Below are positions 1-64,000 of a DNA stretch of 64,000 nucleotides, piece after piece; the stretch's first letter is position 1, and each line of letters starts with the position of its first letter. The notes under the pieces were generated by a model. That model had not been told where the DNA came from and made no database searches. It worked only from the letters and a program-made list of their open reading frames with translations. The DNA is from Nonomuraea corallina. GTDB lineage: Bacteria > Actinomycetota > Actinomycetes > Streptosporangiales > Streptosporangiaceae. The stretch lies in the NCBI RefSeq assembly GCF_027620315.1, contig NZ_JAPNNL010000005.1, positions 1 through 64,000 on the forward strand, given 5' to 3'. A program made the translations under genes and the position numbers.

Positions 1-222
1 GTGCTCGACCGGCACGGCTTCGAGCCCGTCCGGGTCACCCCGACCCTGCTGCGACTGCGCAACTGCCCCTTCCACCCGCTGGCCGCCCGGGACCCCGAGC
101 TGGTGTGCGCGGTCAACCACGCGTTCCTCGCCGGGTTCCTCGACGGGCTGGACGCGCCCACCGCCGAGGCCTGTCCCGCCCCGCGCCAGGGCGCCTGCTG
201 CGTCGAACTGAGAGGAGCCTGA
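1..222 (+). CDS. C-terminal part of a helix-turn-helix transcriptional regulator (truncated by window edge)
   Basis: Only the last 73 residues are present. They contain an NCPFH segment (about residues 22-26) and a C-terminal CCVEL block preceded by further cysteines. This pattern resembles the C-terminal domain of actinobacterial winged-helix regulators with conserved cysteines that may bind a metal or Fe-S cluster. The stop lies 3 bp before the flavoprotein ATG, so the two are probably co-transcribed. The DNA-binding part lies outside the window, so the family is inferred from the tail alone. Confidence 0.6.
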   Translation: MLDRHGFEPVRVTPTLLRLRNCPFHPLAARDPELVCAVNHAFLAGFLDGLDAPTAEACPAPRQGACCVELRGA

Positions 223-225
223 CCG

Positions 226-1410
226 ATGACCTATGTGATCGCCGGCGGCGGCCTGGCCGCCGCCAAGGCCGCGACGGCGCTGCGCGAGCAGGGCTACGAC
301 GGCCGCCTGGTCGTGGCGGGGGCGGAGCCGCACCTGCCCTACGAGCGGCCTCCGCTGTCGAAGTCCTACCTGCAGGGCAGGTCCGAGCGCGACAAGATCT
401 TCGTCCACGACGCCGACTGGTACGACCAGCATGACGTCGACCTGCGGCTCGGCGTCGAGGTGACGGAGATCGACCGCGCCGCCCACGAGGTCGTCCTGTC
501 CACCGGCGAGCGGCACGGCTACGCCAAGCTGCTGCTGGCCACGGGCGCGACCCCGCGCCGCCTTCCGGGCGACGCCCTCTACCTGCGCTCGGTCGACGAC
601 AGCGAGCGCATCCGCGAGGTGCTGGCCGGCGCCTCCCGGGTGGCGATCGTCGGCGCGGGCTGGATCGGCCTGGAGGTGGCCGCCGCCGCCCGCCTGGCCG
701 GCGTGGAGGTGACCCTGCTGGAGGCCGGCGACCAGCCGCTGCTGCGCGTCCTCGGTCCCCGCCTCGGCGCGGCCTTCGCCGACCTGCACCGCGCCCACGG
801 GGTCGACCTGCGGCTCGGCGTCGAGATCCAGGAGGTCGGGGACGGCGTCCTGCTGGCCGACGGCAGCCGCGTGGAGGCCGACGCGGTCATCGCCGGAGTG
901 GGCGTCGAGCCCGACACCCGGCTCGCCGAGGCCGCCGGGCTGGAGGTCGACGACGGCGTGGTGGTGGACGCCTCGCTGCGCACCTCCGACCCCGACATCT
1001 TCGCGGCCGGCGACGTGGCCCGCGCCTACCATCCGCTGCTCGGCGCCCACATCCGGGTCGAACACTGGGCCAACGCACTCAACCAGCCCGCCGTCGCCGC
1101 GGGCGCCATGCTCGGCAGGGAGGTGTCCTACGACCGGCTGCCCTACTTCTACACCGACCAGTACGACCTCGGCATGGAGTACACCGGCTGGGTCCGCCCC
1201 GGCGAGACCGGCGACGTGGTGATCCGCGGCGACCTCGCCGGCCGCGAGTACATCGCGTTCTGGCTGTCGGGGGGCAAGGTCGTGGCCGGCATGAACGTCA
1301 ACATCTGGGACGTCACGGACGACATCAAGGCGCTCATCCGCGCCGCCGCCCCTGTCGACCGGTCCAAGCTCGCCGACCCGTCCGTCCCCCTCCCGGAGAC
1401 CCTGGCCTGA
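226..1410 (+). CDS. FAD/NAD(P)-dependent oxidoreductase, ferredoxin-reductase type
   Basis: This 394-residue flavoprotein is expected to move electrons from NAD(P)H through FAD to a ferredoxin or similar partner. It starts with the FAD dinucleotide fold (GGGLAA, residues 7-12), has the ATGATPRRLPG motif (105-115), an NAD(P) fold GAGWIG (143-148) and a second FAD motif AAGDVA, followed by a reductase C-terminal domain. Length and motif order match rubredoxin/ferredoxin reductases of P450 or dioxygenase systems. GAGGAG at 211-216 supports the ATG start. No ferredoxin gene lies next to it, so the partner is unknown. Confidence 0.9.
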   Translation: MTYVIAGGGLAAAKAATALREQGYDGRLVVAGAEPHLPYERPPLSKSYLQGRSERDKIFVHDADWYDQHDVDLRLGVEVTEIDRAAHEVVLSTGERHGYAKLLLATGATPRRLPGDALYLRSVDDSERIREVLAGASRVAIVGAGWIGLEVAAAARLAGVEVTLLEAGDQPLLRVLGPRLGAAFADLHRAHGVDLRLGVEIQEVGDGVLLADGSRVEADAVIAGVGVEPDTRLAEAAGLEVDDGVVVDASLRTSDPDIFAAGDVARAYHPLLGAHIRVEHWANALNQPAVAAGAMLGREVSYDRLPYFYTDQYDLGMEYTGWVRPGETGDVVIRGDLAGREYIAFWLSGGKVVAGMNVNIWDVTDDIKALIRAAAPVDRSKLADPSVPLPETLA

Positions 1411-1490
1411 CGCGACCCTGGCCTGACGCGACCCTGGCCTGACGCGACCCTGGCCTGACGCGACCCTGGCCTGACGCGACCCTGGCCTGA
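1395..1490. repeat. Six-copy 16-bp tandem repeat made from the 3' end of the flavoprotein gene
   Basis: Unit CGCGACCCTGGCCTGA occurs five times perfectly (1411-1490). A sixth copy at 1395-1410 differs in its first bases and is the coding end of the preceding gene, including its TGA. Because 16 is not a multiple of three, the added copies place TGA in all three forward frames. The array fills nearly the whole gap to the convergent gene that ends at 1507. Confidence 0.95.
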
Positions 1491-1506
1491 CGCCCCGGCC
1501 GGCGGG

Positions 1507-2478
1507 TCAGCGGACGCGGAGGTCGGCGAAGAGGGCGTGGTGGTCGGAGCCGGGGACGGCGTGCACCCGCGTCGCCACCGCGTCGGCGCGGCCGTCGGTC
1601 AGCACGTGGGAGATGGCCACCAGCGGCGGGAACCGGCGCGCCGGCCAGGTCATCGACAGCCCGCGCCCCGTGGCCGCCGCCGCGTCGGTGTAGCCGGTGT
1701 CCAGCAGCCGCCGGAACGCCGCGTGGTCCAGCGTCGCGTTGAAGTCGCCGGCCAGGACGCGCGGCGGCCCGTCCGACGGGGCGGGCGGCAGGCTCGCGAT
1801 CCCCGCCTCCCACTCGTCCACCGTCCACGGGACCGGCGCCACCGGGTGCACGACCACCACCTCCACGGCCGCGCCGCCGGGCAGCGCCACCTGCGCCACC
1901 GGCATGCGGTGCCCCACCGGCCGGAACAGCCCCGACCGTTCCCGCAGCGGGTGGCGGGCGTAGATCCCGCTGCCCTCAGGGCCGCGTGGCATGGGGTGGC
2001 TGACCTCGTACGGCAGCAGCTCGCGCAGCCCGGCCGCCCGCAGCCGCTCGCGCGCGGCCCAGGTGAGCTCCTGCACGCTGAACACGTCCACGTCGAGCTC
2101 CCGTACGAGGTCGACGACGGCCTGGGCGTCACCGCGGCCGCCGTTGAGGTTGGCGGTCAGCAGCCGCAGCGGCCGTCCCTCGGCCGGCGCCGCGTCGGCG
2201 ACGGCGCGCGGCGCCACGAGCCAGGTCAGGCAGAGACACACCGCCAGGAGGATCGCCACGGCCGCCCGGCTCCTGGCCCGGACCGCGAAGGCCAGCGCCA
2301 CCAGCGCCGCCACCGCGAAGTACGGCGTGAACGACACCAGCGGCACGAGCAGGAACCCGCTCTCCAGCCCGCCGAGCCGGATCGCCGTCCCGGCCGCGAA
2401 CACCACCGCCACCACCAGGACCGGCCGCACCGCCCGAGCCCGCCGCGCCGGCCCGCCGCCGGCCTCTTCCATGAGCAC
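1507..2478 (-). CDS. Membrane-anchored endonuclease/exonuclease/phosphatase (EEP) family protein
   Basis: This 323-residue protein has about three hydrophobic segments in its first 100 residues, followed by an EEP fold of the DNase I type. The EEP signatures are TANLNG near residue 108, a VQELTW metal-ligand segment, AGDFNATLDH and a C-terminal GSDHHAL, all at the usual spacing for a metal-dependent phosphodiesterase. The active domain would face outside the cell. The frame opens with GTG at 2478; an in-frame ATG at 2472 is an alternative. The substrate (nucleic acid, phospholipid or sugar phosphate) cannot be told from sequence. Confidence 0.85.
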   Translation of the reverse strand: MLMEEAGGGPARRARAVRPVLVVAVVFAAGTAIRLGGLESGFLLVPLVSFTPYFAVAALVALAFAVRARSRAAVAILLAVCLCLTWLVAPRAVADAAPAEGRPLRLLTANLNGGRGDAQAVVDLVRELDVDVFSVQELTWAARERLRAAGLRELLPYEVSHPMPRGPEGSGIYARHPLRERSGLFRPVGHRMPVAQVALPGGAAVEVVVVHPVAPVPWTVDEWEAGIASLPPAPSDGPPRVLAGDFNATLDHAAFRRLLDTGYTDAAAATGRGLSMTWPARRFPPLVAISHVLTDGRADAVATRVHAVPGSDHHALFADLRVR

Positions 2479-2816
2479 GGCGACGAATCTAGGCGGCCAT
2501 TCTTAAACTCCCATGAGCGTCACCACGGGAGATCACGGAACCCCTTGGCCTGAACGTCGCCGGTCCAGCGCCGCACCGGGGCGGCGGCGCTCCGGCTCAC
2601 CGCCTGCCGGACCGGCTCCAGGTCAGCCCGCTCGGCGCGGTGGAGGTGCTTTCCCCCGCGATGGGCGCCGCGTTTTTGATACCCCCTTTTCCCTGCCGGT
2701 GTGATGACGGTGCGCTCACGGGTCGTCGTCCTTTATGGTGATGCGGTAATGGGCGTGGCAGTATTGCCGAGCAAGCCGGGCCAGGGGTGGGGCGGCGAAG
2801 AAATTGGGGAGCGAAA
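2479..2816. other. Intergenic region upstream of the XRE regulator
   Basis: About 340 bp between divergent genes. A 63-codon open frame at 2513-2704 has no ribosome site and reads as proline/arginine-rich noise. I see no convincing promoter hexamers. The only clear signal is GGGGAG just before the ATG at 2817. Confidence 0.5.
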
Positions 2817-3719
2817 ATGTCGACTTCTCGTGATTTGGGGGGTCTGACCGGAATTTCGGGTGGGGAGCTCCAGCGCGTGGGCCCGACCGCCTTGCGGATT
2901 CTGGTGGGCACACAGCTGCGCAGGCTGCGCGAGACCAGCAAGATCACCCGCGAGCAGGCCGGATACGCCATTCGCGGATCGCATTCCAAGATCAGCCGAA
3001 TGGAGGGCGGGCGCAGCGGCTTCAAGATGCGCGACGTGGAGGACCTGCTCACCCTGTACGGCCTCGCCGGACAGGCGGAGCGGGCGCCGCTGCTGCTGCT
3101 GGCCGAGCAGGCCAACCAGCCCGGCTGGTGGCAGGAGTACCGCGACCTGGTCCCCGACTGGTTCGAGGAGTTCCTCGGGTTGGAGCACGACGCCGAGCTG
3201 ATCCGTACGTACGAGATCCAGTACGTCCCCGGTCTGCTCCAGACCGAGCAGTACGCCCGCGCGGTCATCGCCAGGGGTCACGGCGGCGAGGCGCGGGGGC
3301 GGGTCGACCTGCGGGTCGCGCTGCGGATGCGGCGCCAGGAGTACCTGGTGGCGTCCGGCCGCAGGCTCTGGGTCATCGTGGACGAGGGTGCGCTGCGCCG
3401 GGTGGTCGGCGGGCGCGAGGTGATGCGCGCCCAGCTCGGCCACCTCGTCGAGATGGCCGGGCTGGCGCACGTCACCCTGCAGGTGCTGCCGTTCAGCGTC
3501 GAGGTCGCGGTGGGCGGGGTCGGTCCCGTCACCCTGCTGCGCTTTCCTCAGGCCGAGCTGAGCGACATCGTCTACCTGGAGCATCTCGCCGGCGCCCAGT
3601 ACCTCACGAAGGACTCCGAGGTGGGCCCGTACCGCCGGCTGCTGGACGAGCTGAGCGTGCACGCGCCGCCGCCCACGGCCACGCCCGAAATCCTGCGCGA
3701 GATCATGGCGGAGCTGTAG
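2817..3719 (+). CDS. XRE-family regulator with C-terminal DUF5753-type domain
   Basis: 300-residue protein with an N-terminal helix-turn-helix (about residues 25-80, including SHSKISRMEGGR) and a long C-terminal domain with the typical YVPGLLQTEQYARAV motif. This is one of the very common actinomycete regulators usually paired with small DUF397-type proteins; no such partner lies nearby. I chose ATG 2817 over an upstream GTG (2787) because GGGGAGCG stands directly before it. It is convergent with the methyltransferase gene, with a 4-bp gap. Confidence 0.9.
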   Translation: MSTSRDLGGLTGISGGELQRVGPTALRILVGTQLRRLRETSKITREQAGYAIRGSHSKISRMEGGRSGFKMRDVEDLLTLYGLAGQAERAPLLLLAEQANQPGWWQEYRDLVPDWFEEFLGLEHDAELIRTYEIQYVPGLLQTEQYARAVIARGHGGEARGRVDLRVALRMRRQEYLVASGRRLWVIVDEGALRRVVGGREVMRAQLGHLVEMAGLAHVTLQVLPFSVEVAVGGVGPVTLLRFPQAELSDIVYLEHLAGAQYLTKDSEVGPYRRLLDELSVHAPPPTATPEILREIMAEL

Positions 3720-3723
3720 GGCC

Positions 3724-4539
3724 CTACGGCTTGCGCGCGACGCCGACCAGCGCGTCCACCTCCTTGAGCTCGGCCAGCGGGTCCGGGTCGGGCCGCCAGA
3801 AGGGGAGCGAGGTGATCCCCGGCTCGACCAGCTCCAGGCCGTCGAAGAAGGCGCCGAACCGCTCCCGGCTGCGGAGGCTGTACGGGACGCCCTCTCTGTC
3901 GTTGTACTCCTCCTGGGCCTGGTCGAGGGCCTCGCCGGTGACGACGTTGACGCCGTCCCACAGGGCCAGGTAGCTGCCTGGCGGCAGCGCGTCCATCAGC
4001 CGGGCCACGAGCGCGTGCGCGCCCTCCTCGTCGCTCACGAAGCCCACGATGCCCATCAGCATCAGCGCGACGGGCTGCGTGAGGTCGAGCGTCCTGGCCG
4101 CGGCGGCGATGATCGGCTCGGGGTCGCGCAGGTCGGCCTCGACGTAGTCGGTGGCGCCTTCCGGCGTGCCGACCAGCAGGGCGCGGGCGTGGGTCAGCAC
4201 CAGCGGGTCGTTGTCCACGTACACCACCCGGCAGGCCGGGTCGGCGCGCTGGGCGACCTCGTGGATGTTGTCGACCGTGGGCAGCCCCGTCCCGACGTCC
4301 AGAAACTGGCGGACACCAGCCTCAGTGACCAGATAACGCACGACACGGGATATTAAATGACGAGATAGACGAGCGATATGCACAATGTCCGGAAATGCTT
4401 GGCTGAACTGGTCGCCCGCCGCGCGATCGACGTCGTAATGGTCCTTGCCGCCGAGCCAGTAATTCCACATCCGCGCGGGGTGGGGGACGGTGGTGTCGAT
4501 GCGATGGGCCTGGCCGGGGGGAGGGGACTCACTCGTCAT
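3724..4539 (-). CDS. SAM-dependent methyltransferase, DUF574 type
   Basis: 271-residue protein of the actinomycete family with an N-terminal PHPARMWNYWLGGKDHY signature and a SAM-binding loop FLDVGTGLPT (about residues 67-76). The native substrate of the family is unknown. Two ATGs lie 6 bp apart (4545 and 4539). AAGAGGAG sits one base from the first but 7 nt from the second, so 4539 is preferred. The family often sits beside XRE/DUF5753 regulators, as here. Confidence 0.88.
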   Translation of the reverse strand: MTSESPPPGQAHRIDTTVPHPARMWNYWLGGKDHYDVDRAAGDQFSQAFPDIVHIARLSRHLISRVVRYLVTEAGVRQFLDVGTGLPTVDNIHEVAQRADPACRVVYVDNDPLVLTHARALLVGTPEGATDYVEADLRDPEPIIAAAARTLDLTQPVALMLMGIVGFVSDEEGAHALVARLMDALPPGSYLALWDGVNVVTGEALDQAQEEYNDREGVPYSLRSRERFGAFFDGLELVEPGITSLPFWRPDPDPLAELKEVDALVGVARKP

Positions 4540-4612
4540 CCGCATTCTCCTCTTACGTCGGGATACGCCGTTCAACGTAGCGCCGCCGCCCCTCCCTTTC
4601 CACCGGCCGTTC

Positions 4613-5704
4613 TCACAGCGCGTCGGTGCTCTGCGCGGCCTGGTACACCTCCATCGCCTCGTCACCGAAGAACGGGCCGAACATGAAGCCGGGCGCGAAG
4701 TCGTACGTGAAGCTGTTGACCGAGTTGAGCATGCCGACCCCGGTCGTCTCGTCGAACCCGAGGAACCAGCCGCCGCCGCTGGACCCGCCGGTCATCGTGC
4801 AGGGCACCCCCTGGCCCCGGGTCGCGACCGGGTCGTTGAACGCCCGCCCGCTGCAGTAGATCAGGTCGGAGCCGTCGAACGGCGAGGCCGCCGGATAGCC
4901 GAAGGCGAACATCTGCCGCTGCCTCGCCTGGTTGAACGCCACCCCCTGCCCGCCCACGACGTCGGTCAGCGTGCGTCCCTGGAGCGGCGCCACCACGGCC
5001 GCGGCGATGTCGAAGTTGATGTCCTCGCGCGCGTTCCACTGCTGCGTGGTGAGCAGCCTGGTCGCCACCCAGGTGCCGAACGGGCGCCGGCCGTTGTCGA
5101 AGGCCGGCACGAACGCCACGTTGCGGTGCGCGGCCCCGTTCAGCTTGACGCAGTGCCCGGCGGTCATCACCACGCTCTCGTTCGCGCTGGTCACGGCCGT
5201 TCCCGAGCAGGAGGCGTTGCCGCCGCCGGCGGTGGTGAAGAACAGCCGCCCGCTGGTGCGCACCACGGCGCCGCCGTCGGTCCACCGCAGGCCGCGGCTG
5301 TTGGGGACGGCGGCCCGCAGGGCGGCGCCGTCGCGGGCCGAGTCCTGGGTCGGCCCTGAGGTCCGCTCCGGGGTCCGCTCCGGGGTCCGCTCCGGGGTCC
5401 GCTCCGGGGTCCGCTGTCCCGACCGGGACGCCGTGCCCCTGGCCGCCCACGGCTCGCCCCTGGTCGGGCCGGTCGACCGGGCGGCGCGGCGGGGCGCCGC
5501 CATGGCGTCCATCGGCTGCGCGGCCAGCAGCCGCTGCGTGGTCCAGTACTGCAGGACGGCCCTGCGCTCCGACCAGGAGTCCGCGCCGGACCAGCGGACG
5601 GGCCGGTGATCGGTCGTACCGGTTGCCTGGGCCTGGGCGGCGGGGACGAGCGCGCCCGCCAGGGCGAGCGCGGCGGCGGAGATCAGGGCGACTCTGCGGT
5701 GCAT
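4613..5704 (-). CDS. Secreted trypsin-like serine peptidase
   Basis: 363 residues: Sec signal peptide (cleavage probably after the AQAQA region near residue 27), a low-complexity linker, then a chymotrypsin-fold domain with all three catalytic residues visible: His in TAGHC, Asp in INFDIA and Ser in TGGSSGGG. The linker holds four tandem RTPE tetrapeptides (about residues 97-112) encoded by a 12-bp DNA repeat, which probably varies in copy number between strains. Predicted extracellular and processed. It is divergent from the PQQ-type dehydrogenase gene. Confidence 0.9.
   Translation of the reverse strand: MHRRVALISAAALALAGALVPAAQAQATGTTDHRPVRWSGADSWSERRAVLQYWTTQRLLAAQPMDAMAAPRRAARSTGPTRGEPWAARGTASRSGQRTPERTPERTPERTPERTSGPTQDSARDGAALRAAVPNSRGLRWTDGGAVVRTSGRLFFTTAGGGNASCSGTAVTSANESVVMTAGHCVKLNGAAHRNVAFVPAFDNGRRPFGTWVATRLLTTQQWNAREDINFDIAAAVVAPLQGRTLTDVVGGQGVAFNQARQRQMFAFGYPAASPFDGSDLIYCSGRAFNDPVATRGQGVPCTMTGGSSGGGWFLGFDETTGVGMLNSVNSFTYDFAPGFMFGPFFGDEAMEVYQAAQSTDAL
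5360..5412. repeat. 12-bp coding microsatellite in the protease linker
   Basis: About four copies of GGTCCGCTCCGG, which encode RTPE on the minus strand. The 12-bp unit keeps the reading frame. Confidence 0.85.
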
Positions 5705-5885
5705 GACGTACCTCCCGAAGACCGGAATCTGCCGTCATGAGGTACGCACGGGGCCGTCCATCTTCCTCAAGGCGATCGCGTACGGGTATGGCCCCGATCC
5801 GGTGATCACGGTGGCCGGTGGGACTTTGTCCAATCAGACGCGGAAGTCGGGCGGGCTTCCGGCGATTGGGCCCTCGTCGGTCGGC

Positions 5886-5899
5886 GTAACTCGGGTTAC
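5886..5899. promoter_or_regulatory. Short dyad in the protease / sugar dehydrogenase divergent promoter region
   Basis: GTAAC-TCGG-GTTAC is a perfect 5-bp inverted repeat 53 bp upstream of the sugar dehydrogenase start, within the 247-bp gap between two divergent secreted-enzyme genes. It is a possible operator; no regulator is identified. Confidence 0.3.
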
Positions 5900-5951
5900 A
5901 TTCACGTTGATTTGCCCTCACTCATCCCTCACGTTGACCGAAGGGAGAGGC

Positions 5952-8048
5952 ATGAGAGCGAGAACCGCGATCGCGGCTGTGACTGCTGCGGCGATCCTCA
6001 TGCCGGCCGCGGCCGCCCAGGCCGCCGAGACCGTCAGCGCCCCGCCCCCCGACGACCGGTTCCAGAAGGTCACCCTCAACGACCACCCCGGCGAGCCCAT
6101 GGACCTGGCGGTGCTGCCCGACTCCAGGGTGCTGCACACGACCAGGAAGGGCGAGGTCTGGTTACACGACCCGAAGACCGGGCTCAACACGCTGGCCGCC
6201 GACCTCGACGTGTACCAGCACGACGAGGAGGGCCTGCAGAGCATCGCCCTCAGCCCCGGCTTCGGGCAGGGCTCCAAGAAGGACGACTGGGTCTACCTCT
6301 ACTACTCGCCGCCGCTCGACACCCCCGTCGACGACCCCGCGACGCCCGACGTGAACGAGGGCGACGCCCCGTTCACCGGCTCGGCGGAGGACTTCGAGCC
6401 GTTCGAGGGCCTGATCCGGCTGTCGCGGTTCCGCCTGTCGGGCGACACCCTCGACCTGCGCAGCGAGCAGCGCATCCTCGACGTGCCGGTCGACCGCGGC
6501 ATCTGCTGCCACGTCGGCGGCGACATCGTCTTCGACGCCAAGGGCAACCTCTACCTGTCGACCGGCGACGACACCAACCCGTTCTTCTCCGACGGCTACA
6601 CCCCGATCGACGAGCGCCCCGGCCGCAACCCGGCGTTCGACGCCCAGCGCAGCTCCGGCAACACCAACGACCTGCGCGGCAAGATCCTGCGGATCAAGGT
6701 GAACGACAACGGGTCCTACTCGATCCCGAGCGGCAACCTCTTCCGGCGCGGCACCCCCGGCACCCGGCCCGAGATCTACGTGATGGGCCTGCGCAACCCG
6801 TTCCGCATCGAGCTGAACCGGCGCAACGGCGACCTCTACGTCGCCGACTACTCGCCCGACGCCGGGAACGCCGACCCCGCGCGCGGCCCGGCGGGCCACG
6901 GCAAGTGGACGACCGTCCGCAAGGCCGGCAACTACGGCTGGCCCTACTGCTCGACGGCGCGGCTCCCGTACATCGACTACGACTTCGCGACCGGGACCTC
7001 CGGAGAGGCGTTCGACTGCGCCGCGCCCGTCAACGACTCGCCGCGCAACACCGGGCGGCGCGAGCTGCCGCCCGTCGTCCAGCCGGACGTCTGGTACACC
7101 TACGGGCCGTCGGCCGAGTTCCCCGAGCTGGAGACCGGCGGCATCGGGCCGATGGCCGGCCCCGCCTACGCCTTCGACCCGCGGAACACGCGCGGCCGCG
7201 ACGCCGTCGGCTGGCCCCGCTACTACGACGGCGTCCCGCTCTTCTACGAGTGGACCCGCGACTACGTCAAGGCGTTCCACCCGGGCGGGCGGATCGAGGA
7301 CGTGCTCCCGTCGATCGTCTTCGACAACCCGATGGACCTGGAGTTCGGCCCCGACGGCGCGCTCTACGTGCTGGAGTACGGCGACGGCTACTTCCGGGAG
7401 AACCCGGACGCCCAGCTGGCCCGCATCGACTACATCGGCCACACCGGCAACCACACGCCCGTCCCCGTGGCCGCGGCGTCGGCGACGGCCGGCCGCGCCC
7501 CGCTCACCGTCCGGTTCACCAGCGCCGGCACCACCGACGCCGACGGTGACAGGCTCCGGTACGCGTGGGACTTCGACGCCGACGGCAGGGTGGACTCCCG
7601 CAGTCCCGAGGCGTCGTTCACGTACACGGAGAACGGCCTGTACAACGCCACCCTCCGGGTCAGCGACCCGAGCGGCAGGTCCGCCTCGACGTCGGTGCGG
7701 ATCGTGGTCGGCAACGACGCCCCGGTCGTGGAGATCCTCCGCCCGGCCGAGGGCGACGCGTTCTCCTTCGGCGACGTGGTCGAGTTCGAGGTGCGGGTCA
7801 CCGACGACCAGCCGATCGACTGCGCCCGGGTCACCGTCGACTACGTCCTCGGCCACGACGACCACGGCCACCCGCAGACCACGGCCCGCGGCTGCACCGG
7901 CTCCATCCAGACCACCGAGCCGGGCGGCCACGATCCGGAGAACGACGAGCTGACCGGGGTCTTCGTCGCCAACTACACCGACCCCGGCACCGGCGGCCTG
8001 CCCGAGCTGACCGGCACCGACCAGGTCGTCCTGCAGCCCACCCGTTAG
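5952..8048 (+). CDS. Secreted PQQ-type sugar dehydrogenase with PKD domain
   Basis: 698 residues. A signal peptide (about 1-28) is followed by a six-bladed beta-propeller of the soluble aldose dehydrogenase type (about 40-500), with blocks such as CCHVGGDIVFDAKGNLYLST, GLRNPFRIE and DLEFGPDGALYVLEYGDG. A PKD domain (about 510-590) and a C-terminal Ig-like region follow. Expected to oxidise sugars or related polyols outside the cell. ATG 5952 follows AAGGGAGAGG; an open frame continues upstream to 5703, but that part overlaps the promoter region. It is translationally coupled to the isomerase-like gene. Confidence 0.88.
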   Translation: MRARTAIAAVTAAAILMPAAAAQAAETVSAPPPDDRFQKVTLNDHPGEPMDLAVLPDSRVLHTTRKGEVWLHDPKTGLNTLAADLDVYQHDEEGLQSIALSPGFGQGSKKDDWVYLYYSPPLDTPVDDPATPDVNEGDAPFTGSAEDFEPFEGLIRLSRFRLSGDTLDLRSEQRILDVPVDRGICCHVGGDIVFDAKGNLYLSTGDDTNPFFSDGYTPIDERPGRNPAFDAQRSSGNTNDLRGKILRIKVNDNGSYSIPSGNLFRRGTPGTRPEIYVMGLRNPFRIELNRRNGDLYVADYSPDAGNADPARGPAGHGKWTTVRKAGNYGWPYCSTARLPYIDYDFATGTSGEAFDCAAPVNDSPRNTGRRELPPVVQPDVWYTYGPSAEFPELETGGIGPMAGPAYAFDPRNTRGRDAVGWPRYYDGVPLFYEWTRDYVKAFHPGGRIEDVLPSIVFDNPMDLEFGPDGALYVLEYGDGYFRENPDAQLARIDYIGHTGNHTPVPVAAASATAGRAPLTVRFTSAGTTDADGDRLRYAWDFDADGRVDSRSPEASFTYTENGLYNATLRVSDPSGRSASTSVRIVVGNDAPVVEILRPAEGDAFSFGDVVEFEVRVTDDQPIDCARVTVDYVLGHDDHGHPQTTARGCTGSIQTTEPGGHDPENDELTGVFVANYTDPGTGGLPELTGTDQVVLQPTR

Positions 8049-8060
8049 GAGAAACCTTTC

Positions 8061-8957
8061 ATGTGCTACGGCTACGGCCCCAGCCGGCGGTCCCTGCTCG
8101 CCGCCGGCCTCGGCCTCGGCGCGGCGGCGCTCGCCGCCGCCTCTCCCGCCGCCGCCGCGGGCCCGCACCACCCCGGCAAGCGGCGTCCCGTCCCTCCGGG
8201 CCAGATCAGCATGCAGCTCTGGACCGTACGCGACGATCTCGCGCAGAACTACGACGCCACCCTCGCCTACCTGGCGGAGATCGGCTATCCGCGCATCGAG
8301 GTGGCCCTCGGCTACTTCGGGCGCACGGCCAAGGAGCTCCGCGCGTTCCTGGACGGGCTCGGCATCCGCGCCACCTCCAGCCACGACGGCATCAGCCCCG
8401 ACGACGCCGCCCTGCAGACCAAGATCGAGAACGCGCTGACCCTCGGCCAGTCCTACATGGTCGTGCCGTACCTGAACTCCGACAGCCTGGACCAGTGGAA
8501 GGCCTGGGCCGAGCGGATGAACGTCGAGGCGCGGGCCGCCCGCGAGGCCGGGCTGCGCTACGGGTACCACAACCACGCCCACGAGTTCACCATCGACCTC
8601 GGCGGCGGCCGGACCCCGTGGGACGTGCTCACCGCCGAGCTCGACCCGCGCCTGGTCCACCTGGAGATCGACATCTACTGGGCGGTCACCGGAGGCGTCG
8701 GCCGGGGCGCCCGCGACCCGGTGAAGTTCGCGATCGACGTCATCCGGCGGGCGCCGCAGCGGGTGCTGCAGTACCACGTCAAGGACCGGCACCTTGACGG
8801 CGACATGGCGGACCTGGGGACCGGGACGATCGACTTCCGGCGGGTGTTCGACGCGCACCGCGTCCAGGAGTACATCGTGGAGAACGACACCCCGGACGTG
8901 ACGCCGCGCCAGACGTCCGAGGTCGGCTACCGCTACCTGCGGAAGCTGCGCTACTAG
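8061..8957 (+). CDS. Tat-exported sugar phosphate isomerase/epimerase-like TIM barrel
   Basis: 298 residues. A twin-arginine signal (SRRSLLAAG, residues 9-17, then an Ala-rich stretch) precedes an AP-endonuclease-2/xylose-isomerase-like barrel with metal-ligand segments YGYHNHAHEF, LEIDIYW, YHVKDRH and YIVENDTP. Its ribosome site AGGAG overlaps the stop of the preceding gene, so the two are one operon. Tat export suggests a folded metalloenzyme acting with the neighbouring dehydrogenase on the same extracellular sugar. The exact substrate is unknown. Confidence 0.87.
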   Translation: MCYGYGPSRRSLLAAGLGLGAAALAAASPAAAAGPHHPGKRRPVPPGQISMQLWTVRDDLAQNYDATLAYLAEIGYPRIEVALGYFGRTAKELRAFLDGLGIRATSSHDGISPDDAALQTKIENALTLGQSYMVVPYLNSDSLDQWKAWAERMNVEARAAREAGLRYGYHNHAHEFTIDLGGGRTPWDVLTAELDPRLVHLEIDIYWAVTGGVGRGARDPVKFAIDVIRRAPQRVLQYHVKDRHLDGDMADLGTGTIDFRRVFDAHRVQEYIVENDTPDVTPRQTSEVGYRYLRKLRY

Positions 8958-9017
8958 TGGGGGGCGTTCCGGGTGGATCCCGCATGGGGGTCCACCCGGG
9001 GCGGGGTTGTCCTGATC

Positions 9018-9048
9018 GAGACAGTTTGTGTTGATCTGTAGCTATACG
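9018..9048 (+). promoter_or_regulatory. Putative promoter giving a leaderless transporter transcript
   Basis: GAGACA (9018-9023) and TATACG (9043-9048) are separated by 19 bp. A start 7-10 nt downstream would fall at or just before GTG 9058, which has no Shine-Dalgarno. Leaderless GTG/ATG mRNAs are common in actinomycetes; the hexamers are only moderate matches. Confidence 0.4.
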
Positions 9049-9057
9049 CTGTCGCCC

Positions 9058-10353
9058 GTGACACCAGAAGTCCCGGCTCGGCTGGGCTCCCGCCGCTGGG
9101 CGGCGCTGGTCGTGGTCGGCTTCGTCGGGCAGGTCGCCTGGACCGTCGAGAACATGTATCTCAACGTGTTCCTGTACGACACGATCACCGACGACCCCGC
9201 CGCCATCGCCACGATGGTCGCCGCGAGCGCGTTCACCGCGACGCTCGCCACGCTGCTGGTCGGCGCGCTGTCCGACCGCACCGGCCGGCGCCGGGTCTTC
9301 ATCGCCTCCGGCTACGTCCTGTGGGGGCTGTCCACGGCCGCCTTCGGGCTGGTCACCGTGGACACGGTGGCCGGCCTCGCGCCGGCCGCGAACGCCGTGC
9401 TGCTCGCCATGACCGCCGTCATCGTCCTCGACTGCGTCATGTCGTTCCTGGGCTCGGGCGCGAACGACGCCGCCTTCCAGGCGTGGGTGACCGACGTGAC
9501 GCGGCCGGCCAACCGCGGCCGGGTGGAGTCCGTGCTGGCGATCATGCCGCTGGTGTCGATGCTGGCTGTCTTCGGCGCGCTCGACCCGCTCACCCGGGCC
9601 GGGCAGTGGCGGGAGTTCTTCCTGGTGGTCGGGTCCGTGATCACCGTGGTCGGCGTGGTGTCCTGGTTCCTCGTCCGCGACCGGCCCGACCGGCCCCGGC
9701 CCCGGACCCGCGGCGGCGTCCTGGACGCTCTCCTCCACGGCCTGCGCCCCCGCTCGATGCGCGCCAACCCCGCCCTCTACCTGCTGCTGTCGGCGTGGGC
9801 GATCTGGGGCGTCTCCACGCAGGTCTTCCTGCCGTACCTGATCATCTATCTGCAGCGCTACCTGCAGATCGAGGCGTACGCGGTCGTCCTCGGCGTGGTG
9901 CTGACCGGGGCGTCCGTCGTCACCGTCGGCTTCGGCCGGCTCATCGACCGCGTCGGCAAGGCGCGCTTCCTGCTGCCCGCGCTCGCGGTCTACGCCGCCG
10001 GGCTGCTGGCGATGCTCCCCGCGCGCGGCATGCTCGCGGTCATCGCGGCCGGCCTGGTGCTGATGTCCGGCCTCATGCTGGTCGCCGCCACCATCGGCGC
10101 GCTGGTCCGCGACCACACGCCGCCGGAGCACGCGGGACACGTCCAGGGCCTGCGGATGGTGTTCGCCATCCTGATCCCGATGCTGATCGGGCCGTACGTC
10201 GGTGCGCTCGTCATCCGGGGCGCGGACGCGTACTACGAGGACCTGGGCGTGCTGAGACAGGTGCCCACGCCCGCCGTCTTCCTGGCCGCGGCCGTGGTGC
10301 TGCTGCTGATCGCCGTCCCCGTCCTGGCGCTGCGCAAGAGAGAGGCCGCATGA
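9058..10353 (+). CDS. MFS transporter, sugar-type
   Basis: 431 residues with about 12 hydrophobic segments and the MFS signature GALSDRTGRRRV between TM2 and TM3. First gene of a coupled operon with a GH2 glycosidase (ATGA overlap at 10350), so it probably imports the oligosaccharide or glycoside that the hydrolase cleaves. I placed the start at GTG 9058, consistent with a leaderless message; an in-frame GTG at 9028 lies upstream of the putative -10 and is less likely. Confidence 0.88.
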   Translation: MTPEVPARLGSRRWAALVVVGFVGQVAWTVENMYLNVFLYDTITDDPAAIATMVAASAFTATLATLLVGALSDRTGRRRVFIASGYVLWGLSTAAFGLVTVDTVAGLAPAANAVLLAMTAVIVLDCVMSFLGSGANDAAFQAWVTDVTRPANRGRVESVLAIMPLVSMLAVFGALDPLTRAGQWREFFLVVGSVITVVGVVSWFLVRDRPDRPRPRTRGGVLDALLHGLRPRSMRANPALYLLLSAWAIWGVSTQVFLPYLIIYLQRYLQIEAYAVVLGVVLTGASVVTVGFGRLIDRVGKARFLLPALAVYAAGLLAMLPARGMLAVIAAGLVLMSGLMLVAATIGALVRDHTPPEHAGHVQGLRMVFAILIPMLIGPYVGALVIRGADAYYEDLGVLRQVPTPAVFLAAAVVLLLIAVPVLALRKREAA

Positions 10354-12083
10354 GCATGCTGACCCGCTGGGGCAGGGCCCTGGACCCCGAGGCGGTCCTG
10401 CCCGAGTACCCCCGTCCCCAGTTGGTCCGCGACAGCTACCTCAACCTCAACGGCCACTGGGACTACGCCATCACCGGCGGCATCACCGGCGGCGAGGAGC
10501 CCGGGACGTACGACGGCCGGATCGTGGTGCCGTTCTCGCCCGAGGCCCCGCTGTCCGGCGTCGGCCGGCGGCTCCTGCCCGGCCAGACCCTCTGGTACCG
10601 GCGCGCCGTCACCCTGCCCGACGGGTTCGGCGACGGCGGCAGGGTCCTGCTGCACTTCGGCGCGGTGGACCAGACCTGCCGGGTGCTGGTCAACGGCGTC
10701 GAGACCGGCAGTCACGTCGGCGGCTACCTCCCGTTCAGCTGCGACGTCACCGACGCCCTGCGCGACGGCGAGAACGTGCTGACCGTCGCGGTGCGCGACG
10801 ACACCGACACCGGCCACCACGCGCGCGGCAAGCAGAAGCTGGAGCGGGGCGGCATCTGGTACAGCCCGCAGTCCGGCATCTGGCAGACCGTGTGGGCCGA
10901 GCGCGTGCCCGACCCGCACGTCGAGCGGCTCACCCTCACCCCGCACCTGGCCGACTCGTGCGTCGAGGTGACCGTGCACGCCGCCGCGGGGGAGGCGCGC
11001 GTCGAGATCCTCGCCGCCGGGTCCGTCGTCGCCCGCGCCACCGTCCCCGCCGGGCGGCCCGTGCGGGTCCCGATCCCCGACGTGCGGCCGTGGACCCCGG
11101 AGGACCCCTTCCTGTACGACGTCACGGTGGAGCTGGGCGCGGACCGGGTGACCAGCTACGTCGGGATGCGCTCGTACGGGATCGGGCCGGACGCCGACGG
11201 GGTGCCCCGGCTGCTGCTCAACGGGCGGCCGTACTTCCACGCCGGGGTCCTCGACCAGGGCTACTGGCCGGACGGCCTGTACACGCCGCCGTCGGACGAG
11301 GCGATGATCCACGACATCGCCACGATGAAGCGGCTCGGCTTCACCATGCTGCGCAAGCACATCAAGATCGAGCCGATGCGCTGGTACCACCACTGCGACC
11401 GGCTCGGCATGCTCGTCTGGCAGGACCTGGTCAACGGCGGCGGCCGCTACCACCCGTTGCTGGTCACCGCCCCGGCGATCGTCCCTTTCCACCTCCCCGA
11501 CAGGCTGTTCCGCAGGCCCGGCAGGGAGCGGTTCCGCGCCGAGCTGCGCGAGACCGTCGAGCACCTGCGCAACGTGGTGAGCCTGGCCGTCTGGGTGCCG
11601 TTCAACGAGGGCTGGGGCCAGTTCGACGCGGCCGGGGTCGCGGCGGAGCTGGCCGCGTTCGACCCGACGCGGACCGTCGACCACGCCAGCGGCTGGCACG
11701 ACCAGGGCGCGGGCGACCTGCGCAGCCTGCACGTCTACTTCCGCCGCTTCCGCGTGCCGCGCCGCCGCGACCGGCGGGTGCTCGTGCTGTCGGAGTACGG
11801 CGGCTACGGGCTGCGCGTCGACGGCCACACCTTCAACGACCGGGCCTTCGGCTACCGGCGCTACGACACCCCCGACCGGCTGGGCGCCGCCTTCGCCCGG
11901 CTGCACGCCGACCAGATCGCCCCGGCGGTCCCGCGCGGCCTGAGCGCCACCGTCTACACCCAGCTCTCCGACGTCGAGGACGAGCTGAACGGGCTGCTCA
12001 CCTACGACCGCGAGGTCATGAAACTCCCGGAGGACCTGGTCCGCGCGGTCAACCGGAGACTCACCCTGAACCGGAACCCCTGA
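10350..12083 (+). CDS. Glycoside hydrolase family 2 enzyme
   Basis: 577 residues with no signal peptide, so probably cytoplasmic. An N-terminal jelly-roll sugar-binding domain (about 20-170) is followed by an Ig-like domain and a TIM barrel. The GH2 acid/base Glu lies in VPFNEGWGQF and the nucleophile Glu in VLSEYGGYG. The family contains beta-galactosidases, glucuronidases and mannosidases; the substrate cannot be assigned. Its ATG overlaps the transporter stop (ATGA), indicating translational coupling. Confidence 0.9.
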   Translation: MSMLTRWGRALDPEAVLPEYPRPQLVRDSYLNLNGHWDYAITGGITGGEEPGTYDGRIVVPFSPEAPLSGVGRRLLPGQTLWYRRAVTLPDGFGDGGRVLLHFGAVDQTCRVLVNGVETGSHVGGYLPFSCDVTDALRDGENVLTVAVRDDTDTGHHARGKQKLERGGIWYSPQSGIWQTVWAERVPDPHVERLTLTPHLADSCVEVTVHAAAGEARVEILAAGSVVARATVPAGRPVRVPIPDVRPWTPEDPFLYDVTVELGADRVTSYVGMRSYGIGPDADGVPRLLLNGRPYFHAGVLDQGYWPDGLYTPPSDEAMIHDIATMKRLGFTMLRKHIKIEPMRWYHHCDRLGMLVWQDLVNGGGRYHPLLVTAPAIVPFHLPDRLFRRPGRERFRAELRETVEHLRNVVSLAVWVPFNEGWGQFDAAGVAAELAAFDPTRTVDHASGWHDQGAGDLRSLHVYFRRFRVPRRRDRRVLVLSEYGGYGLRVDGHTFNDRAFGYRRYDTPDRLGAAFARLHADQIAPAVPRGLSATVYTQLSDVEDELNGLLTYDREVMKLPEDLVRAVNRRLTLNRNP

Positions 12084-12093
12084 AGGAGAACCC

Positions 12094-13071
12094 GTGGCGA
12101 ACGCCCTGGACCTGCTCCGCGCCGACCCCAGGACCGCGGCCTGGCTCACCGGGATGGAGTCCGACGACGCGCCGGACGTCGAGCTCGTCCCGCCGGACGC
12201 CCTCACCCTGCTCGACCTGGCCGTGCCGCACGAGGACGTCAACGAGATCCTCGCGCTCACCGGGCCGATCCTGGACGACCCCGGCCTGCGGTGGCTGCTG
12301 GAACGCTGCGCCCGGCGGCTGGTGCGCGACCTGGGGGCCGCCGGCATCTCCTTCGACCTGCCGCACCTGCCCGCCGAGCTGGGCGCGGCGGGCCGCTACT
12401 TCCACCTGTACGCCTTCGTCGCGGCGCTGCCGCACGTGCGCGCCTACCACCGCGAGCACGGCGTCCCCGCCGACGTCTCCCGGCACACCCTGGCCGACCT
12501 CGGCCGCAACCTCGCCGTCCACCGCAGGCGGCACGGCGTCGGCGGGGTGATCCAGCCCTCCTGGATCCAACTGCACTTCCGCGGCGTGCTCTACCAGCTG
12601 GGCCGGCTGCAGTTCGAGCGCGCCGTCCTGGGCAGCCGGATGGGGGCGGTCGTCGCGGGCGCGCTTCCCGCCGGCCCCGGCTCGCCCTGCCTCCTCCTGC
12701 ACATCCCCGACTTCTCCGGACCGTTGACGCCGGCCGCCTGCGACGACTCGCTCGCCCGCGCCCGCGCCTTCTTCCCGCGCCACTTCCCCGGCGAGCACTA
12801 CGCCGTCGCCGCCTGCTTCTCGTGGCTCCTGGACCCCCAGCTCGCCGACCACCTGCCGGACACGGCCAACATCGTCGCCTTCCAGCGCCGCTTCCGCCCC
12901 GGCTACCGCAACGAGGAGCCCAACGACGCCGGGCCGATCGAGTTCGTCTTCGGGGACCCCGCGCTGACGGTGGACGAGCTGTCCCCGCGCACCACGCTGG
13001 AGCACGCCGTCGTCGCCCACCTGCGCGCCGGCGGCCACTGGTACGACGGCAACGGGTGGTTCCCGCTCTGA
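12094..13071 (+). CDS. Acyltransferase-domain (GNAT-like, DUF5596-type) protein
   Basis: 325 residues, starting at GTG 12094 after AAGGAG, 10 bp past the GH2 stop, so it is the third gene of the MFS/GH2 operon. It resembles an actinomycete family with an alpha-helical N-terminal half and a GNAT-like C-terminal half (LHIPDFSGPLTP, FFPRHFPGEHYAVAACFSWL). Members recur next to glycosidase genes. A role in acylating a sugar-derived product is inferred from context only. Confidence 0.7.
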   Translation: MANALDLLRADPRTAAWLTGMESDDAPDVELVPPDALTLLDLAVPHEDVNEILALTGPILDDPGLRWLLERCARRLVRDLGAAGISFDLPHLPAELGAAGRYFHLYAFVAALPHVRAYHREHGVPADVSRHTLADLGRNLAVHRRRHGVGGVIQPSWIQLHFRGVLYQLGRLQFERAVLGSRMGAVVAGALPAGPGSPCLLLHIPDFSGPLTPAACDDSLARARAFFPRHFPGEHYAVAACFSWLLDPQLADHLPDTANIVAFQRRFRPGYRNEEPNDAGPIEFVFGDPALTVDELSPRTTLEHAVVAHLRAGGHWYDGNGWFPL

Positions 13072-13109
13072 CGGCTCACCACCGCCGCCAGAGCACGGAC
13101 GAGCATCGC

Positions 13110-13769
13110 TCAGACGCGCACGGGCCGCGGGCCGGCCCACTCGGCGTCCGGCATGCGCAGCACCCGCAGCGCGATCAGGCCGTAGGCGGCCAGGTGCAGC
13201 AGGGAGCCGGTGGACTGCACGACCGGAGCCTCGTCCATGGTGAGGAACGGCACGATCGTGCCCGCCAGCGCGGCGACCGGCACCCACCAGGGCGCCATCT
13301 TGACCGCGACCAGGGTCACGAGCAGTGTGATCAGGCCGACGTGCAGCAGGAACCCCGGCAGCAGCATCCCGTACACGAAGCCCGCCAGTTCGTTCGCCCG
13401 CCGCGTGACCTCCTCGGCCTGGGCGTCGGGCAGGGTCTGGGCCAGGGCGAGGTCGTAGAAGTCGGTGGTGAAGAGCGTGAGCCCGTGACCGGCGCCGACC
13501 AGGCCGAGCGCCGCCCCCACGTTGCTCGCGCGGGGGGCGCGCTCGCGCAGGAGGTGGGCCAGCCCCAGGACGACGGGGATGAGGCTGAGCGTCGCCCACA
13601 CGTAGAACAGGGCGCTGACCTGGACGGCCGTCGCGTGCGTACGGAAGATCTCGGGATCGTGCTCGGCCCCGGGGGGCGAGGTCAGGAAGGCCAGGAACTG
13701 GAACACCGGCCAGGCGATCAGGGCGAGGCCGGCGACGATCCGGCGCAATGAATCAGGATTTTTCAGCAC
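13110..13769 (-). CDS. Six-TM integral membrane protein of unknown function
   Basis: 219 residues with about six hydrophobic segments. I placed the start at GTG 13769 because upstream codons in the frame look non-coding and hydrophobic sequence begins shortly after. No clear Shine-Dalgarno is present. Convergent with the acyltransferase-like gene and divergent from the sensor kinase gene. It resembles small actinomycete membrane proteins without assigned function. Confidence 0.65.
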   Translation of the reverse strand: MLKNPDSLRRIVAGLALIAWPVFQFLAFLTSPPGAEHDPEIFRTHATAVQVSALFYVWATLSLIPVVLGLAHLLRERAPRASNVGAALGLVGAGHGLTLFTTDFYDLALAQTLPDAQAEEVTRRANELAGFVYGMLLPGFLLHVGLITLLVTLVAVKMAPWWVPVAALAGTIVPFLTMDEAPVVQSTGSLLHLAAYGLIALRVLRMPDAEWAGPRPVRV

Positions 13770-13911
13770 TCGCCCAGAGAAGCGGAGGCCCGTCCCGCTG
13801 CGCCCGGGCGCTCGTCCCCGGCCTGCCGGGAAGAACGCCCGGACCTCCCGGGACACCGTCCCGACCGGTCCGGGACCACGGGCGGATACGGTGTGGCCGG
13901 AGGAGGAACGG

Positions 13912-16056
13912 ATGGCGGTCACGGCTCGGGTCGCGTGGGTGTGCTGCGCCCTGACGCTGACGTTGTCCGCGACGGCCGCCGGGCTGGCCTTCGCCAACGG
14001 CACCGCCCCCCTCTCCGTCGTCCACCTGCTGTTCGTGGCGGGGTGCGCGGTGGCGGGCGGGCTGATCGGCGCGCACCGGCCCGGCCACATGGTGGGGCGG
14101 CTGCTGGCGCTGAGCGCGTTCTGCTTCGCCCTCATGGAGGTCTGCGGCCACTACGCGATCCTCGGCCTGCGCGACGGGCTGCCGTTCGCCCGGGCGCTGG
14201 CCTGGCCGCAGACCTGGCTGTGGATCCCGGCGAACGTCGCGGCCGTCCTGATCCCGCTGTACTTCCCCCGCGGCCGCCTGTCCTCCTCGCGCCTGCGCCC
14301 GCCGGTCGTGGCGGTGGTGCTCCTGGCCGCGCTCACCGCCGTGGCGAACGCGCTGCGGCCGGGGGACAACCACCAGGTCGGCCTGGGGGCGGCGGTGCCC
14401 AACCCGCTCGGCGTGCCCGCCCTGGCCGGGTTCGCGCAGGCGACCGAGGCGGTGCTGACCGTCCTGCTGCCGGTGGCCTTCCTGCTGGGCGCCGCCGATC
14501 TGGCCGGGCGCGCCTGGCGCGGCGAGGGCGCCGAACGACGCCAGATCGCCTGGCTCGTGTACGTGGTCGGGCTGGAGACGGTGGTGATCGCGGCCAGGCT
14601 GGCGGCCGGGCTCACCGACGACGTCCCCGGCTCGGTGTGGCCATCGGGCAGCGTGCTCTGGGAGCTGGTCGGCGTCGCGGGCGCCACGCTCCTCCCGGTC
14701 GCCATCTGCGTGGCCATCCTGCGCCACGGGCTCTTCGACATCGACCTGGTGATCAACCGCACGCTGGTGTACGTGCTGCTGTCGGGCTGCGTGACCGGCG
14801 GCTACGTGGCCGTGGTCGCCTACCTCGGCGCGCTCTTCCCCGCCGGTGACCTGCCGGTCTCGGTGCTGGCCGCCGGGCTGGTGGCGCTCGCCTTCGCGCC
14901 GCTGCGCCGGCGGCTGCAGAGCTGGGTCAACCTGCTGACCTACGGCGAGCGGCACGACCCGTACGCCGCGCTCACCCGGCTGGGCCGCAGGCTGGAGAGC
15001 ACCGCGGACCCCGGCACCGTGCTGCCCGGCATCGCCCGGTCGATCGCCGAGGCGCTCCGGCTGCCGTACGTGGCCGTGGAGACCGCCCAGGGCGAGCGCT
15101 ACGAGCATCGTCCTGGCGGCCCGGCCAGGGCCGCCGAGCCGATCCGGCTGCCGCTGACGCACAACGGCGAGCGGGTCGGCGGCCTGACGCTCGCGCCGCG
15201 GCCGGGGGAGAGCGGGTTCGGCCCCCGCGACCTGCGCGTCCTCGCCGACCTGGCGCGGCAGGTGGCGGTGGCCGTGCACGCCGTACGGCTCTCCGCCGAC
15301 CTGCGCCGCTCCCGCGAGCGACTGGTGATGGCCAGGGAGGAGGAACGCCGCCGGCTGCGGCGCGACCTGCACGACGGGCTCGGCCCCACCCTGGCCGCGC
15401 TGACCATGCGGGCCGAGGCGGCGCACGACCTGGTCACCGACGAGGGCGCGCGCAAGCTGCTCGCCGAGATCGTGGACGACGCCGAGACGGCCCTGGCCGA
15501 CGTGCGGACCCTCGTCGACGGGCTGCGGCCGCCCGCGCTGGACTCCCTGGGCCTGGCGGGGGCGCTGCGCGCGCACGCGGCCAGGCAGCCGTCCGGCCCC
15601 CCGGTGGACGTGCGCGTCCCGGCCGACCTGCCCGCGCTGCCCGCCGCCACCGAGGCCGCCGCGTACCGGATCGCGACCGAGGCGCTGGCCAACACGCGCC
15701 GGCACGCGGACGCGACGCGGGCGTGGCTGCGCGTCGCGATCGAGGACGGGACGCTGGTGCTGGAGATCTCCGACGACGGCCGCGGCATCACCCCGCCGAC
15801 CGGCCAGACCGGTCAGACCGGCCAGACCGGTCAGACCGGTCAGGGCGGCACGGACGGCGTGAGCGACACGGGCGGTCAGGGCCACACGGACGGCCCGGGC
15901 GGCACGGGGGTCGGGCTGGCGTCCATGCGGGAGCGGGCCGCGGAGCTGGGCGGGTCGTGTGTGATCGACGAGCGTCCCGGGGGAGGCACCCGCGTCCGGG
16001 TCGCGCTGCCCGCGGGCGGGGAGGGTGACGGTGATGATCCGGATCTTGGTGGTTGA
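13912..16056 (+). CDS. NarL-type sensor histidine kinase
   Basis: 714 residues: multi-TM sensor region (about 1-310), GAF-like segment (about 340-460), HisKA_3 dimerisation domain with phospho-acceptor His in LRRDLHDGLGPTL, and an HATPase domain (N box TEALANTRRHA, G1 ISDDGRG, G2 GVGLASMRERA). A (TGQ)n insertion of microsatellite origin lies between G1 and G2, in the ATP-lid region. ATG 13912 is chosen because AGGAGG stands 5 nt upstream, although the frame opens at 13891. The 3' end overlaps the response regulator start. Confidence 0.92.
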   Translation: MAVTARVAWVCCALTLTLSATAAGLAFANGTAPLSVVHLLFVAGCAVAGGLIGAHRPGHMVGRLLALSAFCFALMEVCGHYAILGLRDGLPFARALAWPQTWLWIPANVAAVLIPLYFPRGRLSSSRLRPPVVAVVLLAALTAVANALRPGDNHQVGLGAAVPNPLGVPALAGFAQATEAVLTVLLPVAFLLGAADLAGRAWRGEGAERRQIAWLVYVVGLETVVIAARLAAGLTDDVPGSVWPSGSVLWELVGVAGATLLPVAICVAILRHGLFDIDLVINRTLVYVLLSGCVTGGYVAVVAYLGALFPAGDLPVSVLAAGLVALAFAPLRRRLQSWVNLLTYGERHDPYAALTRLGRRLESTADPGTVLPGIARSIAEALRLPYVAVETAQGERYEHRPGGPARAAEPIRLPLTHNGERVGGLTLAPRPGESGFGPRDLRVLADLARQVAVAVHAVRLSADLRRSRERLVMAREEERRRLRRDLHDGLGPTLAALTMRAEAAHDLVTDEGARKLLAEIVDDAETALADVRTLVDGLRPPALDSLGLAGALRAHAARQPSGPPVDVRVPADLPALPAATEAAAYRIATEALANTRRHADATRAWLRVAIEDGTLVLEISDDGRGITPPTGQTGQTGQTGQTGQGGTDGVSDTGGQGHTDGPGGTGVGLASMRERAAELGGSCVIDERPGGGTRVRVALPAGGEGDGDDPDLGG
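15797..15843. repeat. 9-bp coding microsatellite (TGQ repeat) in the kinase ATP lid
   Basis: Five tandem ACCGG(C/T)CAG units encode (TGQ)5 between the G1 and G2 boxes of the kinase. Loss or gain of a unit keeps the frame. Confidence 0.9.
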
Positions 16057-16663
16057 CGACCACGCGGGGTTCCGCGCGGGCCTGCGGACCCTGCTGGCGA
16101 CGGCCGAGGGCATCGACGTCGCCGACGAGGCGGGCAGCGGGGAGCAGGCGCTCGCGCTGGCCGCCCGGATCCAGCCGGACGTCGTGCTCATGGACCTCGA
16201 CATGCCCGGCATGGGGGGCATCGCGGCGACCGAGCGGCTGACCCGCGACCATCCGCACATCAGGGTGCTCGTGCTCAGCATGTCCGACGACGACGACTCG
16301 GTCTTCGCCGCCGTCCGGGCGGGGGCGCGCGGCTACGTGGTCAAGGGCGCGCGCAAGGCCGAACTCGTCCGATCGGTGCACACCGTCGCCGAGGGCGGCG
16401 CCGTCTTCGGCCCCGCCCTCGCCTCCCGCCTGGTCGGCTACTTCTCGCCCGGGGAGCGCGCCGAGCCGGCCCTGCCCGGCCTGACCCCCCGGGAGCGGGA
16501 GATCCTCGCGCTGATCGCCGCCCACCTGACCAACCCGCAGATCGCCGCCCGGCTCGGGCTGAGCCAGAAGACGGTGCGCAACCACGTCTCGGCCGTCTTC
16601 GCCAAACTCCAGGTCGCCGACAGGGCGCAGGCCATCATGCGCGCCAGGGAGGCCGGACTCTGA
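16034..16663 (+). CDS. NarL/LuxR-family response regulator (partner of the upstream kinase)
   Basis: 209 residues: receiver domain with acidic pair VVDDHAG and phospho-acceptor Asp in VVLMDLDMPG, then a LuxR helix-turn-helix (LTPREREILALIAAHLTNPQIA). It overlaps the kinase gene by 23 bp, so the pair is co-translated. GGGGAGGG precedes ATG 16034; a GTG 3 bp upstream is also possible. Its target genes are unknown. Confidence 0.92.
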   Translation: MIRILVVDDHAGFRAGLRTLLATAEGIDVADEAGSGEQALALAARIQPDVVLMDLDMPGMGGIAATERLTRDHPHIRVLVLSMSDDDDSVFAAVRAGARGYVVKGARKAELVRSVHTVAEGGAVFGPALASRLVGYFSPGERAEPALPGLTPREREILALIAAHLTNPQIAARLGLSQKTVRNHVSAVFAKLQVADRAQAIMRAREAGL

Positions 16664-16667
16664 ACGC

Positions 16668-17297
16668 TCAGCCGATCAGCCCGCGCCGGAAGGCGACGGC
16701 GACGGCCGCCGCCCGGTCGTTGACGCCGAGCTTGGTGTAGACGTGCAGCAGGTGGCTCTTCACCGTGGCCTCGCTGATGAACAGGCGCGAGGCCACCTCC
16801 CGGTTGGTGGCGCCCTGCGCGATCAGCTCCAGGACCTCGATCTCGCGGGCGCTCAGCGGGTCGGCCGGCGTGCGCACCTGCCCCACCAGGCGGGTCGCGA
16901 CGGAGGGGGAGAGCACGGACTCGCCCCGCGCCGCCGTGCGCACGGCCCTGACCAGGTCGTCGCGCTGGGTGTCCTTCAGCAGGTAACCGGTGGCTCCGGC
17001 CTCGATGGCGGGCAGCACGTCCTTGTCGGTGTCGTACGTGGTGAGCACGAGCACGTGGGCCCGGAGCCCGAGCTCGGCCAGTCTCCTGATGGCGGCGACG
17101 CCGTCCATCCCGGGCATGCGCAGGTCCATGAGGATCACGTCGGGCTCCAGGGCGCGCGCCAGCTCGACCGCCTGGGCGCCGTCGCCCGCCTCGGCGAGCA
17201 CCTCGAACCCCGGGTCCCCGGCGAACATGCCGCGGATGCCGTCGCGGACGATGGGATGGTCGTCGGCGATCAGCAGCCGGATCGGGCGCTCAGCCAC
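16668..17297 (-). CDS. NarL/LuxR-family response regulator of the ABC-exporter operon
   Basis: 209 residues: receiver (IADDHPIVRDG, phospho-acceptor in VILMDLRMPG) and LuxR HTH (LSAREIEVLELIAQGATNREVA). The GTG start overlaps the kinase stop by 8 bp. It is the last gene of the operon ABC ATPase, permease, kinase, regulator, an arrangement typical of two-component systems that control their own exporter. Its 3' end is 4 bp from the convergent regulator at 16663. Confidence 0.92.
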   Translation of the reverse strand: MAERPIRLLIADDHPIVRDGIRGMFAGDPGFEVLAEAGDGAQAVELARALEPDVILMDLRMPGMDGVAAIRRLAELGLRAHVLVLTTYDTDKDVLPAIEAGATGYLLKDTQRDDLVRAVRTAARGESVLSPSVATRLVGQVRTPADPLSAREIEVLELIAQGATNREVASRLFISEATVKSHLLHVYTKLGVNDRAAAVAVAFRRGLIG

Positions 17298-18456
17298 GCG
17301 CCACCGCCGGGACGCTCGCGGAGACCGCGGTGCCGCCGCCGGGCTCGGTCTCGATCTCCAGGGTGCCCGCCAGGCGGCTGACGCGCTTGCGCATCGACGT
17401 CAGGCCGAAGCCGCCGCCGTCCCGTGCCCGTTCGGGATCGAAGCCCGCGCCGTCGTCGCGCACGTCCAGCGTCACCAGGTCCTCCATGTACGAGAGCGTC
17501 AGGCCCACCCGGGACGCGCCCGCGTGCTTGGCCACGTTCGCCAGCGCCTCCTGCGCGGTGCGCAGCAGGGTCTCCTCCACCTCCGGGTGCAGGGGGCGGG
17601 GCGTGCCGGTGGTGGTGAGGCCGGCGCGCACGTCGTTGAACTCGCTCCACCGGTCCACGACCTCGCGCAGGGCCTCGGGCAGCGGGGCCGCGTCGAGCTG
17701 GCCGGGGCCGACCGCGTGGACGGAGCGCCGGGCCTCGGCGAGGCTCTCGCGCGCCAGCCGGATCGCGTTGTCCACGTTGGGCCGCCAGTCGTCGGCCTGG
17801 TGCGCCGCCTGGAGCTGGGTGATGATGCCGGTCAGGCCCTGGGCGAGGGTGTCGTGGATCTCCGCCGCCATCCGCTGCCGCTCGTCCAGCACGCCCGCCT
17901 CCCGGGCCTGGACCAGCAGCTGCGCCTGCAGGCCCGCGTTCTCCCGCAGCGTCTCCTCCAGTCGCGCCACCATCTGCTTGCGCTCGGCGCTGCGCGCGGC
18001 CGTGATCTCGCCGACGAAGCTGAACAGGCCTACCCCGGCCACGATGGCGGCGGTGAGGAGCAGGTACGAGAGGATCTCGGACGGGACGAGGCCCGGCAGC
18101 CCGCCGAAGAAGCCCGTGACGCTGATCGCCGCCGTGGCGGTGACCCCGGCGAAGCGCCACATCCCTTTCAGGTACTCCCATGAGTGCAGGTAGCCGATGA
18201 AGCCGAAGAAGCCGGCGAACCACACCGCCTGCGTGCACAGCACGCCGATCAGGACGATCAGCCCGATCACGTAGACGACGCCCCGCGGGACCAGCCGGAT
18301 CCACGCGGCGGCCAGCGCCGCCAGCGCCACGACCCGCCATGGCGGGCCGTCCTCTGTGAGGAGCGCGAGCACCGTGGAGGCTGCCAGCAGGACGTACGGT
18401 GCGGCCGCCAAATGGTGCTCCAGCAGGCGCTCCCACCGATCGAGCTGCGCTGTCAT
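17290..18456 (-). CDS. NarL-type sensor histidine kinase of the ABC-exporter operon
   Basis: 388 residues: about five N-terminal TM segments (to about residue 150), a short coiled-coil linker, HisKA_3 domain with His in MAAEIHDTLAQGL, and an HATPase domain ending in GGFGLTSMRKRV. It lies 3 bp downstream of the permease gene. With little extracellular loop, it probably senses membrane stress or the state of the partner exporter. Confidence 0.9.
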   Translation of the reverse strand: MTAQLDRWERLLEHHLAAAPYVLLAASTVLALLTEDGPPWRVVALAALAAAWIRLVPRGVVYVIGLIVLIGVLCTQAVWFAGFFGFIGYLHSWEYLKGMWRFAGVTATAAISVTGFFGGLPGLVPSEILSYLLLTAAIVAGVGLFSFVGEITAARSAERKQMVARLEETLRENAGLQAQLLVQAREAGVLDERQRMAAEIHDTLAQGLTGIITQLQAAHQADDWRPNVDNAIRLARESLAEARRSVHAVGPGQLDAAPLPEALREVVDRWSEFNDVRAGLTTTGTPRPLHPEVEETLLRTAQEALANVAKHAGASRVGLTLSYMEDLVTLDVRDDGAGFDPERARDGGGFGLTSMRKRVSRLAGTLEIETEPGGGTAVSASVPAVARG

Positions 18457-18459
18457 GCC

Positions 18460-19155
18460 TCACTCCCAGCGGAAGAACCTGGCCGCGATCATACTGACGA
18501 CCAGCGCGTACCCGGCCATCACCACCAGTGGCAGCGGATCGGCCGGACTGCCCGCCCAGATGCCCTGCAGGCTCTGCCGGAAAGCCCCCAGAGGGGTGTA
18601 TTCGCCGACACGCACCAAAATATCGGGCATCTGATGCGTCGGCTGCATCAGTCCGGCGAGGTAGGCCATCGGGAAGTACAGCAGCACGCCGATCCCGTTG
18701 GCGGACCGCCCGTTCGGGGCCAGCGCCGCGATGAGCAGCCCGATGGCGAACAGCGCCCCCACTCCGAGCAGGAAGGTCAGCGCGACCAGCGGCCACTGGG
18801 AGGGCAGGTGGGCGCCCAGGACGCCGCCCGCCACGCCCAGCAGCAGGCCGCAGGCGGCCACCGCGAGCACGACCTGCAGGACCAGCTGCACCACTAGCAG
18901 TTTGATCGGGCGCACCGGCGTGGCCGAGAGCCGGCGCAGGATGCCCCGCTCGCGGTAGGTGGCCATGGTGGTCGGCAGCATGTACAGGCCCACCAGCCCG
19001 ACCGCGATGGCCAGTGCCATCGGCACCAGCACGGTGTCGCCGGGCTCGATCGAGCTGCCGAAGACCACGAGGATGAACAGCGGGATGAGCAGGGCGAAGA
19101 TCGCCCCGGGCTCCCGGGTCAGCAGTTTCAGTTCGACGAGGGCGAGCTTGGTCAC
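18460..19155 (-). CDS. ABC-2 type exporter permease
   Basis: 231 residues with six hydrophobic segments and the short ABC-2 layout of DrrB-like permeases. It starts 5 bp after the ATPase stop. Expected to form a homodimer with the ATPase and export a hydrophobic compound or antimicrobial; the substrate is unknown. Confidence 0.88.
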   Translation of the reverse strand: MTKLALVELKLLTREPGAIFALLIPLFILVVFGSSIEPGDTVLVPMALAIAVGLVGLYMLPTTMATYRERGILRRLSATPVRPIKLLVVQLVLQVVLAVAACGLLLGVAGGVLGAHLPSQWPLVALTFLLGVGALFAIGLLIAALAPNGRSANGIGVLLYFPMAYLAGLMQPTHQMPDILVRVGEYTPLGAFRQSLQGIWAGSPADPLPLVVMAGYALVVSMIAARFFRWE

Positions 19156-19160
19156 GGGTC

Positions 19161-20072
<912 letters not shown>

Positions 20073-20206
20073 GGCTCAAGCCTCGTGCGGCGGCGGCTCC
20101 GGCGAATCGGCCCGCCGGCCATGATCCGCCACGGTTCGGGTTGATCCGGAAATCAGCCGATCGGTTGATGCGCCCACCGGCCGAACTCGGAGCTGAAACT
20201 TTCACC

Positions 20207-20224
20207 GCCGGTTGACGAACCGGC
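20207..20224. promoter_or_regulatory. Inverted repeat in the promoter region of the secreted glycosidase
   Basis: GCCGGTT-GACG-AACCGGC, perfect 7-bp arms, in the 233-bp gap between the divergent ABC operon and the glycosidase gene, 82 bp before the latter. A plausible operator; the cognate regulator is not identified. Confidence 0.4.
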
Positions 20225-20305
20225 CGCCGCCGCCCATGATCACGCTTGTCTCCTGGTCAGGAGGAGGCGTCGAGTGAGGACCACTGCCCACGGCGAGGTG
20301 CACCG

Positions 20306-22339
20306 ATGCCGAGAACCCTGCTCCGCGCCGCGTCCGCGATCGTGCTGACGCTGGCCGTCCTGAACGTCCCCGCCGCCCATGCCCAGGAGGCCACCCCTGT
20401 CGACGTGACGGTCAACACCCGCGCCGCGCTCGCCGCCGTACCGGAGACCGGCATCGGCGCCAACCACGCCATCTGGGACGCCCATCTGGGTACGGACCAG
20501 ACCGCGGACCTGCTCAAGGCGGCGGGCGTCCGGCTGCTGCGCTACCCGGGCGGCTCGTACTCCGACATCTACCACTGGGCCGACCACACCGCCCCCGGCG
20601 GCTACGTCGCCCCGAACACCGACTTCGACACCTTCATGGCCGGGGTGCGCCGCACCGGGGCGCGCGCGATGGTGACCGCCAACTACGGCACCGGCACGGC
20701 CGAGGAGGCCGCCGCCTGGGTGAGGTACGCCAACGTCACCAAGGGCTACGGCGTCACGTACTGGGAGATCGGCAACGAGAACTACGGCAACGGCCACTAC
20801 GGCGCCGCCTGGGAGGCCGACGACCACCCGGACAAGAGCCCCGCCGAGTACGCCCGGCACGTCGTCGCCTACGCGGACGCGATGAAGGCGGTCGACCCGA
20901 CCATCAAGATCGGGGCCGTGCTGACCACCCCCGCCAACTGGCCCGACGCGATCGTGGCCGAGGGCGACGAGGGAAGCTGGAACGAGGTCGTCCTGTCGAC
21001 CGCCGCCCAGAAGATCGACTTCGTGATCCTGCACTGGTACCCGGGCGCTCTCGACCGCACGGGCCACGTGCCCGACATGATCCAGCTCACCCGCGAGCAG
21101 ATCGCCCGGCACGCCGGCCCCGGCGCGGAGCGCATCGGCATCGCCATGACCGAGTTCAACACCGGCTCCAGCAGCAACGGCACCACCACCCAGCCGGGCG
21201 CCCTGGCCGCCGCCGACGCCTACGCGACGCTGCTGGCCAACGGCGTCTTCACGGTCGACTGGTGGAACGTGCGCAACGGCATCGGCGCGGTCACCGAGGT
21301 CGCGGGCCACACCGACTACGGCGACTTCGGCCTGCTGTCCAGCGGGGGCTGCACGTCCGACGGCTCGGTCTGCGAGCCCGCGCTCAACACCCCGTTCGCG
21401 CCCTACTACGCGCTGCAGATGGTCAGCCGGTTCGCCCGCCCCGGTGACCAGTTCGTCCGGGCGGGGACCGACCGGTCCGCCGTCTCCGCGCACGCCGCCC
21501 GCCGTCCCGACGGCTCCCTGGCGGTCCTGCTGATCAACTCCTCGCGCGACACCTCGTACGCGGCCACGCTCGACTACGCCGGCTACACCCCCGCCCCTGG
21601 CGCTCCCACCGTGCTCACCCACACCAACGGCGCCACCGCGATCACGACCGAGACCACCGGCACCCCCGGCAGCCGGCTCCTGCCCCCGCTCTCGCTCACC
21701 ACGATCGTCCTGCGTCCTGCCCCGTCGACCGGCCCCGGCGCCCCCGGCCGGCCGGCCGCCACCGCGGTGACGGACACCACCGCCACCATCGCCTGGCCGC
21801 GCGCCGCCGACGGCGCCCGCCCCGTCGCCAAGTACGAGATCCACCGCCAGCACGGCGCCGTCACCGAGCAGCTCGGCGAGACCGCCGGGACCATGTTCAC
21901 CGTCCGCAACCTGCGGCCCGGCACCCGCTACACGCTCAACGTGCTGGCCCGCGACACCGGCGGAGGGCTGTCGTGGTCCTCGCCGCCCGTGACGTTCACC
22001 ACCGCCACCCCGGCCACCGGCACCTGCCGGGCGAAACTGACGATCCAGTCGGACTGGGCGAGCGGCTACGTCGGCAGCATCGAGCTGACCAACACCGGCG
22101 CTCCGGTCGACGGCTGGACCCTGGCCTTCACCTGGCCGCGGACCTGGCAGCGCCTCGACAGCGGCTGGAGCGCGGTCTGGACCCAGGACGGGCAGGACGT
22201 CAAGGCCGTGAGCGAGCCGGGGAACGGCGCGCTGGCCACGGGGGCGACGACCACCGTCGGATTCGTCGGCGCCTACTCCGGACCCAACGTCCTGCCGTCG
22301 GTCTTCACCCTCAACGGCAGGGTCTGCACCGGCGGCTGA
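20306..22339 (+). CDS. Secreted arabinofuranosidase-like glycoside hydrolase with Fn3 and CBM2 domains
   Basis: 677 residues. A signal peptide (about 1-27, ending AHAQE) is followed by a clan GH-A barrel with candidate acid/base Glu in YWEIGNENYG and nucleophile in IAMTEFNTG, a beta-sandwich, an Fn3 domain (about 490-575) and a C-terminal CBM2 (about 585-677, with the usual terminal cysteines). The catalytic part resembles alpha-L-arabinofuranosidases. Expected to act outside the cell on plant polysaccharide while bound to cellulose. GAGG at 20295 supports ATG 20306. Confidence 0.85.
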   Translation: MPRTLLRAASAIVLTLAVLNVPAAHAQEATPVDVTVNTRAALAAVPETGIGANHAIWDAHLGTDQTADLLKAAGVRLLRYPGGSYSDIYHWADHTAPGGYVAPNTDFDTFMAGVRRTGARAMVTANYGTGTAEEAAAWVRYANVTKGYGVTYWEIGNENYGNGHYGAAWEADDHPDKSPAEYARHVVAYADAMKAVDPTIKIGAVLTTPANWPDAIVAEGDEGSWNEVVLSTAAQKIDFVILHWYPGALDRTGHVPDMIQLTREQIARHAGPGAERIGIAMTEFNTGSSSNGTTTQPGALAAADAYATLLANGVFTVDWWNVRNGIGAVTEVAGHTDYGDFGLLSSGGCTSDGSVCEPALNTPFAPYYALQMVSRFARPGDQFVRAGTDRSAVSAHAARRPDGSLAVLLINSSRDTSYAATLDYAGYTPAPGAPTVLTHTNGATAITTETTGTPGSRLLPPLSLTTIVLRPAPSTGPGAPGRPAATAVTDTTATIAWPRAADGARPVAKYEIHRQHGAVTEQLGETAGTMFTVRNLRPGTRYTLNVLARDTGGGLSWSSPPVTFTTATPATGTCRAKLTIQSDWASGYVGSIELTNTGAPVDGWTLAFTWPRTWQRLDSGWSAVWTQDGQDVKAVSEPGNGALATGATTTVGFVGAYSGPNVLPSVFTLNGRVCTGG

Positions 22340-22482
22340 CGCCCCGGGTGCGGCGGCCCGGACCGCCGCACCCGGACCGCCGGCGCCCCGACTGTCACAG
22401 CAGGTCAAGCCCGCCTCCTGAGTATCTGGGATGGCGATCCTCCGGTGGCGGTCAAGTCTTTTCTAAGCCGCCAGAGAGGGCG

Positions 22483-22530
22483 TGATTGATCCCTATTTGG
22501 GTGCTAGCGTCCTAATTGAGGAATCAATCA
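22483..22530. promoter_or_regulatory. Widely spaced inverted repeat upstream of a small peptide gene
   Basis: TGATTGAT (22483-22490) and ATCAATCA (22523-22530) are perfect inverted 8-mers 40 bp apart, about four helical turns, ending 17 bp before the small ORF. It could be a two-site operator or base-pair in the 5' UTR. No clear sigma hexamers were found. Confidence 0.45.
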
Positions 22531-22547
22531 GATCGAGGGGAGGCGCC

Positions 22548-22664
22548 ATGTCTGGCGGATACGGACGAGGCTGCCGCCGTCGTCACCACCGTCGTTTCTG
22601 CCGCCGCAGGAGGTGGTGGGGCTACTGGCACGACTGGGATGACGACTGGGGCTACTGGTGGTAG
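22548..22664 (+). CDS. 38-residue Arg/His- and Trp/Asp-rich peptide, unknown function
   Basis: A strong ribosome site GAGGGGAGG (22535-22543) precedes ATG 22548. The peptide is sharply bipartite: residues 1-22 carry mostly Arg/His plus two Cys, and residues 23-38 are Trp/Tyr/Asp-rich (seven Trp) and end with WGYWW. It has no signal peptide and no relatives that I recognise. Codon third positions are less G/C-biased than in neighbouring genes. Ribosome site, composition and the inverted repeat upstream argue for a real gene. Confidence 0.5.
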   Translation: MSGGYGRGCRRRHHRRFCRRRRWWGYWHDWDDDWGYWW

Positions 22665-22748
22665 CACCCCGAACCTGACGGATCGCGACGGTCATCGCAG
22701 ACAGCGAGATCGCCGCGATCCGTTTTTCGTGCCCGCGCTTCCCATTCC

Positions 22749-23528
22749 TCAGACCACCGGCTGCCGTTCGAGCAGCGTCTTGAGACCGGACAGGACCTCG
22801 GGCCAGCCGCCGCTGAGCATCTCCAGCGCGGTGCTGCCCGGCTCGAACCCGTCGTGGACCACGGTCAGCCTGACGCCGTCGCCGTGCGGTTCGAGCTCGA
22901 AGGCCACCCGCGAGCGGGGCTCGCCGCGGAGCTCGGCCAGCACGTCGGCGCCGACCCCGGACACCTCGGCCCACTCCGGGGTGAACGCGTGCCAGCTGTA
23001 CGAGAGCCTCCGGTACGGGTCGTACTCCAGGACGGTGCTGCCGCCGTCGTCGAACGTCGACTCCCCGGAACGCCAGCCGACGGAGGCGCCCTCGGTCCAG
23101 GCCGACTCCAGGGCGAGACCCCAGTAGGCCTCGGTGAACTCCGGCTCGATCAGGGCGCGCCACAGCCGCTCCGGCGTGGTGGCGATGTAGGTCGTGTAGA
23201 CGAACGCGGGCTTGGACACGGGGGTCTCCTCCAGGGCGTGCTTCAGCGCCGACAGGGCCTGGACGCGGCGGCGGTCGTAGCGGCGGATCCAGCGGTCGGC
23301 GATCTCGTTGATGGGGGCGGCGTTGAGATAGTGGAGCTTCTCCCGGCCGCGCCTCCTCGTGCTGATCAGGTTGGCGGCCTCCAGGACGGCCAGGTGCTTG
23401 CTGACGGACTGGCGCGCCATGGCCAGGCCCTCGCACAGCTCGTTGAGCGTCTGGCCGTCACGGGCGTGGAGGCTGTCCAGGAGCAGGCGGCGGCTCGGGT
23501 CGGCCAGCGCCTTGAACACCTCGTCCAC
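22749..23528 (-). CDS. ArsR-type wHTH fused to an SRPBCC (AHSA1) domain
   Basis: 259 residues: winged helix (about 1-85, with ARQSVSKHLAVLEAANLI recognition region) then an AHSA1-like START domain (about 105-255). Such fusions are usually autorepressors whose SRPBCC pocket may bind a hydrophobic ligand; here the two normally separate genes are joined. GTG 23528 is chosen because the family typically begins at VDEVFKALADPSRR. A promoter with a perfect dyad lies just upstream, consistent with autorepression. Confidence 0.85.
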   Translation of the reverse strand: MDEVFKALADPSRRLLLDSLHARDGQTLNELCEGLAMARQSVSKHLAVLEAANLISTRRRGREKLHYLNAAPINEIADRWIRRYDRRRVQALSALKHALEETPVSKPAFVYTTYIATTPERLWRALIEPEFTEAYWGLALESAWTEGASVGWRSGESTFDDGGSTVLEYDPYRRLSYSWHAFTPEWAEVSGVGADVLAELRGEPRSRVAFELEPHGDGVRLTVVHDGFEPGSTALEMLSGGWPEVLSGLKTLLERQPVV

Positions 23529-23549
23529 GGGGAACCACCTCACAAATGC

Positions 23550-23599
23550 AGCCTTTTGGCTGCCTGTCGAAAATAGGCAGCCAAAAGGCTACATGTCAA
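23550..23599 (-). promoter_or_regulatory. Promoter-operator of the ArsR-SRPBCC gene
   Basis: On the minus strand TTGACA (23599-23594), 18-bp spacer, TATTTT (23575-23570). A perfect 16-bp inverted repeat AGCCTTTTGGCTGCCT (23550-23565 and 23575-23590, 9-nt centre) covers the spacer, the -10 and the start region. Each arm is itself a dyad (AGCC-TTTT-GGCT), so two regulator dimers could bind. Predicted 5' UTR about 35 nt. Confidence 0.75.
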
Positions 23600-23606
23600 G
23601 GCCGCC

Positions 23607-24254
23607 TCAGCACGTCCGCAGCATGTTGAGCAGTGCCTTCTTCTCCGCCCGGGTCACGAACAGCCCGTAGTGCCGCTTCACGGTGATCCACGACGTCGCG
23701 TACTCGCACCAGTAGGCGCGGCGCTGCGGCCGCCAGCTCTGCGGGCCCTGGCCGCCCTTGGCGATGTTGGCGGAGTGGCTGACCGTGATCAGCTCCGGGC
23801 GGGTCAGGTCGTTGGCGAACGCGCGCCGCTTGGCCGGGCTCCACCGCTTGGCGCCCGAGCGCCAGGCGTACGCGAGCGGCACCAGATGGTCGACGTCCAC
23901 GTGCCTCTCGCTCTTCAGTCTCTTGCCGTCGTACGGGCTGTACCAGTGACCCTTGACCGGATGGCAGGCCGCGTTCCTGCGCACGCCCCGCCCGTCTCGC
24001 GCCAGCGCCAGCTCCCGCGTGCTGCACCGTCCCTTGCGGTTGACCCAGTGCGGCCGGAACTTCTCCCGGCTGTAACCCCGGATGGACAGCGGCCTGGCCA
24101 CCTTGAGCTGAGCCAGGGCGCGCCGGGCCGCGGCCTGCTTGGAGGATTCGGCCGACGCCTCCGGGGTAGTCAGGACGACGGTGGCCGGGAGAGCCACGAG
24201 AGTGAGCGCTGCGACGTGAGCCGACCGCCGCAGAGAGATCATGGTTTTGCCCAT
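23607..24254 (-). CDS. Secreted HNH-type (DUF1524-like) nuclease
   Basis: About 215 residues with an N-terminal signal peptide (to about the EASAES region) and a GmrSD/DUF1524-like HNH core: HVDVDHLVPLAYAW, an Asn in FANDLTRPELITVS, and HSANIAKGGQGPQSW. Small exported HNH proteins of this type are frequent in actinomycetes and are thought to be extracellular DNases. Three ATGs (24266, 24254, 24242) could start it; no Shine-Dalgarno decides, so the exact start is uncertain. Confidence 0.8.
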   Translation of the reverse strand: MGKTMISLRRSAHVAALTLVALPATVVLTTPEASAESSKQAAARRALAQLKVARPLSIRGYSREKFRPHWVNRKGRCSTRELALARDGRGVRRNAACHPVKGHWYSPYDGKRLKSERHVDVDHLVPLAYAWRSGAKRWSPAKRRAFANDLTRPELITVSHSANIAKGGQGPQSWRPQRRAYWCEYATSWITVKRHYGLFVTRAEKKALLNMLRTC

Positions 24255-24364
24255 GCCCAGCGGCATCCCCGATCATGGCGGCGATATTCGCCCCTTTTGT
24301 GGCTTCTGGCCGTCGCGACAGGTCCCGGAACCCGCGCGGACGGGGCCGTGAGAGGATCGGCAGT

Positions 24365-24817
24365 GTGTCGCGCCTGCTGATCGTGCACCACACCACCTCG
24401 CCCACGCTGCGCGAACTCTTCGAGGAGGTCCGGCGCGGCGCCGCCGCCGACGGGATCGAAGGCGTCGACGTGATCACCCGCCCGGCGCTGGCCGCCTCCG
24501 CCGTCGACGTGTTCGAGGCCGACGCGATCATCCTGGGCACCCCCGCCAACATCGGCTACATGAGCGGCGCGCTCAAGCACTTCTTCGACACGATCTACTA
24601 CCCCTGCCTGGAGGAGACCCGGCGCCTGCCGTACGCCCTCTACGTCCACGGCAACGACGACACCACGGGAGCGGTCCGCGCGGTGGAGTCCATCGCCACC
24701 GGCCTCGGCTGGGAGCGGGTCCGCCCGCCGGCCACGGTGACGGGCCCGCCCGGCAAGGACGACCTGGAGTCCTGCTGGGAACTCGGCGCCACCGTCGCCG
24801 CGACGATCAGCGCATGA
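24365..24817 (+). CDS. Flavodoxin-like / NAD(P)H-dependent FMN reductase family protein
   Basis: 150 residues with a flavodoxin fold: LLIVHHTTSPTLRELFEEV phosphate-binding loop and ILGTPANIGYMSGALKHFFD typical of the NADPH-dependent FMN reductase group. Probably cytoplasmic and FMN-binding. GTG 24365 is the first start consistent with the fold, with AGAGG 10 nt upstream. Divergent from the HNH nuclease gene. Confidence 0.8.
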   Translation: MSRLLIVHHTTSPTLRELFEEVRRGAAADGIEGVDVITRPALAASAVDVFEADAIILGTPANIGYMSGALKHFFDTIYYPCLEETRRLPYALYVHGNDDTTGAVRAVESIATGLGWERVRPPATVTGPPGKDDLESCWELGATVAATISA

Positions 24818-24920
24818 GCGGTTCGCCACTGGCACGCCGACGAGTGGAACGTGCGGGGGCGTCGTCGTCCGCACTCTGGCCGGCCGGGGCGCACGCCGAC
24901 CACCCGGCGGCGACCGATCG

Positions 24921-25406
24921 CTAGCGGGGTGCGAGCCCGGTCTTCCCGTCGATCAGCTCGCGTACGACGTCGAGGTGCCCGGCATGACGGGCGGTCTCCT
25001 CGATCATGTGCAGCGCGATCTGCCGTAAGTCGGAGATCTTGTCTCCCGGCGGATGGGGATGGCGTCCCCGGGGCCGCGCCGACAGCGGCAGGGCGGCGAG
25101 GACGGCGTCGGACCGCGCGCACTGGGCGCGGTAGAAGGCCAGGACCACCGACGGCGGGCGCGGGGTCGTGAGCGGCTCGTGGTCGTCGGCCGGCCAGGGC
25201 AGGGGCTCGGCGGAACCCAGGGCGACCTCCTGGAACCAGTGGCGCTCCGCGTGACCCAGATGCTCGACGAGCCCCAGCGGGGTCCATCCCGAGGGCAGGA
25301 CGGCGGTCGTCAGGGCGTCGTCGTCGAGACCGTCGAGGATCGCCAGCACGGCGGCGCGCTGCGCCTCCAGGAACGTCAGCAGGGCGTCCTTCTCGCTGTC
25401 GCTCAC
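24921..25406 (-). CDS. DinB-family (DUF664-like) metal-dependent protein
   Basis: 161 residues forming a predicted four-helix bundle. Candidate metal-ligand histidines lie in VEHLGHAERHW and near the C-terminus in HMIEETARHAGHLD. Many family members are mycothiol- or bacillithiol-dependent transferases of unknown substrate. A single-gene unit. Confidence 0.8.
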   Translation of the reverse strand: MSDSEKDALLTFLEAQRAAVLAILDGLDDDALTTAVLPSGWTPLGLVEHLGHAERHWFQEVALGSAEPLPWPADDHEPLTTPRPPSVVLAFYRAQCARSDAVLAALPLSARPRGRHPHPPGDKISDLRQIALHMIEETARHAGHLDVVRELIDGKTGLAPR

Positions 25407-25615
25407 CGGCCCACAGCCCTTCTCCGGCCAACCCGCCGCACCGAAGGCTAACGACCGCCTCCGACATTTCTCGCGCGGCCGCTTGTGGAGCTAAACGTCC
25501 TCTTTGTCATGAAGTACGTAGAGCATGCCTTGACGATAACCATGACCCGCTTCGCGTGACTAGAGCTGTACTATCCTGGCCGCTCCTAAAAGGATCAACA
25601 CTGAGGATTTACGCC

Positions 25616-26167
25616 GTGTCAGTCTTGTGGGCCGCATTAGCCATCGTCTTCGTCATCTGCCTGCTCAACCTCGTGCTCACCATCGCGGTGATCCGGCGCC
25701 TTCGCGAGCACACCGAGCTGCTCAATCGAGGAGGCGGACAGCACCCCGGACAGGAAGAGATCACCCTGCCCGCCGGCTCCCGCGTCGGCGAGTTCAGCGC
25801 CGTCACGGTCGACGACCGGACGCTGACCCGCGAGGATCTCCGGCCGGGGATGCTCGTGGCCTTCTTCTCGCCGCGCTGCCCCACCTGTGAGGAGGAGAAG
25901 CCGGCCTTCATCCGGTACGCCTCCGGCCTGCCGGGCGGCCCCGACCAGGTGATCGCCGTGCTGCTGGGCACACCCGAGGAGCTCGCCGGGCTGCGCGAGG
26001 AGCTGGGCGAGGTCGCGCGGATCGTCATCGAGCCGGACGTCGACGGCGCGATGTCCACGGCGTTCGCCCTGCGCGGATACCCCGCCTTCTGCCTCATGGG
26101 CCAGGACGGCGTCCTCCAGGTGACCGGGTTCCGGGTCGACGTCCTGCCCGACTCCGTGGCCCTGTGA
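25616..26167 (+). CDS. Membrane-anchored thioredoxin-like (TlpA-type) protein of the Cys-rich peptide cluster
   Basis: 183 residues: one N-terminal TM helix (about 5-27), then a redoxin fold with CPTC active site (FFSPRCPTCEEEKPAF) and RGYPAFCLM near the cis-Pro position. TGAGGA 8 nt before GTG 25616 fixes the start (the frame opens upstream at 25556). It overlaps the ABC exporter gene by 4 nt (GTGA). In context it probably makes or shuffles disulfides in the exported Cys-rich peptide encoded downstream. Confidence 0.82.
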   Translation: MSVLWAALAIVFVICLLNLVLTIAVIRRLREHTELLNRGGGQHPGQEEITLPAGSRVGEFSAVTVDDRTLTREDLRPGMLVAFFSPRCPTCEEEKPAFIRYASGLPGGPDQVIAVLLGTPEELAGLREELGEVARIVIEPDVDGAMSTAFALRGYPAFCLMGQDGVLQVTGFRVDVLPDSVAL

Positions 26168-27966
26168 CGACCGGCAGGCGGGTCGCCCTCGCCGCGTGGC
26201 GGCTGGCCTGGCGGTCCTCGGCGCGTACGACCGTCGCCCAGCTCGTGCTGACCGTGCTGGGCGCGGGCGCGCCCGTCGCCGTCGCGTGGCTGACGAAGAT
26301 CGTGTTCGACCGGTTGAGCGCCCCGGACGGACCCGGGGACCTGACGTGGCCGATCACCGGCCTGGTCGCCGCGGGCATCCTGACGGCGCTGCTCGCGCAG
26401 GTGCTGCGCTACCTGCGGGCCGAACAGGGACGGATCGTCGCACTCGCCGCCCTCGACCGGCTCTACGCCGCGGTCAACAGGCTGGTCGGCCTGGGACGGT
26501 TCGAGGACCCGCAGTTCGCGGACCGGCTGCGCTTCGCCCGCCACGCCGGCGGGTCCGGACCGGCCGAGATCGTGGCCGTGAGCCTGAACCTGCTCCAGCA
26601 GGTCCTGGTGACCGCCGGGTTCGTCATCTCCCTGGTCACCGTCAGCCCGGTGCTGGCGGTGGTCGTCCTGGCCGGCGCGCTGCCCGCCGTCGGCGCCGAG
26701 TTCGCGCTCGCCCGCCGGCGGGCCGAGGCCATGAACACCGTGGGACCGCTGGAACGGCGCGAGCTGTTCTACGGCCAGCTGCTCTCCGACGTGGAGGCGG
26801 CCACCGAGGTGCGGCTGTTCGGCGTCGGCTCCTTCCTCCGGCGACGGATGCTCGGCGAACGCCGCAGCGCCAACCGGGTGGAGCGGGCCATGGACCGGCG
26901 CGCCCTGGGCACGGAGGCGCTGCTCACCGCGCTCTCGACCGCGGTCGCGGGCGGCTGCCTGGTCTGGGTGGTCAACGCCGCCGCCGCCGGGGCGGTCTCC
27001 ATCGGTGACGTGTCCATGCTGGTCGCCGCCGTCGCCGCGGTCCAGGCGGCGCTGCTCGGCATCGTGCGCGACCTGGCCGGGGCGCACACCCAGCTGCTGA
27101 TGTTCGGCCACTACCTCGCCGTCGTGGAGGCGGAGCCCGACCTGCCGGTGGCGGCCCGCCCCCTTCCGGTGGAGCCGTTGCGGCACGGCATCGAACTGCG
27201 CGACGTCTGGTTCCGCTACCGGGAGGACCTCCCGTGGGTGCTGCGCGGCGTCACCGTGACCATCCCGAAAGGCCGGTCGGTCGCTCTCGCCGGGTACAAC
27301 GGCGCCGGCAAGAGCACGATCATCAAACTCCTGTGCCGCTTCTACGATCCCGACCGCGGCCAGATCCTCTGGGACGGCGTCGACCTGCGCGACCTCGACC
27401 CGGCGCAGCTGCGCGCCCGGATCGCGGGCGTCTTCCAGGACTTCGTCTCGTACGAGATGTCAGCCGCCGAGAACATCGGCATCGGGGACGTGGAAGCCCT
27501 GGCGGACCGGTCACGCGTCGAGAACGCCGCCCGGGACGCGGGCGTCCACGACATCCTCGACAGGCTCCCGCACGGGTACGACACGCTGCTCAGCCGCATC
27601 TACTTCGCCGGCGACGAACTCAACGGGAACACCCCGGGCACCACGCTCTCCGGCGGCCAGTGGCAACGGGTCGCCATCGCCCGCAGCTTCCTGCGCGGTG
27701 GTCGTGACCTGCTCATCCTCGACGAGCCGAGCGCACGCCTCGACGCCGAGGCCGAACACGAGATCCACCAGGGCTTCCGGCGGCTTCGCGCCGGCGGCAC
27801 CAGCCTGCTGGTGTCGCACCGGCTCGGCACGATCCGGGACGCCGACCTGATCCTGGTGCTCGACGGCGGCACCGTGGCCCAGGCCGGGCGGCACGACGAA
27901 CTGGTCGAGGCGGGAGGGCTCTACGCCGAGCTGTTCTCCCTCCAAGCCGCCGGATATCGGGATTGA
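26164..27966 (+). CDS. Type I ABC exporter (fused TM and ATPase domains)
   Basis: 600 residues: six TM helices (about 1-330), then an ATPase with Walker A GYNGAGKST, signature LSGGQWQRVAIARSFL and Walker B LLILDEPSARLD. There is no peptidase (C39) domain, so leader removal must be done by another protein; a signal peptidase gene lies 0.45 kb downstream. The start overlaps the thioredoxin-like gene. Best read as the exporter of the Cys-rich peptide. Confidence 0.88.
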   Translation: MTTGRRVALAAWRLAWRSSARTTVAQLVLTVLGAGAPVAVAWLTKIVFDRLSAPDGPGDLTWPITGLVAAGILTALLAQVLRYLRAEQGRIVALAALDRLYAAVNRLVGLGRFEDPQFADRLRFARHAGGSGPAEIVAVSLNLLQQVLVTAGFVISLVTVSPVLAVVVLAGALPAVGAEFALARRRAEAMNTVGPLERRELFYGQLLSDVEAATEVRLFGVGSFLRRRMLGERRSANRVERAMDRRALGTEALLTALSTAVAGGCLVWVVNAAAAGAVSIGDVSMLVAAVAAVQAALLGIVRDLAGAHTQLLMFGHYLAVVEAEPDLPVAARPLPVEPLRHGIELRDVWFRYREDLPWVLRGVTVTIPKGRSVALAGYNGAGKSTIIKLLCRFYDPDRGQILWDGVDLRDLDPAQLRARIAGVFQDFVSYEMSAAENIGIGDVEALADRSRVENAARDAGVHDILDRLPHGYDTLLSRIYFAGDELNGNTPGTTLSGGQWQRVAIARSFLRGGRDLLILDEPSARLDAEAEHEIHQGFRRLRAGGTSLLVSHRLGTIRDADLILVLDGGTVAQAGRHDELVEAGGLYAELFSLQAAGYRD

Positions 27967-28068
27967 CCGCGACCTGAATAGATCTTTACTGTAGGTCAAA
28001 ACGGGTCAAGATCGAGTGATGCCTACCGGAATCCGACGAACGGCCCGTCACCTCACAAGGGAGCAAGC

Positions 28069-28275
28069 ATGCTGCGACTCTTCAACACGCTGGGCGACCG
28101 GATGCTGTCCGCCTTCGTGCCCAAGGTCACCGCCCAGGCCGCCTGCACGACCTGGAAGGAATTCTGCTACTGCAGCGGTGTCTATTCCATTTCCCGGTGG
28201 TGCGACCGCGGCTGCGACAGCAGCCAGACGACCTGCGGGCCGTGCAACGTGAGAGGGGCCAAGTACAGCTGCTAG
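28069..28275 (+). CDS. Cys-rich precursor-like peptide (8 Cys), candidate secreted peptide
   Basis: 68 residues after AAGGGAG and ATG 28069. The leader-like part (1-24) is amphipathic and ends VTAQA, an AxA-like signal-peptidase site. The remaining 44 residues hold all eight cysteines (26, 33, 35, 45, 49, 56, 59, 68), enough for four disulfides. It lies between an ABC exporter/thioredoxin-like operon and a type I signal peptidase gene, and is followed by a strong hairpin, as is common after RiPP precursor genes. I do not recognise it as a named bacteriocin family; the precursor role is inferred. Confidence 0.7.
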   Translation: MLRLFNTLGDRMLSAFVPKVTAQAACTTWKEFCYCSGVYSISRWCDRGCDSSQTTCGPCNVRGAKYSC

Positions 28276-28292
28276 CTCACCCGTAAGACGCG

Positions 28293-28322
28293 AGTGGCCG
28301 CCGGCCGGAGCCGGTGGCCGCT
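28293..28322 (+). terminator. Hairpin after the Cys-rich peptide gene (attenuator-like)
   Basis: A 13-bp stem with two G-T wobbles (28293-28305 with 28310-28322) and loop CGGA. No long T tract follows, so it may partly terminate or stabilise the mRNA, letting the peptide gene be expressed above the downstream peptidase. Confidence 0.6.
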
Positions 28323-28419
28323 TCCGTGTCACGGACCCGGCCGCCTGGCGGCGGGTGACGCTCCCCACCCTCACCGTGCGACCCGCCGATGAGTTCCACC
28401 GAACAGTAAGGCGCCTTCC

Positions 28420-28896
28420 GTGCAGGCCGTGATCGCAGTGCTCCTGGCAGGCGCCGGCGTGGCGGCCCTCGCCGCGGTGCTGCGGCGCAGGTTCGTGCTG
28501 GCCACCGTCGCGGGCTACAGCATGGCGCCCACCCTGCGTCCCGGCGACCGTCTCCTCATACGCCGCGCGCCCCTGTCGCGCCTGAGCGTGGGCGACATCG
28601 TCGTGGTCGTGCCGGACGCCCGGATGGCGGCGGGGCCGCGCCACACCACCGGCTACGTGATCAAACGGTTGGCCGCCGTACCGGGGGATCCCGTACCGGA
28701 TCACGTCCCGGCGCCGGCGCACGAACGCGTCCCTCCCGGCCGGATGGTGATCCTGGGGGACAACCCCGACGCCAGCCGCGACTCGCGGGACTACGGCCTG
28801 GTCACCCAGGAGCAGCTCGTCGGCGTCGTCGTGCGCGCCCTCGGCGCCTCGGACCCGGCCAAGGACGAACCCACAAGAGATCAGGCCAACCCGTAA
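28420..28896 (+). CDS. Type I signal peptidase (S26 family) of the Cys-rich peptide cluster
   Basis: 158 residues with one N-terminal TM helix and S26 boxes: nucleophile Ser in GYSMAPTLRPGD, Lys in GYVIKRLAAVPGD and box E GDNPDASRDSRDYG. Smaller than housekeeping LepB and with little beta-domain insertion, suggesting a dedicated substrate. AAGG lies 8 nt before GTG 28420. It most likely cleaves the peptide encoded 145 bp upstream. Confidence 0.85.
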   Translation: MQAVIAVLLAGAGVAALAAVLRRRFVLATVAGYSMAPTLRPGDRLLIRRAPLSRLSVGDIVVVVPDARMAAGPRHTTGYVIKRLAAVPGDPVPDHVPAPAHERVPPGRMVILGDNPDASRDSRDYGLVTQEQLVGVVVRALGASDPAKDEPTRDQANP

Positions 28897-28951
28897 CGCG
28901 GTCCCGCAGGAAATCAGGCGAAACCGTAAGGCAGTCTCTATCCTGCGGGAG

Positions 28952-29677
28952 GTGCGCAACTCCCTCACCTTCGCGAACCTCCTCGACGACGCCGCCCTGC
29001 TCTCCCTGGAGCACCAGCTGCACCTCGAAGAAGTTCTCGCCGAGCACTCCTGGCACGTGAACCTGAAGCAGCCGCTCTTCGAGTTCACCGGCGACCGGAC
29101 GATCACCTGCACCGCCTTCCACCTGCTCGGCACCGCCGCCCCCGGACCGGCTTCGTGGCTGTGGGCGTGGGCGAACCCGTCGGGCTTCCCGGAGGCCGTG
29201 GTGTCCGCCTCGGAACGGGTACGCGACTTCGGGCGGCAGCACGACATCCCGGAACTGGCCTCCGCGGAGGTGCCGTTCGCCTCGCTGCCCGGCTCCCCGT
29301 CAGTGCCGCACGTGGTCGCCGGACTGCTCACGGAGGCGGCCAAGACGGTGACCGGGCACTGGACCTCGTACAACGGGGAAGCCGGCGGCGGGACCAGGGC
29401 CGCGTTCCTCGTGGAGCACCCCGACTTCCACCTGCCCGCGCCCGAGCCGGTCCGGGTGATCCGCGTCATCCAGCAGGCGCTCGCCGACCTGTCGCTGACC
29501 GACCACCGGCGCGCGCTGCGCGCCTACGCCGCCGGTCGCGGCCTCGGCGCGGAGTTCGACGACCGCGAGGGCCGGCTCACCGGGCCGGGATTCGAAGTGG
29601 TCGTGGACCTCGACGCGTACGGCCGCGTCACCGCCATCAAGGCCGGCCTGCCCTCACCCGACGGACCGACCCCCTGA
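28952..29677 (+). CDS. DUF6882-like protein of unknown function
   Basis: 241 residues, cytoplasmic. It contains a central WLWAWANPSGFPE segment and a long acidic/aromatic body resembling an actinomycete family annotated DUF6882. No catalytic motif is visible. GTG 28952 follows a TATCCT element by only 7 nt and has no usable Shine-Dalgarno spacing, so the message may be leaderless. Function unknown. Confidence 0.65.
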   Translation: MRNSLTFANLLDDAALLSLEHQLHLEEVLAEHSWHVNLKQPLFEFTGDRTITCTAFHLLGTAAPGPASWLWAWANPSGFPEAVVSASERVRDFGRQHDIPELASAEVPFASLPGSPSVPHVVAGLLTEAAKTVTGHWTSYNGEAGGGTRAAFLVEHPDFHLPAPEPVRVIRVIQQALADLSLTDHRRALRAYAAGRGLGAEFDDREGRLTGPGFEVVVDLDAYGRVTAIKAGLPSPDGPTP

Positions 29678-29776
29678 AGCGGCGCTCCAGTGAAAAATCC
29701 GGTGGAACCTGTCGAGGATCGGTGCCGGCCGTTCGTCACCTGCACGACACAGCCCTTCCGACCACGAGGAGCAACG

Positions 29777-30139
29777 ATGAAGTACGCGATGCTGATCTTC
29801 GGCGACGACCGCGAGTGGGACGCGCTGTCCCCGGCCGAGGAGCAGGACCTGATGAGCCAGATCCACGAGTGGTACGAGCGTTGGCAGCCGACCGGCAAGA
29901 TCGTCGACGGCGGCGCCGAGCTGCGGCCCCGGGACACGGCGAAGACGGTCCGCGCCGGCGCGGACGGCCGGCCGATGATCATTGACGGGCCGTACCTCGA
30001 ACTCAAGGAGGTTATCGGCGCGGTCGTCATGCTGGAGTGCGACCACCTCGACGAGGCCGGGCGGATCGCCGCCACCTGGCCGCTCGCCGCCGGGATGAGC
30101 GCGGTGGAGGTCCGCCCCGTGATGAGCCGCGACCAGTAG
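29777..30139 (+). CDS. YCII-related (DGPF-type) protein
   Basis: 120 residues with the family signature MKYAMLIFGDD at the start and IIDGPYLELKEVIGA (the DGPF-type motif, here DGPY). GAGGAG precedes ATG 29777. The neighbour, tail to tail, is an ECF sigma factor with a long C-terminal extension. This pairing is the known ECF42/DGPF association, in which the small protein is a likely co-factor or target of the sigma factor. Confidence 0.88.
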   Translation: MKYAMLIFGDDREWDALSPAEEQDLMSQIHEWYERWQPTGKIVDGGAELRPRDTAKTVRAGADGRPMIIDGPYLELKEVIGAVVMLECDHLDEAGRIAATWPLAAGMSAVEVRPVMSRDQ

Positions 30140-30157
30140 TGACGCCGGGCGCCGGTC

Positions 30158-31366
30158 TCACAGCCGGCGCCTCAGCTCAGCCACCCGGCGCGACATCAGC
30201 TCCCGTTCGGCCGGGTTCGCCGCCAGCTCCAGCGCCCGCTCCGCCGCCGTCAGCGCCTCCGACGGACGGCCGAGCGCCGCCAGCAGATCGGCCCGGGCCG
30301 CGTGCCACAGGTGATAACCGGCGAGCCGGTCACCGAGCGCCTCGACCTCGTCCAACGCAGGAGCCGGCCCCACCGCGAACCGCGTGGCCACCGCCCGGTT
30401 CAGCAGCACCACCGGCGACGGGTCCAACACGTACAGCCGGTCGTACAGCGCCCGCACGCCCGCCCAGTCGGTGGCCTCGTACGAGCCGGCCAGGGCGTGC
30501 AACGCGGCGATGCCGGCCCGCACCTGGTACGGTCCCGGCCGGCCACGGCGCACCGCCGCCCGCAGCCGCAGCGCCGCCCGTCCGATCGCCGCCCTGTCCC
30601 ACATCCGCCGATCCTGCCGTTCGAGCAGCACGATGCGGCCCCAGGAGTCGAACCGCGCGCCGACGCGGGCGTGATGCAGCTCCAGCAACGCCGCCAGCCC
30701 CGCGGCCTCCGGCTCATGGGGCAGCAGCCCGGCGAGCCGGCCCGCCAGCTCCACCCCCTCACGGGCCAGCTCGCGCCGCTGAACGGACCGGCCACTGGAC
30801 AGATAACCCTCGTTGAAGACGAGATAGATCACCGCGAGCACGGCCGGCAGCCGGTCGGCGTACTCCTGCGGCCGCGGCACCTCGAACCGGACCCCGCGTT
30901 CCCGCAACTGGCGCTTGGCCCGGGAGAGCCGCTGCGCCATCGTCGGCAGCGGCACCAGGAACGCGGCGGCGATCTCGGCCGTGCTCAGCCCGGCGGCCGC
31001 GTACAACGTCAGCGCCACCCGGGCCGGCTCGGGAAGATCCGGATGGCAACACCCGAACACCATGGCCAGCCGATCGTCCACGCCCGGCTCCGGCGGCGCT
31101 TCGGCGGCCACCCGCGCCAACTTCTCGCGGCCGACGGCGTCTCGGCGCAGCCGGTCCAGCGCCTTGCGCCAGCCCGTGGTGACCAGCCAACCGGTGGGGC
31201 TATCGGGCACGCCCTCGACGGGCCAGCGCCTGAGCGCCTCGGCCAGCGCGTCCGACAACGCCTCCTCGGCCCGGTCGAAGTCGCCGAGCCGCCGGGTGAG
31301 CGCGCCGAGCATGCCGGCCGCGTCCGCCCGCCAGATCCGATCTAACACTTCCGCCACGTCGCCCAT
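30158..31366 (-). CDS. ECF RNA polymerase sigma factor, ECF42-like with C-terminal TPR-like extension
   Basis: 402 residues: sigma region 2 (about 1-85), region 4 (about 115-175, with LSTAEIAAAFLVPLPTMAQRLSRAK), then a helical extension of more than 200 residues ending in a TPR-like ALGRPSEALTAAERALELA. No anti-sigma gene is adjacent, as usual for ECF42, where the extension itself controls activity. Start ATG 31366 (MGDVAEVLDRIWR) agrees with the family; the frame is open further upstream without coding character. Confidence 0.9.
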   Translation of the reverse strand: MGDVAEVLDRIWRADAAGMLGALTRRLGDFDRAEEALSDALAEALRRWPVEGVPDSPTGWLVTTGWRKALDRLRRDAVGREKLARVAAEAPPEPGVDDRLAMVFGCCHPDLPEPARVALTLYAAAGLSTAEIAAAFLVPLPTMAQRLSRAKRQLRERGVRFEVPRPQEYADRLPAVLAVIYLVFNEGYLSSGRSVQRRELAREGVELAGRLAGLLPHEPEAAGLAALLELHHARVGARFDSWGRIVLLERQDRRMWDRAAIGRAALRLRAAVRRGRPGPYQVRAGIAALHALAGSYEATDWAGVRALYDRLYVLDPSPVVLLNRAVATRFAVGPAPALDEVEALGDRLAGYHLWHAARADLLAALGRPSEALTAAERALELAANPAERELMSRRVAELRRRL

Positions 31367-31493
31367 CGCACCAGTGTCCCCGCGTGTGCGACACGCCCCC
31401 GCACCCGGCGGCCCTGCCCGGGAGGGAGCCCCTGGTCCCTGACGTTCGCTCCGCCGGCGCCGGTCTGGAATCAGGCGTCGGGTCCAGCCCCTC

Positions 31494-31979
31494 TCACCGG
31501 CTCGTCCCACCAGGGCATGCGTAGCCGTCGGCATCCCAGCAGTGATCCGCCGCCGAAGCGATGAGTCTCGCCTCGCGGTCGCCCTCCACCAACACCTCGA
31601 CGACCCGCTCCCCGAACCTCTTGGTCAGGTCGTACGCCTCACACCGCACCGTGCAGTCCCGTGTGCGTTCGGAGGCCGGTTCGCTGCTCCACCCCGCTTT
31701 GCCGAAGGCGGCCACGACCTCCTTCGGCGTCACATCCTCGATGTGGACCTTGACGTGCGCCCCGAATGTGGAGGAGTCGCAGTCATTCCAGTCCTCCATG
31801 GTCGCGACCAGGTCGCCCTCGGAGAGAGCGGGACGCAACGCCTCCCGGACGAGGTCGTTCTCATAGTCCGCCCGTTCATGACACGACCGCCCGCCGGCCA
31901 CCACGCCGAGCAGCCCGCAGCCGGAGGCGAAGACGGCGCTCAGCACGATGAGAACCGGGACCAGCTTGATGCTCGCCAT
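31494..31979 (-). CDS. Putative lipoprotein of unknown function
   Basis: 161 residues with a lipoprotein signal (VFASGC, the lipid Cys at about residue 21) and additional Cys pairs (DCTVRCEAYD; HCWDADGYAC) suggesting disulfides. ATG 31979 is preferred over 32012 because it gives a normal-length signal. No family recognised. Its 3' end is 127 bp from the sigma gene start. Confidence 0.6.
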   Translation of the reverse strand: MASIKLVPVLIVLSAVFASGCGLLGVVAGGRSCHERADYENDLVREALRPALSEGDLVATMEDWNDCDSSTFGAHVKVHIEDVTPKEVVAAFGKAGWSSEPASERTRDCTVRCEAYDLTKRFGERVVEVLVEGDREARLIASAADHCWDADGYACPGGTSR

Positions 31980-32079
31980 CGCGCCCGAAGCCTTGATCAC
32001 CGCGCCAGTCAACCATGGACGGCCGAGCCCGTTTCGAGCCGTGGCGACACCCAGACGATCAGGCCGCGGCGCGTACCGA

Positions 32080-32109
32080 TTGACAGCTGTTAGCTATGTG
32101 GAATAGCTT
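32080..32109 (+). promoter_or_regulatory. Promoter and dyad operator of the TetR-type gene
   Basis: TTGACA (32080-32085) with a weaker TAGCTT -10 (32104-32109, 18-bp spacer). AGCTAT-GTGGA-ATAGCT (32092-32108), a 6-bp inverted repeat, lies between them. Position and symmetry suit autorepression by the TetR-family product. Confidence 0.55.
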
Positions 32110-32150
32110 TTAAGATATGCAACCTAGCTACAGGAGCAGGGAAACCGCCC

Positions 32151-32708
32151 ATGCCTAGGGCCGGGCTCACCCGCAGCCGGGTCGTCGACGCCGCAATCGA
32201 ACTCGTCGACAAGCACGGCCTTCCAGCGCTGACCCTCGCCGCCGTCGCCGAACACTGCGGCGTCGCGGCCCCGTCTCTCTACAAGCACGTGAGCAACATC
32301 GCCGACCTGCGCACCCTGGTCGGCATACGTGTGATGGAGGAGATGACGGACGGTTTCACGGCCGCCGTGCTCGGCCGCAGCGGCACCGACGCCGTGACCG
32401 CGCTCATGCGGGCCTACCGCGCCTACGTGACCGCCCACCCCGCCCGCTACGCGGCCGTTCCCGTCGACCCGCTGCACCAGCAGGAGTACGCCGCCTCCGG
32501 GCGCCGCATGCTCGAGGTCATGCAAGCGGCGCTGCGCCCCTGGCAGCTCGACGAGAACGAATCGATCCACGCGATCCGGGCCGCCAGAGTGATCGTCCAC
32601 GGCTTCGCGTCACTGGAGGCGGCGGGTGGCTTCGGCCTGCCACACGACCTCGACGAAACCTACGAGCGCCTGATCCGGCTGTTCCTCGCCACCCTCCCCC
32701 CGCTTTAG
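32151..32708 (+). CDS. TetR-family transcriptional regulator
   Basis: 185 residues: HTH (about 8-55; ALTLAAVAEHCGVAAPSLYKHV) and a C-terminal WHG-like ligand domain with RVIVHGFASLEAAGGFGL. Its stop overlaps the ribosome site of the following membrane protein gene, so the two form an operon whose promoter carries a dyad. The effector is unknown. Confidence 0.9.
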   Translation: MPRAGLTRSRVVDAAIELVDKHGLPALTLAAVAEHCGVAAPSLYKHVSNIADLRTLVGIRVMEEMTDGFTAAVLGRSGTDAVTALMRAYRAYVTAHPARYAAVPVDPLHQQEYAASGRRMLEVMQAALRPWQLDENESIHAIRAARVIVHGFASLEAAGGFGLPHDLDETYERLIRLFLATLPPL

Positions 32709-32717
32709 GAGATCGCC

Positions 32718-33344
32718 GTGCCGCTCACCCACACCCGACTCGCCGCCGCCGCACTGACCGCCGCCGGTGTGCTGTTCTTCCTCTACCCGGCGCTCCGCCC
32801 GTGGGCGGACGAATCCACAGCCGACGGCGCCCTGCACGCGCTGTCCTCGCCCTGGTGGGTGGCGACCCACCTCTTTGCGATGATCGGGTTCATCCTCGTC
32901 CCGCTGGCGCTGCTGCCGATCAACCGTATCGCCGCCGTCATCATGTGGATCGGCGCGGGCCTGACCCTGCCCTACTACGGCGCGGAGAACTTCGCGCTGA
33001 ACACCATCGCCCTCAAGGTGAGCGAAGGCCGGCAGTTAGACCTGCTCGGCCTCACGGAGAGCATCCGCTACCACCCGGCGGCGGCGGCCACGTTCCTCAT
33101 CGGGCTGATCCTGCTGGGCGCCGGCGCACTCACCGCCGCCGTCGCGATCTGGCGCTCCGGCGTACTCCCTCGATACAGCGCAGTGCTCTTCGGCATCGGC
33201 TTCGCCCTGTTCATCCCCCAGTTCTTCGTCGGCGAGGCAGGGCGAATCGCGCACGGCGTACTCATGGCCGCCGGATGCGGATGGCTCGCGGTCTCCCTCT
33301 GGCGAACCCGAACCGTCCCGCTTGGCCGCCCCACCACCGCGTAA
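32718..33344 (+). CDS. Multi-TM membrane protein co-transcribed with the TetR regulator
   Basis: 208 residues with about six hydrophobic segments, no cofactor motif. AGGAG overlapping the TetR stop leads to GTG 32718. Probably the regulated function of the pair; no family with known activity recognised. Confidence 0.75.
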   Translation: MPLTHTRLAAAALTAAGVLFFLYPALRPWADESTADGALHALSSPWWVATHLFAMIGFILVPLALLPINRIAAVIMWIGAGLTLPYYGAENFALNTIALKVSEGRQLDLLGLTESIRYHPAAAATFLIGLILLGAGALTAAVAIWRSGVLPRYSAVLFGIGFALFIPQFFVGEAGRIAHGVLMAAGCGWLAVSLWRTRTVPLGRPTTA

Positions 33345-33433
33345 CCCTCGACACACAACAGTTGGTGTGCCGCGCCTGAAGCTCGTCGGCGTTCAACGTT
33401 GGTGGACATTGCCGTACGGGTTGCCGTAGCCGT

Positions 33434-33841
33434 TCATCGGGGAACGACCTGAGCGCTGACGCCCGGCAGGTCGTCGAATGCGGCAGATGAGTCCATCGTG
33501 ATCACTGTCCGCGCGGTGGCCGCCGCCGTCGCCGCTATCAGCAGATCATAGGCGCCACGTGTTTTTCCCGCCCGCCGTATGTGCGCCATGAGGCGAGCAT
33601 GGACCCTGGCGACATTCGTGGTGTATTCCTCGACAGGGATCAACGCGAGGACCTGATCCACGAAAGCTTGCCGATCGGGCCGGCGGTCCTCATCGGCCAA
33701 CTCCACGCCGACGAACAACTGGGCCACCGTGATCGCCGCGATCGCCACATCATCGGCGTCCCCGATCACCGTGTCCACGGCCGCCTTGCCTCGCTCGGCG
33801 GCGATGAGCACACCTGTGTCCAGGATCAGGCGCCGGGCCAC
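33434..33841 (-). CDS. vapC: PIN-domain toxin, VapC-like
   Basis: 135 residues with the PIN acidic residues: Asp in LILDTGVLIAAE, Glu in FVGVELA, Asp in AYDLLIAA and Asp in VITMDSSAAF. Expected to be an Mg-dependent RNase, usually cutting tRNA. The GTG start overlaps the antitoxin gene by 16 bp. The module lies just outside the integrative element that begins at 34215. Confidence 0.88.
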   Translation of the reverse strand: MARRLILDTGVLIAAERGKAAVDTVIGDADDVAIAAITVAQLFVGVELADEDRRPDRQAFVDQVLALIPVEEYTTNVARVHARLMAHIRRAGKTRGAYDLLIAATAAATARTVITMDSSAAFDDLPGVSAQVVPR

Positions 33842-34086
33842 GTGTCTCTCATCTCGTTGTCGGTCGCTTCACGTGCCGCCGCCACGTCAGCCTCGAAATC
33901 GGCGTCCAACGTGCCCGCGCTTCTGGACAGGAACGCCTTGACCATACGGCCCGGCGCGGCCGGCGCGGGGCCGATCACGGCGATCTGCTTGCCGCCGCGA
34001 GTCACCACGATGGTCTCCCCGCGCTCGGCCTCGTCAAGGACGGCCGCGAAGTTTCGGGACGCTTCCGTAGCGGTCATCGCCTTCAT
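33826..34086 (-). CDS. vapB: Phd/YefM-type antitoxin of the PIN toxin
   Basis: 86 residues with the Phd/YefM fold start MKAMTATEASRNFAAVLDEA and a flexible acidic C-terminus that would wrap the toxin. First gene of the pair; the overlap ensures coupled translation. Expected to repress its own promoter together with the toxin. Confidence 0.87.
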   Translation of the reverse strand: MKAMTATEASRNFAAVLDEAERGETIVVTRGGKQIAVIGPAPAAPGRMVKAFLSRSAGTLDADFEADVAAAREATDNEMRDTWPGA

Positions 34087-34171
34087 GGAATCAGACTATC
34101 TGATACCTCCGTTGATCGCTGGCTGTAAGCAGGCTGTCCGCTATGGCTCCGCCATCAGTAAACACGAAAAC

Positions 34172-34198
34172 GCCCCGAAGCGATGATCGCTACGGGGC
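34172..34198 (-). terminator. tRNA-type rho-independent terminator at the left end of element 1
   Basis: GCCCCG...CGGGGC stem with one internal A-A mismatch and an inner AGCGA/TCGCT pair, followed on the minus strand by GTTTTC. It lies 16 bp past the displaced tRNA 3' half at 34215. Confidence 0.75.
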
Positions 34199-34214
34199 AT
34201 TCTTGCTGGTCGGA

Positions 34215-34262
34215 TGAGGTGGTCAGGGGCGGGGTCGAACCGCCGACCTTCCGCTTTTCAGG
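34215..34262 (-). repeat. att copy 1: 3' half of tRNA-Phe
   Basis: On the minus strand it reads from the anticodon loop (CCTGAAAAGCGG, anticodon GAA) through a perfect T-arm (GGCGG-TTCGACC-CCGCC) to the acceptor CCTGACCA. No 5' half (GGTCAGG...) follows on the right, so this is a displaced tRNA end rather than a gene. Identical to 51081-51128. Confidence 0.88.
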
Positions 34263-34579
34263 CGGAGCAATCACCCTGTTCGGGCGATCGAGACCGTGGT
34301 CAGGCGCGTGTGGGCGGCGGCGTGGGTGCGTCGGTGGGTGGGGACGTTGCTGTCAGTGCTGCTGTCACCTCAGCCATGTCGTCCGGTGGCAAGGCCCGAC
34401 GGAGGAGGGCCTTGCCGGCGATCGCCCCAGCTCGTACGACGGGCACCGAAGTCCGCGATCGTCACGGCCTCAGCTACCGTGCTGACATCTGAACCGTAGC
34501 TGGGGCGGAGACGTCTACAGGTGTTCAGCATCGATATAAGCCCTTGTCTGAGCAGGAGGGTGGGGCAGGCAGTCCCTAA
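34263..34579. other. Attachment-site arm region of AICE 1 (non-coding)
   Basis: No supported gene. It holds paired 12-bp-spaced repeats GTTGCTGTCAG / GCTGCTGTCAC (34346-34368) and a stretch (about 34395-34485) that is clearly similar to 51245-51345 at the start of element 2. This fits integrase arm-binding sites on one side of attP. Confidence 0.6.
34346..34368. repeat. Candidate integrase arm-type sites, left arm of AICE 1
   Basis: Two 11-bp copies of the GTTGCYGTCA(C/G) motif spaced by 12 bp. The same paired motif occurs at 51003-51025 and 51212-51234, always within 150 bp of an att repeat. Confidence 0.55.
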
Positions 34580-36238
34580 CCTCGGGCTTTCACGGGGAAT
34601 TTGAGCCAAACTGATCGTTTACATGAGAAAAGTGCCTTTGAGCTGGGAGGATAGGGCTTGTCGAAGGTCCTGTCCGCGTCAGAGCAAGAGGCACTTTTCA
34701 CGTGCAGACTATCGCGTCCAACCGCAAGATCAGCCTGTCCGCTGACGCAAACGGTCTCCTGTCCCACGCAGGCGGCCTCCTCCTCACCCAGACGCTGGCC
34801 ATCACCGGCCTGAACCGGGCCCTGTCACACGAACTGGAGCGGTGGCGCCCTTCACGCGCCATGCACGACCCAGGCAAAGTCATCGCTGATCTCGCCCTCA
34901 CTCTCGCCCTGGGCGGAGACTGCCTGGCCGACATCGCCCTGCTGCGCTCCCAGCCCGAACTGTTCGGCCCCATCGCCTCCGATCCGACCGTCTCACGCCT
35001 GATCGACCGGCTCGCCGCCGACGAGACCCGCGCACTGAAAGCCATCCGCGCCGCCCGCGCCACCGCCCGCCAGCGCGCCTGGCACCTGGCCGCCGGTCGC
35101 GCTCCCGGAGCCGACGCCCAGCCCGTGATCGTCGACCTCGACGCCACCATCGTCATCTCCCACTCCGACAAGCAGCACGCCGCCCCGACCTGGAAGAAGA
35201 ACTACGGCTTCCACCCGATGACCGCCTTCGCCGACCACGGCCCCGGCGGTGGCGGAGAACCACTGGCCCTGATGCTGCGGCCCGGCAACGCCGGATCCAA
35301 CACCGCCGCCGACCACATCCAGACGACCCGCCTGGCCCTCGCTCAGCTGCCCAAACACCGGCGGCGCAACGTCCTGATCCGCACCGACTCCGGCGGCGGC
35401 ACCCACGAATTCCTCGCCTGGCTCACCCGCCCCGGACGCTGGCTGAAATACTCCATCGGCTTCACCATCACCGACGACATCGCTCAAGCGATCGGCAAAC
35501 TCCCGGCCACCGCCTGGAGTCCGGCATACGACGCCGACCGCCAACCACGCCAGGGTGCCTGGGTCGCCGAACTCACCGGCCTGCTGGAGCTGACCGGCTG
35601 GCCCAAGGGCATGCGCGTCATCGTCCGCAAAGAACGCCCGCACCCCGGCGCCCAGCTGCGCTTCACCGATCTGGACGGACACCGCTTCACCTGCTTCGTC
35701 ACCGGCACCAAGCACGGCCAGCTCGCCGACCTGGAACTACGCCACCGCCGCCGCGCCCGCGCCGAAGACCGCATCCGCGCCGCCAAGGACACCGGCCTGC
35801 GCAACCTGCCCCTGCACGACTTCGCCCAGAACCAGATCTGGCTCGAGATCGTCGCCTTGGCCTGCGAACTGCTCGCCTGGACGCAGCTGCTCGCCCTGCA
35901 CGGCACCGACGCCCGCCGCTACGAACCCAAACGCCTGCGGCTACGTCTGTTCGCCGTGGCCGGCCGACTGGTGCGCGGTGGCCGACGCCTGCGCCTGCGC
36001 ATCGCCACGCGATGGCCCTGGGCCGGCACACTCCTGACCGCCCTGGCACGACTCCAAGCCCTGCCAGCGCCGACCTGACCAGCACGAAACCATCCCAACG
36101 AACCAGGAAGGAACCCTCGGGCCCGTGGAACCCCGCCCACCCGGCGCGACAGCCGGGCAGCCACGCTGACCACAGCGGGCCAATCGACCTCCAGCCGAAG
36201 ACCTCAGCCGACCACCTCAAGGTCGAGAAAGAACGAGG
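34580..36238 (+). mobile_element. IS1380-family insertion sequence
   Basis: 1659 bp with imperfect terminal inverted repeats (left CCTCGGGCTTTCACGGGG; right, reversed, CCTCGTTCTTTCTCG) and a perfect CTAA target duplication (34576-34579 and 36239-36242). Contains one transposase gene. The 4-bp duplication and the ends are as expected for IS1380. It appears intact. Confidence 0.92.
34702..36078 (+). CDS. IS1380-family transposase
   Basis: 458 residues, full length for the family. DDE motifs: Asp in VIVDLDATIV, Asp in VLIRTDSGGGTHEF and a C-terminal YRCHRRR-like block here ELRHRRRARAEDRI, with the Glu of the AEDRI segment. It starts at GTG 34702 inside the IS ends. Confidence 0.92.
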   Translation: MQTIASNRKISLSADANGLLSHAGGLLLTQTLAITGLNRALSHELERWRPSRAMHDPGKVIADLALTLALGGDCLADIALLRSQPELFGPIASDPTVSRLIDRLAADETRALKAIRAARATARQRAWHLAAGRAPGADAQPVIVDLDATIVISHSDKQHAAPTWKKNYGFHPMTAFADHGPGGGGEPLALMLRPGNAGSNTAADHIQTTRLALAQLPKHRRRNVLIRTDSGGGTHEFLAWLTRPGRWLKYSIGFTITDDIAQAIGKLPATAWSPAYDADRQPRQGAWVAELTGLLELTGWPKGMRVIVRKERPHPGAQLRFTDLDGHRFTCFVTGTKHGQLADLELRHRRRARAEDRIRAAKDTGLRNLPLHDFAQNQIWLEIVALACELLAWTQLLALHGTDARRYEPKRLRLRLFAVAGRLVRGGRRLRLRIATRWPWAGTLLTALARLQALPAPT

Positions 36239-36262
36239 CTAAGGTGGCTCATAGGACCGTAG

Positions 36263-39200
36263 CTACAGTAGCTCACGTCTAGTGGGGTCATTGATCCACA
36301 CGTCAGTAGCAGGTCGAACGGACTTTCTGTTTTCAAGAATTTCCGTTCGGACATGACCGCGACCACGCAAAAGGAATGCCTCCAAGAGGTCGGCTGCTAG
36401 CATAAATTCCGGTCGAGAAGTATCTAGCTGAATACCTTCAGTGCTGCCGATGTCGCTGCACTCGATCTGCTCACGAAGCCGTTTCAAAGCTTCTCTGAGA
36501 GAACCGCTCGATCGGTATTCCGCTAGAAGCATTATTAGCGCTGTTCCAGCAGCAGAATTGTACAGTTCAGGGTCTGCGATACTAGGAACGTCCACTACCA
36601 ATCTTGGGTGTGACCAGATAGCGCATGCTATAGCATACGGATCCACATGCCGAATCGCTCGGTGAGAGATCCTCCATTTAATCAAGGTGACAAGAGCGTC
36701 GGATTGAATAGCGTGACTGCCCAGCTTCAGTATAATGTCTACGGCATCAAGTGCAGCTGAGACTTCCTTTCTGTTTCCAACCAGTTCGTACGGGAGCATG
36801 ATTCTCGCGCCCGATTGGCGTCGGCGAAAAGGAATCATAAGGGATGCGATCCAAGGCTCAATGAGATCGACGATGTTCTCATTTCCGTCGCCATAGAAAG
36901 CACCATCCTGGACGGCCATGCCAATACGAACCCAGGACTCAAGCCTGCAATCTCCGATTAAACGCGCATAAGAGGCGTGCTGAAAGTCGGAGCCAGGGAT
37001 CTGCGATCCGACGTCAACTTTGTCGCCGTCAAGACTGAGTGTGTCCAAAATGGCATTCCAGCCACTTTGATCTAAGCTGCCTCGCCATAAATTGACTAAT
37101 GATACCCAGGAAGCGCGTGGGTTACTTTCTGTCGGGAAAATGCTGCTTAATGATGTTACCGTTTCGGCAATTGCGAGACGCAGAAGCACCAGATTGGCGC
37201 TGTAGGCACCAATCTGCCGTACTCTGTCTAAAGGTAGAGGGCGATACTCACTGTATCGCTCCGATGGGTGGCGTTGTCGGCAATTGGCTAGAAGCACTCC
37301 TAGGAGCTGTAGTATATTTTGCTTTTCTTCCGAGGGCATGGCGCGAAAGATTTCAGACACAAATGATGCTATTTGCCCTCGTGTAACGATAGGTTGATGA
37401 GACAATAGCGCGAATAGTAGATCGTCATTGAGTTCAGTCGCGCCGCGTCGCAATTCATTGATTGTGTATGACATGCCCTTGAGCGTCTTGATAATCTGTG
37501 CAGCTACCAAGTATTCACCAAAGGTGGCATGAAGAAATTCGTAGCTCCTCCTTGTGGTTCTCAAGCCTTCAATCTGAGCCTCTGCTGTATGGATGAAGAA
37601 GAACTTTCCTACCAGTTCCCGACCTAGCGTGGCAGTATCAATACTCATTGACCGGTTGCCGCTTAGCGCAGCTATATCGTTTCCAAGTTCGATATCGGTT
37701 GCATCCTGCCTGCCTCGGTTAAACATAGCAAACGCAGCTATCGACAGTTGCCATAAACCGTCATTGACCCCCTCGCGTTTCTGATCAGGGTTAGGGATGG
37801 TTTTGTGTCGCTTCCGCACTTCTCGAGTAAGAAAGTTCTCTAGTAGGTGACGATAAACATCAGAACTGGACACATCGATGTCCAGAGGGTGAGAGGACGG
37901 GTCCGAGGAGTAGAGGGCGAGCATCATTAGAAGTAGGGGTTGAGATGATAGCTCACGCAGACCAAGTGCTCCTTCGGGCGAAAGTACGCCCAACTTGCCC
38001 TCCGAAATCAAGGATGCATTTTCCTCCCTCCAAATTTGGAGCCATGATGCGATTTGATTATCGTCGAATTCCTCCAACCTAAGTAGCGGAGTTCCCTCTG
38101 AGATTTCGACACGGTCTGCTACAAGAGTACGTGACGTAACAATTGCCACCACCGGGCGCTGTTGTTCGGCCTCGCGGCGCTGGAATTCTGCCACCTCTAG
38201 CAGATAGCTTGATCGGTGTAGAGCTGATGCCTGGAGCAGCTCGTCTAGCCCGTCGAGAAGCACTACTCTAATTGTCGCTTGGCTTGTATCGGCTAATTCA
38301 TGCCACTCGACTCGCTTGTGAGTGTACAAATCGAGCGCTTGTTGTATTTGCTCGAATATCGGGGCGTCAGCGCTGACTCTCCTCAGCGGTACGCGAACGA
38401 CTGTATAGGATTGAACAGGTAGGCGCGCTGCAAGAACTTTCGTAAAGAGACTTTTGCCGGCTCCAGGGTGGCCCAGCACCACCAGGGGGAGTCTTGTTGC
38501 GTCGACGCTGGTTACATGGGCCGTGAGAATCAGATCTATATTGTCTTGTATCGACTGATCTTCCCACCACTCGTCGCTTGAGGGCCGTGCGCTGGGCCCG
38601 TAGCGTGCCATCCTGCAATGCGGGTCTACATATATCTGCCCGACGGTTGGAAAGCTGATTGGCTCCTGCTGTTTCGCCATGTCTATGGGGACAATTAAAT
38701 CGGCGAGAGCTCCCTTGTTTGCACGGCTTACTACGTTCATCAGTTCGCGGTTACCCGAACGGCTTGAGCCAGCTGCCACAGTCAGCAATTGCTCGATGCG
38801 GCTCAAGGCTACGCTCTTACTGTCAAGTGCCGTCTGAAGATCAGCTTGAATGGCGCGCATCTGGTAACGAGTTGCAGCATGCTCATGCATGCTTGCCCAG
38901 ACCAGGAATTCGGGTACGCTAGCAGCTAGCTTTATGAAGTTCGTCCTGTACTTCTCAACGGCACGATCAACCACGGTCTCTGGCGGTGACTTTTTAGATA
39001 TCTCCGCCCAGATTTGTAGCCCTTCTAGAAATCGAATCGAACGCTCACAGGTTTGCTTCAGCCATCTGCTTACTTCCGCAGCATTTTCTTCGAATCCACG
39101 AATAGCGGAAGGAGCAGGCACCACCGTACTATATATAGCGTCCAAGAAGTTTTCTCGTGAGTCTCGCCACTTTCCAGTGACAAGCATCTCTTGCTCGTCA

Positions 39201-39589
39201 TCACGTAGAGAAAGAGAATGGTCTGACTTGTCGCCAACCCATTCGTGCAGGGCATCGAAGAACGCAGCTGCTACTATGGTAGTGTGCGCCGCTGTAATTA
39301 GTTGATGGCGTTCGTACCCATTGGTTCCAAGTAGATGATCTGAAACCTTGTTTATCACCTTTCTGAGCAAACCCATAGCTTCATTTTTCTGATCAACCCA
39401 ACCCCAGACGGCTGCTAGTCCTGCTAACGGCGCCAGGCTTGGTGCTCCTATAGCAAGTGCCCCCGCCGCCATGCCACCAGACATGATCACGCCTCCGAGA
39501 AGCCTGTCGAGCTTCTCGATAGTCGGGCGTTCATAATGGCCGAGAATGCTGAGTGCGCCTTGGTACGTCAGCGCTGGATCTCGTTTCAT
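36263..39589 (-). CDS. NACHT-domain NTPase, candidate antiphage defence protein
   Basis: 1108 residues. N-terminal region (1-350) with a Gly/Ala-rich hydrophobic stretch (about 32-64) that could insert in a membrane. NACHT core: Walker A GHPGAGKS (373-380), Walker B VVLLDGLDE (442-450), sensor-like IVTSRT, and a winged-helix-like part with YEFLHATFGEYLVAAQI. An alpha-helical C-terminal half (about 720-1108) probably senses the trigger. Bacterial NACHT proteins with this layout protect against phages by abortive infection. Its base composition is much more AT-rich than the element backbone, indicating recent acquisition. GGAG lies 5 nt before ATG 39589. Confidence 0.85.
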   Translation of the reverse strand: MKRDPALTYQGALSILGHYERPTIEKLDRLLGGVIMSGGMAAGALAIGAPSLAPLAGLAAVWGWVDQKNEAMGLLRKVINKVSDHLLGTNGYERHQLITAAHTTIVAAAFFDALHEWVGDKSDHSLSLRDDEQEMLVTGKWRDSRENFLDAIYSTVVPAPSAIRGFEENAAEVSRWLKQTCERSIRFLEGLQIWAEISKKSPPETVVDRAVEKYRTNFIKLAASVPEFLVWASMHEHAATRYQMRAIQADLQTALDSKSVALSRIEQLLTVAAGSSRSGNRELMNVVSRANKGALADLIVPIDMAKQQEPISFPTVGQIYVDPHCRMARYGPSARPSSDEWWEDQSIQDNIDLILTAHVTSVDATRLPLVVLGHPGAGKSLFTKVLAARLPVQSYTVVRVPLRRVSADAPIFEQIQQALDLYTHKRVEWHELADTSQATIRVVLLDGLDELLQASALHRSSYLLEVAEFQRREAEQQRPVVAIVTSRTLVADRVEISEGTPLLRLEEFDDNQIASWLQIWREENASLISEGKLGVLSPEGALGLRELSSQPLLLMMLALYSSDPSSHPLDIDVSSSDVYRHLLENFLTREVRKRHKTIPNPDQKREGVNDGLWQLSIAAFAMFNRGRQDATDIELGNDIAALSGNRSMSIDTATLGRELVGKFFFIHTAEAQIEGLRTTRRSYEFLHATFGEYLVAAQIIKTLKGMSYTINELRRGATELNDDLLFALLSHQPIVTRGQIASFVSEIFRAMPSEEKQNILQLLGVLLANCRQRHPSERYSEYRPLPLDRVRQIGAYSANLVLLRLAIAETVTSLSSIFPTESNPRASWVSLVNLWRGSLDQSGWNAILDTLSLDGDKVDVGSQIPGSDFQHASYARLIGDCRLESWVRIGMAVQDGAFYGDGNENIVDLIEPWIASLMIPFRRRQSGARIMLPYELVGNRKEVSAALDAVDIILKLGSHAIQSDALVTLIKWRISHRAIRHVDPYAIACAIWSHPRLVVDVPSIADPELYNSAAGTALIMLLAEYRSSGSLREALKRLREQIECSDIGSTEGIQLDTSRPEFMLAADLLEAFLLRGRGHVRTEILENRKSVRPATDVWINDPTRRELL

Positions 39590-39602
39590 TCAATCTCCGG
39601 TA

Positions 39603-39833
39603 CTATGCACGGTTCCGTATTGCTCTATCCTGCAGCGCAAGTTTCAGCCGATATGTAGCTTGGATCATAGTCTTCGTATAAGCGCACTGAAGATCTATAG
39701 CGTGCCCCGCAACCGCATCAAATCCAGACCTATGCTTCTGCCACATTCTCATTGCTACTGTGCCACCTAGCCGCAGACAACTCAAGTCACCATCTCCTCG
39801 CTCTTTGTCACTTATAGGGTCGTTCTGTGCCAT
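39603..39833 (-). CDS. Small ORF directly upstream of the NACHT gene
   Basis: 76 codons ending 13 bp before the NACHT start, same strand and similar low GC. No family, no clear Shine-Dalgarno, and the 5' end touches the hairpin repeat. It could be a leader, a small regulator or chance. Confidence 0.25.
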   Translation of the reverse strand: MAQNDPISDKERGDGDLSCLRLGGTVAMRMWQKHRSGFDAVAGHAIDLQCAYTKTMIQATYRLKLALQDRAIRNRA

Positions 39834-39837
39834 ATAG

Positions 39838-39940
39838 GCGTGGGCGGTGCTGGTCGCGACCGGCCGGAGAGCCGCAGCGCGGCCAGCGACCGCCCGGCGC
39901 GGCAGCTCGCCGCAGGCGGGCTGCCCTTGATGACGAACAG
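39838..39940. repeat. Structured hairpin repeat, intact copy (copy A)
   Basis: Outer stem GGGCGGT/ACCGCCC (39842-39848, 39889-39895), inner stem CTGGTCGCG/CGCGGCCAG (39850-39858, 39878-39886), 19-nt loop with an inner CGGC/GCCG pairing, then a second GC-rich region ending CCTTGATGACG. A diverged copy at 56933-57020 keeps the loop (18 of 19 bases) while stem bases covary. Both copies sit just upstream of a defence gene. The rest of 39590-39988 holds nothing else I can support. Confidence 0.6.
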
Positions 39941-39988
39941 ATAAGTTGCTTTCTGGGCTGCCCGCAGCTGTGTCGGGTGGTGCTTGAG

Positions 39989-40717
39989 CTACTGGTAGCA
40001 GGGCTGAGCGGTGGCCCAGATCCGGATCATGCTCGTGAGGTAAGTTGCTGCTGGCCCTTCCTCGTTGCCGCCCATGAGGTGCATGACTGGGGCGTTGGCT
40101 GCTGGCGTGCCGTAGGCGTGGGTGTTGACGAGCAGTTCGTCGTCGGCCTGGTAGACGGAGTTGTAGAGCACCGTGCGATGTAGCCGGATCTCGACGCCCT
40201 GGACATCGAGTAGGGGCCGATACAGTGCGAGCGCGTTTTTGACCCTTGCGGTCATCACCTCGGTGCCGATGCCCTCGTCGGCTCCCCGCTGAGCAACGGC
40301 CTCCCCCTCGGGGTCACCCAGAAGGATGCGGACCTTCACGTCGGCCTTGGCCCGTGCCGTGAGGATGTCGAGAGCCGCCCGGTCCTCGGCGAGGAACAAC
40401 GCGCTGTAGGCCAGGATCCCGATCTCGCGTCGGGCAGCGCTGAAGTGGTTGCGCCAAACCGTTTGGGGGACGGTCCAGCGGTGCGGGTAAATCGCCTTGA
40501 CGCCTTCGACGAGTGCCTGGTGTCGTGGAGCGACCTCCGGCCATAGGTCGGCCTCGTCGACGTGGAGGAGATCGGCGACGGCCCAACGGTGACGCGGGTA
40601 GGGGATGCGGCCTTGAAGCCAGCGGGCGACGGTCTTGGGGTCGACGGCCAGGGCGGCGGCCACATCGGTGGCGCTGAGCCGGGCGGCAGCTAGTGCATAG
40701 CGGAGGTTGTCGTTCAC
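39989..40717 (-). CDS. XRE-type regulator with PLD-like (DUF5919-like) C-terminal domain
   Basis: 242 residues: N-terminal HTH (about 8-60; LSATDVAAALAVDPKTVARWLQG) and a C-terminal domain with VRILLGDPEG and LHRTVLYNSVYQADDELLVNTHAYG, a pattern like a degenerate phospholipase D HKD fold. Closely related to the protein at 42776-43516 in the same element. Probably a regulator that senses a small ligand. Its promoter region holds AGACGTCCC repeats. Confidence 0.78.
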   Translation of the reverse strand: MNDNLRYALAAARLSATDVAAALAVDPKTVARWLQGRIPYPRHRWAVADLLHVDEADLWPEVAPRHQALVEGVKAIYPHRWTVPQTVWRNHFSAARREIGILAYSALFLAEDRAALDILTARAKADVKVRILLGDPEGEAVAQRGADEGIGTEVMTARVKNALALYRPLLDVQGVEIRLHRTVLYNSVYQADDELLVNTHAYGTPAANAPVMHLMGGNEEGPAATYLTSMIRIWATAQPCYQ

Positions 40718-40767
40718 GACCGGCCTACCCCTTCCGGAAGGTGACCCTGTGCTGCGACGTTAACACC

Positions 40768-40786
40768 AGACGTCCCTAGACGTCCC
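40768..40786. promoter_or_regulatory. Direct repeats AGACGTCCC in a divergent promoter
   Basis: Two copies of AGACGTCCC one helical turn apart (40768 and 40778), between the divergent XRE gene (start 40717) and the gene at 40873. The same core recurs at 41696-41717 and 43531-43570 within the element. Confidence 0.5.
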
Positions 40787-40872
40787 CAAGTTGCGGTGTT
40801 CCCGCCCTACTCGCCGGCGCGAACCTCGACCCACAGCACACGAACCCCGCACCGACGTCAGGGAGACTCGGC

Positions 40873-41226
40873 ATGCAGACGAGCAAGACGATCAAGGACC
40901 AGCAGCGCGCCTACGCCCAACGGCTGCTGGCCGCACTTGGCAAGCACCTGTCCGCATGGGACGTCACGGCGGTGCTCATCATCACCGCCGACGGCCGCCC
41001 CGCCCTGGACGTGACCGACATCCGGGGCCGGATGCGGCGGGTGTTCGTGCACCTGTCGTTCTGCTGGTTCTACTGGGGCGACCGCGGCGACGAACGGGTC
41101 TCCTTCCTCCAGATGGCCGGCGCGGTGGACCGCATCGAGCAGGCCGCCCGCGACGGCTGGCACGACGGCGAGCAGGGCGAACTCAGCATCAACCTGGACC
41201 ACATCCTCGATGCCCACCGCGGCTGA
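40873..41226 (+). CDS. Hypothetical protein of the AICE regulatory region
   Basis: 117 residues, compact alpha/beta with VLIITADGRPALDVTDIRGRMRRVFVHLSF. CAGGGAGA precedes ATG 40873. No family with known function recognised. Next to the GntR gene on the same strand (overlapping or 4 bp apart depending on that start). Confidence 0.6.
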   Translation: MQTSKTIKDQQRAYAQRLLAALGKHLSAWDVTAVLIITADGRPALDVTDIRGRMRRVFVHLSFCWFYWGDRGDERVSFLQMAGAVDRIEQAARDGWHDGEQGELSINLDHILDAHRG

Positions 41227-41230
41227 GACG

Positions 41231-41683
41231 ATGGCCGAGCGCCGATGGCTGACCGGCGGGCGCGCCTACCCCCAGATCGCCGGCCGCATCCGCGACCAGA
41301 TCCACACGGGCCAGTTCCCGCCCGGCACGGTCCTGCCCTCTGAGGCGGAGCTGTGCCGGACATTCGGCGTCGCCCGCAACACCGTCCGGCGCGGCCTGGC
41401 CCTCCTGGAGGACGAGGGGCTTGTGGTGACCGTCCCGTCCAAGGGCCGCGTGGTCGCCGGGCAGGCCGGAACCACCTCGTACCGGTACCAGGAGATCGCC
41501 GCGACCCTGCGCGAGCAGATCCAGCGCGGCGACCTCGCCCCCGGCGCTGCGCTGCCGAGCGAGGCCGAGCTACGCCGCCGCTTCGCCACCTCGCGCAACA
41601 CCGTGCGGCAAGCCCTGGCCGTCCTGGAACACGAGGGGCTGATCGTGGCCGAGCATGGCCGGGGCCGTTTCGTCCGCGATTAA
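41231..41683 (+). CDS. Tandem double GntR-type winged-helix protein
   Basis: 150 residues made almost entirely of two GntR DNA-binding domains (about 10-70 and 83-148), each with a PSEAELCRTFG/PSEAELRRRFA motif and RNTVR recognition helix, with no effector domain. Two HTH units in one chain would bind a tandem or inverted operator as a monomer. ATG 41231 avoids overlap with the previous gene; ATG 41210 is an alternative. Confidence 0.78.
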   Translation: MAERRWLTGGRAYPQIAGRIRDQIHTGQFPPGTVLPSEAELCRTFGVARNTVRRGLALLEDEGLVVTVPSKGRVVAGQAGTTSYRYQEIAATLREQIQRGDLAPGAALPSEAELRRRFATSRNTVRQALAVLEHEGLIVAEHGRGRFVRD

Positions 41684-41695
41684 CACACCCGCTGG

Positions 41696-41717
41696 CGAGA
41701 CGTCCGAGGACGTCTCG
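41696..41717. promoter_or_regulatory. 22-bp palindrome before the HD-domain gene
   Basis: Perfect 10-bp arms CGAGACGTCC and GGACGTCTCG around GA, 13 bp after the double-GntR stop and 40 bp before the HD gene. It contains the same AGACGTCC core as 40768-40786 and is a good candidate operator for one of the element regulators. Confidence 0.6.
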
Positions 41718-41756
41718 CCTCGCCCTCTGGATTCACGGGCACCCTTGCCGCCTATC

Positions 41757-42332
41757 GTGAACCACGTGGGACAAGTCGAGTGGGCATACGGCCTGGCCAA
41801 GGACCTGCTGAAGGCGGAGCTGCCCCGGCGCTGGGCACACACCCAGGGGGTCGCCGAGCAGGCCGAGACCCTGGGGCCGATCCTCGGCGCGGACACCGAC
41901 ATCCTGATCGCCGCGTGCCTGCTGCATGACATCGGCTACGCCCCGGACCTCATCGACACCGGCATGCACCAGCTCGACGGCGCCCGCTACCTGCGCGACG
42001 TGGCCGGGGCCGATGAGCGGCTGTGCCGCCTGGTGGCCTACCACTCCTGCGCGGACAACGAGGCCCGGCAACGCAACCTGCTCGACGTCCTGGCCAAGGA
42101 ATTCGACCAGGAGCGGCCAGACCTGGCTCGGGCGCTCACGTACTGCGACATGACCACCGATCCGGATGGGCGGCATCTGGACGTGCGCGATCGGCTGGCG
42201 GAGATTCACTCCCGGTACGGTCCCGAGCACGTGGTGAGCCGGTCGATCGCTGCTGCGACGCCGTGCATCGTGTCGTCGGTGCGGGCGGTGGAGTCGGCGC
42301 TATCCGATGTGCGGCAGGCCGGTGCCGGCTAG
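41757..42332 (+). CDS. HD-domain phosphohydrolase-like protein
   Basis: 191 residues with HD metal ligands: His in WAHTQGVAEQA, His-Asp in CLLHDIGYAPD, His in GMHQLDGARYL and a later Asp (TYCDMTTDPDG). Probably a metal-dependent phosphohydrolase on nucleotides. I chose GTG 41757, downstream of the 22-bp palindrome, although the frame is open from 41655. Convergent with the Nudix gene (33-bp overlap). HD and Nudix together suggest nucleotide clean-up or signalling in the element. Confidence 0.75.
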   Translation: MNHVGQVEWAYGLAKDLLKAELPRRWAHTQGVAEQAETLGPILGADTDILIAACLLHDIGYAPDLIDTGMHQLDGARYLRDVAGADERLCRLVAYHSCADNEARQRNLLDVLAKEFDQERPDLARALTYCDMTTDPDGRHLDVRDRLAEIHSRYGPEHVVSRSIAAATPCIVSSVRAVESALSDVRQAGAG

Positions 42333-42776
42333 GTAGTGCTCGATCCGCATCCGCATCGACCGATCCATCTTCAGTCCCGCCACCTGGTCGCGGGGTACCC
42401 AGCGGACTTCGCGCGACTCGTCGCTCGGTGTCGGCTGGCCGCTGACGGCTCGGCCGGTCAGGACGAGGGAGAACTCTTGGCGGGCCTCGCTGTTGCTGGT
42501 GTAGAGGATGACGTGGCGGGGGTCGCTGTAGGTGCCGACCAGGCCGGTGATCTCACAGGTGATGCCGGTCTCTTCGAGAGTCTCGCGGATGGCGGCTTGG
42601 GGGATGGACTCGCCCAGGTCGATCGCGCCGCCGGGGACGGCCCAGTTGTCGTTGTCGGTGCGGCGGATCATCAGCAGGTCGCCGGCCTGGTTGGTGACGA
42701 TGACGTTGACGGACGGCACGAGGCTGTTGGGCTTGGGTGCTTCCGGGTCGTCGTAGAAGTCGATGCGTCGTGCCAT
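42300..42776 (-). CDS. Nudix hydrolase
   Basis: 158 residues with a complete Nudix box: GGAIDLGESIPQAAIRETLEETG (first Gly at about residue 49). Nudix genes are a recurrent part of actinomycete integrative elements, where they are proposed to hydrolyse a nucleotide signal. The ATG overlaps the stop of the XRE gene (TGATG), so they are coupled. Confidence 0.88.
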   Translation of the reverse strand: MARRIDFYDDPEAPKPNSLVPSVNVIVTNQAGDLLMIRRTDNDNWAVPGGAIDLGESIPQAAIRETLEETGITCEITGLVGTYSDPRHVILYTSNSEARQEFSLVLTGRAVSGQPTPSDESREVRWVPRDQVAGLKMDRSMRMRIEHYLAGTGLPHIG

Positions 42777-43516
42777 CACTGCTCCACCGGCTTGGCCTGG
42801 TCCCATACCTTGTCGAAGCTGTCGGCGTAGGTGGCCACCATGTCGCCTCCGGCCACCCGGCTTAGGTGGAGCACGGGGGCATTGCCGGCGCGGCTGCCGT
42901 ACACGTGGGTGTTGATCAGGAACTCGTCGTCGGCGCGGTAGATCGAGTTGTACAGCACCGTGCGGTGCATCCGGATCTCGACGTTGTCCAGTCCGCTGAT
43001 CGGCCGGTACAGCACCAGGGCGTTACGGATCTGGGCGGCCAGGCCGTCGCCGCTCTCCTCATCAGCCCCGCGCTGGGCTACCTCGGCGCTGTCGGGGTCT
43101 CCGAGCAGGATGCGCACCCGGACCCCGGCGCGGGCCTTGTCTCCGAACAGCCGGACCATGCCGCCGTCGTCGGCCAGGAAGAGCCCGCTGTAGACCAGGA
43201 CGCCGATGTCCTGGGATGCCGCGCTGAACAGTCGTCCCCAGATGTCCCGGGGCACCGACCAGCGGTGCGGGTAGACGGCGATGATCTCGCTTCGTGAGGC
43301 GGAGGTCACCTGTTCGGGGCTGAGCGCTTCCGGCCACAGGTAGGCCTCGTCCACTCCCAGGTATGAAGCCGTGGCAAAGCGGTGCTTACGGTACGGCTCA
43401 CGGCCCTTGGTCACCCACCGCTCGACCGTCTTGGGATCGACCTCGATGGCCTGGGCCAGATCGGCGATGGACACGCCTTTTCGCAGCAGGGCCGCGCGTA
43501 GCCGTTCGTTGGCCAT
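42776..43516 (-). CDS. XRE-type regulator with PLD-like (DUF5919-like) domain, paralogue 2
   Basis: 246 residues, same layout as 39989-40717: HTH (VSIADLAQAIEVDPKTVERW) and C-terminal VRILLGDPDSAEVAQRGADEE and MHRTVLYNSIYRADDEFLIN. GGGAGAG stands before ATG 43516. Coupled to the Nudix gene. Two such paralogues within 4 kb suggest duplication or replacement within the element. Confidence 0.8.
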   Translation of the reverse strand: MANERLRAALLRKGVSIADLAQAIEVDPKTVERWVTKGREPYRKHRFATASYLGVDEAYLWPEALSPEQVTSASRSEIIAVYPHRWSVPRDIWGRLFSAASQDIGVLVYSGLFLADDGGMVRLFGDKARAGVRVRILLGDPDSAEVAQRGADEESGDGLAAQIRNALVLYRPISGLDNVEIRMHRTVLYNSIYRADDEFLINTHVYGSRAGNAPVLHLSRVAGGDMVATYADSFDKVWDQAKPVEQ

Positions 43517-43530
43517 CTCTCCCGCTCCGT

Positions 43531-43570
43531 GGGACGTCCGGGGACCTGGCCATCGTAGGCCGGACGTCTT
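43531..43570. promoter_or_regulatory. GACGTC motifs upstream of the XRE/Nudix operon
   Basis: GGACGTCCC (minus, 43539-43531) and AAGACGTCC (minus, 43570-43562), about three helical turns apart, directly upstream of ATG 43516. Third occurrence of the element-wide motif. Confidence 0.5.
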
Positions 43571-43663
43571 GAACATGTCCCGTCGTGTAGTGATCTCGTC
43601 CTGACACTCCGTCGCATTCTCGGTTCGCAAGCACGAACGACGAACCGAAGGAGGCGATCGGAC

Positions 43664-43873
43664 ATGAGTCACGAGATCTACCCCGAGCCCATCTGCGCCT
43701 GCGGCGCACACCTCGACGAGGGCCAGAGCCGGTGCCGTAAGTGCCGCTCCCGTGACCGGTGGATCAAGCGGCAGGTGGCCAAGCGCAAGCGCGACGGGCA
43801 TCGGCGCGACGAGACCCGTCGTTCCCCGCGCGCTCCGCGCGGCCTGGCCTCGGCGGGGGTGATCTGGTCATGA
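43664..43873 (+). CDS. Small zinc-ribbon-like basic protein
   Basis: 69 residues: CACGAHLDEGQSRCRKC gives a Cys4-type cluster in residues 11-27, followed by an Arg/Lys-rich tail. GAAGGAGG precedes ATG 43664. Overlaps the next small gene by 4 bp. Likely DNA- or RNA-binding; function unknown. Confidence 0.6.
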   Translation: MSHEIYPEPICACGAHLDEGQSRCRKCRSRDRWIKRQVAKRKRDGHRRDETRRSPRAPRGLASAGVIWS

Positions 43874-44061
43874 CCCTGATCCCGCTGATCATCGCCGGAG
43901 TCATCGGCGTCGCGCTGCTGGTCGGGTACGTGGCGGTGCTGGTTGGCATCCGCCGTGAGGACAAGCGGCTGAGCCTGCGGCAGAACCCGGATGGGGCGTC
44001 GGCGGTGCTGGCGCGGCGGGTTACCGGCTGCTACGTCCGGAACGGCGTGTCGTGGACGTAG
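43870..44061 (+). CDS. Small single-pass membrane protein
   Basis: 63 residues with one TM helix (about 3-27) and a charged tail. ATGA overlap with the zinc-ribbon gene. The 3' end overlaps the convergent GntR gene by 41 bp. Small membrane proteins are common in the spread/transfer regions of such elements. Confidence 0.55.
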   Translation: MTLIPLIIAGVIGVALLVGYVAVLVGIRREDKRLSLRQNPDGASAVLARRVTGCYVRNGVSWT

Positions 44062-44389
44062 CCAACTGCTCTTCGACCTTCGCCAGCCGGACAGCCAAGT
44101 CCTGCACGGTGGCGCGCAACTCGGCCAGCTCGTCGCCGGCCTTCGGGTCCGGCGGAAGTTCGCCGGCCTCGCGGACAAACACGCCCTTGCCCTGCTGGCC
44201 GATCACCAGACCCTCGGTACGCAGCACACCCACGGCGAGCTTCACCACCGACAGGGACGCGTCGTACCGCTCGGCGAGCTTGGTCGTGGACGGCAGCGGG
44301 GTTCCGGGCGCCAGAGAGCCGCCGCGGATCTGCGCGCGCAGGTCGTCGGCGATCTGGAGGTAGGCGGGCTGCCCGGTGTTTCTGACCAT
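44021..44389 (-). CDS. GntR-family repressor, KorSA-like
   Basis: 122 residues: one GntR winged helix (about 1-72; LPSTTKLAERYDASLSVVKLAVGVLR) and a C-terminal coiled coil (LRATVQDLAVRLAKVEEQL). It lies divergent to the transfer operon, as korSA does in pSAM2-type elements, and probably represses both that operon and itself. A near-identical gene occupies the same place in element 2 (61888-62271). Confidence 0.85.
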   Translation of the reverse strand: MVRNTGQPAYLQIADDLRAQIRGGSLAPGTPLPSTTKLAERYDASLSVVKLAVGVLRTEGLVIGQQGKGVFVREAGELPPDPKAGDELAELRATVQDLAVRLAKVEEQLATSTTRRSGRSSR

Positions 44390-44438
44390 CGCCCTTCTAT
44401 CTCACCACGAATGTTCGACCTGGCCAACCGAGGGAACA

Positions 44439-44467
44439 TTGACAACCGAGCCAACTAGGTTAACTAT
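44439..44467 (+). promoter_or_regulatory. Promoter of the AICE 1 transfer/replication operon
   Basis: TTGACA (44439-44444), 17-bp spacer, AACTAT (44462-44467), with AACAT and ATGTT half-sites flanking. The same arrangement (TTGACA, 17 bp, TTCTAT) is found at 62352-62380 in element 2, at the same place between GntR and SCO3933-like genes. Confidence 0.5.
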
Positions 44468-44499
44468 GTTGCTCACGACGAAAGAGGAGGTCACCACCC

Positions 44500-44829
44500 A
44501 TGCGTTCCGTCCCAATCCCCGTGGATGTCAGCAAACTCGCCATCACCTGCGTCAAAGCACCCCGCCCGCGCGTCCTCAACCGCGACACCGGCGAGATCAA
44601 AACCGACAAGAACGGCAACACCATCTACGAAGTCACCGTCTCCGTCGAAGACGAGTTCGGCCGGATCGAACTCGTCAAGATCGGCACCACCGGCGAACCG
44701 CCCATCGGCGTCGGCGACCAGGTCAACGCGGTCGGCCTGCTCGGCTACGTCTGGGAGATCGCCGGCCGCTGGGGCATCGCCTACCGCGCTACGGCGCTCC
44801 TTCCCGTGCGGGAGGCCGCCGATGCGTGA
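44500..44829 (+). CDS. SCO3933-like regulatory protein
   Basis: 109 residues with the conserved core KAPRPRVLNRDTGEIKTDKN and GLLGYVWEIAGRWG, found as the first gene of transfer operons in many actinomycete integrative elements. Function poorly known. Overlaps the TraSA-like gene by 8 bp. Its counterpart in element 2 is almost identical. Confidence 0.8.
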   Translation: MRSVPIPVDVSKLAITCVKAPRPRVLNRDTGEIKTDKNGNTIYEVTVSVEDEFGRIELVKIGTTGEPPIGVGDQVNAVGLLGYVWEIAGRWGIAYRATALLPVREAADA

Positions 44830-46141
44830 CACGCTCCTGATGCTCACAGTCCTGGCCGCCGTCGCGGCGGGGCTGTGGGCCTGGCGCCGCTGGCACTACC
44901 CCTCCTTCTGGCTCGCCCTCGGCTTCCCCCTCGTCGCCCTGTCCGTCCGCACCTCGTGGCGGCGGGTGGCGCTCGGCTGCGGCCTGACCAAGAAGCGGCA
45001 ACGCTGGTGGTTCACCACCGTCCCCGGCGCGATCGCCTCCACCGGCCTGGTCAAGGTCCGCCGCCGGTTCCAGCGGGTCGCCGTCGACACCAAACCGTTC
45101 ATGTGGCTGCCCAAGCCGACCCGACACGGCTGGCGCGTCACCCTGCACACCCTGGAAGGCCAGACCCCCGGCGACTACGCCGACGCCGCCGAACGCCTCG
45201 CGCACTCCTGGGGCGTGCACGCAGTGCGAGTGTCGTCGCCCCGGCCCGGCCGCGTGGTGCTGATGGCGACCAAGCGCGACCCGCTGGTCAAGGTCAACGA
45301 CCTCCCGGCCTCCCCGGAGCTGCTGAAGGTGACGGTCGGACGGCTGGAGACCGGCCAGCCCTGGGTCATCGACTTCCGTACGGTGCCGCACTGGCTCAAC
45401 GCCGGGGCCACGCAGTCCGGGAAGTCGAACCTCGCCAACGCGCTCATCGTCGGCCTCGCCCCACAACCGGTCGCCCTGGTGGGCTTCGACCTCAAGGGCG
45501 GAGTCGAGTTCACCCCGTACGCGCCCCGCCTATCGGCGCTGGCCACCTCCCGCGCCGAGTCCGTCGACCTGCTGTGTGACCTGGTCGGGTTGATGATCGA
45601 CCGGATGGGGTTGTGCCGTCAGGCCGGTGCCCGCAACATCTGGCAACTCCCGCCCGCCATCCGCCCCGTCCCGGTCGTGGTCCTCGTCGACGAGCTGGCC
45701 GAGCTGTACCTGATGGCTGACAAGTCGGAGAAGGACGAGATTGCTAAGAGCTCGACTGCACTGCTGCGGGTGGCGCAGCTCGGGCGGGCGTTCGGCCTCT
45801 ACCTGTTCTGCTGCGGCCAAAGGATCGGCTCCGACCTGGGGCCGGGGGTAACCGCCCTACGCGCCCAGTGCTCCGGCCGGATCTGTCACCGGGTCAACGA
45901 CCCGGAGACCGCGACCATGACCCTCGGCGACCTCGACCCTGCCGCCCTGGTCTCCGCCCGCGCCATCGCCTCCGAGACGCCGGGCGTCGCGATCGTCGCC
46001 TCACAAGACGGCCAGTGGTACCGCGCACGCTCCTTCTACGTCACCGAGCAGACCGCCGAGCACGCCGCCCGCACTCACGCCCACCTCGCCCCGGCCTGGG
46101 ACGAGATCACCGCCCACCTGCCCGAGCCCATCACCGCCTGA
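44822..46141 (+). CDS. traSA: FtsK/SpoIIIE-type DNA translocase (TraSA-like)
   Basis: 439 residues: two N-terminal TM segments (about 5-42), an FtsK-like domain with Walker A GATQSGKS (195-202) and Walker B VVVLVDELAEL, and no gamma-type winged helix visible. In pSAM2-like elements one such protein moves double-stranded plasmid DNA between mycelia. Start ATG 44822 overlaps the previous stop. A closely similar copy begins at 62745. Confidence 0.9.
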   Translation: MRDTLLMLTVLAAVAAGLWAWRRWHYPSFWLALGFPLVALSVRTSWRRVALGCGLTKKRQRWWFTTVPGAIASTGLVKVRRRFQRVAVDTKPFMWLPKPTRHGWRVTLHTLEGQTPGDYADAAERLAHSWGVHAVRVSSPRPGRVVLMATKRDPLVKVNDLPASPELLKVTVGRLETGQPWVIDFRTVPHWLNAGATQSGKSNLANALIVGLAPQPVALVGFDLKGGVEFTPYAPRLSALATSRAESVDLLCDLVGLMIDRMGLCRQAGARNIWQLPPAIRPVPVVVLVDELAELYLMADKSEKDEIAKSSTALLRVAQLGRAFGLYLFCCGQRIGSDLGPGVTALRAQCSGRICHRVNDPETATMTLGDLDPAALVSARAIASETPGVAIVASQDGQWYRARSFYVTEQTAEHAARTHAHLAPAWDEITAHLPEPITA

Positions 46142-46160
46142 ACCCATGAAGGGAGGAACG

Positions 46161-46823
46161 ATGCGACGCTTGGCCTGCTGGCTGCTCGACACCGGCCCGG
46201 TTCTCGTCCTGGCCGTCATCGCGGGTGCCGGATCGTTCACCCACATCCGCGACACCGCCACCGAGCACGGCCAGACCGGCTGGATGGCCTGGGCCGTCGC
46301 CGTCTGCATCGACCTGACCTGCGTCATGGCCGCCCGCGAACGCCAACGCGACAAGAAGACCGGCAAAGGCTCGCGGGGCGTGCTCGCCTGGCCCGTCCTC
46401 GTTCTGACCGGCGGCATCGTCCTGTCCCTGGCCGCCAACCTCGCCCAAGCCGAGCCGACCGTGTGGGGCTGGATCACCGCCGCCACCCCGGCCGCGGCCT
46501 TCCTCATCGCCGTCTCGATGCTGGAACGCCGCGCCACCCACGCCCGTCCTGAGCCGTCAACCGTCCCGGCGGCCTCGCCCGCGCCCGTCCTGGCTCCGTC
46601 CCCGCTCCCGCGCCTCGTCCCGCACGACAGCCTGGACCAGGACGACGCCCAGCATGACCGGGACGGCGACCTCGCCCCGGCCCTGGTCGACTTCGCCCGC
46701 CGCGTCGCCGACGACCACCACGCCAAACACGGCCGACCGATCACCCGCGACGCGCTCCGCTCACACCTCGGCGTGTCCAACCAGCTCGCCGCCGACCTGC
46801 TGCGCACCCTGCGCACCGCCTGA
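46161..46823 (+). CDS. SpdB-like spread protein (DUF2637)
   Basis: 220 residues with four hydrophobic segments in the first 130, a Pro/Ala-rich linker and a C-terminal winged-helix-like part (PITRDALRSHLGVSNQLAADLL). DUF2637/SpdB proteins assist intramycelial spread of the element. GGGAGG 4 nt before ATG 46161 favours it over ATG 46146. Confidence 0.8.
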   Translation: MRRLACWLLDTGPVLVLAVIAGAGSFTHIRDTATEHGQTGWMAWAVAVCIDLTCVMAARERQRDKKTGKGSRGVLAWPVLVLTGGIVLSLAANLAQAEPTVWGWITAATPAAAFLIAVSMLERRATHARPEPSTVPAASPAPVLAPSPLPRLVPHDSLDQDDAQHDRDGDLAPALVDFARRVADDHHAKHGRPITRDALRSHLGVSNQLAADLLRTLRTA

Positions 46824-46839
46824 AGGGAGACCCGCATCG

Positions 46840-47184
46840 ATGACCCATCACCACCGCGACGCCCTCATCAACGGCTTGCGAGAGCTGGCCGCGTTCCTGG
46901 AGACCAACCCCGGCGTCCCCATCGCCGCAACCGCGACCGTGCACTTCTTCGCGCGCCACACCAGCGACGACGACAACCGCGCCGAGATCGACCAGATCGC
47001 CGCCCGCATCGGCACGCCCCTCGACGCCGACGACCTTCCGCACGGCCACTACGCCACCTCGCGCTTCTTCGGCCCCGTCGAGTACCGCGCCGTGGCCATC
47101 CTCGCCCCGGCCCGTGCCCGCTACGACGCCCAGAACAGCTACCGCGACTGCATCCAGCCCGACGACCTCACGCCCGCCACCTGA
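46840..47184 (+). CDS. Conserved AICE hypothetical protein
   Basis: 114 residues with an N-terminal helix and HFFARHTSDDDNRAEIDQIA, a small alpha/beta fold often found between spd and rep genes of these elements. AAGGGAGA precedes ATG 46840. Function unknown. Confidence 0.65.
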   Translation: MTHHHRDALINGLRELAAFLETNPGVPIAATATVHFFARHTSDDDNRAEIDQIAARIGTPLDADDLPHGHYATSRFFGPVEYRAVAILAPARARYDAQNSYRDCIQPDDLTPAT

Positions 47185-47200
47185 CCAGGAGAACCCGCTC

Positions 47201-47362
47201 ATGCGCATCCGTATCGACGGCACCCGAGCCGAGATCGTTGACGCCCTGTTCCGGCTGCGTCTGCACTTCACCGTCTACGCCGTGTCCCGCGCCTACCCCG
47301 ACCGAGGTAAGCCGCACCACTGGCGCGTCTACCTGACCACCCGCCCACGTGAAAGGAGGTGA
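47201..47362 (+). CDS. Small AICE protein (53 residues)
   Basis: Residues show alternating beta-strand/helix pattern ending VYLTTRP. CAGGAGAA precedes ATG 47201. Same strand and tight spacing within the operon. Function unknown. Confidence 0.55.
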   Translation: MRIRIDGTRAEIVDALFRLRLHFTVYAVSRAYPDRGKPHHWRVYLTTRPRERR

Positions 47363-47366
47363 CCCT

Positions 47367-47489
47367 GTGACCGATGAGCTGCCGGTGATCCGCTACCGCT
47401 GCTGCACCTGCGGCGGCACCGGCCTGACTGGCGAAGGCGACCGGTGCACCGACTGCGACGGCACCGGCATCGACAACCACGGCGCATAG
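47367..47489 (+). CDS. 40-residue zinc-ribbon peptide
   Basis: GTG 47367 follows an almost perfect anti-16S match AAAGGAGGTGA (47352-47362). Two CxxCxGTG knuckles (CCTCGGTG and CTDCDGTG) resemble half of a DnaJ-type zinc finger. Too short for routine gene calling but very well supported by its ribosome site. Likely nucleic-acid or protein binding in replication control. Confidence 0.7.
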   Translation: MTDELPVIRYRCCTCGGTGLTGEGDRCTDCDGTGIDNHGA

Positions 47490-47495
47490 CACAGC

Positions 47496-47544
47496 GCCCC
47501 CGGCCTGGCCGCACATCCGCCAAGACACACGCCAGGTCGGGGGC
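47496..47544. promoter_or_regulatory. Long hairpin 40 bp upstream of the replication initiator gene
   Basis: 14-bp stem with one G-T wobble (47496-47509 with 47531-47544) and a 21-nt loop. It could limit rep translation, terminate the upstream transcript, or be part of the rolling-circle origin; sequence alone does not decide. Confidence 0.5.
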
Positions 47545-47583
47545 CATCCCCATCACCCGAACGAGTGAGAGGAGGTCTCCATC

Positions 47584-48978
47584 TTGCCCGCAACCCATGC
47601 CAACGCGCACGCCATCACCGGCATGATCAAGCGCCTCAACCGGGACGACTACGACCGCTGGGCATCCCAGATCCGCAACACCGGCGGCTGCCGCCAACCC
47701 ATCCACCTGCGGGGGAAGGTCGAACACTACGACCGCGCCACCGGAGCACTGCTCCACCGCTACACCACCCGCACCGAACCTGACGGCATCCTGCGCGTGC
47801 CGTGCAAGACCCGCCGCGCCTCCCGCTGCCCGGCCTGCGCCGAGACCTACCGCGCCGACACCTACCAACTCATCCGCGCCGGCCTAATCGGTGGCAAGGG
47901 CGTGCCGGAAACCGTCACCGCACATCCGACGCTGTTCGTCACGCTCACCGCCCCGTCCTTCGGCGCGGTCCACGCCCGCCGAGAGCACGGCGGCAAGGTG
48001 CAGCCCTGTCACGCCCGCCGCGAGGCCGAGACCTGCCCGCACGGTCGCGTCATGTCCTGCATGGAACGGCACGGCAAGGATGACCCTCGTCTCGGCGAAC
48101 CGCTGTGCCCGGACTGCTACGACTACACCGGCAGCGTCCTGTTCAACGCCCTCGCGCCGCTGCTGTGGAAGCGCTTCGCCGACTCCCTGCGCCGCGCCCT
48201 CGCCAAGGCCGGCGGTCTGGCCCTCAAGGAACTGCCCTGCCACCTGAGACTGTCCTTCGCCAAGGTCGCCGAATACCAGCGGCGCGGCGTCGTCCACTTC
48301 CACGCCGTGATCCGCCTCGACGGCCCGGACGGACCCACCACACCGCCACCGGACTGGGCCACCACCGACACCCTGACCTTGGCTGTTGGGCACGCGGCCC
48401 GTGCGGTATCAGCAACCGCGCCCGCCCACGACGACAAGCCCTACCTTGTCCTGCGGTGGGGTGCTCAGCTCGACATCCGCCCCATCACCTTGAACGGCGA
48501 CCTCACCGAGCAGGCCGTCGCGGGCTACATCGCCAAGTACGCCACCAAGGCGGCCGAATGCGTCGGCACGCTGGACCGCCGCATCCACTCCACCGACACC
48601 CTGGACGCCTTCAACCTGCGCGACCACGCCCGCCGCCTCATCTCCACCTGCCTCCGCCTCGGCGCCCTCCCCGAGCTGGCAGAGCTGCGGCTGACGGACT
48701 GGGCGCACATGCTTGGCTTCCGCGGCCACTTCTCCACCCGCTCCCGCCGCTACTCCACCACCCTCGGCGAACTCCGAGCCGCCCGCGAACAGCACGCACG
48801 CGACAACGACATCACCACCGGCAGACTGCCCCTCTTCGACGAAGACACCGTCCTCGTGATCAGCGAATGGGAGTACGCGGGCAAGGGTCACTCCCTCGGC
48901 GATCAACTCCTCGTCGCTGCCCTGACCGGTATGAGCCTTACCGGGCCAACGGATCTAGAGGCGGCCCCTCATGGATGA
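47584..48978 (+). CDS. repSA: Replication initiator protein, RepSA type
   Basis: 464 residues: N-terminal Cys-rich motifs (RRASRCPACAETY; EPLCPDCYDY), HUH motif VVHFHAVIRLDG and a catalytic-Tyr region VAGYIAKYATKA, as in pSAM2 rolling-circle initiators. TTG 47584 is preceded by GAGAGGAGG. It overlaps the excisionase gene by 8 bp. The protein would nick the element origin during replication before transfer. Confidence 0.88.
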   Translation: MPATHANAHAITGMIKRLNRDDYDRWASQIRNTGGCRQPIHLRGKVEHYDRATGALLHRYTTRTEPDGILRVPCKTRRASRCPACAETYRADTYQLIRAGLIGGKGVPETVTAHPTLFVTLTAPSFGAVHARREHGGKVQPCHARREAETCPHGRVMSCMERHGKDDPRLGEPLCPDCYDYTGSVLFNALAPLLWKRFADSLRRALAKAGGLALKELPCHLRLSFAKVAEYQRRGVVHFHAVIRLDGPDGPTTPPPDWATTDTLTLAVGHAARAVSATAPAHDDKPYLVLRWGAQLDIRPITLNGDLTEQAVAGYIAKYATKAAECVGTLDRRIHSTDTLDAFNLRDHARRLISTCLRLGALPELAELRLTDWAHMLGFRGHFSTRSRRYSTTLGELRAAREQHARDNDITTGRLPLFDEDTVLVISEWEYAGKGHSLGDQLLVAALTGMSLTGPTDLEAAPHG

Positions 48979-49150
48979 CCTCGTGCTCACCGTCGATGAG
49001 GCCGCCCAGCGCCTCCGGGTCAGCCGCTGGACCCTCTACGTCCTCATCCGCTCCAACCAACTCCAGACCATCAAGATCGGCCGCCGCCGCCTCGTTCCGG
49101 CTGACGCCCTCGCCGACTGCATCAGGACCCTCGTGGAGGTGGCGCGATGA
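48971..49150 (+). CDS. xis: Excisionase (Xis), MerR/AlpA-like HTH
   Basis: 59 residues: LTVDEAAQRLRVSRWTLYVL and TIKIGRRRLVPADALADCI, the classical AICE excisionase pattern. Its stop overlaps the integrase ATG (ATGA). The triple overlap rep-xis-int fixes the unit as one operon. Confidence 0.88.
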   Translation: MDDLVLTVDEAAQRLRVSRWTLYVLIRSNQLQTIKIGRRRLVPADALADCIRTLVEVAR

Positions 49151-50419
49151 CGAAGACCACGGTCGGCACCCCGGAGGAAGAGCCGAAGCGCCGGACCGGC
49201 CGCCGCATCCGCAAGCGCTCCAACGGTGAGGGAAGCATCTGGCCCCGCAAGGATGGCCGCTACGGGTACGCCGCCTTCGTCCAGACCACCGCCGGAACCG
49301 TGAAGCGTGTTCAGGGTTCGGCGCGGACCCAGGAGGACGCCCGGAAGAAGCTGACCGAGCTTCTCCGCCAGGCCGACGAGGGCATCCCCGTCTCCTCGGA
49401 GAACTGGACGCTGGCCGACTTCATGAACTACTGGCTGAAGAACATCGTCAGCCAGGAGCGGCGCCCCAAGACCTACCAGGGGTACGAGGGCGTCGTCCGG
49501 CTCCACCTCATCCCCGGCCTGGGCAAGAAGCGCCTGGGCAAGCTCAAACGCCCAGGACGTCCGCCTCTTCATCAACCGAGTCCGCTCCGAATGTCAGTGC
49601 TGCCGGAACGGCTGGGACGCTTCCCGCGAGAAGCCGGTGTGCTGCGCCCTCAAGGGCGGTCAGTGCTGCGACTCCCGCTTGTCCACGCGCATGGTCCAGT
49701 CCATCCACGCGGTCCTTCGGAACGCCCTGGAGTGCGCCGTACGAGAGGAGATCATCGCTCGCAACGTCGCGAAGCTCGTCAAGGTCCCGGTGCCTAAGTA
49801 CAAGGTCAATCGCGGCCTCACCGTCCCGCAGGCGCGTGCTGTCCTCAAGGCCGCTCGGGACCACCGGCTCTACGCGCTGTACGTCCTGGCGCTCTGCCTT
49901 GGCCTGCGCCGCGGGGAGCTCCTCGGGCTCCGCTGGGCGGACGTCGACCTTGAGGCCGGCAAGCTGGAAGTGGTCCAGAGCCTCCAGCGGGTCGCGGGCC
50001 GCCTCCAGTTCGTTCGCCCCAAGACCTCCGACTCGGAGCGGACTGTCCCGCTGCCGCCCATCTGCGTGGAGGCCCTGCGGGAGCACCGAAGGAAGCAGTT
50101 CGCCGAACGCTCGGACCGCTGGGAGGAGTGGACGGAACACGGCCTCGTCTTCCCGTCACGCTGCGGTACCCCGATGGAGCCGGACAACCTACGGCGAAGC
50201 TGGGGAGCGATCCGCAAGGCCGCCGGCCTCGGCGATATGAGGTTCCACGACCTCCGCCACACCTGCGTGACGCTCCTGCTCAACCTCGGCGTTCCGCCCC
50301 AGGTCGTCCGCGACATCGTCGGCCACAGCGACATCGAGGTCACCATGACCATCTATGCCCACGCCTCGCTTGACGATAAGCGTCAAGCGCTCGCCAGGTT
50401 GAGTGAGACGCTCGCATAG
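49147..50419 (+). pseudogene. int: Tyrosine integrase split by a one-base insertion
   Basis: The first frame (49147 to about 49545) encodes the N-terminal arm-binding and SAM-like domains. After KRLGKLK the sense continues in the next frame as NAQDVRLFINRVRSECQCC and on to the catalytic domain. Total length is 3n+1, and removing one A from the AAA at 49546-49548 restores a 423-residue protein. Catalytic residues are intact: Arg in GLRRGELLGLRW, Lys in KTSDSERTV, HDLRHT, GHSDIEVTM and Tyr in TIYAHAS. Mutation or sequencing error; no known slippery signal. Confidence 0.85.
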
Positions 50420-50483
50420 CGCGAGTGGTTGCGGCTCCGTGAGCAACGTACCGCTCACGGAGCGGCGGCACATTAGCTCGTGC

Positions 50484-50927
50484 CTAGACTCGGTTGCCGT
50501 CCTTATCCAGATCGAGAACAACCTCGTGGCCTGACTGCTCGTGGTAGTCGAGAAGTAGCAGGAGGGCATCGGACAAAGCGCGTTCCTGCTGCTCAAGACC
50601 CGCTGCCAATAGGGCCTTGCGTACATAGAGTGCCTCTACGGCAAGACTGGCGCGATGTGATTCCGGCTCCTCAGCCTGGCTAAAGCAAGCCAGCACCTTG
50701 ACACAGAACTTCGTGAGATCTGCAGCCTCCGGGTGTGGAGAGGCGATCAGGAACTTCGCGAGTCTTACGACCTGCCCATATGGCTCTGCCGCGGGGAACG
50801 CGCTGCCGTTCGGGTAGGTGCTTGGGACGCTCGTCCAGAAGTCAGCAGCCATCTCGTCAATCCTCTGCCATGCCTGCTGCACCTTAGGCGGAGGAGTCTG
50901 GACACCCTTGCGGCGAAATAAGCCCAT
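50484..50927 (-). CDS. Hypothetical protein near the right end of AICE 1
   Basis: 147 residues, mostly helical, no TM. It opens MGLFRRKGVQTPPPKVQQ and has an ALLAAGLEQQERALSDALLLLLDY helix. No family recognised. Placed between integrase and attachment site, a common spot for cargo. Confidence 0.55.
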   Translation of the reverse strand: MGLFRRKGVQTPPPKVQQAWQRIDEMAADFWTSVPSTYPNGSAFPAAEPYGQVVRLAKFLIASPHPEAADLTKFCVKVLACFSQAEEPESHRASLAVEALYVRKALLAAGLEQQERALSDALLLLLDYHEQSGHEVVLDLDKDGNRV

Positions 50928-51002
50928 TGGGTCACCCTTGCCAGTTGCGTTGCACTGTTCGACAAGAGTGCATCGAGCTCTACAAGCGCCCTGTTACTGG
51001 AC

Positions 51003-51025
51003 GTTGCTGTCACTGTTGCTGTCAC
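51003..51025. repeat. Candidate integrase arm-type sites, right arm of AICE 1
   Basis: GTTGCTGTCAC twice (51003-51013 and 51015-51025), 12-bp spacing, 56 bp left of the att core. Matches the paired motif near the left att. Confidence 0.6.
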
Positions 51026-51038
51026 CAGACACCAAAAA

Positions 51039-51064
51039 GCCCCGAACGATGATCCGTTCGGGGC
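51039..51064 (-). terminator. tRNA-type rho-independent terminator at the AICE junction
   Basis: Perfect 10-bp stem GCCCCGAACG/CGTTCGGGGC, loop ATGATC, followed on the minus strand by TTTTT. It sits 16 bp past the tRNA 3' half, like the one at 34172-34198, but with compensated stem differences. Confidence 0.85.
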
Positions 51065-51080
51065 ATTCTTGCTGGTCAGT

Positions 51081-51128
51081 TGAGGTGGTCAGGGGCGGGG
51101 TCGAACCGCCGACCTTCCGCTTTTCAGG
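51081..51128 (-). repeat. att copy 2: 3' half of tRNA-Phe, AICE 1/AICE 2 junction
   Basis: Identical over 48 bp to 34215-34262. To its right the sequence again lacks a 5' tRNA half, so it is a junction between tandem elements rather than the restored tRNA. Confidence 0.88.
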
Positions 51129-51211
51129 TGTAGCAATCACCGTGGTCCTCAGTCCCGACCAGGAGCTAGTCAGTCGTCCGCGGTGCTCGTCGTGTGAGCT
51201 TGGTGGCCGAG

Positions 51212-51234
51212 GTTGCCGTCAGCGTTGCCGTCAC
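51212..51234. repeat. Candidate integrase arm-type sites, left arm of AICE 2
   Basis: GTTGCCGTCAG and GTTGCCGTCAC with 12-bp spacing, at the same distance from the att core as 34346-34368 in AICE 1. The stretch up to 51439 has no supported gene. Confidence 0.55.
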
Positions 51235-51439
51235 AGGTACCGCTACGCCCAGTGCCGAGGCCCGACGAAGGAGGGCCTTGGCGGCGATCGCCCCAGCCCG
51301 TGAGGTGGGCACCGAAGTCCGCGATCGTCACGGCCTCAGCCCGTCGCGACGGGGTTGTCGAACTCGCCACGCTGTGTTGAGTTGTATGCCAAATCGGTAC
51401 GGATAGCAGTCACTGCGCGCGCATCGCCTTAATCTCGAC

Positions 51440-52390
51440 ATGATGAGTCTCGTCGGCCTGAAGCCCGACCAAGCCCGAAACCTGGCCGCTGCTGCCGAGG
51501 TCGCGGGCGGATCCCTCGTCGTTCAAGGCCAAGTGATCCGGCGGCTCCTAGACCGCTGGAACGGCGATTCCAGCCGCCTCGCCACATTTCCGGCTCGGGC
51601 CACCTGGGCAGACGACCAGGCCAAGGACATCCGGCGCCGTGTGGGGCTCCTCGAACAGGACCCGGAAGGCGTGTTGTTGTTCGCCAGCATGACCGGCATC
51701 CTCGACCTCTGGAAGAAGTACAAGGAGCAAAGACAGAATGTGACCAGGCCGCTCAAGGTCATTTCGGTGATCAGTGGCGTGGAAGCTGCCGTTCAACTGC
51801 ATAAACGGTGGGCGCAGGGCAGGAACGTCGCTGCGGCACGGGCTGTCTATGACATCCGCCGCTACATGGGTGCTCTCCCCGGAAATCGCAAGCTGTCCGA
51901 GCTGATCATCGAAGTGCTCAAGCGTCAGAAAATTCGGGACCTGTACAAGCAGCCCTGGAAGTGGCAGCAGACGGTCTCCGCCGCCATGCAACGGTTGCGC
52001 GTCCCCGGCGCGCAGCTCCTGGTCAAGAATCCGCCCGGTGCAGGGGTGTTGGCACGGATCATGTTGCCGGCCGCCGTCGTCACCGGCGTCAAGGAAGCCG
52101 TGCTGCCTACGCACGAGGGAACGCAAGGCTGGGTGGACCGCAGCATGGGCGTCGTGCAGGCCGGCGGTGCCGTCGCGGTCATGGGTGGTGCGGGGATCGC
52201 CGCCTCGCTCAGCGCATCGGCCGCCGTGGCCGCCGCCGTCCCCGTGGCGGGATGGGTCGCACTCGGCGTGGCCGGCGCCTACTTCCTCGGCAGTTGGGCG
52301 TGGGACAAGTGGGGAGACGACATCAAGGCAGGGGTGGGCAAGGCGTGGGAAGGCGCGAAAAGCTTCGTCGAGAAGCTCAAGTTCTGGTGA
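51440..52390 (+). CDS. Type VII secretion-like effector (WXG-type N-terminus, Gly/Ala-rich hydrophobic C-terminus)
   Basis: 316 residues. N-terminal helical hairpin with a central Trp (FPARATWADDQAKDIRRRVG) like WXG/LXG effectors. C-terminal part (about 240-316) has a long hydrophobic Gly/Ala stretch followed by WDKWGDDIKAGVGKAWEG and KLKFW, suggesting a membrane-active end. No nuclease domain. Clustered with an RDD protein, an EspG-like protein and a WXG100-like protein. Role as a secreted toxin or membrane effector is inferred. Confidence 0.55.
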   Translation: MMSLVGLKPDQARNLAAAAEVAGGSLVVQGQVIRRLLDRWNGDSSRLATFPARATWADDQAKDIRRRVGLLEQDPEGVLLFASMTGILDLWKKYKEQRQNVTRPLKVISVISGVEAAVQLHKRWAQGRNVAAARAVYDIRRYMGALPGNRKLSELIIEVLKRQKIRDLYKQPWKWQQTVSAAMQRLRVPGAQLLVKNPPGAGVLARIMLPAAVVTGVKEAVLPTHEGTQGWVDRSMGVVQAGGAVAVMGGAGIAASLSASAAVAAAVPVAGWVALGVAGAYFLGSWAWDKWGDDIKAGVGKAWEGAKSFVEKLKFW

Positions 52391-52420
52391 GTCACCCGTT
52401 GATCGAGGTACGGAGGCATC

Positions 52421-52825
52421 ATGGCACCTACCAACGCGCCTCCTCTGGCCAGTAGCAACCGGCGCATCGTCCCCATCTGGACGGACGGCCTTCTCGCGCT
52501 CGGCGCCGGAGCCATCGGAGGCGAACTGCTCGGCCGGGCCTCCAACTTCTGGGTTGCCGCGATCGGTGCACTCCTCCTGGTGTCCTTCTGCAATCACGTC
52601 GTCTTGACGGTCCTGACCGGCGGCAGCATCGGCAAGCTCATCGGCGGGCTTCGTCTCATCCGTACCTCCGATCGCGATAAGCCGGGACTCGGGCAGGCCA
52701 CCCGCCGTTGGCTCTGGGGCTTCTTCTACATCGCTATCTCCCCCTTCCTGATGCTGACGGGCAGCGACGTGGACCATCTCGACATCGCCGGCCTGCGCAT
52801 CGTCCGAACCGCTGATCTCCGCTGA
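52421..52825 (+). CDS. RDD-family membrane protein
   Basis: 134 residues, about three TM segments, with the RDD-type start NRRIVPIWTDGLLALG and GSIGKLIGGLRLIR loop. GGAGG precedes ATG 52421. Genes for RDD proteins often accompany WXG100/type VII clusters. Function unknown. Confidence 0.7.
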   Translation: MAPTNAPPLASSNRRIVPIWTDGLLALGAGAIGGELLGRASNFWVAAIGALLLVSFCNHVVLTVLTGGSIGKLIGGLRLIRTSDRDKPGLGQATRRWLWGFFYIAISPFLMLTGSDVDHLDIAGLRIVRTADLR

Positions 52826-52842
52826 CGGGGAGCCGATTACTG

Positions 52843-53667
52843 GTGGAAGCACATTTAGACGTCGAGCTCTCCGAGTTCCGCGCGCAGGTAGGCGAGGCCC
52901 TGGCAGAAGGTGGGACACAGGCCCTGACCCGGTTGACCGACGAAGAGCTTGCCGTCCTGGACCCCCAGGAGACGTTCATCCCCAAGCCGCATCTGTCCGC
53001 CATGAACGCTCAGCAGCGCGAATGGGTCATGGCCGCCGCTCTTCGCTCGCTGGTCTCACGTGAAGCCGTGGAGATCGTCAACATCGGCGAACTGGACGCC
53101 GTACTCCTTGGAGGACCACAAATCCCGGTAGATCTGCGCATCCGGATGGATGTCGACCTCGCCCTGACCCTCCGCCGTACCGCTGACCGCGTGCTCGCCG
53201 TGAAGCAGGAGAGCGCCACCGGCACCGCCTTCGGCTACGTGCACATCCATAGCGCCAACTTGCTCCTCGTGGAACGCATCACCGCCGGCGGCATGCACCT
53301 CTTCACGCTGGCCGGCACCGTGCAGGACGTGGTGAAGCTCGTCCTACCCCTCGTGGACCCTCTCGGAGTCGCGGACCGGGACGGCGAGAGCAGGCCCTTG
53401 GATCCGTCCACCCTCGACCGGGAGCATGTTGGGTCGCTCGCGAGCGTGATCGACAATGCCCGCGTCGTGGGGCAGATGGTTCTTCTGAACGAGCCTCCCG
53501 GCCCCTTGATGATGACGTACGCCACGGACCGGGCGGTGTGGGCTGTCGTGGTCGACGGCCCACACGCTCTCAGCGGCGTGACCGCCAGGCCCGTGAGCGC
53601 AGCGACGTTGTCACGACGCATCGCGGACATGATGTCCACGGGAAACCCGGAGACGGGCCATGCCTGA
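52843..53667 (+). CDS. EspG-like type VII secretion accessory protein (tentative)
   Basis: 274 residues, alpha/beta, cytoplasmic. Length, the early LPHLSAM-like segment (KPHLSAMNAQQREWVMAAAL) and neighbours recall EspG chaperones that bind WXG-type substrates, but no diagnostic motif is certain. GGGGAG lies before GTG 52843. Overlaps the WXG100-like gene by 8 bp. Confidence 0.4.
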   Translation: MEAHLDVELSEFRAQVGEALAEGGTQALTRLTDEELAVLDPQETFIPKPHLSAMNAQQREWVMAAALRSLVSREAVEIVNIGELDAVLLGGPQIPVDLRIRMDVDLALTLRRTADRVLAVKQESATGTAFGYVHIHSANLLLVERITAGGMHLFTLAGTVQDVVKLVLPLVDPLGVADRDGESRPLDPSTLDREHVGSLASVIDNARVVGQMVLLNEPPGPLMMTYATDRAVWAVVVDGPHALSGVTARPVSAATLSRRIADMMSTGNPETGHA

Positions 53668-53908
53668 CCGATTGAGCGAGTGCCAAGCTGATATGCGTCT
53701 CATTGAGCAAGCTGCCGATGACATCGAACGAACACTCGAAGCGGTCAACGCGACCAGCGGCGAGAGTGTCTGGGCCGGCCCCGCCGGAGATCGCTTCCGT
53801 AACGACTGGGCACTACACCGCTTGGCCATCCGAGCTGCTCTCAACGACGTCAGAGCCCAAATCCAGTCCATAATCGCAGGGGTACGGAAAGAAGAAGGGA
53901 GGTCATAG
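53660..53908 (+). CDS. WXG100-like protein
   Basis: 82 residues forming a predicted helical hairpin with a turn motif VWAGPAGDRFRNDW (Trp-x-Gly), the size and layout of ESX substrates. The C-terminus is KEEGRS rather than a clear YxxxD signal. Co-translated with the preceding gene. Supports a small type VII substrate module without its own secretion ATPase in the window. Confidence 0.65.
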   Translation: MPDRLSECQADMRLIEQAADDIERTLEAVNATSGESVWAGPAGDRFRNDWALHRLAIRAALNDVRAQIQSIIAGVRKEEGRS

Positions 53909-54071
53909 GACGTTGGCTCTCTCGGCCTGCCGCTCACCTCGAAGCTCACCTGAATGTCGCAACGCACGATTGGCAATCTGGGCAGGTGCTTAAAGACCGT
54001 GAGACCTTACCTGACCAGGGGGCGTATGGCGGCTAGGCCCGAAAGCATTGGAAGCTGCCGATAGCTCGGAG

Positions 54072-54506
54072 CTATTCCCTCTCGCCCCTACCGCGTACGA
54101 CATCAGCGATTCTCAATGCGGCTTCAGCCGGGTCATCGTGTTCCCATACCCTGATTGAAGTCCATCCAGCAGCGACAAGTTTAGAGTCAGTATCCTGATC
54201 GCGCAGCGTGTTTCTTCTAATCTTCTCCGACCAGTAGTGAGAGTTGGTCATCACTGCATTTTGATGAGTCGGGCAGCCATGCCAAAAGCAGCCGTCCAGG
54301 AAAACGGCTATCTTTGCCCGGGTGAATACTAGGTCGGCTGTGCGTCTAAGGGAGGGGAGAGGCCGGGTTGCTACCCGATATCTGAGCCCCAGGCTATGCA
54401 CTGCCCTCCTTAGAGCCAGTTCAGGCTTTGTGTCACGGCTACGGTTCGCCCGCATAACGGCTCGAACGGCATCACTGGATGCCCATGAATCTGCAGGCTG
54501 GTTCAT
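54072..54506 (-). CDS. vsr: Very short patch repair endonuclease (Vsr)
   Basis: 144 residues with Vsr signatures VMRANRSRDTKPELALRRAV, TADLVFTRAKIAVFLDGCFW and HGCPTH. Vsr nicks T:G mismatches that arise from deaminated 5-methylcytosine. It stands next to a cytosine-5 methyltransferase, a typical pairing. Base composition is lower in GC than the AICE backbone. Confidence 0.92.
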   Translation of the reverse strand: MNQPADSWASSDAVRAVMRANRSRDTKPELALRRAVHSLGLRYRVATRPLPSLRRTADLVFTRAKIAVFLDGCFWHGCPTHQNAVMTNSHYWSEKIRRNTLRDQDTDSKLVAAGWTSIRVWEHDDPAEAALRIADVVRGRGERE

Positions 54507-54518
54507 AACTCCAGAACT

Positions 54519-55646
54519 TTAAAACAGCTTCTGGTCTTCGGCGTTTTCGCTGTGATCAATATAAGCCTCGTCGACCTCATCGCTGAAATAGTCCAACCAG
54601 CGATCGATCTCCGAGAGCTTGACCTCTATCTCAGCAATTCGGCGGTGGAGGGCGCCAGGGAAGTCGCTTATAACTTGTGCGACCTGAAGTCCGGACCATC
54701 CGAAAACGTTTCTCAAAAATGCGTGAACGCTCTCGTGTACATTGATTGATACTCCGAGATCCTTCTCAAGGGTTGGGATCCTTTCTGAATTCAGGAGGGA
54801 GATATGCCTTGGATTACTGACAACTAGCGCTGCGCGTGGGATTCCTGCAGCAGAGACGGCTCGTGCGAACTGCTCAAGTTCTGCGATGGAGACCGGCTTT
54901 CCTCTAACTTCCACAGACAAGAGGATGTTTCCGTCCGCCTTTACCTGTACGTCTCCGGGGATGTCCCGTGAAGGATCGTTTATTCGCCGAGACACTACTT
55001 CGGCATGTAGCATGTCTAGCCCCGCCGCCACACATGCCTGCAATTTTCTCGGTATGTGGCTGCCTGTGGAAACGTACCTATCTGTCAGATCGATAAGACT
55101 CGATTCGAGCAGTCTGCTGGAGCCGATGGCACGCTGACTCTTTCTGGCTATCTCTATGCAAACTCGCAGAAATGCACCCAGGGCAAGGCGGGCCTCCATG
55201 GCGGAGTATCCCTCTAGCCGTTCGAGGTTCCTTTTCAAGGCATCGAAATACGGAAGAGCTGAAGCTCTAACTCTTTCTCTCTTTATTTCGTCATAGTGAT
55301 CGAATCGAAAGAAAGGTTGATTGTTAATTGGCTCGCGCCCTGTAAGCCTAAGGCTGAAGTTGAGTTCTACGGACGCCGGCACCAGCACGTTATGGCATAA
55401 TGTTCGAGCCGAATAAGAACGCTCGCCCTGCGTTTCCTTGAGGCCCAGTGGGTCAACTTGATCGTCGCAAGCTCGTGCGAGGAGCGCGGTGCCCAGGGCG
55501 GGGGTGAACGTACCCGATGCCTTATCCTCGCGAAGCATTGTCGCAAGGTCGATCCATTCTTGCGGAAGCTCGGTGTCTTCCTCGGCTAGAATGTATGCTT
55601 CTTCTAGTATTCTGCGTGCCCGTGCATGATCGATATGAATACCCAT
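54519..55646 (-). CDS. Type II restriction endonuclease, SacI-like
   Basis: 375 residues resembling the SacI restriction enzyme family, notably the N-terminal ARRILEEAYILAEED and ALGTALLARACDDQVDPLGL and the region VQVKADGNILLSVEVRGKP, which holds a PD-(D/E)xK-like EVRGK motif. Expected to cut GAGCTC. It starts 17 bp after the methyltransferase stop. Low-GC gene, so acquired with its partner. Confidence 0.78.
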   Translation of the reverse strand: MGIHIDHARARRILEEAYILAEEDTELPQEWIDLATMLREDKASGTFTPALGTALLARACDDQVDPLGLKETQGERSYSARTLCHNVLVPASVELNFSLRLTGREPINNQPFFRFDHYDEIKRERVRASALPYFDALKRNLERLEGYSAMEARLALGAFLRVCIEIARKSQRAIGSSRLLESSLIDLTDRYVSTGSHIPRKLQACVAAGLDMLHAEVVSRRINDPSRDIPGDVQVKADGNILLSVEVRGKPVSIAELEQFARAVSAAGIPRAALVVSNPRHISLLNSERIPTLEKDLGVSINVHESVHAFLRNVFGWSGLQVAQVISDFPGALHRRIAEIEVKLSEIDRWLDYFSDEVDEAYIDHSENAEDQKLF

Positions 55647-55663
55647 ATGCAGTACCGCACCTT

Positions 55664-56833
55664 CTAGAAGAGAAGGGTCTCCTGAACCTGTTCAGGCCGG
55701 GCGCCGTCGCCCAGAGGGTCAAGATACCCCATCTGCTCCATGAGCGCGCGGATGACAACCTTCCCTAGCTCAACGGGCACAGCATTGCCGATCTGACGTT
55801 GAACTTCTCTGCGGTCGCCGATGAACTCGAACTCGTCGGGGAACGTCATGATGCGCTTGAGCTCAGGCACGCGGAGTCGACGTGCACGCATCTCGCCGTC
55901 GGCGTTGGGGACGTTTTCCCAATGGAAGGGGCCTACCCACGGTCCCGGCTGAGCCTGAACCGTCGTGGAGGGTCGATCAGGATCTAGCCGGAGCAGAAAC
56001 GTCCAGTACCGGCTTCGCCACTTGAACACGGGGCGGCCACCATACCGGTCCGTGTGCCACAGGTAGTTTTGCCCAGGAGGGACCTCGGCTGCCAATTCGC
56101 CAAATGTTCCATCAGCGATCTCTCCATTTTCTGGAGTTGCCGGGAGGCCATCGAAAACTTCTTTGACGCCTACAAAAGGCAGCTTTGAAGGATCGTATTC
56201 CCTATCTCTTTCAGACTCTCCGGAATGAGTAATGGGAGGAAAATGGAACGGCTTCCCGTCCCGCCGACCCACGACGAATACTCGCCTTCTCAGCTGCGGA
56301 ACACCGTATTCTGCTGCCAACAGGACCTTGTATTCGACGCTGTATCCAGATTCTCGCAACCCTGTGATAAGCCGCCGTAGCTGTTCCTGGTGAGTTCTAT
56401 AGGTCAGGCCCTGTACGTTCTCCAACACGAAAGCTTCTGGTTGGGCCTCGGAAACGACGCGTACGTACTCGTCCAGCAATGAGGCGTTCGGGTCCTGGCT
56501 GTTACGCTTTTCTTCGATCCAGAAGCCTGACTTGCTGAAGGGTGTACAAGGAGGGCCTCCAACCACGAGAGTTGGCTCCCCCTTGCTTAGGCCAGCAACC
56601 TTGAGGAGATCGGAAGTGCTAACTGTACGAATATCCTCCAGGATGGTCTTAGTGTGCGGAAAGTTGCGCGCCAGCGTTTGCAGCGCTGTCCCGTCGTAAT
56701 CGGTCGCAACCCTCACACGAAGCGGCGATCCAGAACCATCGTGGACGAGGGGTGGTTCAGCGCAGCGCTCAACAGCGCAGTCCAAGCCTCCTGCGCCTGC
56801 GAACAGGCTGATGACTGGAAGTTCATTCGTCAC
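55664..56833 (-). CDS. DNA (cytosine-5) methyltransferase of the SacI-like system
   Basis: 389 residues with m5C motifs I (SLFAGAGGLDCAVE), IV (VVGGPPCTPFSKSG, catalytic Cys), VI (AFVLENVQGL), VIII (QLRRRVFVVG) and X (QRQIGNAVPVELGK). Cognate to the adjacent restriction enzyme, so it probably protects GAGCTC. First gene of the three-gene restriction/repair unit. Confidence 0.9.
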   Translation of the reverse strand: MTNELPVISLFAGAGGLDCAVERCAEPPLVHDGSGSPLRVRVATDYDGTALQTLARNFPHTKTILEDIRTVSTSDLLKVAGLSKGEPTLVVGGPPCTPFSKSGFWIEEKRNSQDPNASLLDEYVRVVSEAQPEAFVLENVQGLTYRTHQEQLRRLITGLRESGYSVEYKVLLAAEYGVPQLRRRVFVVGRRDGKPFHFPPITHSGESERDREYDPSKLPFVGVKEVFDGLPATPENGEIADGTFGELAAEVPPGQNYLWHTDRYGGRPVFKWRSRYWTFLLRLDPDRPSTTVQAQPGPWVGPFHWENVPNADGEMRARRLRVPELKRIMTFPDEFEFIGDRREVQRQIGNAVPVELGKVVIRALMEQMGYLDPLGDGARPEQVQETLLF

Positions 56834-56932
56834 TGGACCAAGGTAGCGGATGATCGACTGTCGAGCGGTTCACCTAGCGTGACCGATGGCACTCTTACGG
56901 TGACTGTTATGTCGGCTCTCTACCCTCTCTGG

Positions 56933-57020
56933 CGCGCGGGCGGTGCGGGCCACGACCGGCCGAAGAGCCGCAGCGTGGCCCGTGGCCGCTGGCGCGCGCC
57001 GTGCCGCCGTAGGTGGCGCG
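56933..57020. repeat. Structured hairpin repeat, copy B, interrupted by the group II intron
   Basis: Stem CGGGCCACG/CGTGGCCCG (56946-56954, 56974-56982) with a 19-nt loop differing by one base from copy A, and a long GC-rich outer stem. The part of copy A that ends CCTTGATGACG is found as CCTTGAAGACG at 59198, beyond the intron. Located 100 bp upstream of the methyltransferase gene. Confidence 0.6.
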
Positions 57021-57084
57021 GGTTGAGTCGGCATGAGGCGCGGTGTCGGGATTGCTCCCGGTCCGTTTCCTCATGCCGCTCGCC

Positions 57085-57118
57085 GAACCCGCCGTGCGCC
57101 TTTCAACGCAACGGGCTC
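57085..57118 (-). ncRNA. Group II intron domain V
   Basis: 34-nt hairpin with the canonical start GAGCC, a central GAAA loop and closing GGTTC. This is the catalytic domain and fixes the orientation of the intron. Confidence 0.85.
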
Positions 57119-57134
57119 TCCACGGTCTCTGCCG

Positions 57135-58649
57135 TCAGGTGGTTTCGGTGACCCAGGGGTTGCCGATCGTGTTGCCTCGGTAGCGGTATCGTGTGATCGG
57201 GATGGCCGCTGTCCGTTTCAACTCGATTCCGCCTGCCGCGATGGGCCGCCATTGCCCGTTGGGCATGACGTAGCGGCGGCGGACGTCTCCCCATCTCCAG
57301 CGGTGCCGGGTCGTGAGCATTCGGATCAGCCTGCACCAGGTGAAATGGTCCAGGCTGTCGAAGGTGCGCTGGGCCACGGCGTGCTGGAAGTAGGCTGCCC
57401 AGCCGTGGGTGATCTGGTTGATCCTCCGCAGCAGTTTGGCCAGGTCGTGTTGTGACGTTCTGGGCGTCAGAGCACGGACCTTCGCGCGCACGGAGCGGAT
57501 GGCCGCGTGTGAGACGAAGGTGTAGACATACCACTGGTTCGTGCCGTGCTTGCGACTCCATTGGAGGCGGAACCCCAAGAAGTCGATCGCCTCGCTGAGG
57601 TGTCTGACCTGGGTCTTGGACGGCGACAACCGTAACCCGAGCCTGGCCAGGACCTCGGCGACCTCCTCACGCAGGGCGTGGACATCATCGCCGGTGCCGT
57701 GCACGAGGATGACGAAGTCGTCGGCGTAGCGGACGAGTCGCCAGTTCGGCAGGCCTTTGCGGCGGCGGTGCACACGCCGGGCGTGGGTGCTCATCGAGCC
57801 GCCCTGCTGCCAGGGCCGATGGAGATGCTCATCGAGCACCTGCATGGCGATGTTGAACAGCAGGGGCGACAGGATGCCGCCCTGCGGCGTACCGGCGTGA
57901 GACTTCCGCAAGGAGCCGAGTTCGGTGAGAACTCCTGCCTTGAGGAAGGCCTTGACCAGTGCCAGGACGCGTTTGTCCTTCACCCGCGAACGCACGCGGT
58001 CCATCAGGGCCACATGGTCGAGGTTGTCGAAGGCCGCTTCGATGTCCGCGTCCAGCACCCAGCGATAGGCCCGGGTGCCGAAGTAGTGGATCTCCGCGAT
58101 CGCGTCATGGGCTCGCCGTCGGGGCCGGAACCCGTAGGAGACCGGCAGGAAGTCGGCCTCGAAGATGGGTTCCAGCACCAATTTCACCGCTGCCTGGACG
58201 ACCCGGTCTGCCACCGTGGGAATGCCCAGGTGGCGAACCTTGCCGCTACCTCCTGGTTTGGGAATCAGGCGTTCCCGCACCGGCAGCGGGCGGAACGAGC
58301 CCGTCTTGAGCTGGGCTCGCAGGTCGGCCAGGAAGCCGGGGACTCCCACGTGCTCTTCGACATCGGCGACGGTCAGGCCGTCGATGCCGGCAGTGCGGGA
58401 GCCGATGTTGCCCGCGACCCGTTCGAACGCTGCCAGCAGCGTGGCCGGGTCGTGCACGAGGTTGAACAGATCGTCGAACCGGCGGCCGGGATCGGCCACC
58501 GCCCAACGGTGAAGCTTGGCCTGCATCTCCGATACCCGCCGCCGCGGTCCCATCGGGACCGCCTCTGGCCAGGCGCCGCCATTCGGCGGCGCATCTTTCG
58601 GCATTGCAGCCTCCAATCTCTTCTCGAAACCGCTGCCGCCCTTCGCCAT
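57135..58649 (-). CDS. ltrA: Group II intron reverse transcriptase/maturase
   Basis: 504 residues: RT domain with GTPQGGILSPLL and the catalytic YADD (RYADDFVILVHG), then a maturase domain X (ITHGWAAYFQHA). There is no C-terminal HNH endonuclease cluster, so mobility would use nicked or replicating DNA. ATG 58649. It stands within intron domain IV and reads as intact. Confidence 0.93.
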   Translation of the reverse strand: MAKGGSGFEKRLEAAMPKDAPPNGGAWPEAVPMGPRRRVSEMQAKLHRWAVADPGRRFDDLFNLVHDPATLLAAFERVAGNIGSRTAGIDGLTVADVEEHVGVPGFLADLRAQLKTGSFRPLPVRERLIPKPGGSGKVRHLGIPTVADRVVQAAVKLVLEPIFEADFLPVSYGFRPRRRAHDAIAEIHYFGTRAYRWVLDADIEAAFDNLDHVALMDRVRSRVKDKRVLALVKAFLKAGVLTELGSLRKSHAGTPQGGILSPLLFNIAMQVLDEHLHRPWQQGGSMSTHARRVHRRRKGLPNWRLVRYADDFVILVHGTGDDVHALREEVAEVLARLGLRLSPSKTQVRHLSEAIDFLGFRLQWSRKHGTNQWYVYTFVSHAAIRSVRAKVRALTPRTSQHDLAKLLRRINQITHGWAAYFQHAVAQRTFDSLDHFTWCRLIRMLTTRHRWRWGDVRRRYVMPNGQWRPIAAGGIELKRTAAIPITRYRYRGNTIGNPWVTETT

Positions 58650-59197
58650 GTGGCCGGCTTTCCCGGCCTCGGACTACTACGGCGGCTCCGCCCCATCCGG
58701 CCCGTTCGACGGTCGGTGCGTCTATCCCGACGTCGGGGCTGGCTGCCCGCGCATCGGGAGATGCGACCGGATGGTTCCCGTGTTCACACCGATTCGCTGG
58801 GTGGAGGAGGAGCCCGGCTCTATCCCAGCGGCATCGCCATGGGTACGCCGCAGACCTTCCCCATGGCCTCCCGGAGCCGTTCAAGGGGCCGACTCCGGAA
58901 GTTCCCGCCGCTCAAGAACACAGCGGGACGCACCGCGCCCGGCCCATATCCACCAGATTTGAGCCGGTCCTACGTGTTGAAGGACGTAATGACGCCGGTT
59001 CCTCGCGTACTCCTTTCCACCTCGCTCGCCGGACCCACACCATCTGGCGGTACTGGCCCGTCCCGGCTTTGTCAGGGCTGCTCTCGCCATCCCCGGCACC
59101 ACCCGGTTAGGCTGCCCTCAGCTTCCCCGCCCTGCTGCGACAGGACGAAGGAGAAGGTCTTCCACCTCCTCACGAACCGGTGCGCCGCACGGCGCAC

Positions 59198-59310
59198 CCT
59201 TGAAGACGTAGAGAAAGTTCTCATCCGGCCGAGCGATAGCCTTGTGACCTGCGGGTGGTCAGGCTGTGTTGGCGGCTCCGGCGGGAACTGGTGATGGAGC
59301 CTGTCGCGGA
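59198..59310. other. 5'-exon flank of the intron; no gene seen
   Basis: It begins CCTTGAAGACG, matching the end of hairpin copy A (39925). Nothing else is supported up to the GntR gene. Confidence 0.5.
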
Positions 59311-59562
59311 CTATGCGTCCCCGGCTTCGGAGCTATCAGGAGGGCTGACGAAGCTGCCCATGCCGCGGACGGTGTAGATGGTGCCCTCTTCACGGAGGGC
59401 TCGCATGGCCTTGTGGGCGGTCATCCGGGCTATGCCGAACTCCTGCATGAGGTCGTTCTCGCTGGGGACGCGTGAGCCTGGGCGGTAGGTGCCGGCCGCG
59501 ATGCGATCGCGGATCACCTGGGTGACTTGCTGCCATCTGGGCTGGTCCTCGCGAAACTCCAC
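59311..59562 (-). CDS. GntR-type DNA-binding protein (wHTH only)
   Basis: 83 residues, essentially one GntR winged helix (RVPSENDLMQEFGIARMTAH) without effector domain. GTG 59562 follows TACAGT by 6 nt, consistent with a leaderless message. A regulator of the element; target unknown. Confidence 0.8.
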   Translation of the reverse strand: MEFREDQPRWQQVTQVIRDRIAAGTYRPGSRVPSENDLMQEFGIARMTAHKAMRALREEGTIYTVRGMGSFVSPPDSSEAGDA

Positions 59563-59565
59563 GCT

Positions 59566-59593
59566 TTGACTGTAGGAGAGCGTGATCTACCAT
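59566..59593 (+). promoter_or_regulatory. Possible promoter of the gene at 59747
   Basis: TTGACT (59566-59571), 16-bp spacer, TACCAT (59588-59593), overlapping the divergent GntR start, so that protein could repress it. Confidence 0.35.
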
Positions 59594-59746
59594 CGTGCTC
59601 CGGGTGGCTCTCTGGAGCCCTATAGACAACCGTAGGGATGCTGCTTAGGCTGTGCACCCGTGGCACTGGCACAGCCCCAGGGATGCACACCGCTTTCAGT
59701 TCCGGGCGGCGGTCGTCCCTGGGCCAAGAGCAGGGGAGACGAAGCG

Positions 59747-60037
59747 ATGGCCAAGAGCGGCTTCCTCCAGGACGCACATCACAGTCCCCACGTCGCCCGC
59801 CCTCGTCCTGATGCGGAGCTGGTGGACTGGAGCCCACCGGCACACCGCGTTGACCGGGTACGCGTACGCGCCCACACCTGTTGCTGTCGCCGCCCTGCCT
59901 TCGAGTTGTGCGCCGCCGCCGGCCTGTGGTTCGTGCGACGCGTCGCTGACGACGGCGCGATCACCGAAAGCCCATGGACGCCATCATGGGACGCCATGGA
60001 GCTGTGGGAACAGATCCTGCGCGGTCAGGCGTGGTAG
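59747..60037 (+). CDS. Hypothetical protein, 96 residues
   Basis: AGGGGAGA precedes ATG 59747. Contains a HTCCCRR cysteine cluster and aromatic C-terminus (DAMELWEQIL). No family recognised. Convergent with the kinase-like gene (13-bp overlap). Confidence 0.5.
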   Translation: MAKSGFLQDAHHSPHVARPRPDAELVDWSPPAHRVDRVRVRAHTCCCRRPAFELCAAAGLWFVRRVADDGAITESPWTPSWDAMELWEQILRGQAW

Positions 60038-60615
60038 ATCCCCACCGGATCGGCCCGGTGGGGAGACGCTGCCGCCTGCTGGTCAGCAAAGATCCATGCC
60101 ACCAGTCGAGCCACCTTCGCGGACGTGATCTCGTCGGTCTGGAAGCGGCAGGCGAACAGGCCGTCGTCGTGGGCGTGCAGGTCGGCCAGGGTCTCATCCC
60201 ATGCACGCAACCGTTCAGCGGTGTCGTCGTCGCCGCGCTCGCGGGAACGTCGTTCGCACATCTCGCGCGACACCCACAGCAGGACCACCAGCCACCGCCC
60301 CGCGTCCACCAGGCGGCGGACGTCATCGACGGTGCCCATGTGCACGACGGGTACCTGCCCGGCCTCGGTGATCTGCTCGACCTGGTGGCGGTCGACGGCG
60401 TAGGCGTTGCCGTACCGGTGGCTCTCGACGAGCAGCCGCCGAGCGGCGCGCAGTTCGGCGAGGCGCTCGAAGCTGACGAACTCGTACTCGCTGCCACGTG
60501 GGATGCCGGCCTTGAGCTTGCGCAACAGCACGAACCGGGGGTCCAGCGCTGTCAGGGCAGCGGTGACGGTGCTCTTGCCGCTGGCCGGCGGCCCGTACAG
60601 CACCACGCCCCTCAT
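60025..60615 (-). CDS. P-loop kinase-like protein (guanylate/nucleotide kinase fold)
   Basis: 196 residues: Walker A YGPPASGKST (residues 7-16), VVLLWVSREMCERRSRERGDDD as the lid-like Arg-rich region, and a C-terminal helical part. Probably phosphorylates a nucleotide or small molecule. Overlaps the upstream ATPase gene (ATGA), so the two P-loop proteins are made together. Confidence 0.75.
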   Translation of the reverse strand: MRGVVLYGPPASGKSTVTAALTALDPRFVLLRKLKAGIPRGSEYEFVSFERLAELRAARRLLVESHRYGNAYAVDRHQVEQITEAGQVPVVHMGTVDDVRRLVDAGRWLVVLLWVSREMCERRSRERGDDDTAERLRAWDETLADLHAHDDGLFACRFQTDEITSAKVARLVAWIFADQQAAASPHRADPVGIYHA

Positions 60616-61640
60616 GCCAGGATCCGTTTGAGCGTCTCGCGGGTCTGGTCGGCCAGGCTGATCGCGGCTCCGAGCCGGTTGTCAACGGTGATGTGCGCGG
60701 TCTCCGGGCTGGTGTCCGTCTGGAGACCGCTGGTGTACGTCTCCCAGTTCTTCAGCTTCCAGCCGTCTCGGGGCGCTCCGCGGAACTCGATGTACTCGCG
60801 CATGGACTCGACATCGCAGCGGACCCAGACCACCGCCACATCGATGCCCTTGGCCGCGTACCGGTTCGTGAGCCGGGAGATCCACGCGGGGTCGGCCAGC
60901 TCGGCGATGAACGGCGCGGCGAGGATGGCTGAGGTGCCGACCTTGAGGTTGTCGAACGCTGTCTCCATCAGGCACCGGTACTCCAGCGGTCGGACCTCTC
61001 TCAGGTAGAGCTCGGTGTGCCGGTCGTGCGGGTCGCCGCCGAGGGAGACGAGCAGGCGTTCGACCATGGCGCGGGTGATTGAGTCCTTGTCCAGGAACGC
61101 CCAGCCGGTGATGTCGGACAGGAAGCGGGAGAACTCGGTCTTGCCCGATCCGGCGTAGCCGCCCACGAGAGTCAGGATCGGTTTGGGGCTGCCCTGGCCG
61201 TGGCGTCTTCGCCAGGCGTCCACGACGCGGTTGTGTAGGGCGTTCTGTTCGGCGTTGGCGGGGGCGCCGGAGACTTTGACGAGGGTCTGTTCGATGACCT
61301 GGGCGGCGGCGTTGTCGGCGGCGGGGTCGGAGGGTTGGGGCAAATCCGAGATGGAATTTTCCACTTCGGCTATTTCGCCGGGAAGTGGCAGTCGGAAACC
61401 CAGGGTCGGCTCATTCGCCTGATAGAGCAGGCAATAGGCGCGGCGGTAGTGAGGTCCGGGATATACCGATCCCTGCTCGTGTGCCCAGAGTGTCTGGAAA
61501 TTGGCGGCTGGTGCGGACAGGCCGTGCCTGCGGGCGACCTGGCGGAGCTGGTCACCTGCGGCTTCCAAGGTGAGGCCGTGTGCCTCGCGGTGCTGGCGCA
61601 GGATGATCGGCTGCCATCCGGGGCGGTGAATTGTCTTCAT
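60612..61640 (-). CDS. HTH-containing P-loop ATPase (zeta-toxin/polynucleotide-kinase-like)
   Basis: 342 residues: N-terminal XRE-like HTH (about 5-80, LTLEAAGDQLRQVARRHGLS) fused to a kinase-like domain with Walker A GGYAGSGKTEFSR (about 165), LDKDSITRAMVERLL and a lid VRCDVESMREYIEFR. ATG 61640 follows AAAGGAT. A DNA-binding kinase coupled to a second kinase-like protein is unusual; substrate unknown. Could be part of a defence or toxin-like unit, but no antitoxin is evident. Confidence 0.7.
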   Translation of the reverse strand: MKTIHRPGWQPIILRQHREAHGLTLEAAGDQLRQVARRHGLSAPAANFQTLWAHEQGSVYPGPHYRRAYCLLYQANEPTLGFRLPLPGEIAEVENSISDLPQPSDPAADNAAAQVIEQTLVKVSGAPANAEQNALHNRVVDAWRRRHGQGSPKPILTLVGGYAGSGKTEFSRFLSDITGWAFLDKDSITRAMVERLLVSLGGDPHDRHTELYLREVRPLEYRCLMETAFDNLKVGTSAILAAPFIAELADPAWISRLTNRYAAKGIDVAVVWVRCDVESMREYIEFRGAPRDGWKLKNWETYTSGLQTDTSPETAHITVDNRLGAAISLADQTRETLKRILA

Positions 61641-61814
61641 CGCATCCTTTTGACGCACTTCGAGGGGCGGGCATGTGTAAGAGCATGTGTAACCGCCGTG
61701 CAGGCAGCAATGCAGAAGCTTAGCTAACGCTCCGTGATACTCAAGAGCGCGAATTCGCGGTGAACTATCGGCATCCCCGCCGGGATAACGACCAGCCAGA
61801 AAAGGGGTGCCGAA

Positions 61815-61991
61815 ATGACCGCAAACAAGGAACTGCTGGACGAGCTTCGGGCGATCCGGTCCGAGATGGAGGAGCTGGCCTGTCGGATCAGCGAGATCGC
61901 TTCGGCTCTCGGAACACGGCCTTCTCAAGGTCGGCGATCCGCTCGCCGAGATCCGCCAGAGCGCCGCGCATCTGGGCGAGCTGCTCCATGA
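61815..61991 (+). CDS. Small coiled-coil protein overlapping the GntR gene antisense
   Basis: 58 codons after AAAAGGGGTGCCGAA. Residues 1-32 form a clear heptad coil (KELLDELRAIRSEMEELACRI style) and the tail is Arg-rich. The last 104 bp overlap the convergent GntR gene. The coil part, which lies outside the overlap for the most part, argues for reality. Confidence 0.4.
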   Translation: MTANKELLDELRAIRSEMEELACRISEIASALGTRPSQGRRSARRDPPERRASGRAAP

Positions 61992-62271
61992 GCTCCGAAG
62001 AGCCGGCCTGCTCGGAGCGGTCGGCCTCCTCGGCTCGGGCCGCGGCGTCCTCGCGGACGAAGACGCCCTTGCCCTGCTGGCCGACGATCAGCCCCTCGGT
62101 ACGAAGCACGCTGATGGCCGCCTTGACCACGCTGGCGGACACGTCGTAGCGCTGGCCGAGCTGGGCGGTCGACGGCAGCGCGGCGCCGGGCGCGAGTGAG
62201 CCCGATCTGATCTGCGCGCGCAGGTCGTCGGCTATCTGGAGATAGCCGGGCCGACCGGTCTTTTCGACCAT
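61888..62271 (-). CDS. GntR-family repressor, KorSA-like (AICE 2)
   Basis: 127 residues with the same wHTH core as the AICE 1 protein (RPGYLQIADDLRAQIRSGSL; LPSTAQLGQRYDVSASVVK) and a C-terminal coiled coil. ATG 62271 chosen from homology to 44389. Divergent to the transfer operon. Confidence 0.85.
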   Translation of the reverse strand: MVEKTGRPGYLQIADDLRAQIRSGSLAPGAALPSTAQLGQRYDVSASVVKAAISVLRTEGLIVGQQGKGVFVREDAAARAEEADRSEQAGSSELMEQLAQMRGALADLGERIADLEKAVFREPKRSR

Positions 62272-62351
62272 CCGCCGCCTTCCACGAGGTGCCTGTCTCT
62301 CCAGTTCAGCACAGGCGGCACGACATGCCAACCAAGTCTGCGTGGAAGCCC

Positions 62352-62380
62352 TTGACAACTTGGAATGCTAAGCGTTCTAT
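62352..62380 (+). promoter_or_regulatory. Promoter of the AICE 2 transfer operon
   Basis: TTGACA (62352-62357), 17-bp spacer, TTCTAT (62375-62380). Same position and spacing as the AICE 1 promoter, although the spacer sequence differs. Confidence 0.5.
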
Positions 62381-62422
62381 GTATGCAGAGAGTTACTGAT
62401 CCGCTACTCGAAGGAACCTGCC

Positions 62423-62752
62423 ATGCGCACCGTCCCCATCCCTGTCGACACGAACAAGCTCACGATCACCTGCGTGAAGGCCCCGCGCCCGCGCGTCCTC
62501 AACCGCGACACCGGCGAGATCAAGACCGACAAGAACGGCAACACCGTCTACGAGGTCACCGTCTCCGTGGAAGACGAACTCGGCCGGATCGAACTCGTCA
62601 AGATCGGCATCACTGGCGAACCGCCCATCAAGGCCGGCGACCCCGTCAACGCGGTCGGACTGCTCGGCTACGTCTGGGAGATCGCCGGCCGCTGGGGCAT
62701 CTCCTACCGCGCCACCGCCCTCCTCCCGCTGCGGGAGGCCGCCGATGTCTGA
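62423..62752 (+). CDS. SCO3933-like regulatory protein (AICE 2)
   Basis: 109 residues, nearly identical to the AICE 1 copy at 44500-44829, differing mainly at both ends and at GITGEPPIKAGDP. Overlaps the TraSA gene by 8 bp. Confidence 0.8.
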   Translation: MRTVPIPVDTNKLTITCVKAPRPRVLNRDTGEIKTDKNGNTVYEVTVSVEDELGRIELVKIGITGEPPIKAGDPVNAVGLLGYVWEIAGRWGISYRATALLPLREAADV

Positions 62753-64000
62753 CCAGCACTGGTGGGCGCTCGGAGTCCTGGCCGCGGTGGCGGCCGGGCT
62801 CTGGGCCTGGCGCCGCTGGCACTACCGCTCCTTCTGGCTCGTCGTCGGCTTCCCGATCGTGGCCATCACCGTGCGGGCGTCCTGGCGCAAGGTCGCGCTC
62901 GGGTGCGGCCTGACCAAGAAGCGGCAGCGCTTCTGGTTCACCACCGTCCCCGGCCTGGTCTCCTCGACCGGCGTCATCCGGGTCAAGCGCCGCTTCCAGC
63001 GGATCGCCGTCGACACCAAGCCGTTCATGTGGCTGCCGCTGCCGACCCGGCACGGCTGGCGGGTCACCCTGCACACCTTGGAAGGCCAGATCCCCGGCGA
63101 CTACGCCGACGTCGCCGAACGGCTCGCGCACTCCTGGGGCGTGCACGCCGTGCGCGTCTCCTCCGACAAGCCCGGACGGGTCCGGCTGGCTGCGACCATG
63201 CGCGACCCGCTGGTCACCGTCGACCAGCTCCCGGCCTCTACCGAACTGCTCAAGGTCACCGTGGGCAGGTTGGAGACCGGCGGGCCGTGGGTCGTCGACT
63301 TCAAGACCGTCCCGCACTGGCTGAACGCCGGAGCCACGCAGTCCGGCAAGTCCAACCTCGCCAATGCCCTGATCGTCGGTCTGGCGCCACAGCCGGTGGC
63401 GCTGGTCGGCTTCGACCTCAAGGGCGGAGTCGAGTTCACCCCGTACGCGCCGCGCTTGTCGGCGCTGGCCACCTCACGGGCCGAGTGCGGTGGGCTGCTC
63501 GATGACCTGGTGGCGCTCATGACGGACCGGATGGGCGTGTGCCGGATGGCCGGCGCCCGCAACATCTGGCAACTCCCGCCCACCCTGCGGCCGGTCCCGG
63601 TCGTGGTCCTGGTCGACGAGCTGGCCGAGCTCTACCTGATGGCCGACAAGAGTGAGAAGGACGAGATCGCCAAGACCTCCACCGCGCTGCTGCGGGTGGC
63701 GCAGCTCGGGCGGGCGTTCGGCATCTACCTGTTCTGCTGCGGCCAACGGATCGGCTCCGACCTCGGGCCCGGCGTCACGGCGCTGCGGGCGCAGTGCTCG
63801 GGCCGGATCTGCCATCGGGTCAACGACCCGGAGACCGCGACCATGACGCTCGGCGATCTGGATCCCGCCGCGCTGGATTCCGCCCGCGCCATCGCCGCCG
63901 AGACGCCCGGCGTGGCCATCGTCGCCAGCCAGGACGGCCAGTGGTATCGCGCCCGCTCCTTCTACGTCAGCGAAGCCGCGGCCGAATACGCCGCCCACGC
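62745..64000 (+). CDS. traSA: FtsK/SpoIIIE-type DNA translocase, TraSA-like (AICE 2), truncated by window edge
   Basis: 418 codons are visible. Two N-terminal TM segments, Walker A GATQSGKSN and Walker B VVVLVDELAEL as in the AICE 1 copy; the central ATPase part is almost identical, while the N-terminus (MSDQHWWALG) and the segment around TRAECGGLLDDLVALM differ. The end lies beyond 64000. Confidence 0.9.
   Translation, partial: MSDQHWWALGVLAAVAAGLWAWRRWHYRSFWLVVGFPIVAITVRASWRKVALGCGLTKKRQRFWFTTVPGLVSSTGVIRVKRRFQRIAVDTKPFMWLPLPTRHGWRVTLHTLEGQIPGDYADVAERLAHSWGVHAVRVSSDKPGRVRLAATMRDPLVTVDQLPASTELLKVTVGRLETGGPWVVDFKTVPHWLNAGATQSGKSNLANALIVGLAPQPVALVGFDLKGGVEFTPYAPRLSALATSRAECGGLLDDLVALMTDRMGVCRMAGARNIWQLPPTLRPVPVVVLVDELAELYLMADKSEKDEIAKTSTALLRVAQLGRAFGIYLFCCGQRIGSDLGPGVTALRAQCSGRICHRVNDPETATMTLGDLDPAALDSARAIAAETPGVAIVASQDGQWYRARSFYVSEAAAEYAAH

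Follow-up and report, generated by a model that had tools for sequence, protein, structure and literature searches.

A Cys-rich precursor peptide of Nonomuraea corallina represents a large actinobacterial family with a probable S26 leader peptidase predicted to face the cytoplasm

Sublancin-type bacteriocins have dedicated thiol oxidoreductases, exporters with a C39 peptidase and GG leaders, and the leaders of NHLP/Nif11-type RiPPs are related to enzymes. The locus described here resembles the former in that a thiol-disulfide protein and an ABC exporter serve a small Cys peptide, and differs from it in having an S26 peptidase and an AxA site in place of C39 and GG. It resembles the latter in a leader that looks like the start of an unrelated enzyme, although both the enzyme and the modification are different. 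Similar in gene content are three mauE-containing candidate RiPP families from decRiPPter, which have precursors with at least eight Cys and were filtered for a transporter, a peptidase and a regulator (PMC7794033). In these Streptomyces families MauE (once MauD) lies beside the precursor, and a role in precursor modification was suggested; the portions of that report considered here give predictions for Streptomyces and describe no leader family, S26 peptidase, topology or link to nickel superoxide dismutase (NiSOD) (PMC7794033). Compared by description only, they are likely the same as the present peptide family. In 2026 the SipW-type LppS of linear polyphosphorylated peptides (LPP) was reported, a RiPP leader peptidase that resembles signal peptidases. 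Its cluster shares with ours the combination of a signal-peptidase-I-like leader peptidase and an MsbA-like exporter; an RRE protein that binds the LPP leader assists in its cutting (PMC13381572, sections considered), presumably inside the cell. According to the same sections, LPP belong to Bacillota, are phosphorylated and not disulfide peptides, and have an RRE and a kinase (PMC13381572), whereas neither an RRE nor an HprK-like kinase was found among nine window proteins with Pfam or five with NCBIfam.

The window (the whole 64,000-nucleotide stretch of DNA analyzed here, from the soil bacterium N. corallina) had been annotated initially as holding a thioredoxin-like protein with CPTC, an ABC exporter without C39 peptidase, an eight-Cys peptide and an S26 peptidase. 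An ORF check placed all four reading frames at the same coordinates, and the four features are present as described (Table 1). The genes for the thioredoxin and the exporter overlap by 4 bp. The thioredoxin has a CPTC active site and, near its N-terminus, a single membrane segment with RRLREH after it, and the S26 peptidase has a single membrane segment followed by RRR, with its Ser in GYSM and its Lys in IKRLAAVPGD. Pfam finds no C39 peptidase domain on the exporter, as had been claimed, and the leader ends in AQA, on which grounds C39/GG bacteriocin export was rejected.

Table 1. Features of the peptide locus in the window
Feature	Position	Strand	Description	Evidence
Site of missing MauE gene	25482..25517	+		Comparison with N. 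harbinensis (L005:3887-4417)
MauD/TlpA-like thioredoxin protein	25616..26167	+	183 aa, GTG start, CPTC	PF00578 23 bits (slightly below cut-off 26), charge pattern
ABC exporter	26164..27966	+	600 aa, membrane and ATPase half-transporter	PF00005 101.5 bits; PF00664 below its cut-off of 28 at 16.4 bits
Conserved 5' region of peptide gene	27967..28068	+		Side-by-side comparison of 8 sequences
Precursor peptide	28069..28275	+	68 aa: leader 1-24, core 25-68 with 8 Cys
Strong GC hairpin just past peptide stop codon	28281..28334	+		Folding in 8 sequences; consensus pairs
S26 leader peptidase	28420..28896	+	158 aa	PF10502 72.2 bits, TIGR02227 80.4, TIGR02754 57.0, topology

The peptide had been thought to match no nameable class. 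This holds insofar as it has no match among Pfam or NCBIfam families, but it is not a singleton: the ORF is a member of a large actinobacterial precursor family, in which hypervariable cores follow a leader that is nearly constant (LGDRLL..LVPK.TA.A), and whose named hosts include Streptomyces clavuligerus (on plasmids). All eight Cys lie downstream of A-Q-A24, after which the leader is predicted to be cut, and they are invariant across 12 aligned sequences including the window. Pro at -7 and Ala at -1 occur together in 134 of 142 family sequences (near-copies included), and the pN/pS values, calculated for 28 pairs from eight genes of the close group, are 0.13 for the leader, 0.22 for residues 25-50 of the core and 0.86 for residues 51-68; with the hypervariable cores, the family thus shows the RiPP-like combination of a conserved leader and a diversified core. 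The codon-level check proposed in the initial annotation likewise found the frame conserved, as the window and N. harbinensis peptides are identical over 68 residues with 13 synonymous and no amino-acid differences, which indicates purifying selection. The computed average mass of the core is 4876.4 Da with four disulfides and 4884.5 Da in reduced form; the initial annotation gave about 4.8 kDa. No PDB relative was found, the single sequence match being at chance level (E 1.6), and the AlphaFold model of the peptide has a mean pLDDT of 49.9. A membrane-like stretch (17-residue hydropathy of at least 1.7) is present in 0 of 119 distinct leaders, on which ground plain Sec secretion was rejected.

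Linkage was assessed in 35 further loci found with a peptide profile, in which only 15 candidates per genome were scored; these loci are partly dependent, as several come from one genome. A MauD/TlpA-like thioredoxin was nearby in 34/35, S26 in 34/35, an ABC exporter in 33/35 and MauE in 33/35. Each of the four partners was found in 0 of 20 arbitrary control stretches at the same thresholds (350 bits for ABC, with sub-threshold ABC matches of 61-106 bits in four of the 20). All four stand beside the peptide in 31 of the 35 loci, which supports the earlier proposal that the genes act as a unit, and we regard them as almost certainly one functional system. The proposed set of four genes was incomplete, however: it is linked in relatives, but most of these carry MauE as a fifth gene, which the window lacks. 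Homologues without such neighbors, named initially as evidence against the system, do exist in a minority. Of 55 peptide-bearing loci, 11 miss one or more of the four partners: L047 has none above threshold, L148 has S26 only, and nine more are without one or two.

The GxSM motif is present in all 63 cluster S26 proteins. On the signal peptidase I model TIGR02227 the window S26 scores 80.4 bits, above the curated cut-off of 47 (other cluster S26, 68-79; three LepB, 124-141), and on the SodX model TIGR02754 it scores 57.0 bits, below the curated cut-off of 63.25, and about level with SodX from the same strain, which at 57.8 also falls short of the cut-off (36-40 for four further cluster S26, 19-25 for three LepB). 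In a tree of S26 proteins (115 rows after filters), the SodX and the LepB proteins make up two solid clades with the cluster rows between them, and the fork deciding which is the nearer relative has a support of only 47/70. Judged by charge and tree position, the cluster proteins do not share the LepB layout of a positive N-tail, an outside catalytic domain and a place in the LepB clade; a housekeeping signal peptidase was rejected by clade and charge, although the TIGR02227 cut-off is passed. S26 is very probably the leader peptidase of the system.

The family leader resembles many NiSOD leaders in the same register, with P-7, A/V-3 and A-1 in many cases. The NiSOD leader is cut by SodX, a peptidase related to the cluster S26, and ends just before the His-Cys start. 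Both systems have a short L..LL.PK...A/VxA leader just before a Cys-containing start and an adjoining small S26 peptidase; they differ in that NiSOD is a metalloenzyme and not an exported peptide, and in that SodX forms its own clade. The 14 residues ahead of the NiSOD His-Cys gave 42 distinct stretches, some of which may pass the true start, and their scores were uneven: 23 of the 42 scored at a level that no more than 3 of the 397 control N-termini reached, each control being given the best of 31 positions, and six scored in the lower half. This resemblance appears to be a new aspect.

Topology was judged by the positive-inside rule and our own hydropathy script. Lys and Arg (K+R) numbered 5 before versus 65 after the membrane segment in S26 (20/22 proteins), or 2 versus 41 in the 12 of 22 that overlap the preceding gene by 4 bp and so have a fixed start, and 1 versus 76 in TlpA (24/28). 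A second set, in which the start nearest the membrane segment was chosen, favoring short N-tails, gave 7 versus 93 for S26 (35 proteins) and 0 versus 71 for TlpA (27/35 matches). In all four Streptomyces TlpA whose starts were taken from the database, neither K nor R occurs ahead of the segment. LepB from related genomes (21 proteins) gave 128 before versus 2 after, counting the 20 residues ahead of the segment instead of the true tail. In MauE, 513 K+R fall in loops 1 and 3 (loop 3 containing CxC) versus 28 in the N-tail and loops 2 and 4, with loop borders drawn by eye. An Arg common at column 9 falls within the first segment under these borders and was not counted. The S. atratus S26 (L258) apparently lacks a membrane segment in its annotated form, to which an in-frame upstream start would add one, and two Streptomyces plasmid copies (L259, L260) have none above the hydropathy threshold; these cases were kept out of the main evidence. 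From these charges, S26, the thioredoxin and the MauE CxC loop are predicted to face the cytoplasm, the reverse of the orientation seen for housekeeping signal peptidases from related genomes. The leader may therefore be removed and the disulfides formed ahead of export, and both steps probably take place on the cytoplasmic side. The predicted topology opposes the picture implied by the initial annotation, in which oxidative folding and cutting by a signal peptidase occur outside the cell. An inner-face orientation of peptidase, thioredoxin and MauE looks new; a term search of the part of PMC4555120 covered returned no inverted VKOR topology.

In the account we favor, with a probability of about 0.65 for the whole, a ribosomal precursor, whose amphipathic leader has 24 residues and whose core has 44, would be handled by the membrane-bound MauD/TlpA-like thioredoxin, S26, the ABC exporter and, in most relatives, MauE. 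The leader would be recognized via L..LxxPK..AxA and cut after AQA24 by the Ser/Lys peptidase S26, the thioredoxin would pair the eight Cys into four disulfides, and MauE would re-oxidize the thioredoxin, probably with quinone, before the finished peptide leaves via the ABC exporter. The order of these steps and the electron acceptor are what we infer, while disulfides in the product are highly likely. A more specific version, with a cytoplasm-facing machine made of an inverted MauD-MauE relay and a SodX-like S26, a leader that either descends from the NiSOD leader or has converged on it, and the folded peptide pumped out, is offered tentatively, at somewhat less than even odds.

Canonical MauD and MauE serve a periplasmic enzyme in methylotrophs, so the module may work outside, and signal peptidase I classically cuts at AxA, in keeping with the TIGR02227 score of the window S26. 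MauE was also speculated to form the disulfides of that methylotroph enzyme (PMC7794033, in the portions considered). These points suit a conventional order, in which the reduced, leader-bearing precursor is exported by the ABC transporter, S26 cuts outside, and thioredoxin and MauE oxidize or shuffle disulfides there. We consider this order rather unlikely given that, in the second set, K+R follow the single segment in 33 of 35 S26 and in 26 of the 27 TlpA that were scored, and are reversed in none (two cluster S26 have equal charge on either side), while LepB shows the usual pattern.

Cys numbers are even in 126 of 127 distinct cores and in 46 of 47 cores after reduction to below 50% identity, as one would expect if the Cys are paired, but not if they bind metal. 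This makes it improbable that the Cys bind a metal or cofactor (as a metallothionein-like or Ni/Cu peptide serving as metallophore or metal carrier) with their redox state kept by thioredoxin and MauE, a reading that would draw on the NiSOD-like leader and on the CxC and CxxC spacings of many cores. Spacings also differ widely among cores, and no recurrent metal gene appears among the neighbor families listed, most of which lack annotation.

CxxC is present in 55 of 57 TlpA matches and CxC in 47 of 47 MauE (three matches below 100 bits left out); PF07291 matches MauE with 94.3 bits in L005 and 89.7 in S. clavuligerus. Plasmid searches with MauE returned 30 records, all actinomycete, and with TlpA 32, of which 29 were Streptomyces, Embleya or Nonomuraea and three were weak (Neisseria and Mycolicibacterium). 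MauE, a core gene of most relatives, is absent from the window, where about 34 bp stand at its site versus 613 bp with a whole MauE gene in N. harbinensis; it appears to have been deleted. Of the eight closest clusters (window, L005-L009, L040, L042), only four have intact MauE nearby, L008 has a remnant and three have none, suggesting that MauE is dispensable or supplied in trans, in this strain perhaps by the copy in its own cluster on contig C1. That the window copy is a decaying and perhaps non-functional relic is very improbable, since the apparent deletion, a MauE remnant in N. jiangxiensis and two further clusters in the strain are outweighed by the identity to the N. harbinensis peptide despite 13 synonymous changes, intact S26 and thioredoxin catalytic motifs, and the low leader pN/pS across the close group.

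Upstream of the peptide gene, a 5' block of the GGGTCAA...GCCTACCGG type is common to the eight sequences compared side by side and probably functional, and a GGGAG-type ribosome-binding site is present. The hairpin reported initially was found directly past the peptide stop and can be drawn in 8/8 sequences (window and seven relatives), where 75-nt folds have raw energies, without shuffle control, of -38 to -47 kcal/mol; in L009 the minimum-energy fold pairs other bases. Four of 15 consensus pairs are changed on both sides, each in one or two sequences, and because L006 and L007 are near-copies these represent few double-change events. The hairpin is absent from the terminator scan listing, and no Rfam element reached the gathering threshold within 25000-29000. 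It is possibly a terminator or stabilizer setting the peptide-to-peptidase ratio.

No immunity gene was recognized. The product may act in competition (bacteriocin-like) or signaling, and a putative antimicrobial role is given even odds. With this system, the leader-directed disulfide peptides would gain a large family in which an S26 leader peptidase replaces the C39 or LanP types, and it raises the testable question of whether bacteria form disulfides on the cytoplasmic face by dedicated membrane enzymes, before export. One leader carries more than 100 different Cys-rich cores and, if the more specific version is true, the set would lend itself naturally to the display of disulfide miniproteins; to make such miniproteins, a single leader that tolerates widely differing cores would be of use.

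The initial annotation had described a four-gene unit around a cysteine-rich peptide, and the same unit was found as four plus-strand ORFs.

Genes of the peptide cluster in the window
Feature	Position	Strand	Basis
Thioredoxin-like protein (TlpA), CPTC	25616-26167	+	ORF; weak AhpC-TSA match (23 bits against the Pfam cut-off of 26)
ABC exporter, 4-bp overlap with thioredoxin gene	26164-27966	+	Named by Pfam and NCBIfam
68-residue peptide	28069-28275	+	ORF; zero families matched in Pfam and NCBIfam
S26 peptidase	28420-28896	+	Named by Pfam and NCBIfam

Judged by its conservation, the window peptide is encoded by a real gene. Close matches in Nonomuraea come from N. harbinensis (100%), N. terrae, N. 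aridisoli, N. jiangxiensis and N. maritima, and the proposed frame is conserved at the codon level, with 13 synonymous and 0 amino-acid differences from N. harbinensis. The eight cysteines are invariant in 12/12 aligned sequences, drawn from the window, close Nonomuraea, Micromonospora and metagenomes, and the two Micromonospora forms carry ten cysteines each. Across 28 pairs among eight Nonomuraea genes, pN/pS was 0.13 for the leader, 0.22 for core residues 25-50 and 0.86 for residues 51-68, a pattern that points to a near-invariant leader and a rapidly changing C-terminal end. A hairpin behind the gene may allow higher levels of peptide than of peptidase.

Profile searches place the window peptide in a large family. 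Used alone as query with a cut-off of E 0.01, it gave matches in 83/297 genomes of the order; the weakest matches may be chance, and some contain stops. A 24-sequence profile recovered 61 proteins from the database at E 1. At E 1e-5, with 15 candidates scored per genome, it had matches in at least 18/394 genomes of the class, often more than one in the same genome. Among 142 precursors gathered from loci and database, including near-copies and one wrongly framed ORF, proline occupies position -7 of an AxA-like site in 134, and a looser rule finds a site in 137; the leader consensus is M....LGDRLL..LVPK.TA.A. The 127 distinct cores contain six (71), eight (47) or ten (7) cysteines, with one core each of four and seven. 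The number is thus even in 126/127, and in 46/47 representative cores reduced to <50% identity, as expected from full disulfide pairing. More than one precursor was present in 12/61 loci, with a maximum of seven in one locus. In locus L054 (G279:C28:340000-359900), seven different precursors accompany one TlpA-ABC-S26-MauE set. N. corallina itself has three clusters, in the window, on contig C78 (L010) and on contig C1 (L125).

The genes for peptide, TlpA, ABC exporter, S26 peptidase and MauE belong together, as judged from their linkage across genomes. Neighbour HMMs drew on the window, on L005-L010 and on 20 diverse loci (MauE found in 14 of these 20). They were then used to search another 35 loci that the peptide profile had recovered, over ~8 kb on each side or less at contig ends. 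TlpA and S26 were each detected in 34, ABC and MauE each in 33 and a BTAD-type regulator in 24, with some dependence among the loci, several of which share one genome. TlpA, ABC, S26 and MauE occurred jointly in 31/35, which bears out the earlier proposal that the genes act together. None of 20 arbitrary 16-kb stretches from related genomes passed the threshold for any of the five; four of them had weak ABC matches of 61-106 bits, where 350 were required. When homologues lacking partner genes were sought, 11/55 loci missed at least one of the four: L047 lacked all four, L148 had S26 alone and the other nine lacked one or two. The L047 precursor (G146:C1:3070500-3090400) is an orphan beside a BTAD-type regulator, with S26, TlpA and MauE not found nearby; none of the BTAD type turned up in the 64 kb of the window. 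At L057 (G291:C1:3683500-3703400), two clusters stand in facing orientation; peptide, TlpA, ABC, S26 and BTAD regulator occur in both, and MauE once. On Streptomyces plasmids (L257-L261, S. clavuligerus and S. atratus among them) the order is peptide(s)-MauE-TlpA-ABC-S26, and the records L259 and L260 are typed as mobilizable, which suggests spread by conjugation.

The 100 bp that precede the peptide gene (window 27967-28068; L005-L009, L015, L017) contain a block AACGGGTCAAG...GCCTACCGG that recurs with small variations in 8/8 sequences; it is possibly a regulator site, since a scan of 25400-28960 gave no sigma-70-like promoter. A DUF6882 protein (28952-29677; PF21813, 111 bits) lies directly downstream of S26, where our gene calls place a YCII gene in N. 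harbinensis (L005). Upstream are a secreted-looking protein with a GmrSD_C/HNH nuclease-like domain (23607-24266, minus strand; PF07510, 41.5 bits) and a candidate 60-aa ORF with an extremely high content of Arg, His, Trp and Asp (22482-22664).

The TlpA gene of N. harbinensis is directly preceded by a MauE gene (PF07291, 94.3 bits). The 613 bp containing it correspond to ~34 bp in the window (25482-25517), between flanks matching at ~90%. Of the eight closest clusters, L005, L006, L007 and L009 have an intact MauE nearby and L008 (N. jiangxiensis) a remnant; none was found nearby in the window, L040 and L042. The simplest interpretation is that the window lost MauE. The best other MauE of N. 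corallina (39% identity to that of N. harbinensis) lies in the C1 cluster, and supply in trans is therefore possible.

Charge distribution was used to predict the membrane side of the active sites. Cluster S26 proteins have a hydrophobic segment almost at their start, followed by RRR. Lys plus Arg residues numbered 5 before and 65 after the segment (20/22 proteins, segment by hydropathy script), and 2 and 41 in the 12/22 proteins for which a 4-bp overlap with the gene before settles the start. A second set of 35, taking the start nearest the membrane segment, gave 7 and 93 (more after in 33, reversed in 0). For TlpA the counts were 1 and 76 (24/28 proteins), and 0 and 71 in a second set (27/35 matches, 8 skipped; more after in 26); 4/4 Streptomyces TlpA with database starts had no Lys or Arg before the segment. 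The control, 21 housekeeping signal peptidases (LepB) of related genomes, had 128 within the 20 positions preceding the segment and 2 following it. The MauE CxC (PCRCFGAS) lies in the third loop and is invariant in 47/47, three matches under 100 bits being left out. With loop borders set by eye and a frequent Arg at column 9 of the first segment uncounted, 513 Lys plus Arg fell in loops 1 and 3 and 28 in the N-tail plus loops 2 and 4, with loops 1 and 3 ahead in 47/47. Under the positive-inside rule, all three active sites are therefore predicted on the cytoplasmic face.

In the proposed mechanism, the precursor would be recognised through its leader, S26 would cut after AQA24, the MauD/TlpA-like protein would install four disulfides with MauE as its oxidant, and the ABC exporter would send the finished peptide out. 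The charge topology argues for cutting and disulfide formation before export. This order is made plausible by analogy with a RiPP system (PMC13381572) in which a signal-peptidase-like leader peptidase works alongside an MsbA-like exporter and an RRE protein that binds the leader; in the parts described, the cell compartment is left unstated. The product may act as an antimicrobial or as a signal.

A parallel is offered by nickel superoxide dismutase (NiSOD), whose leader is cut by the S26 peptidase SodX. One NiSOD leader of the order reads MLARLLRPKHVASA before HCDLPCG, and that of six genomes of one family (f20, probably Streptomyces) MLSRLFAPKVKVSA; the window leader is MLSAFVPKVTAQA before AC, and P-7, A/V-3 and A-1 share the same register. 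On the cluster-leader profile, the score of MLSRLFAPKVKVSA was reached by 0/397 control N-termini and those of 23/42 distinct NiSOD leaders by at most 3/397, while 6/42 scored in the lower half. Five cluster peptidases scored 36-57 bits on the SodX model (three LepB 19-25, two SodX 58-70) and cluster peptidases 68-80 on the signal peptidase I model (LepB 124-141, SodX 37-49); an S26 tree gave no resolution between SodX and LepB as their nearer relative. The leader likeness may reflect common origin or convergence on one kind of S26 recognition.

As described in PMC7794033, the genome-mining study decRiPPter includes three candidate RiPP families that contain mauE, and in one case mauD as well; their precursors have at least 8 cysteines, and a modification role was proposed. 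These families may be the Streptomyces side of the window peptide family. The open-licence literature searched yielded no account of the leader family, of the part played here by S26, of the topology or of the likeness to NiSOD. The peptide system poses a strong mechanistic question.
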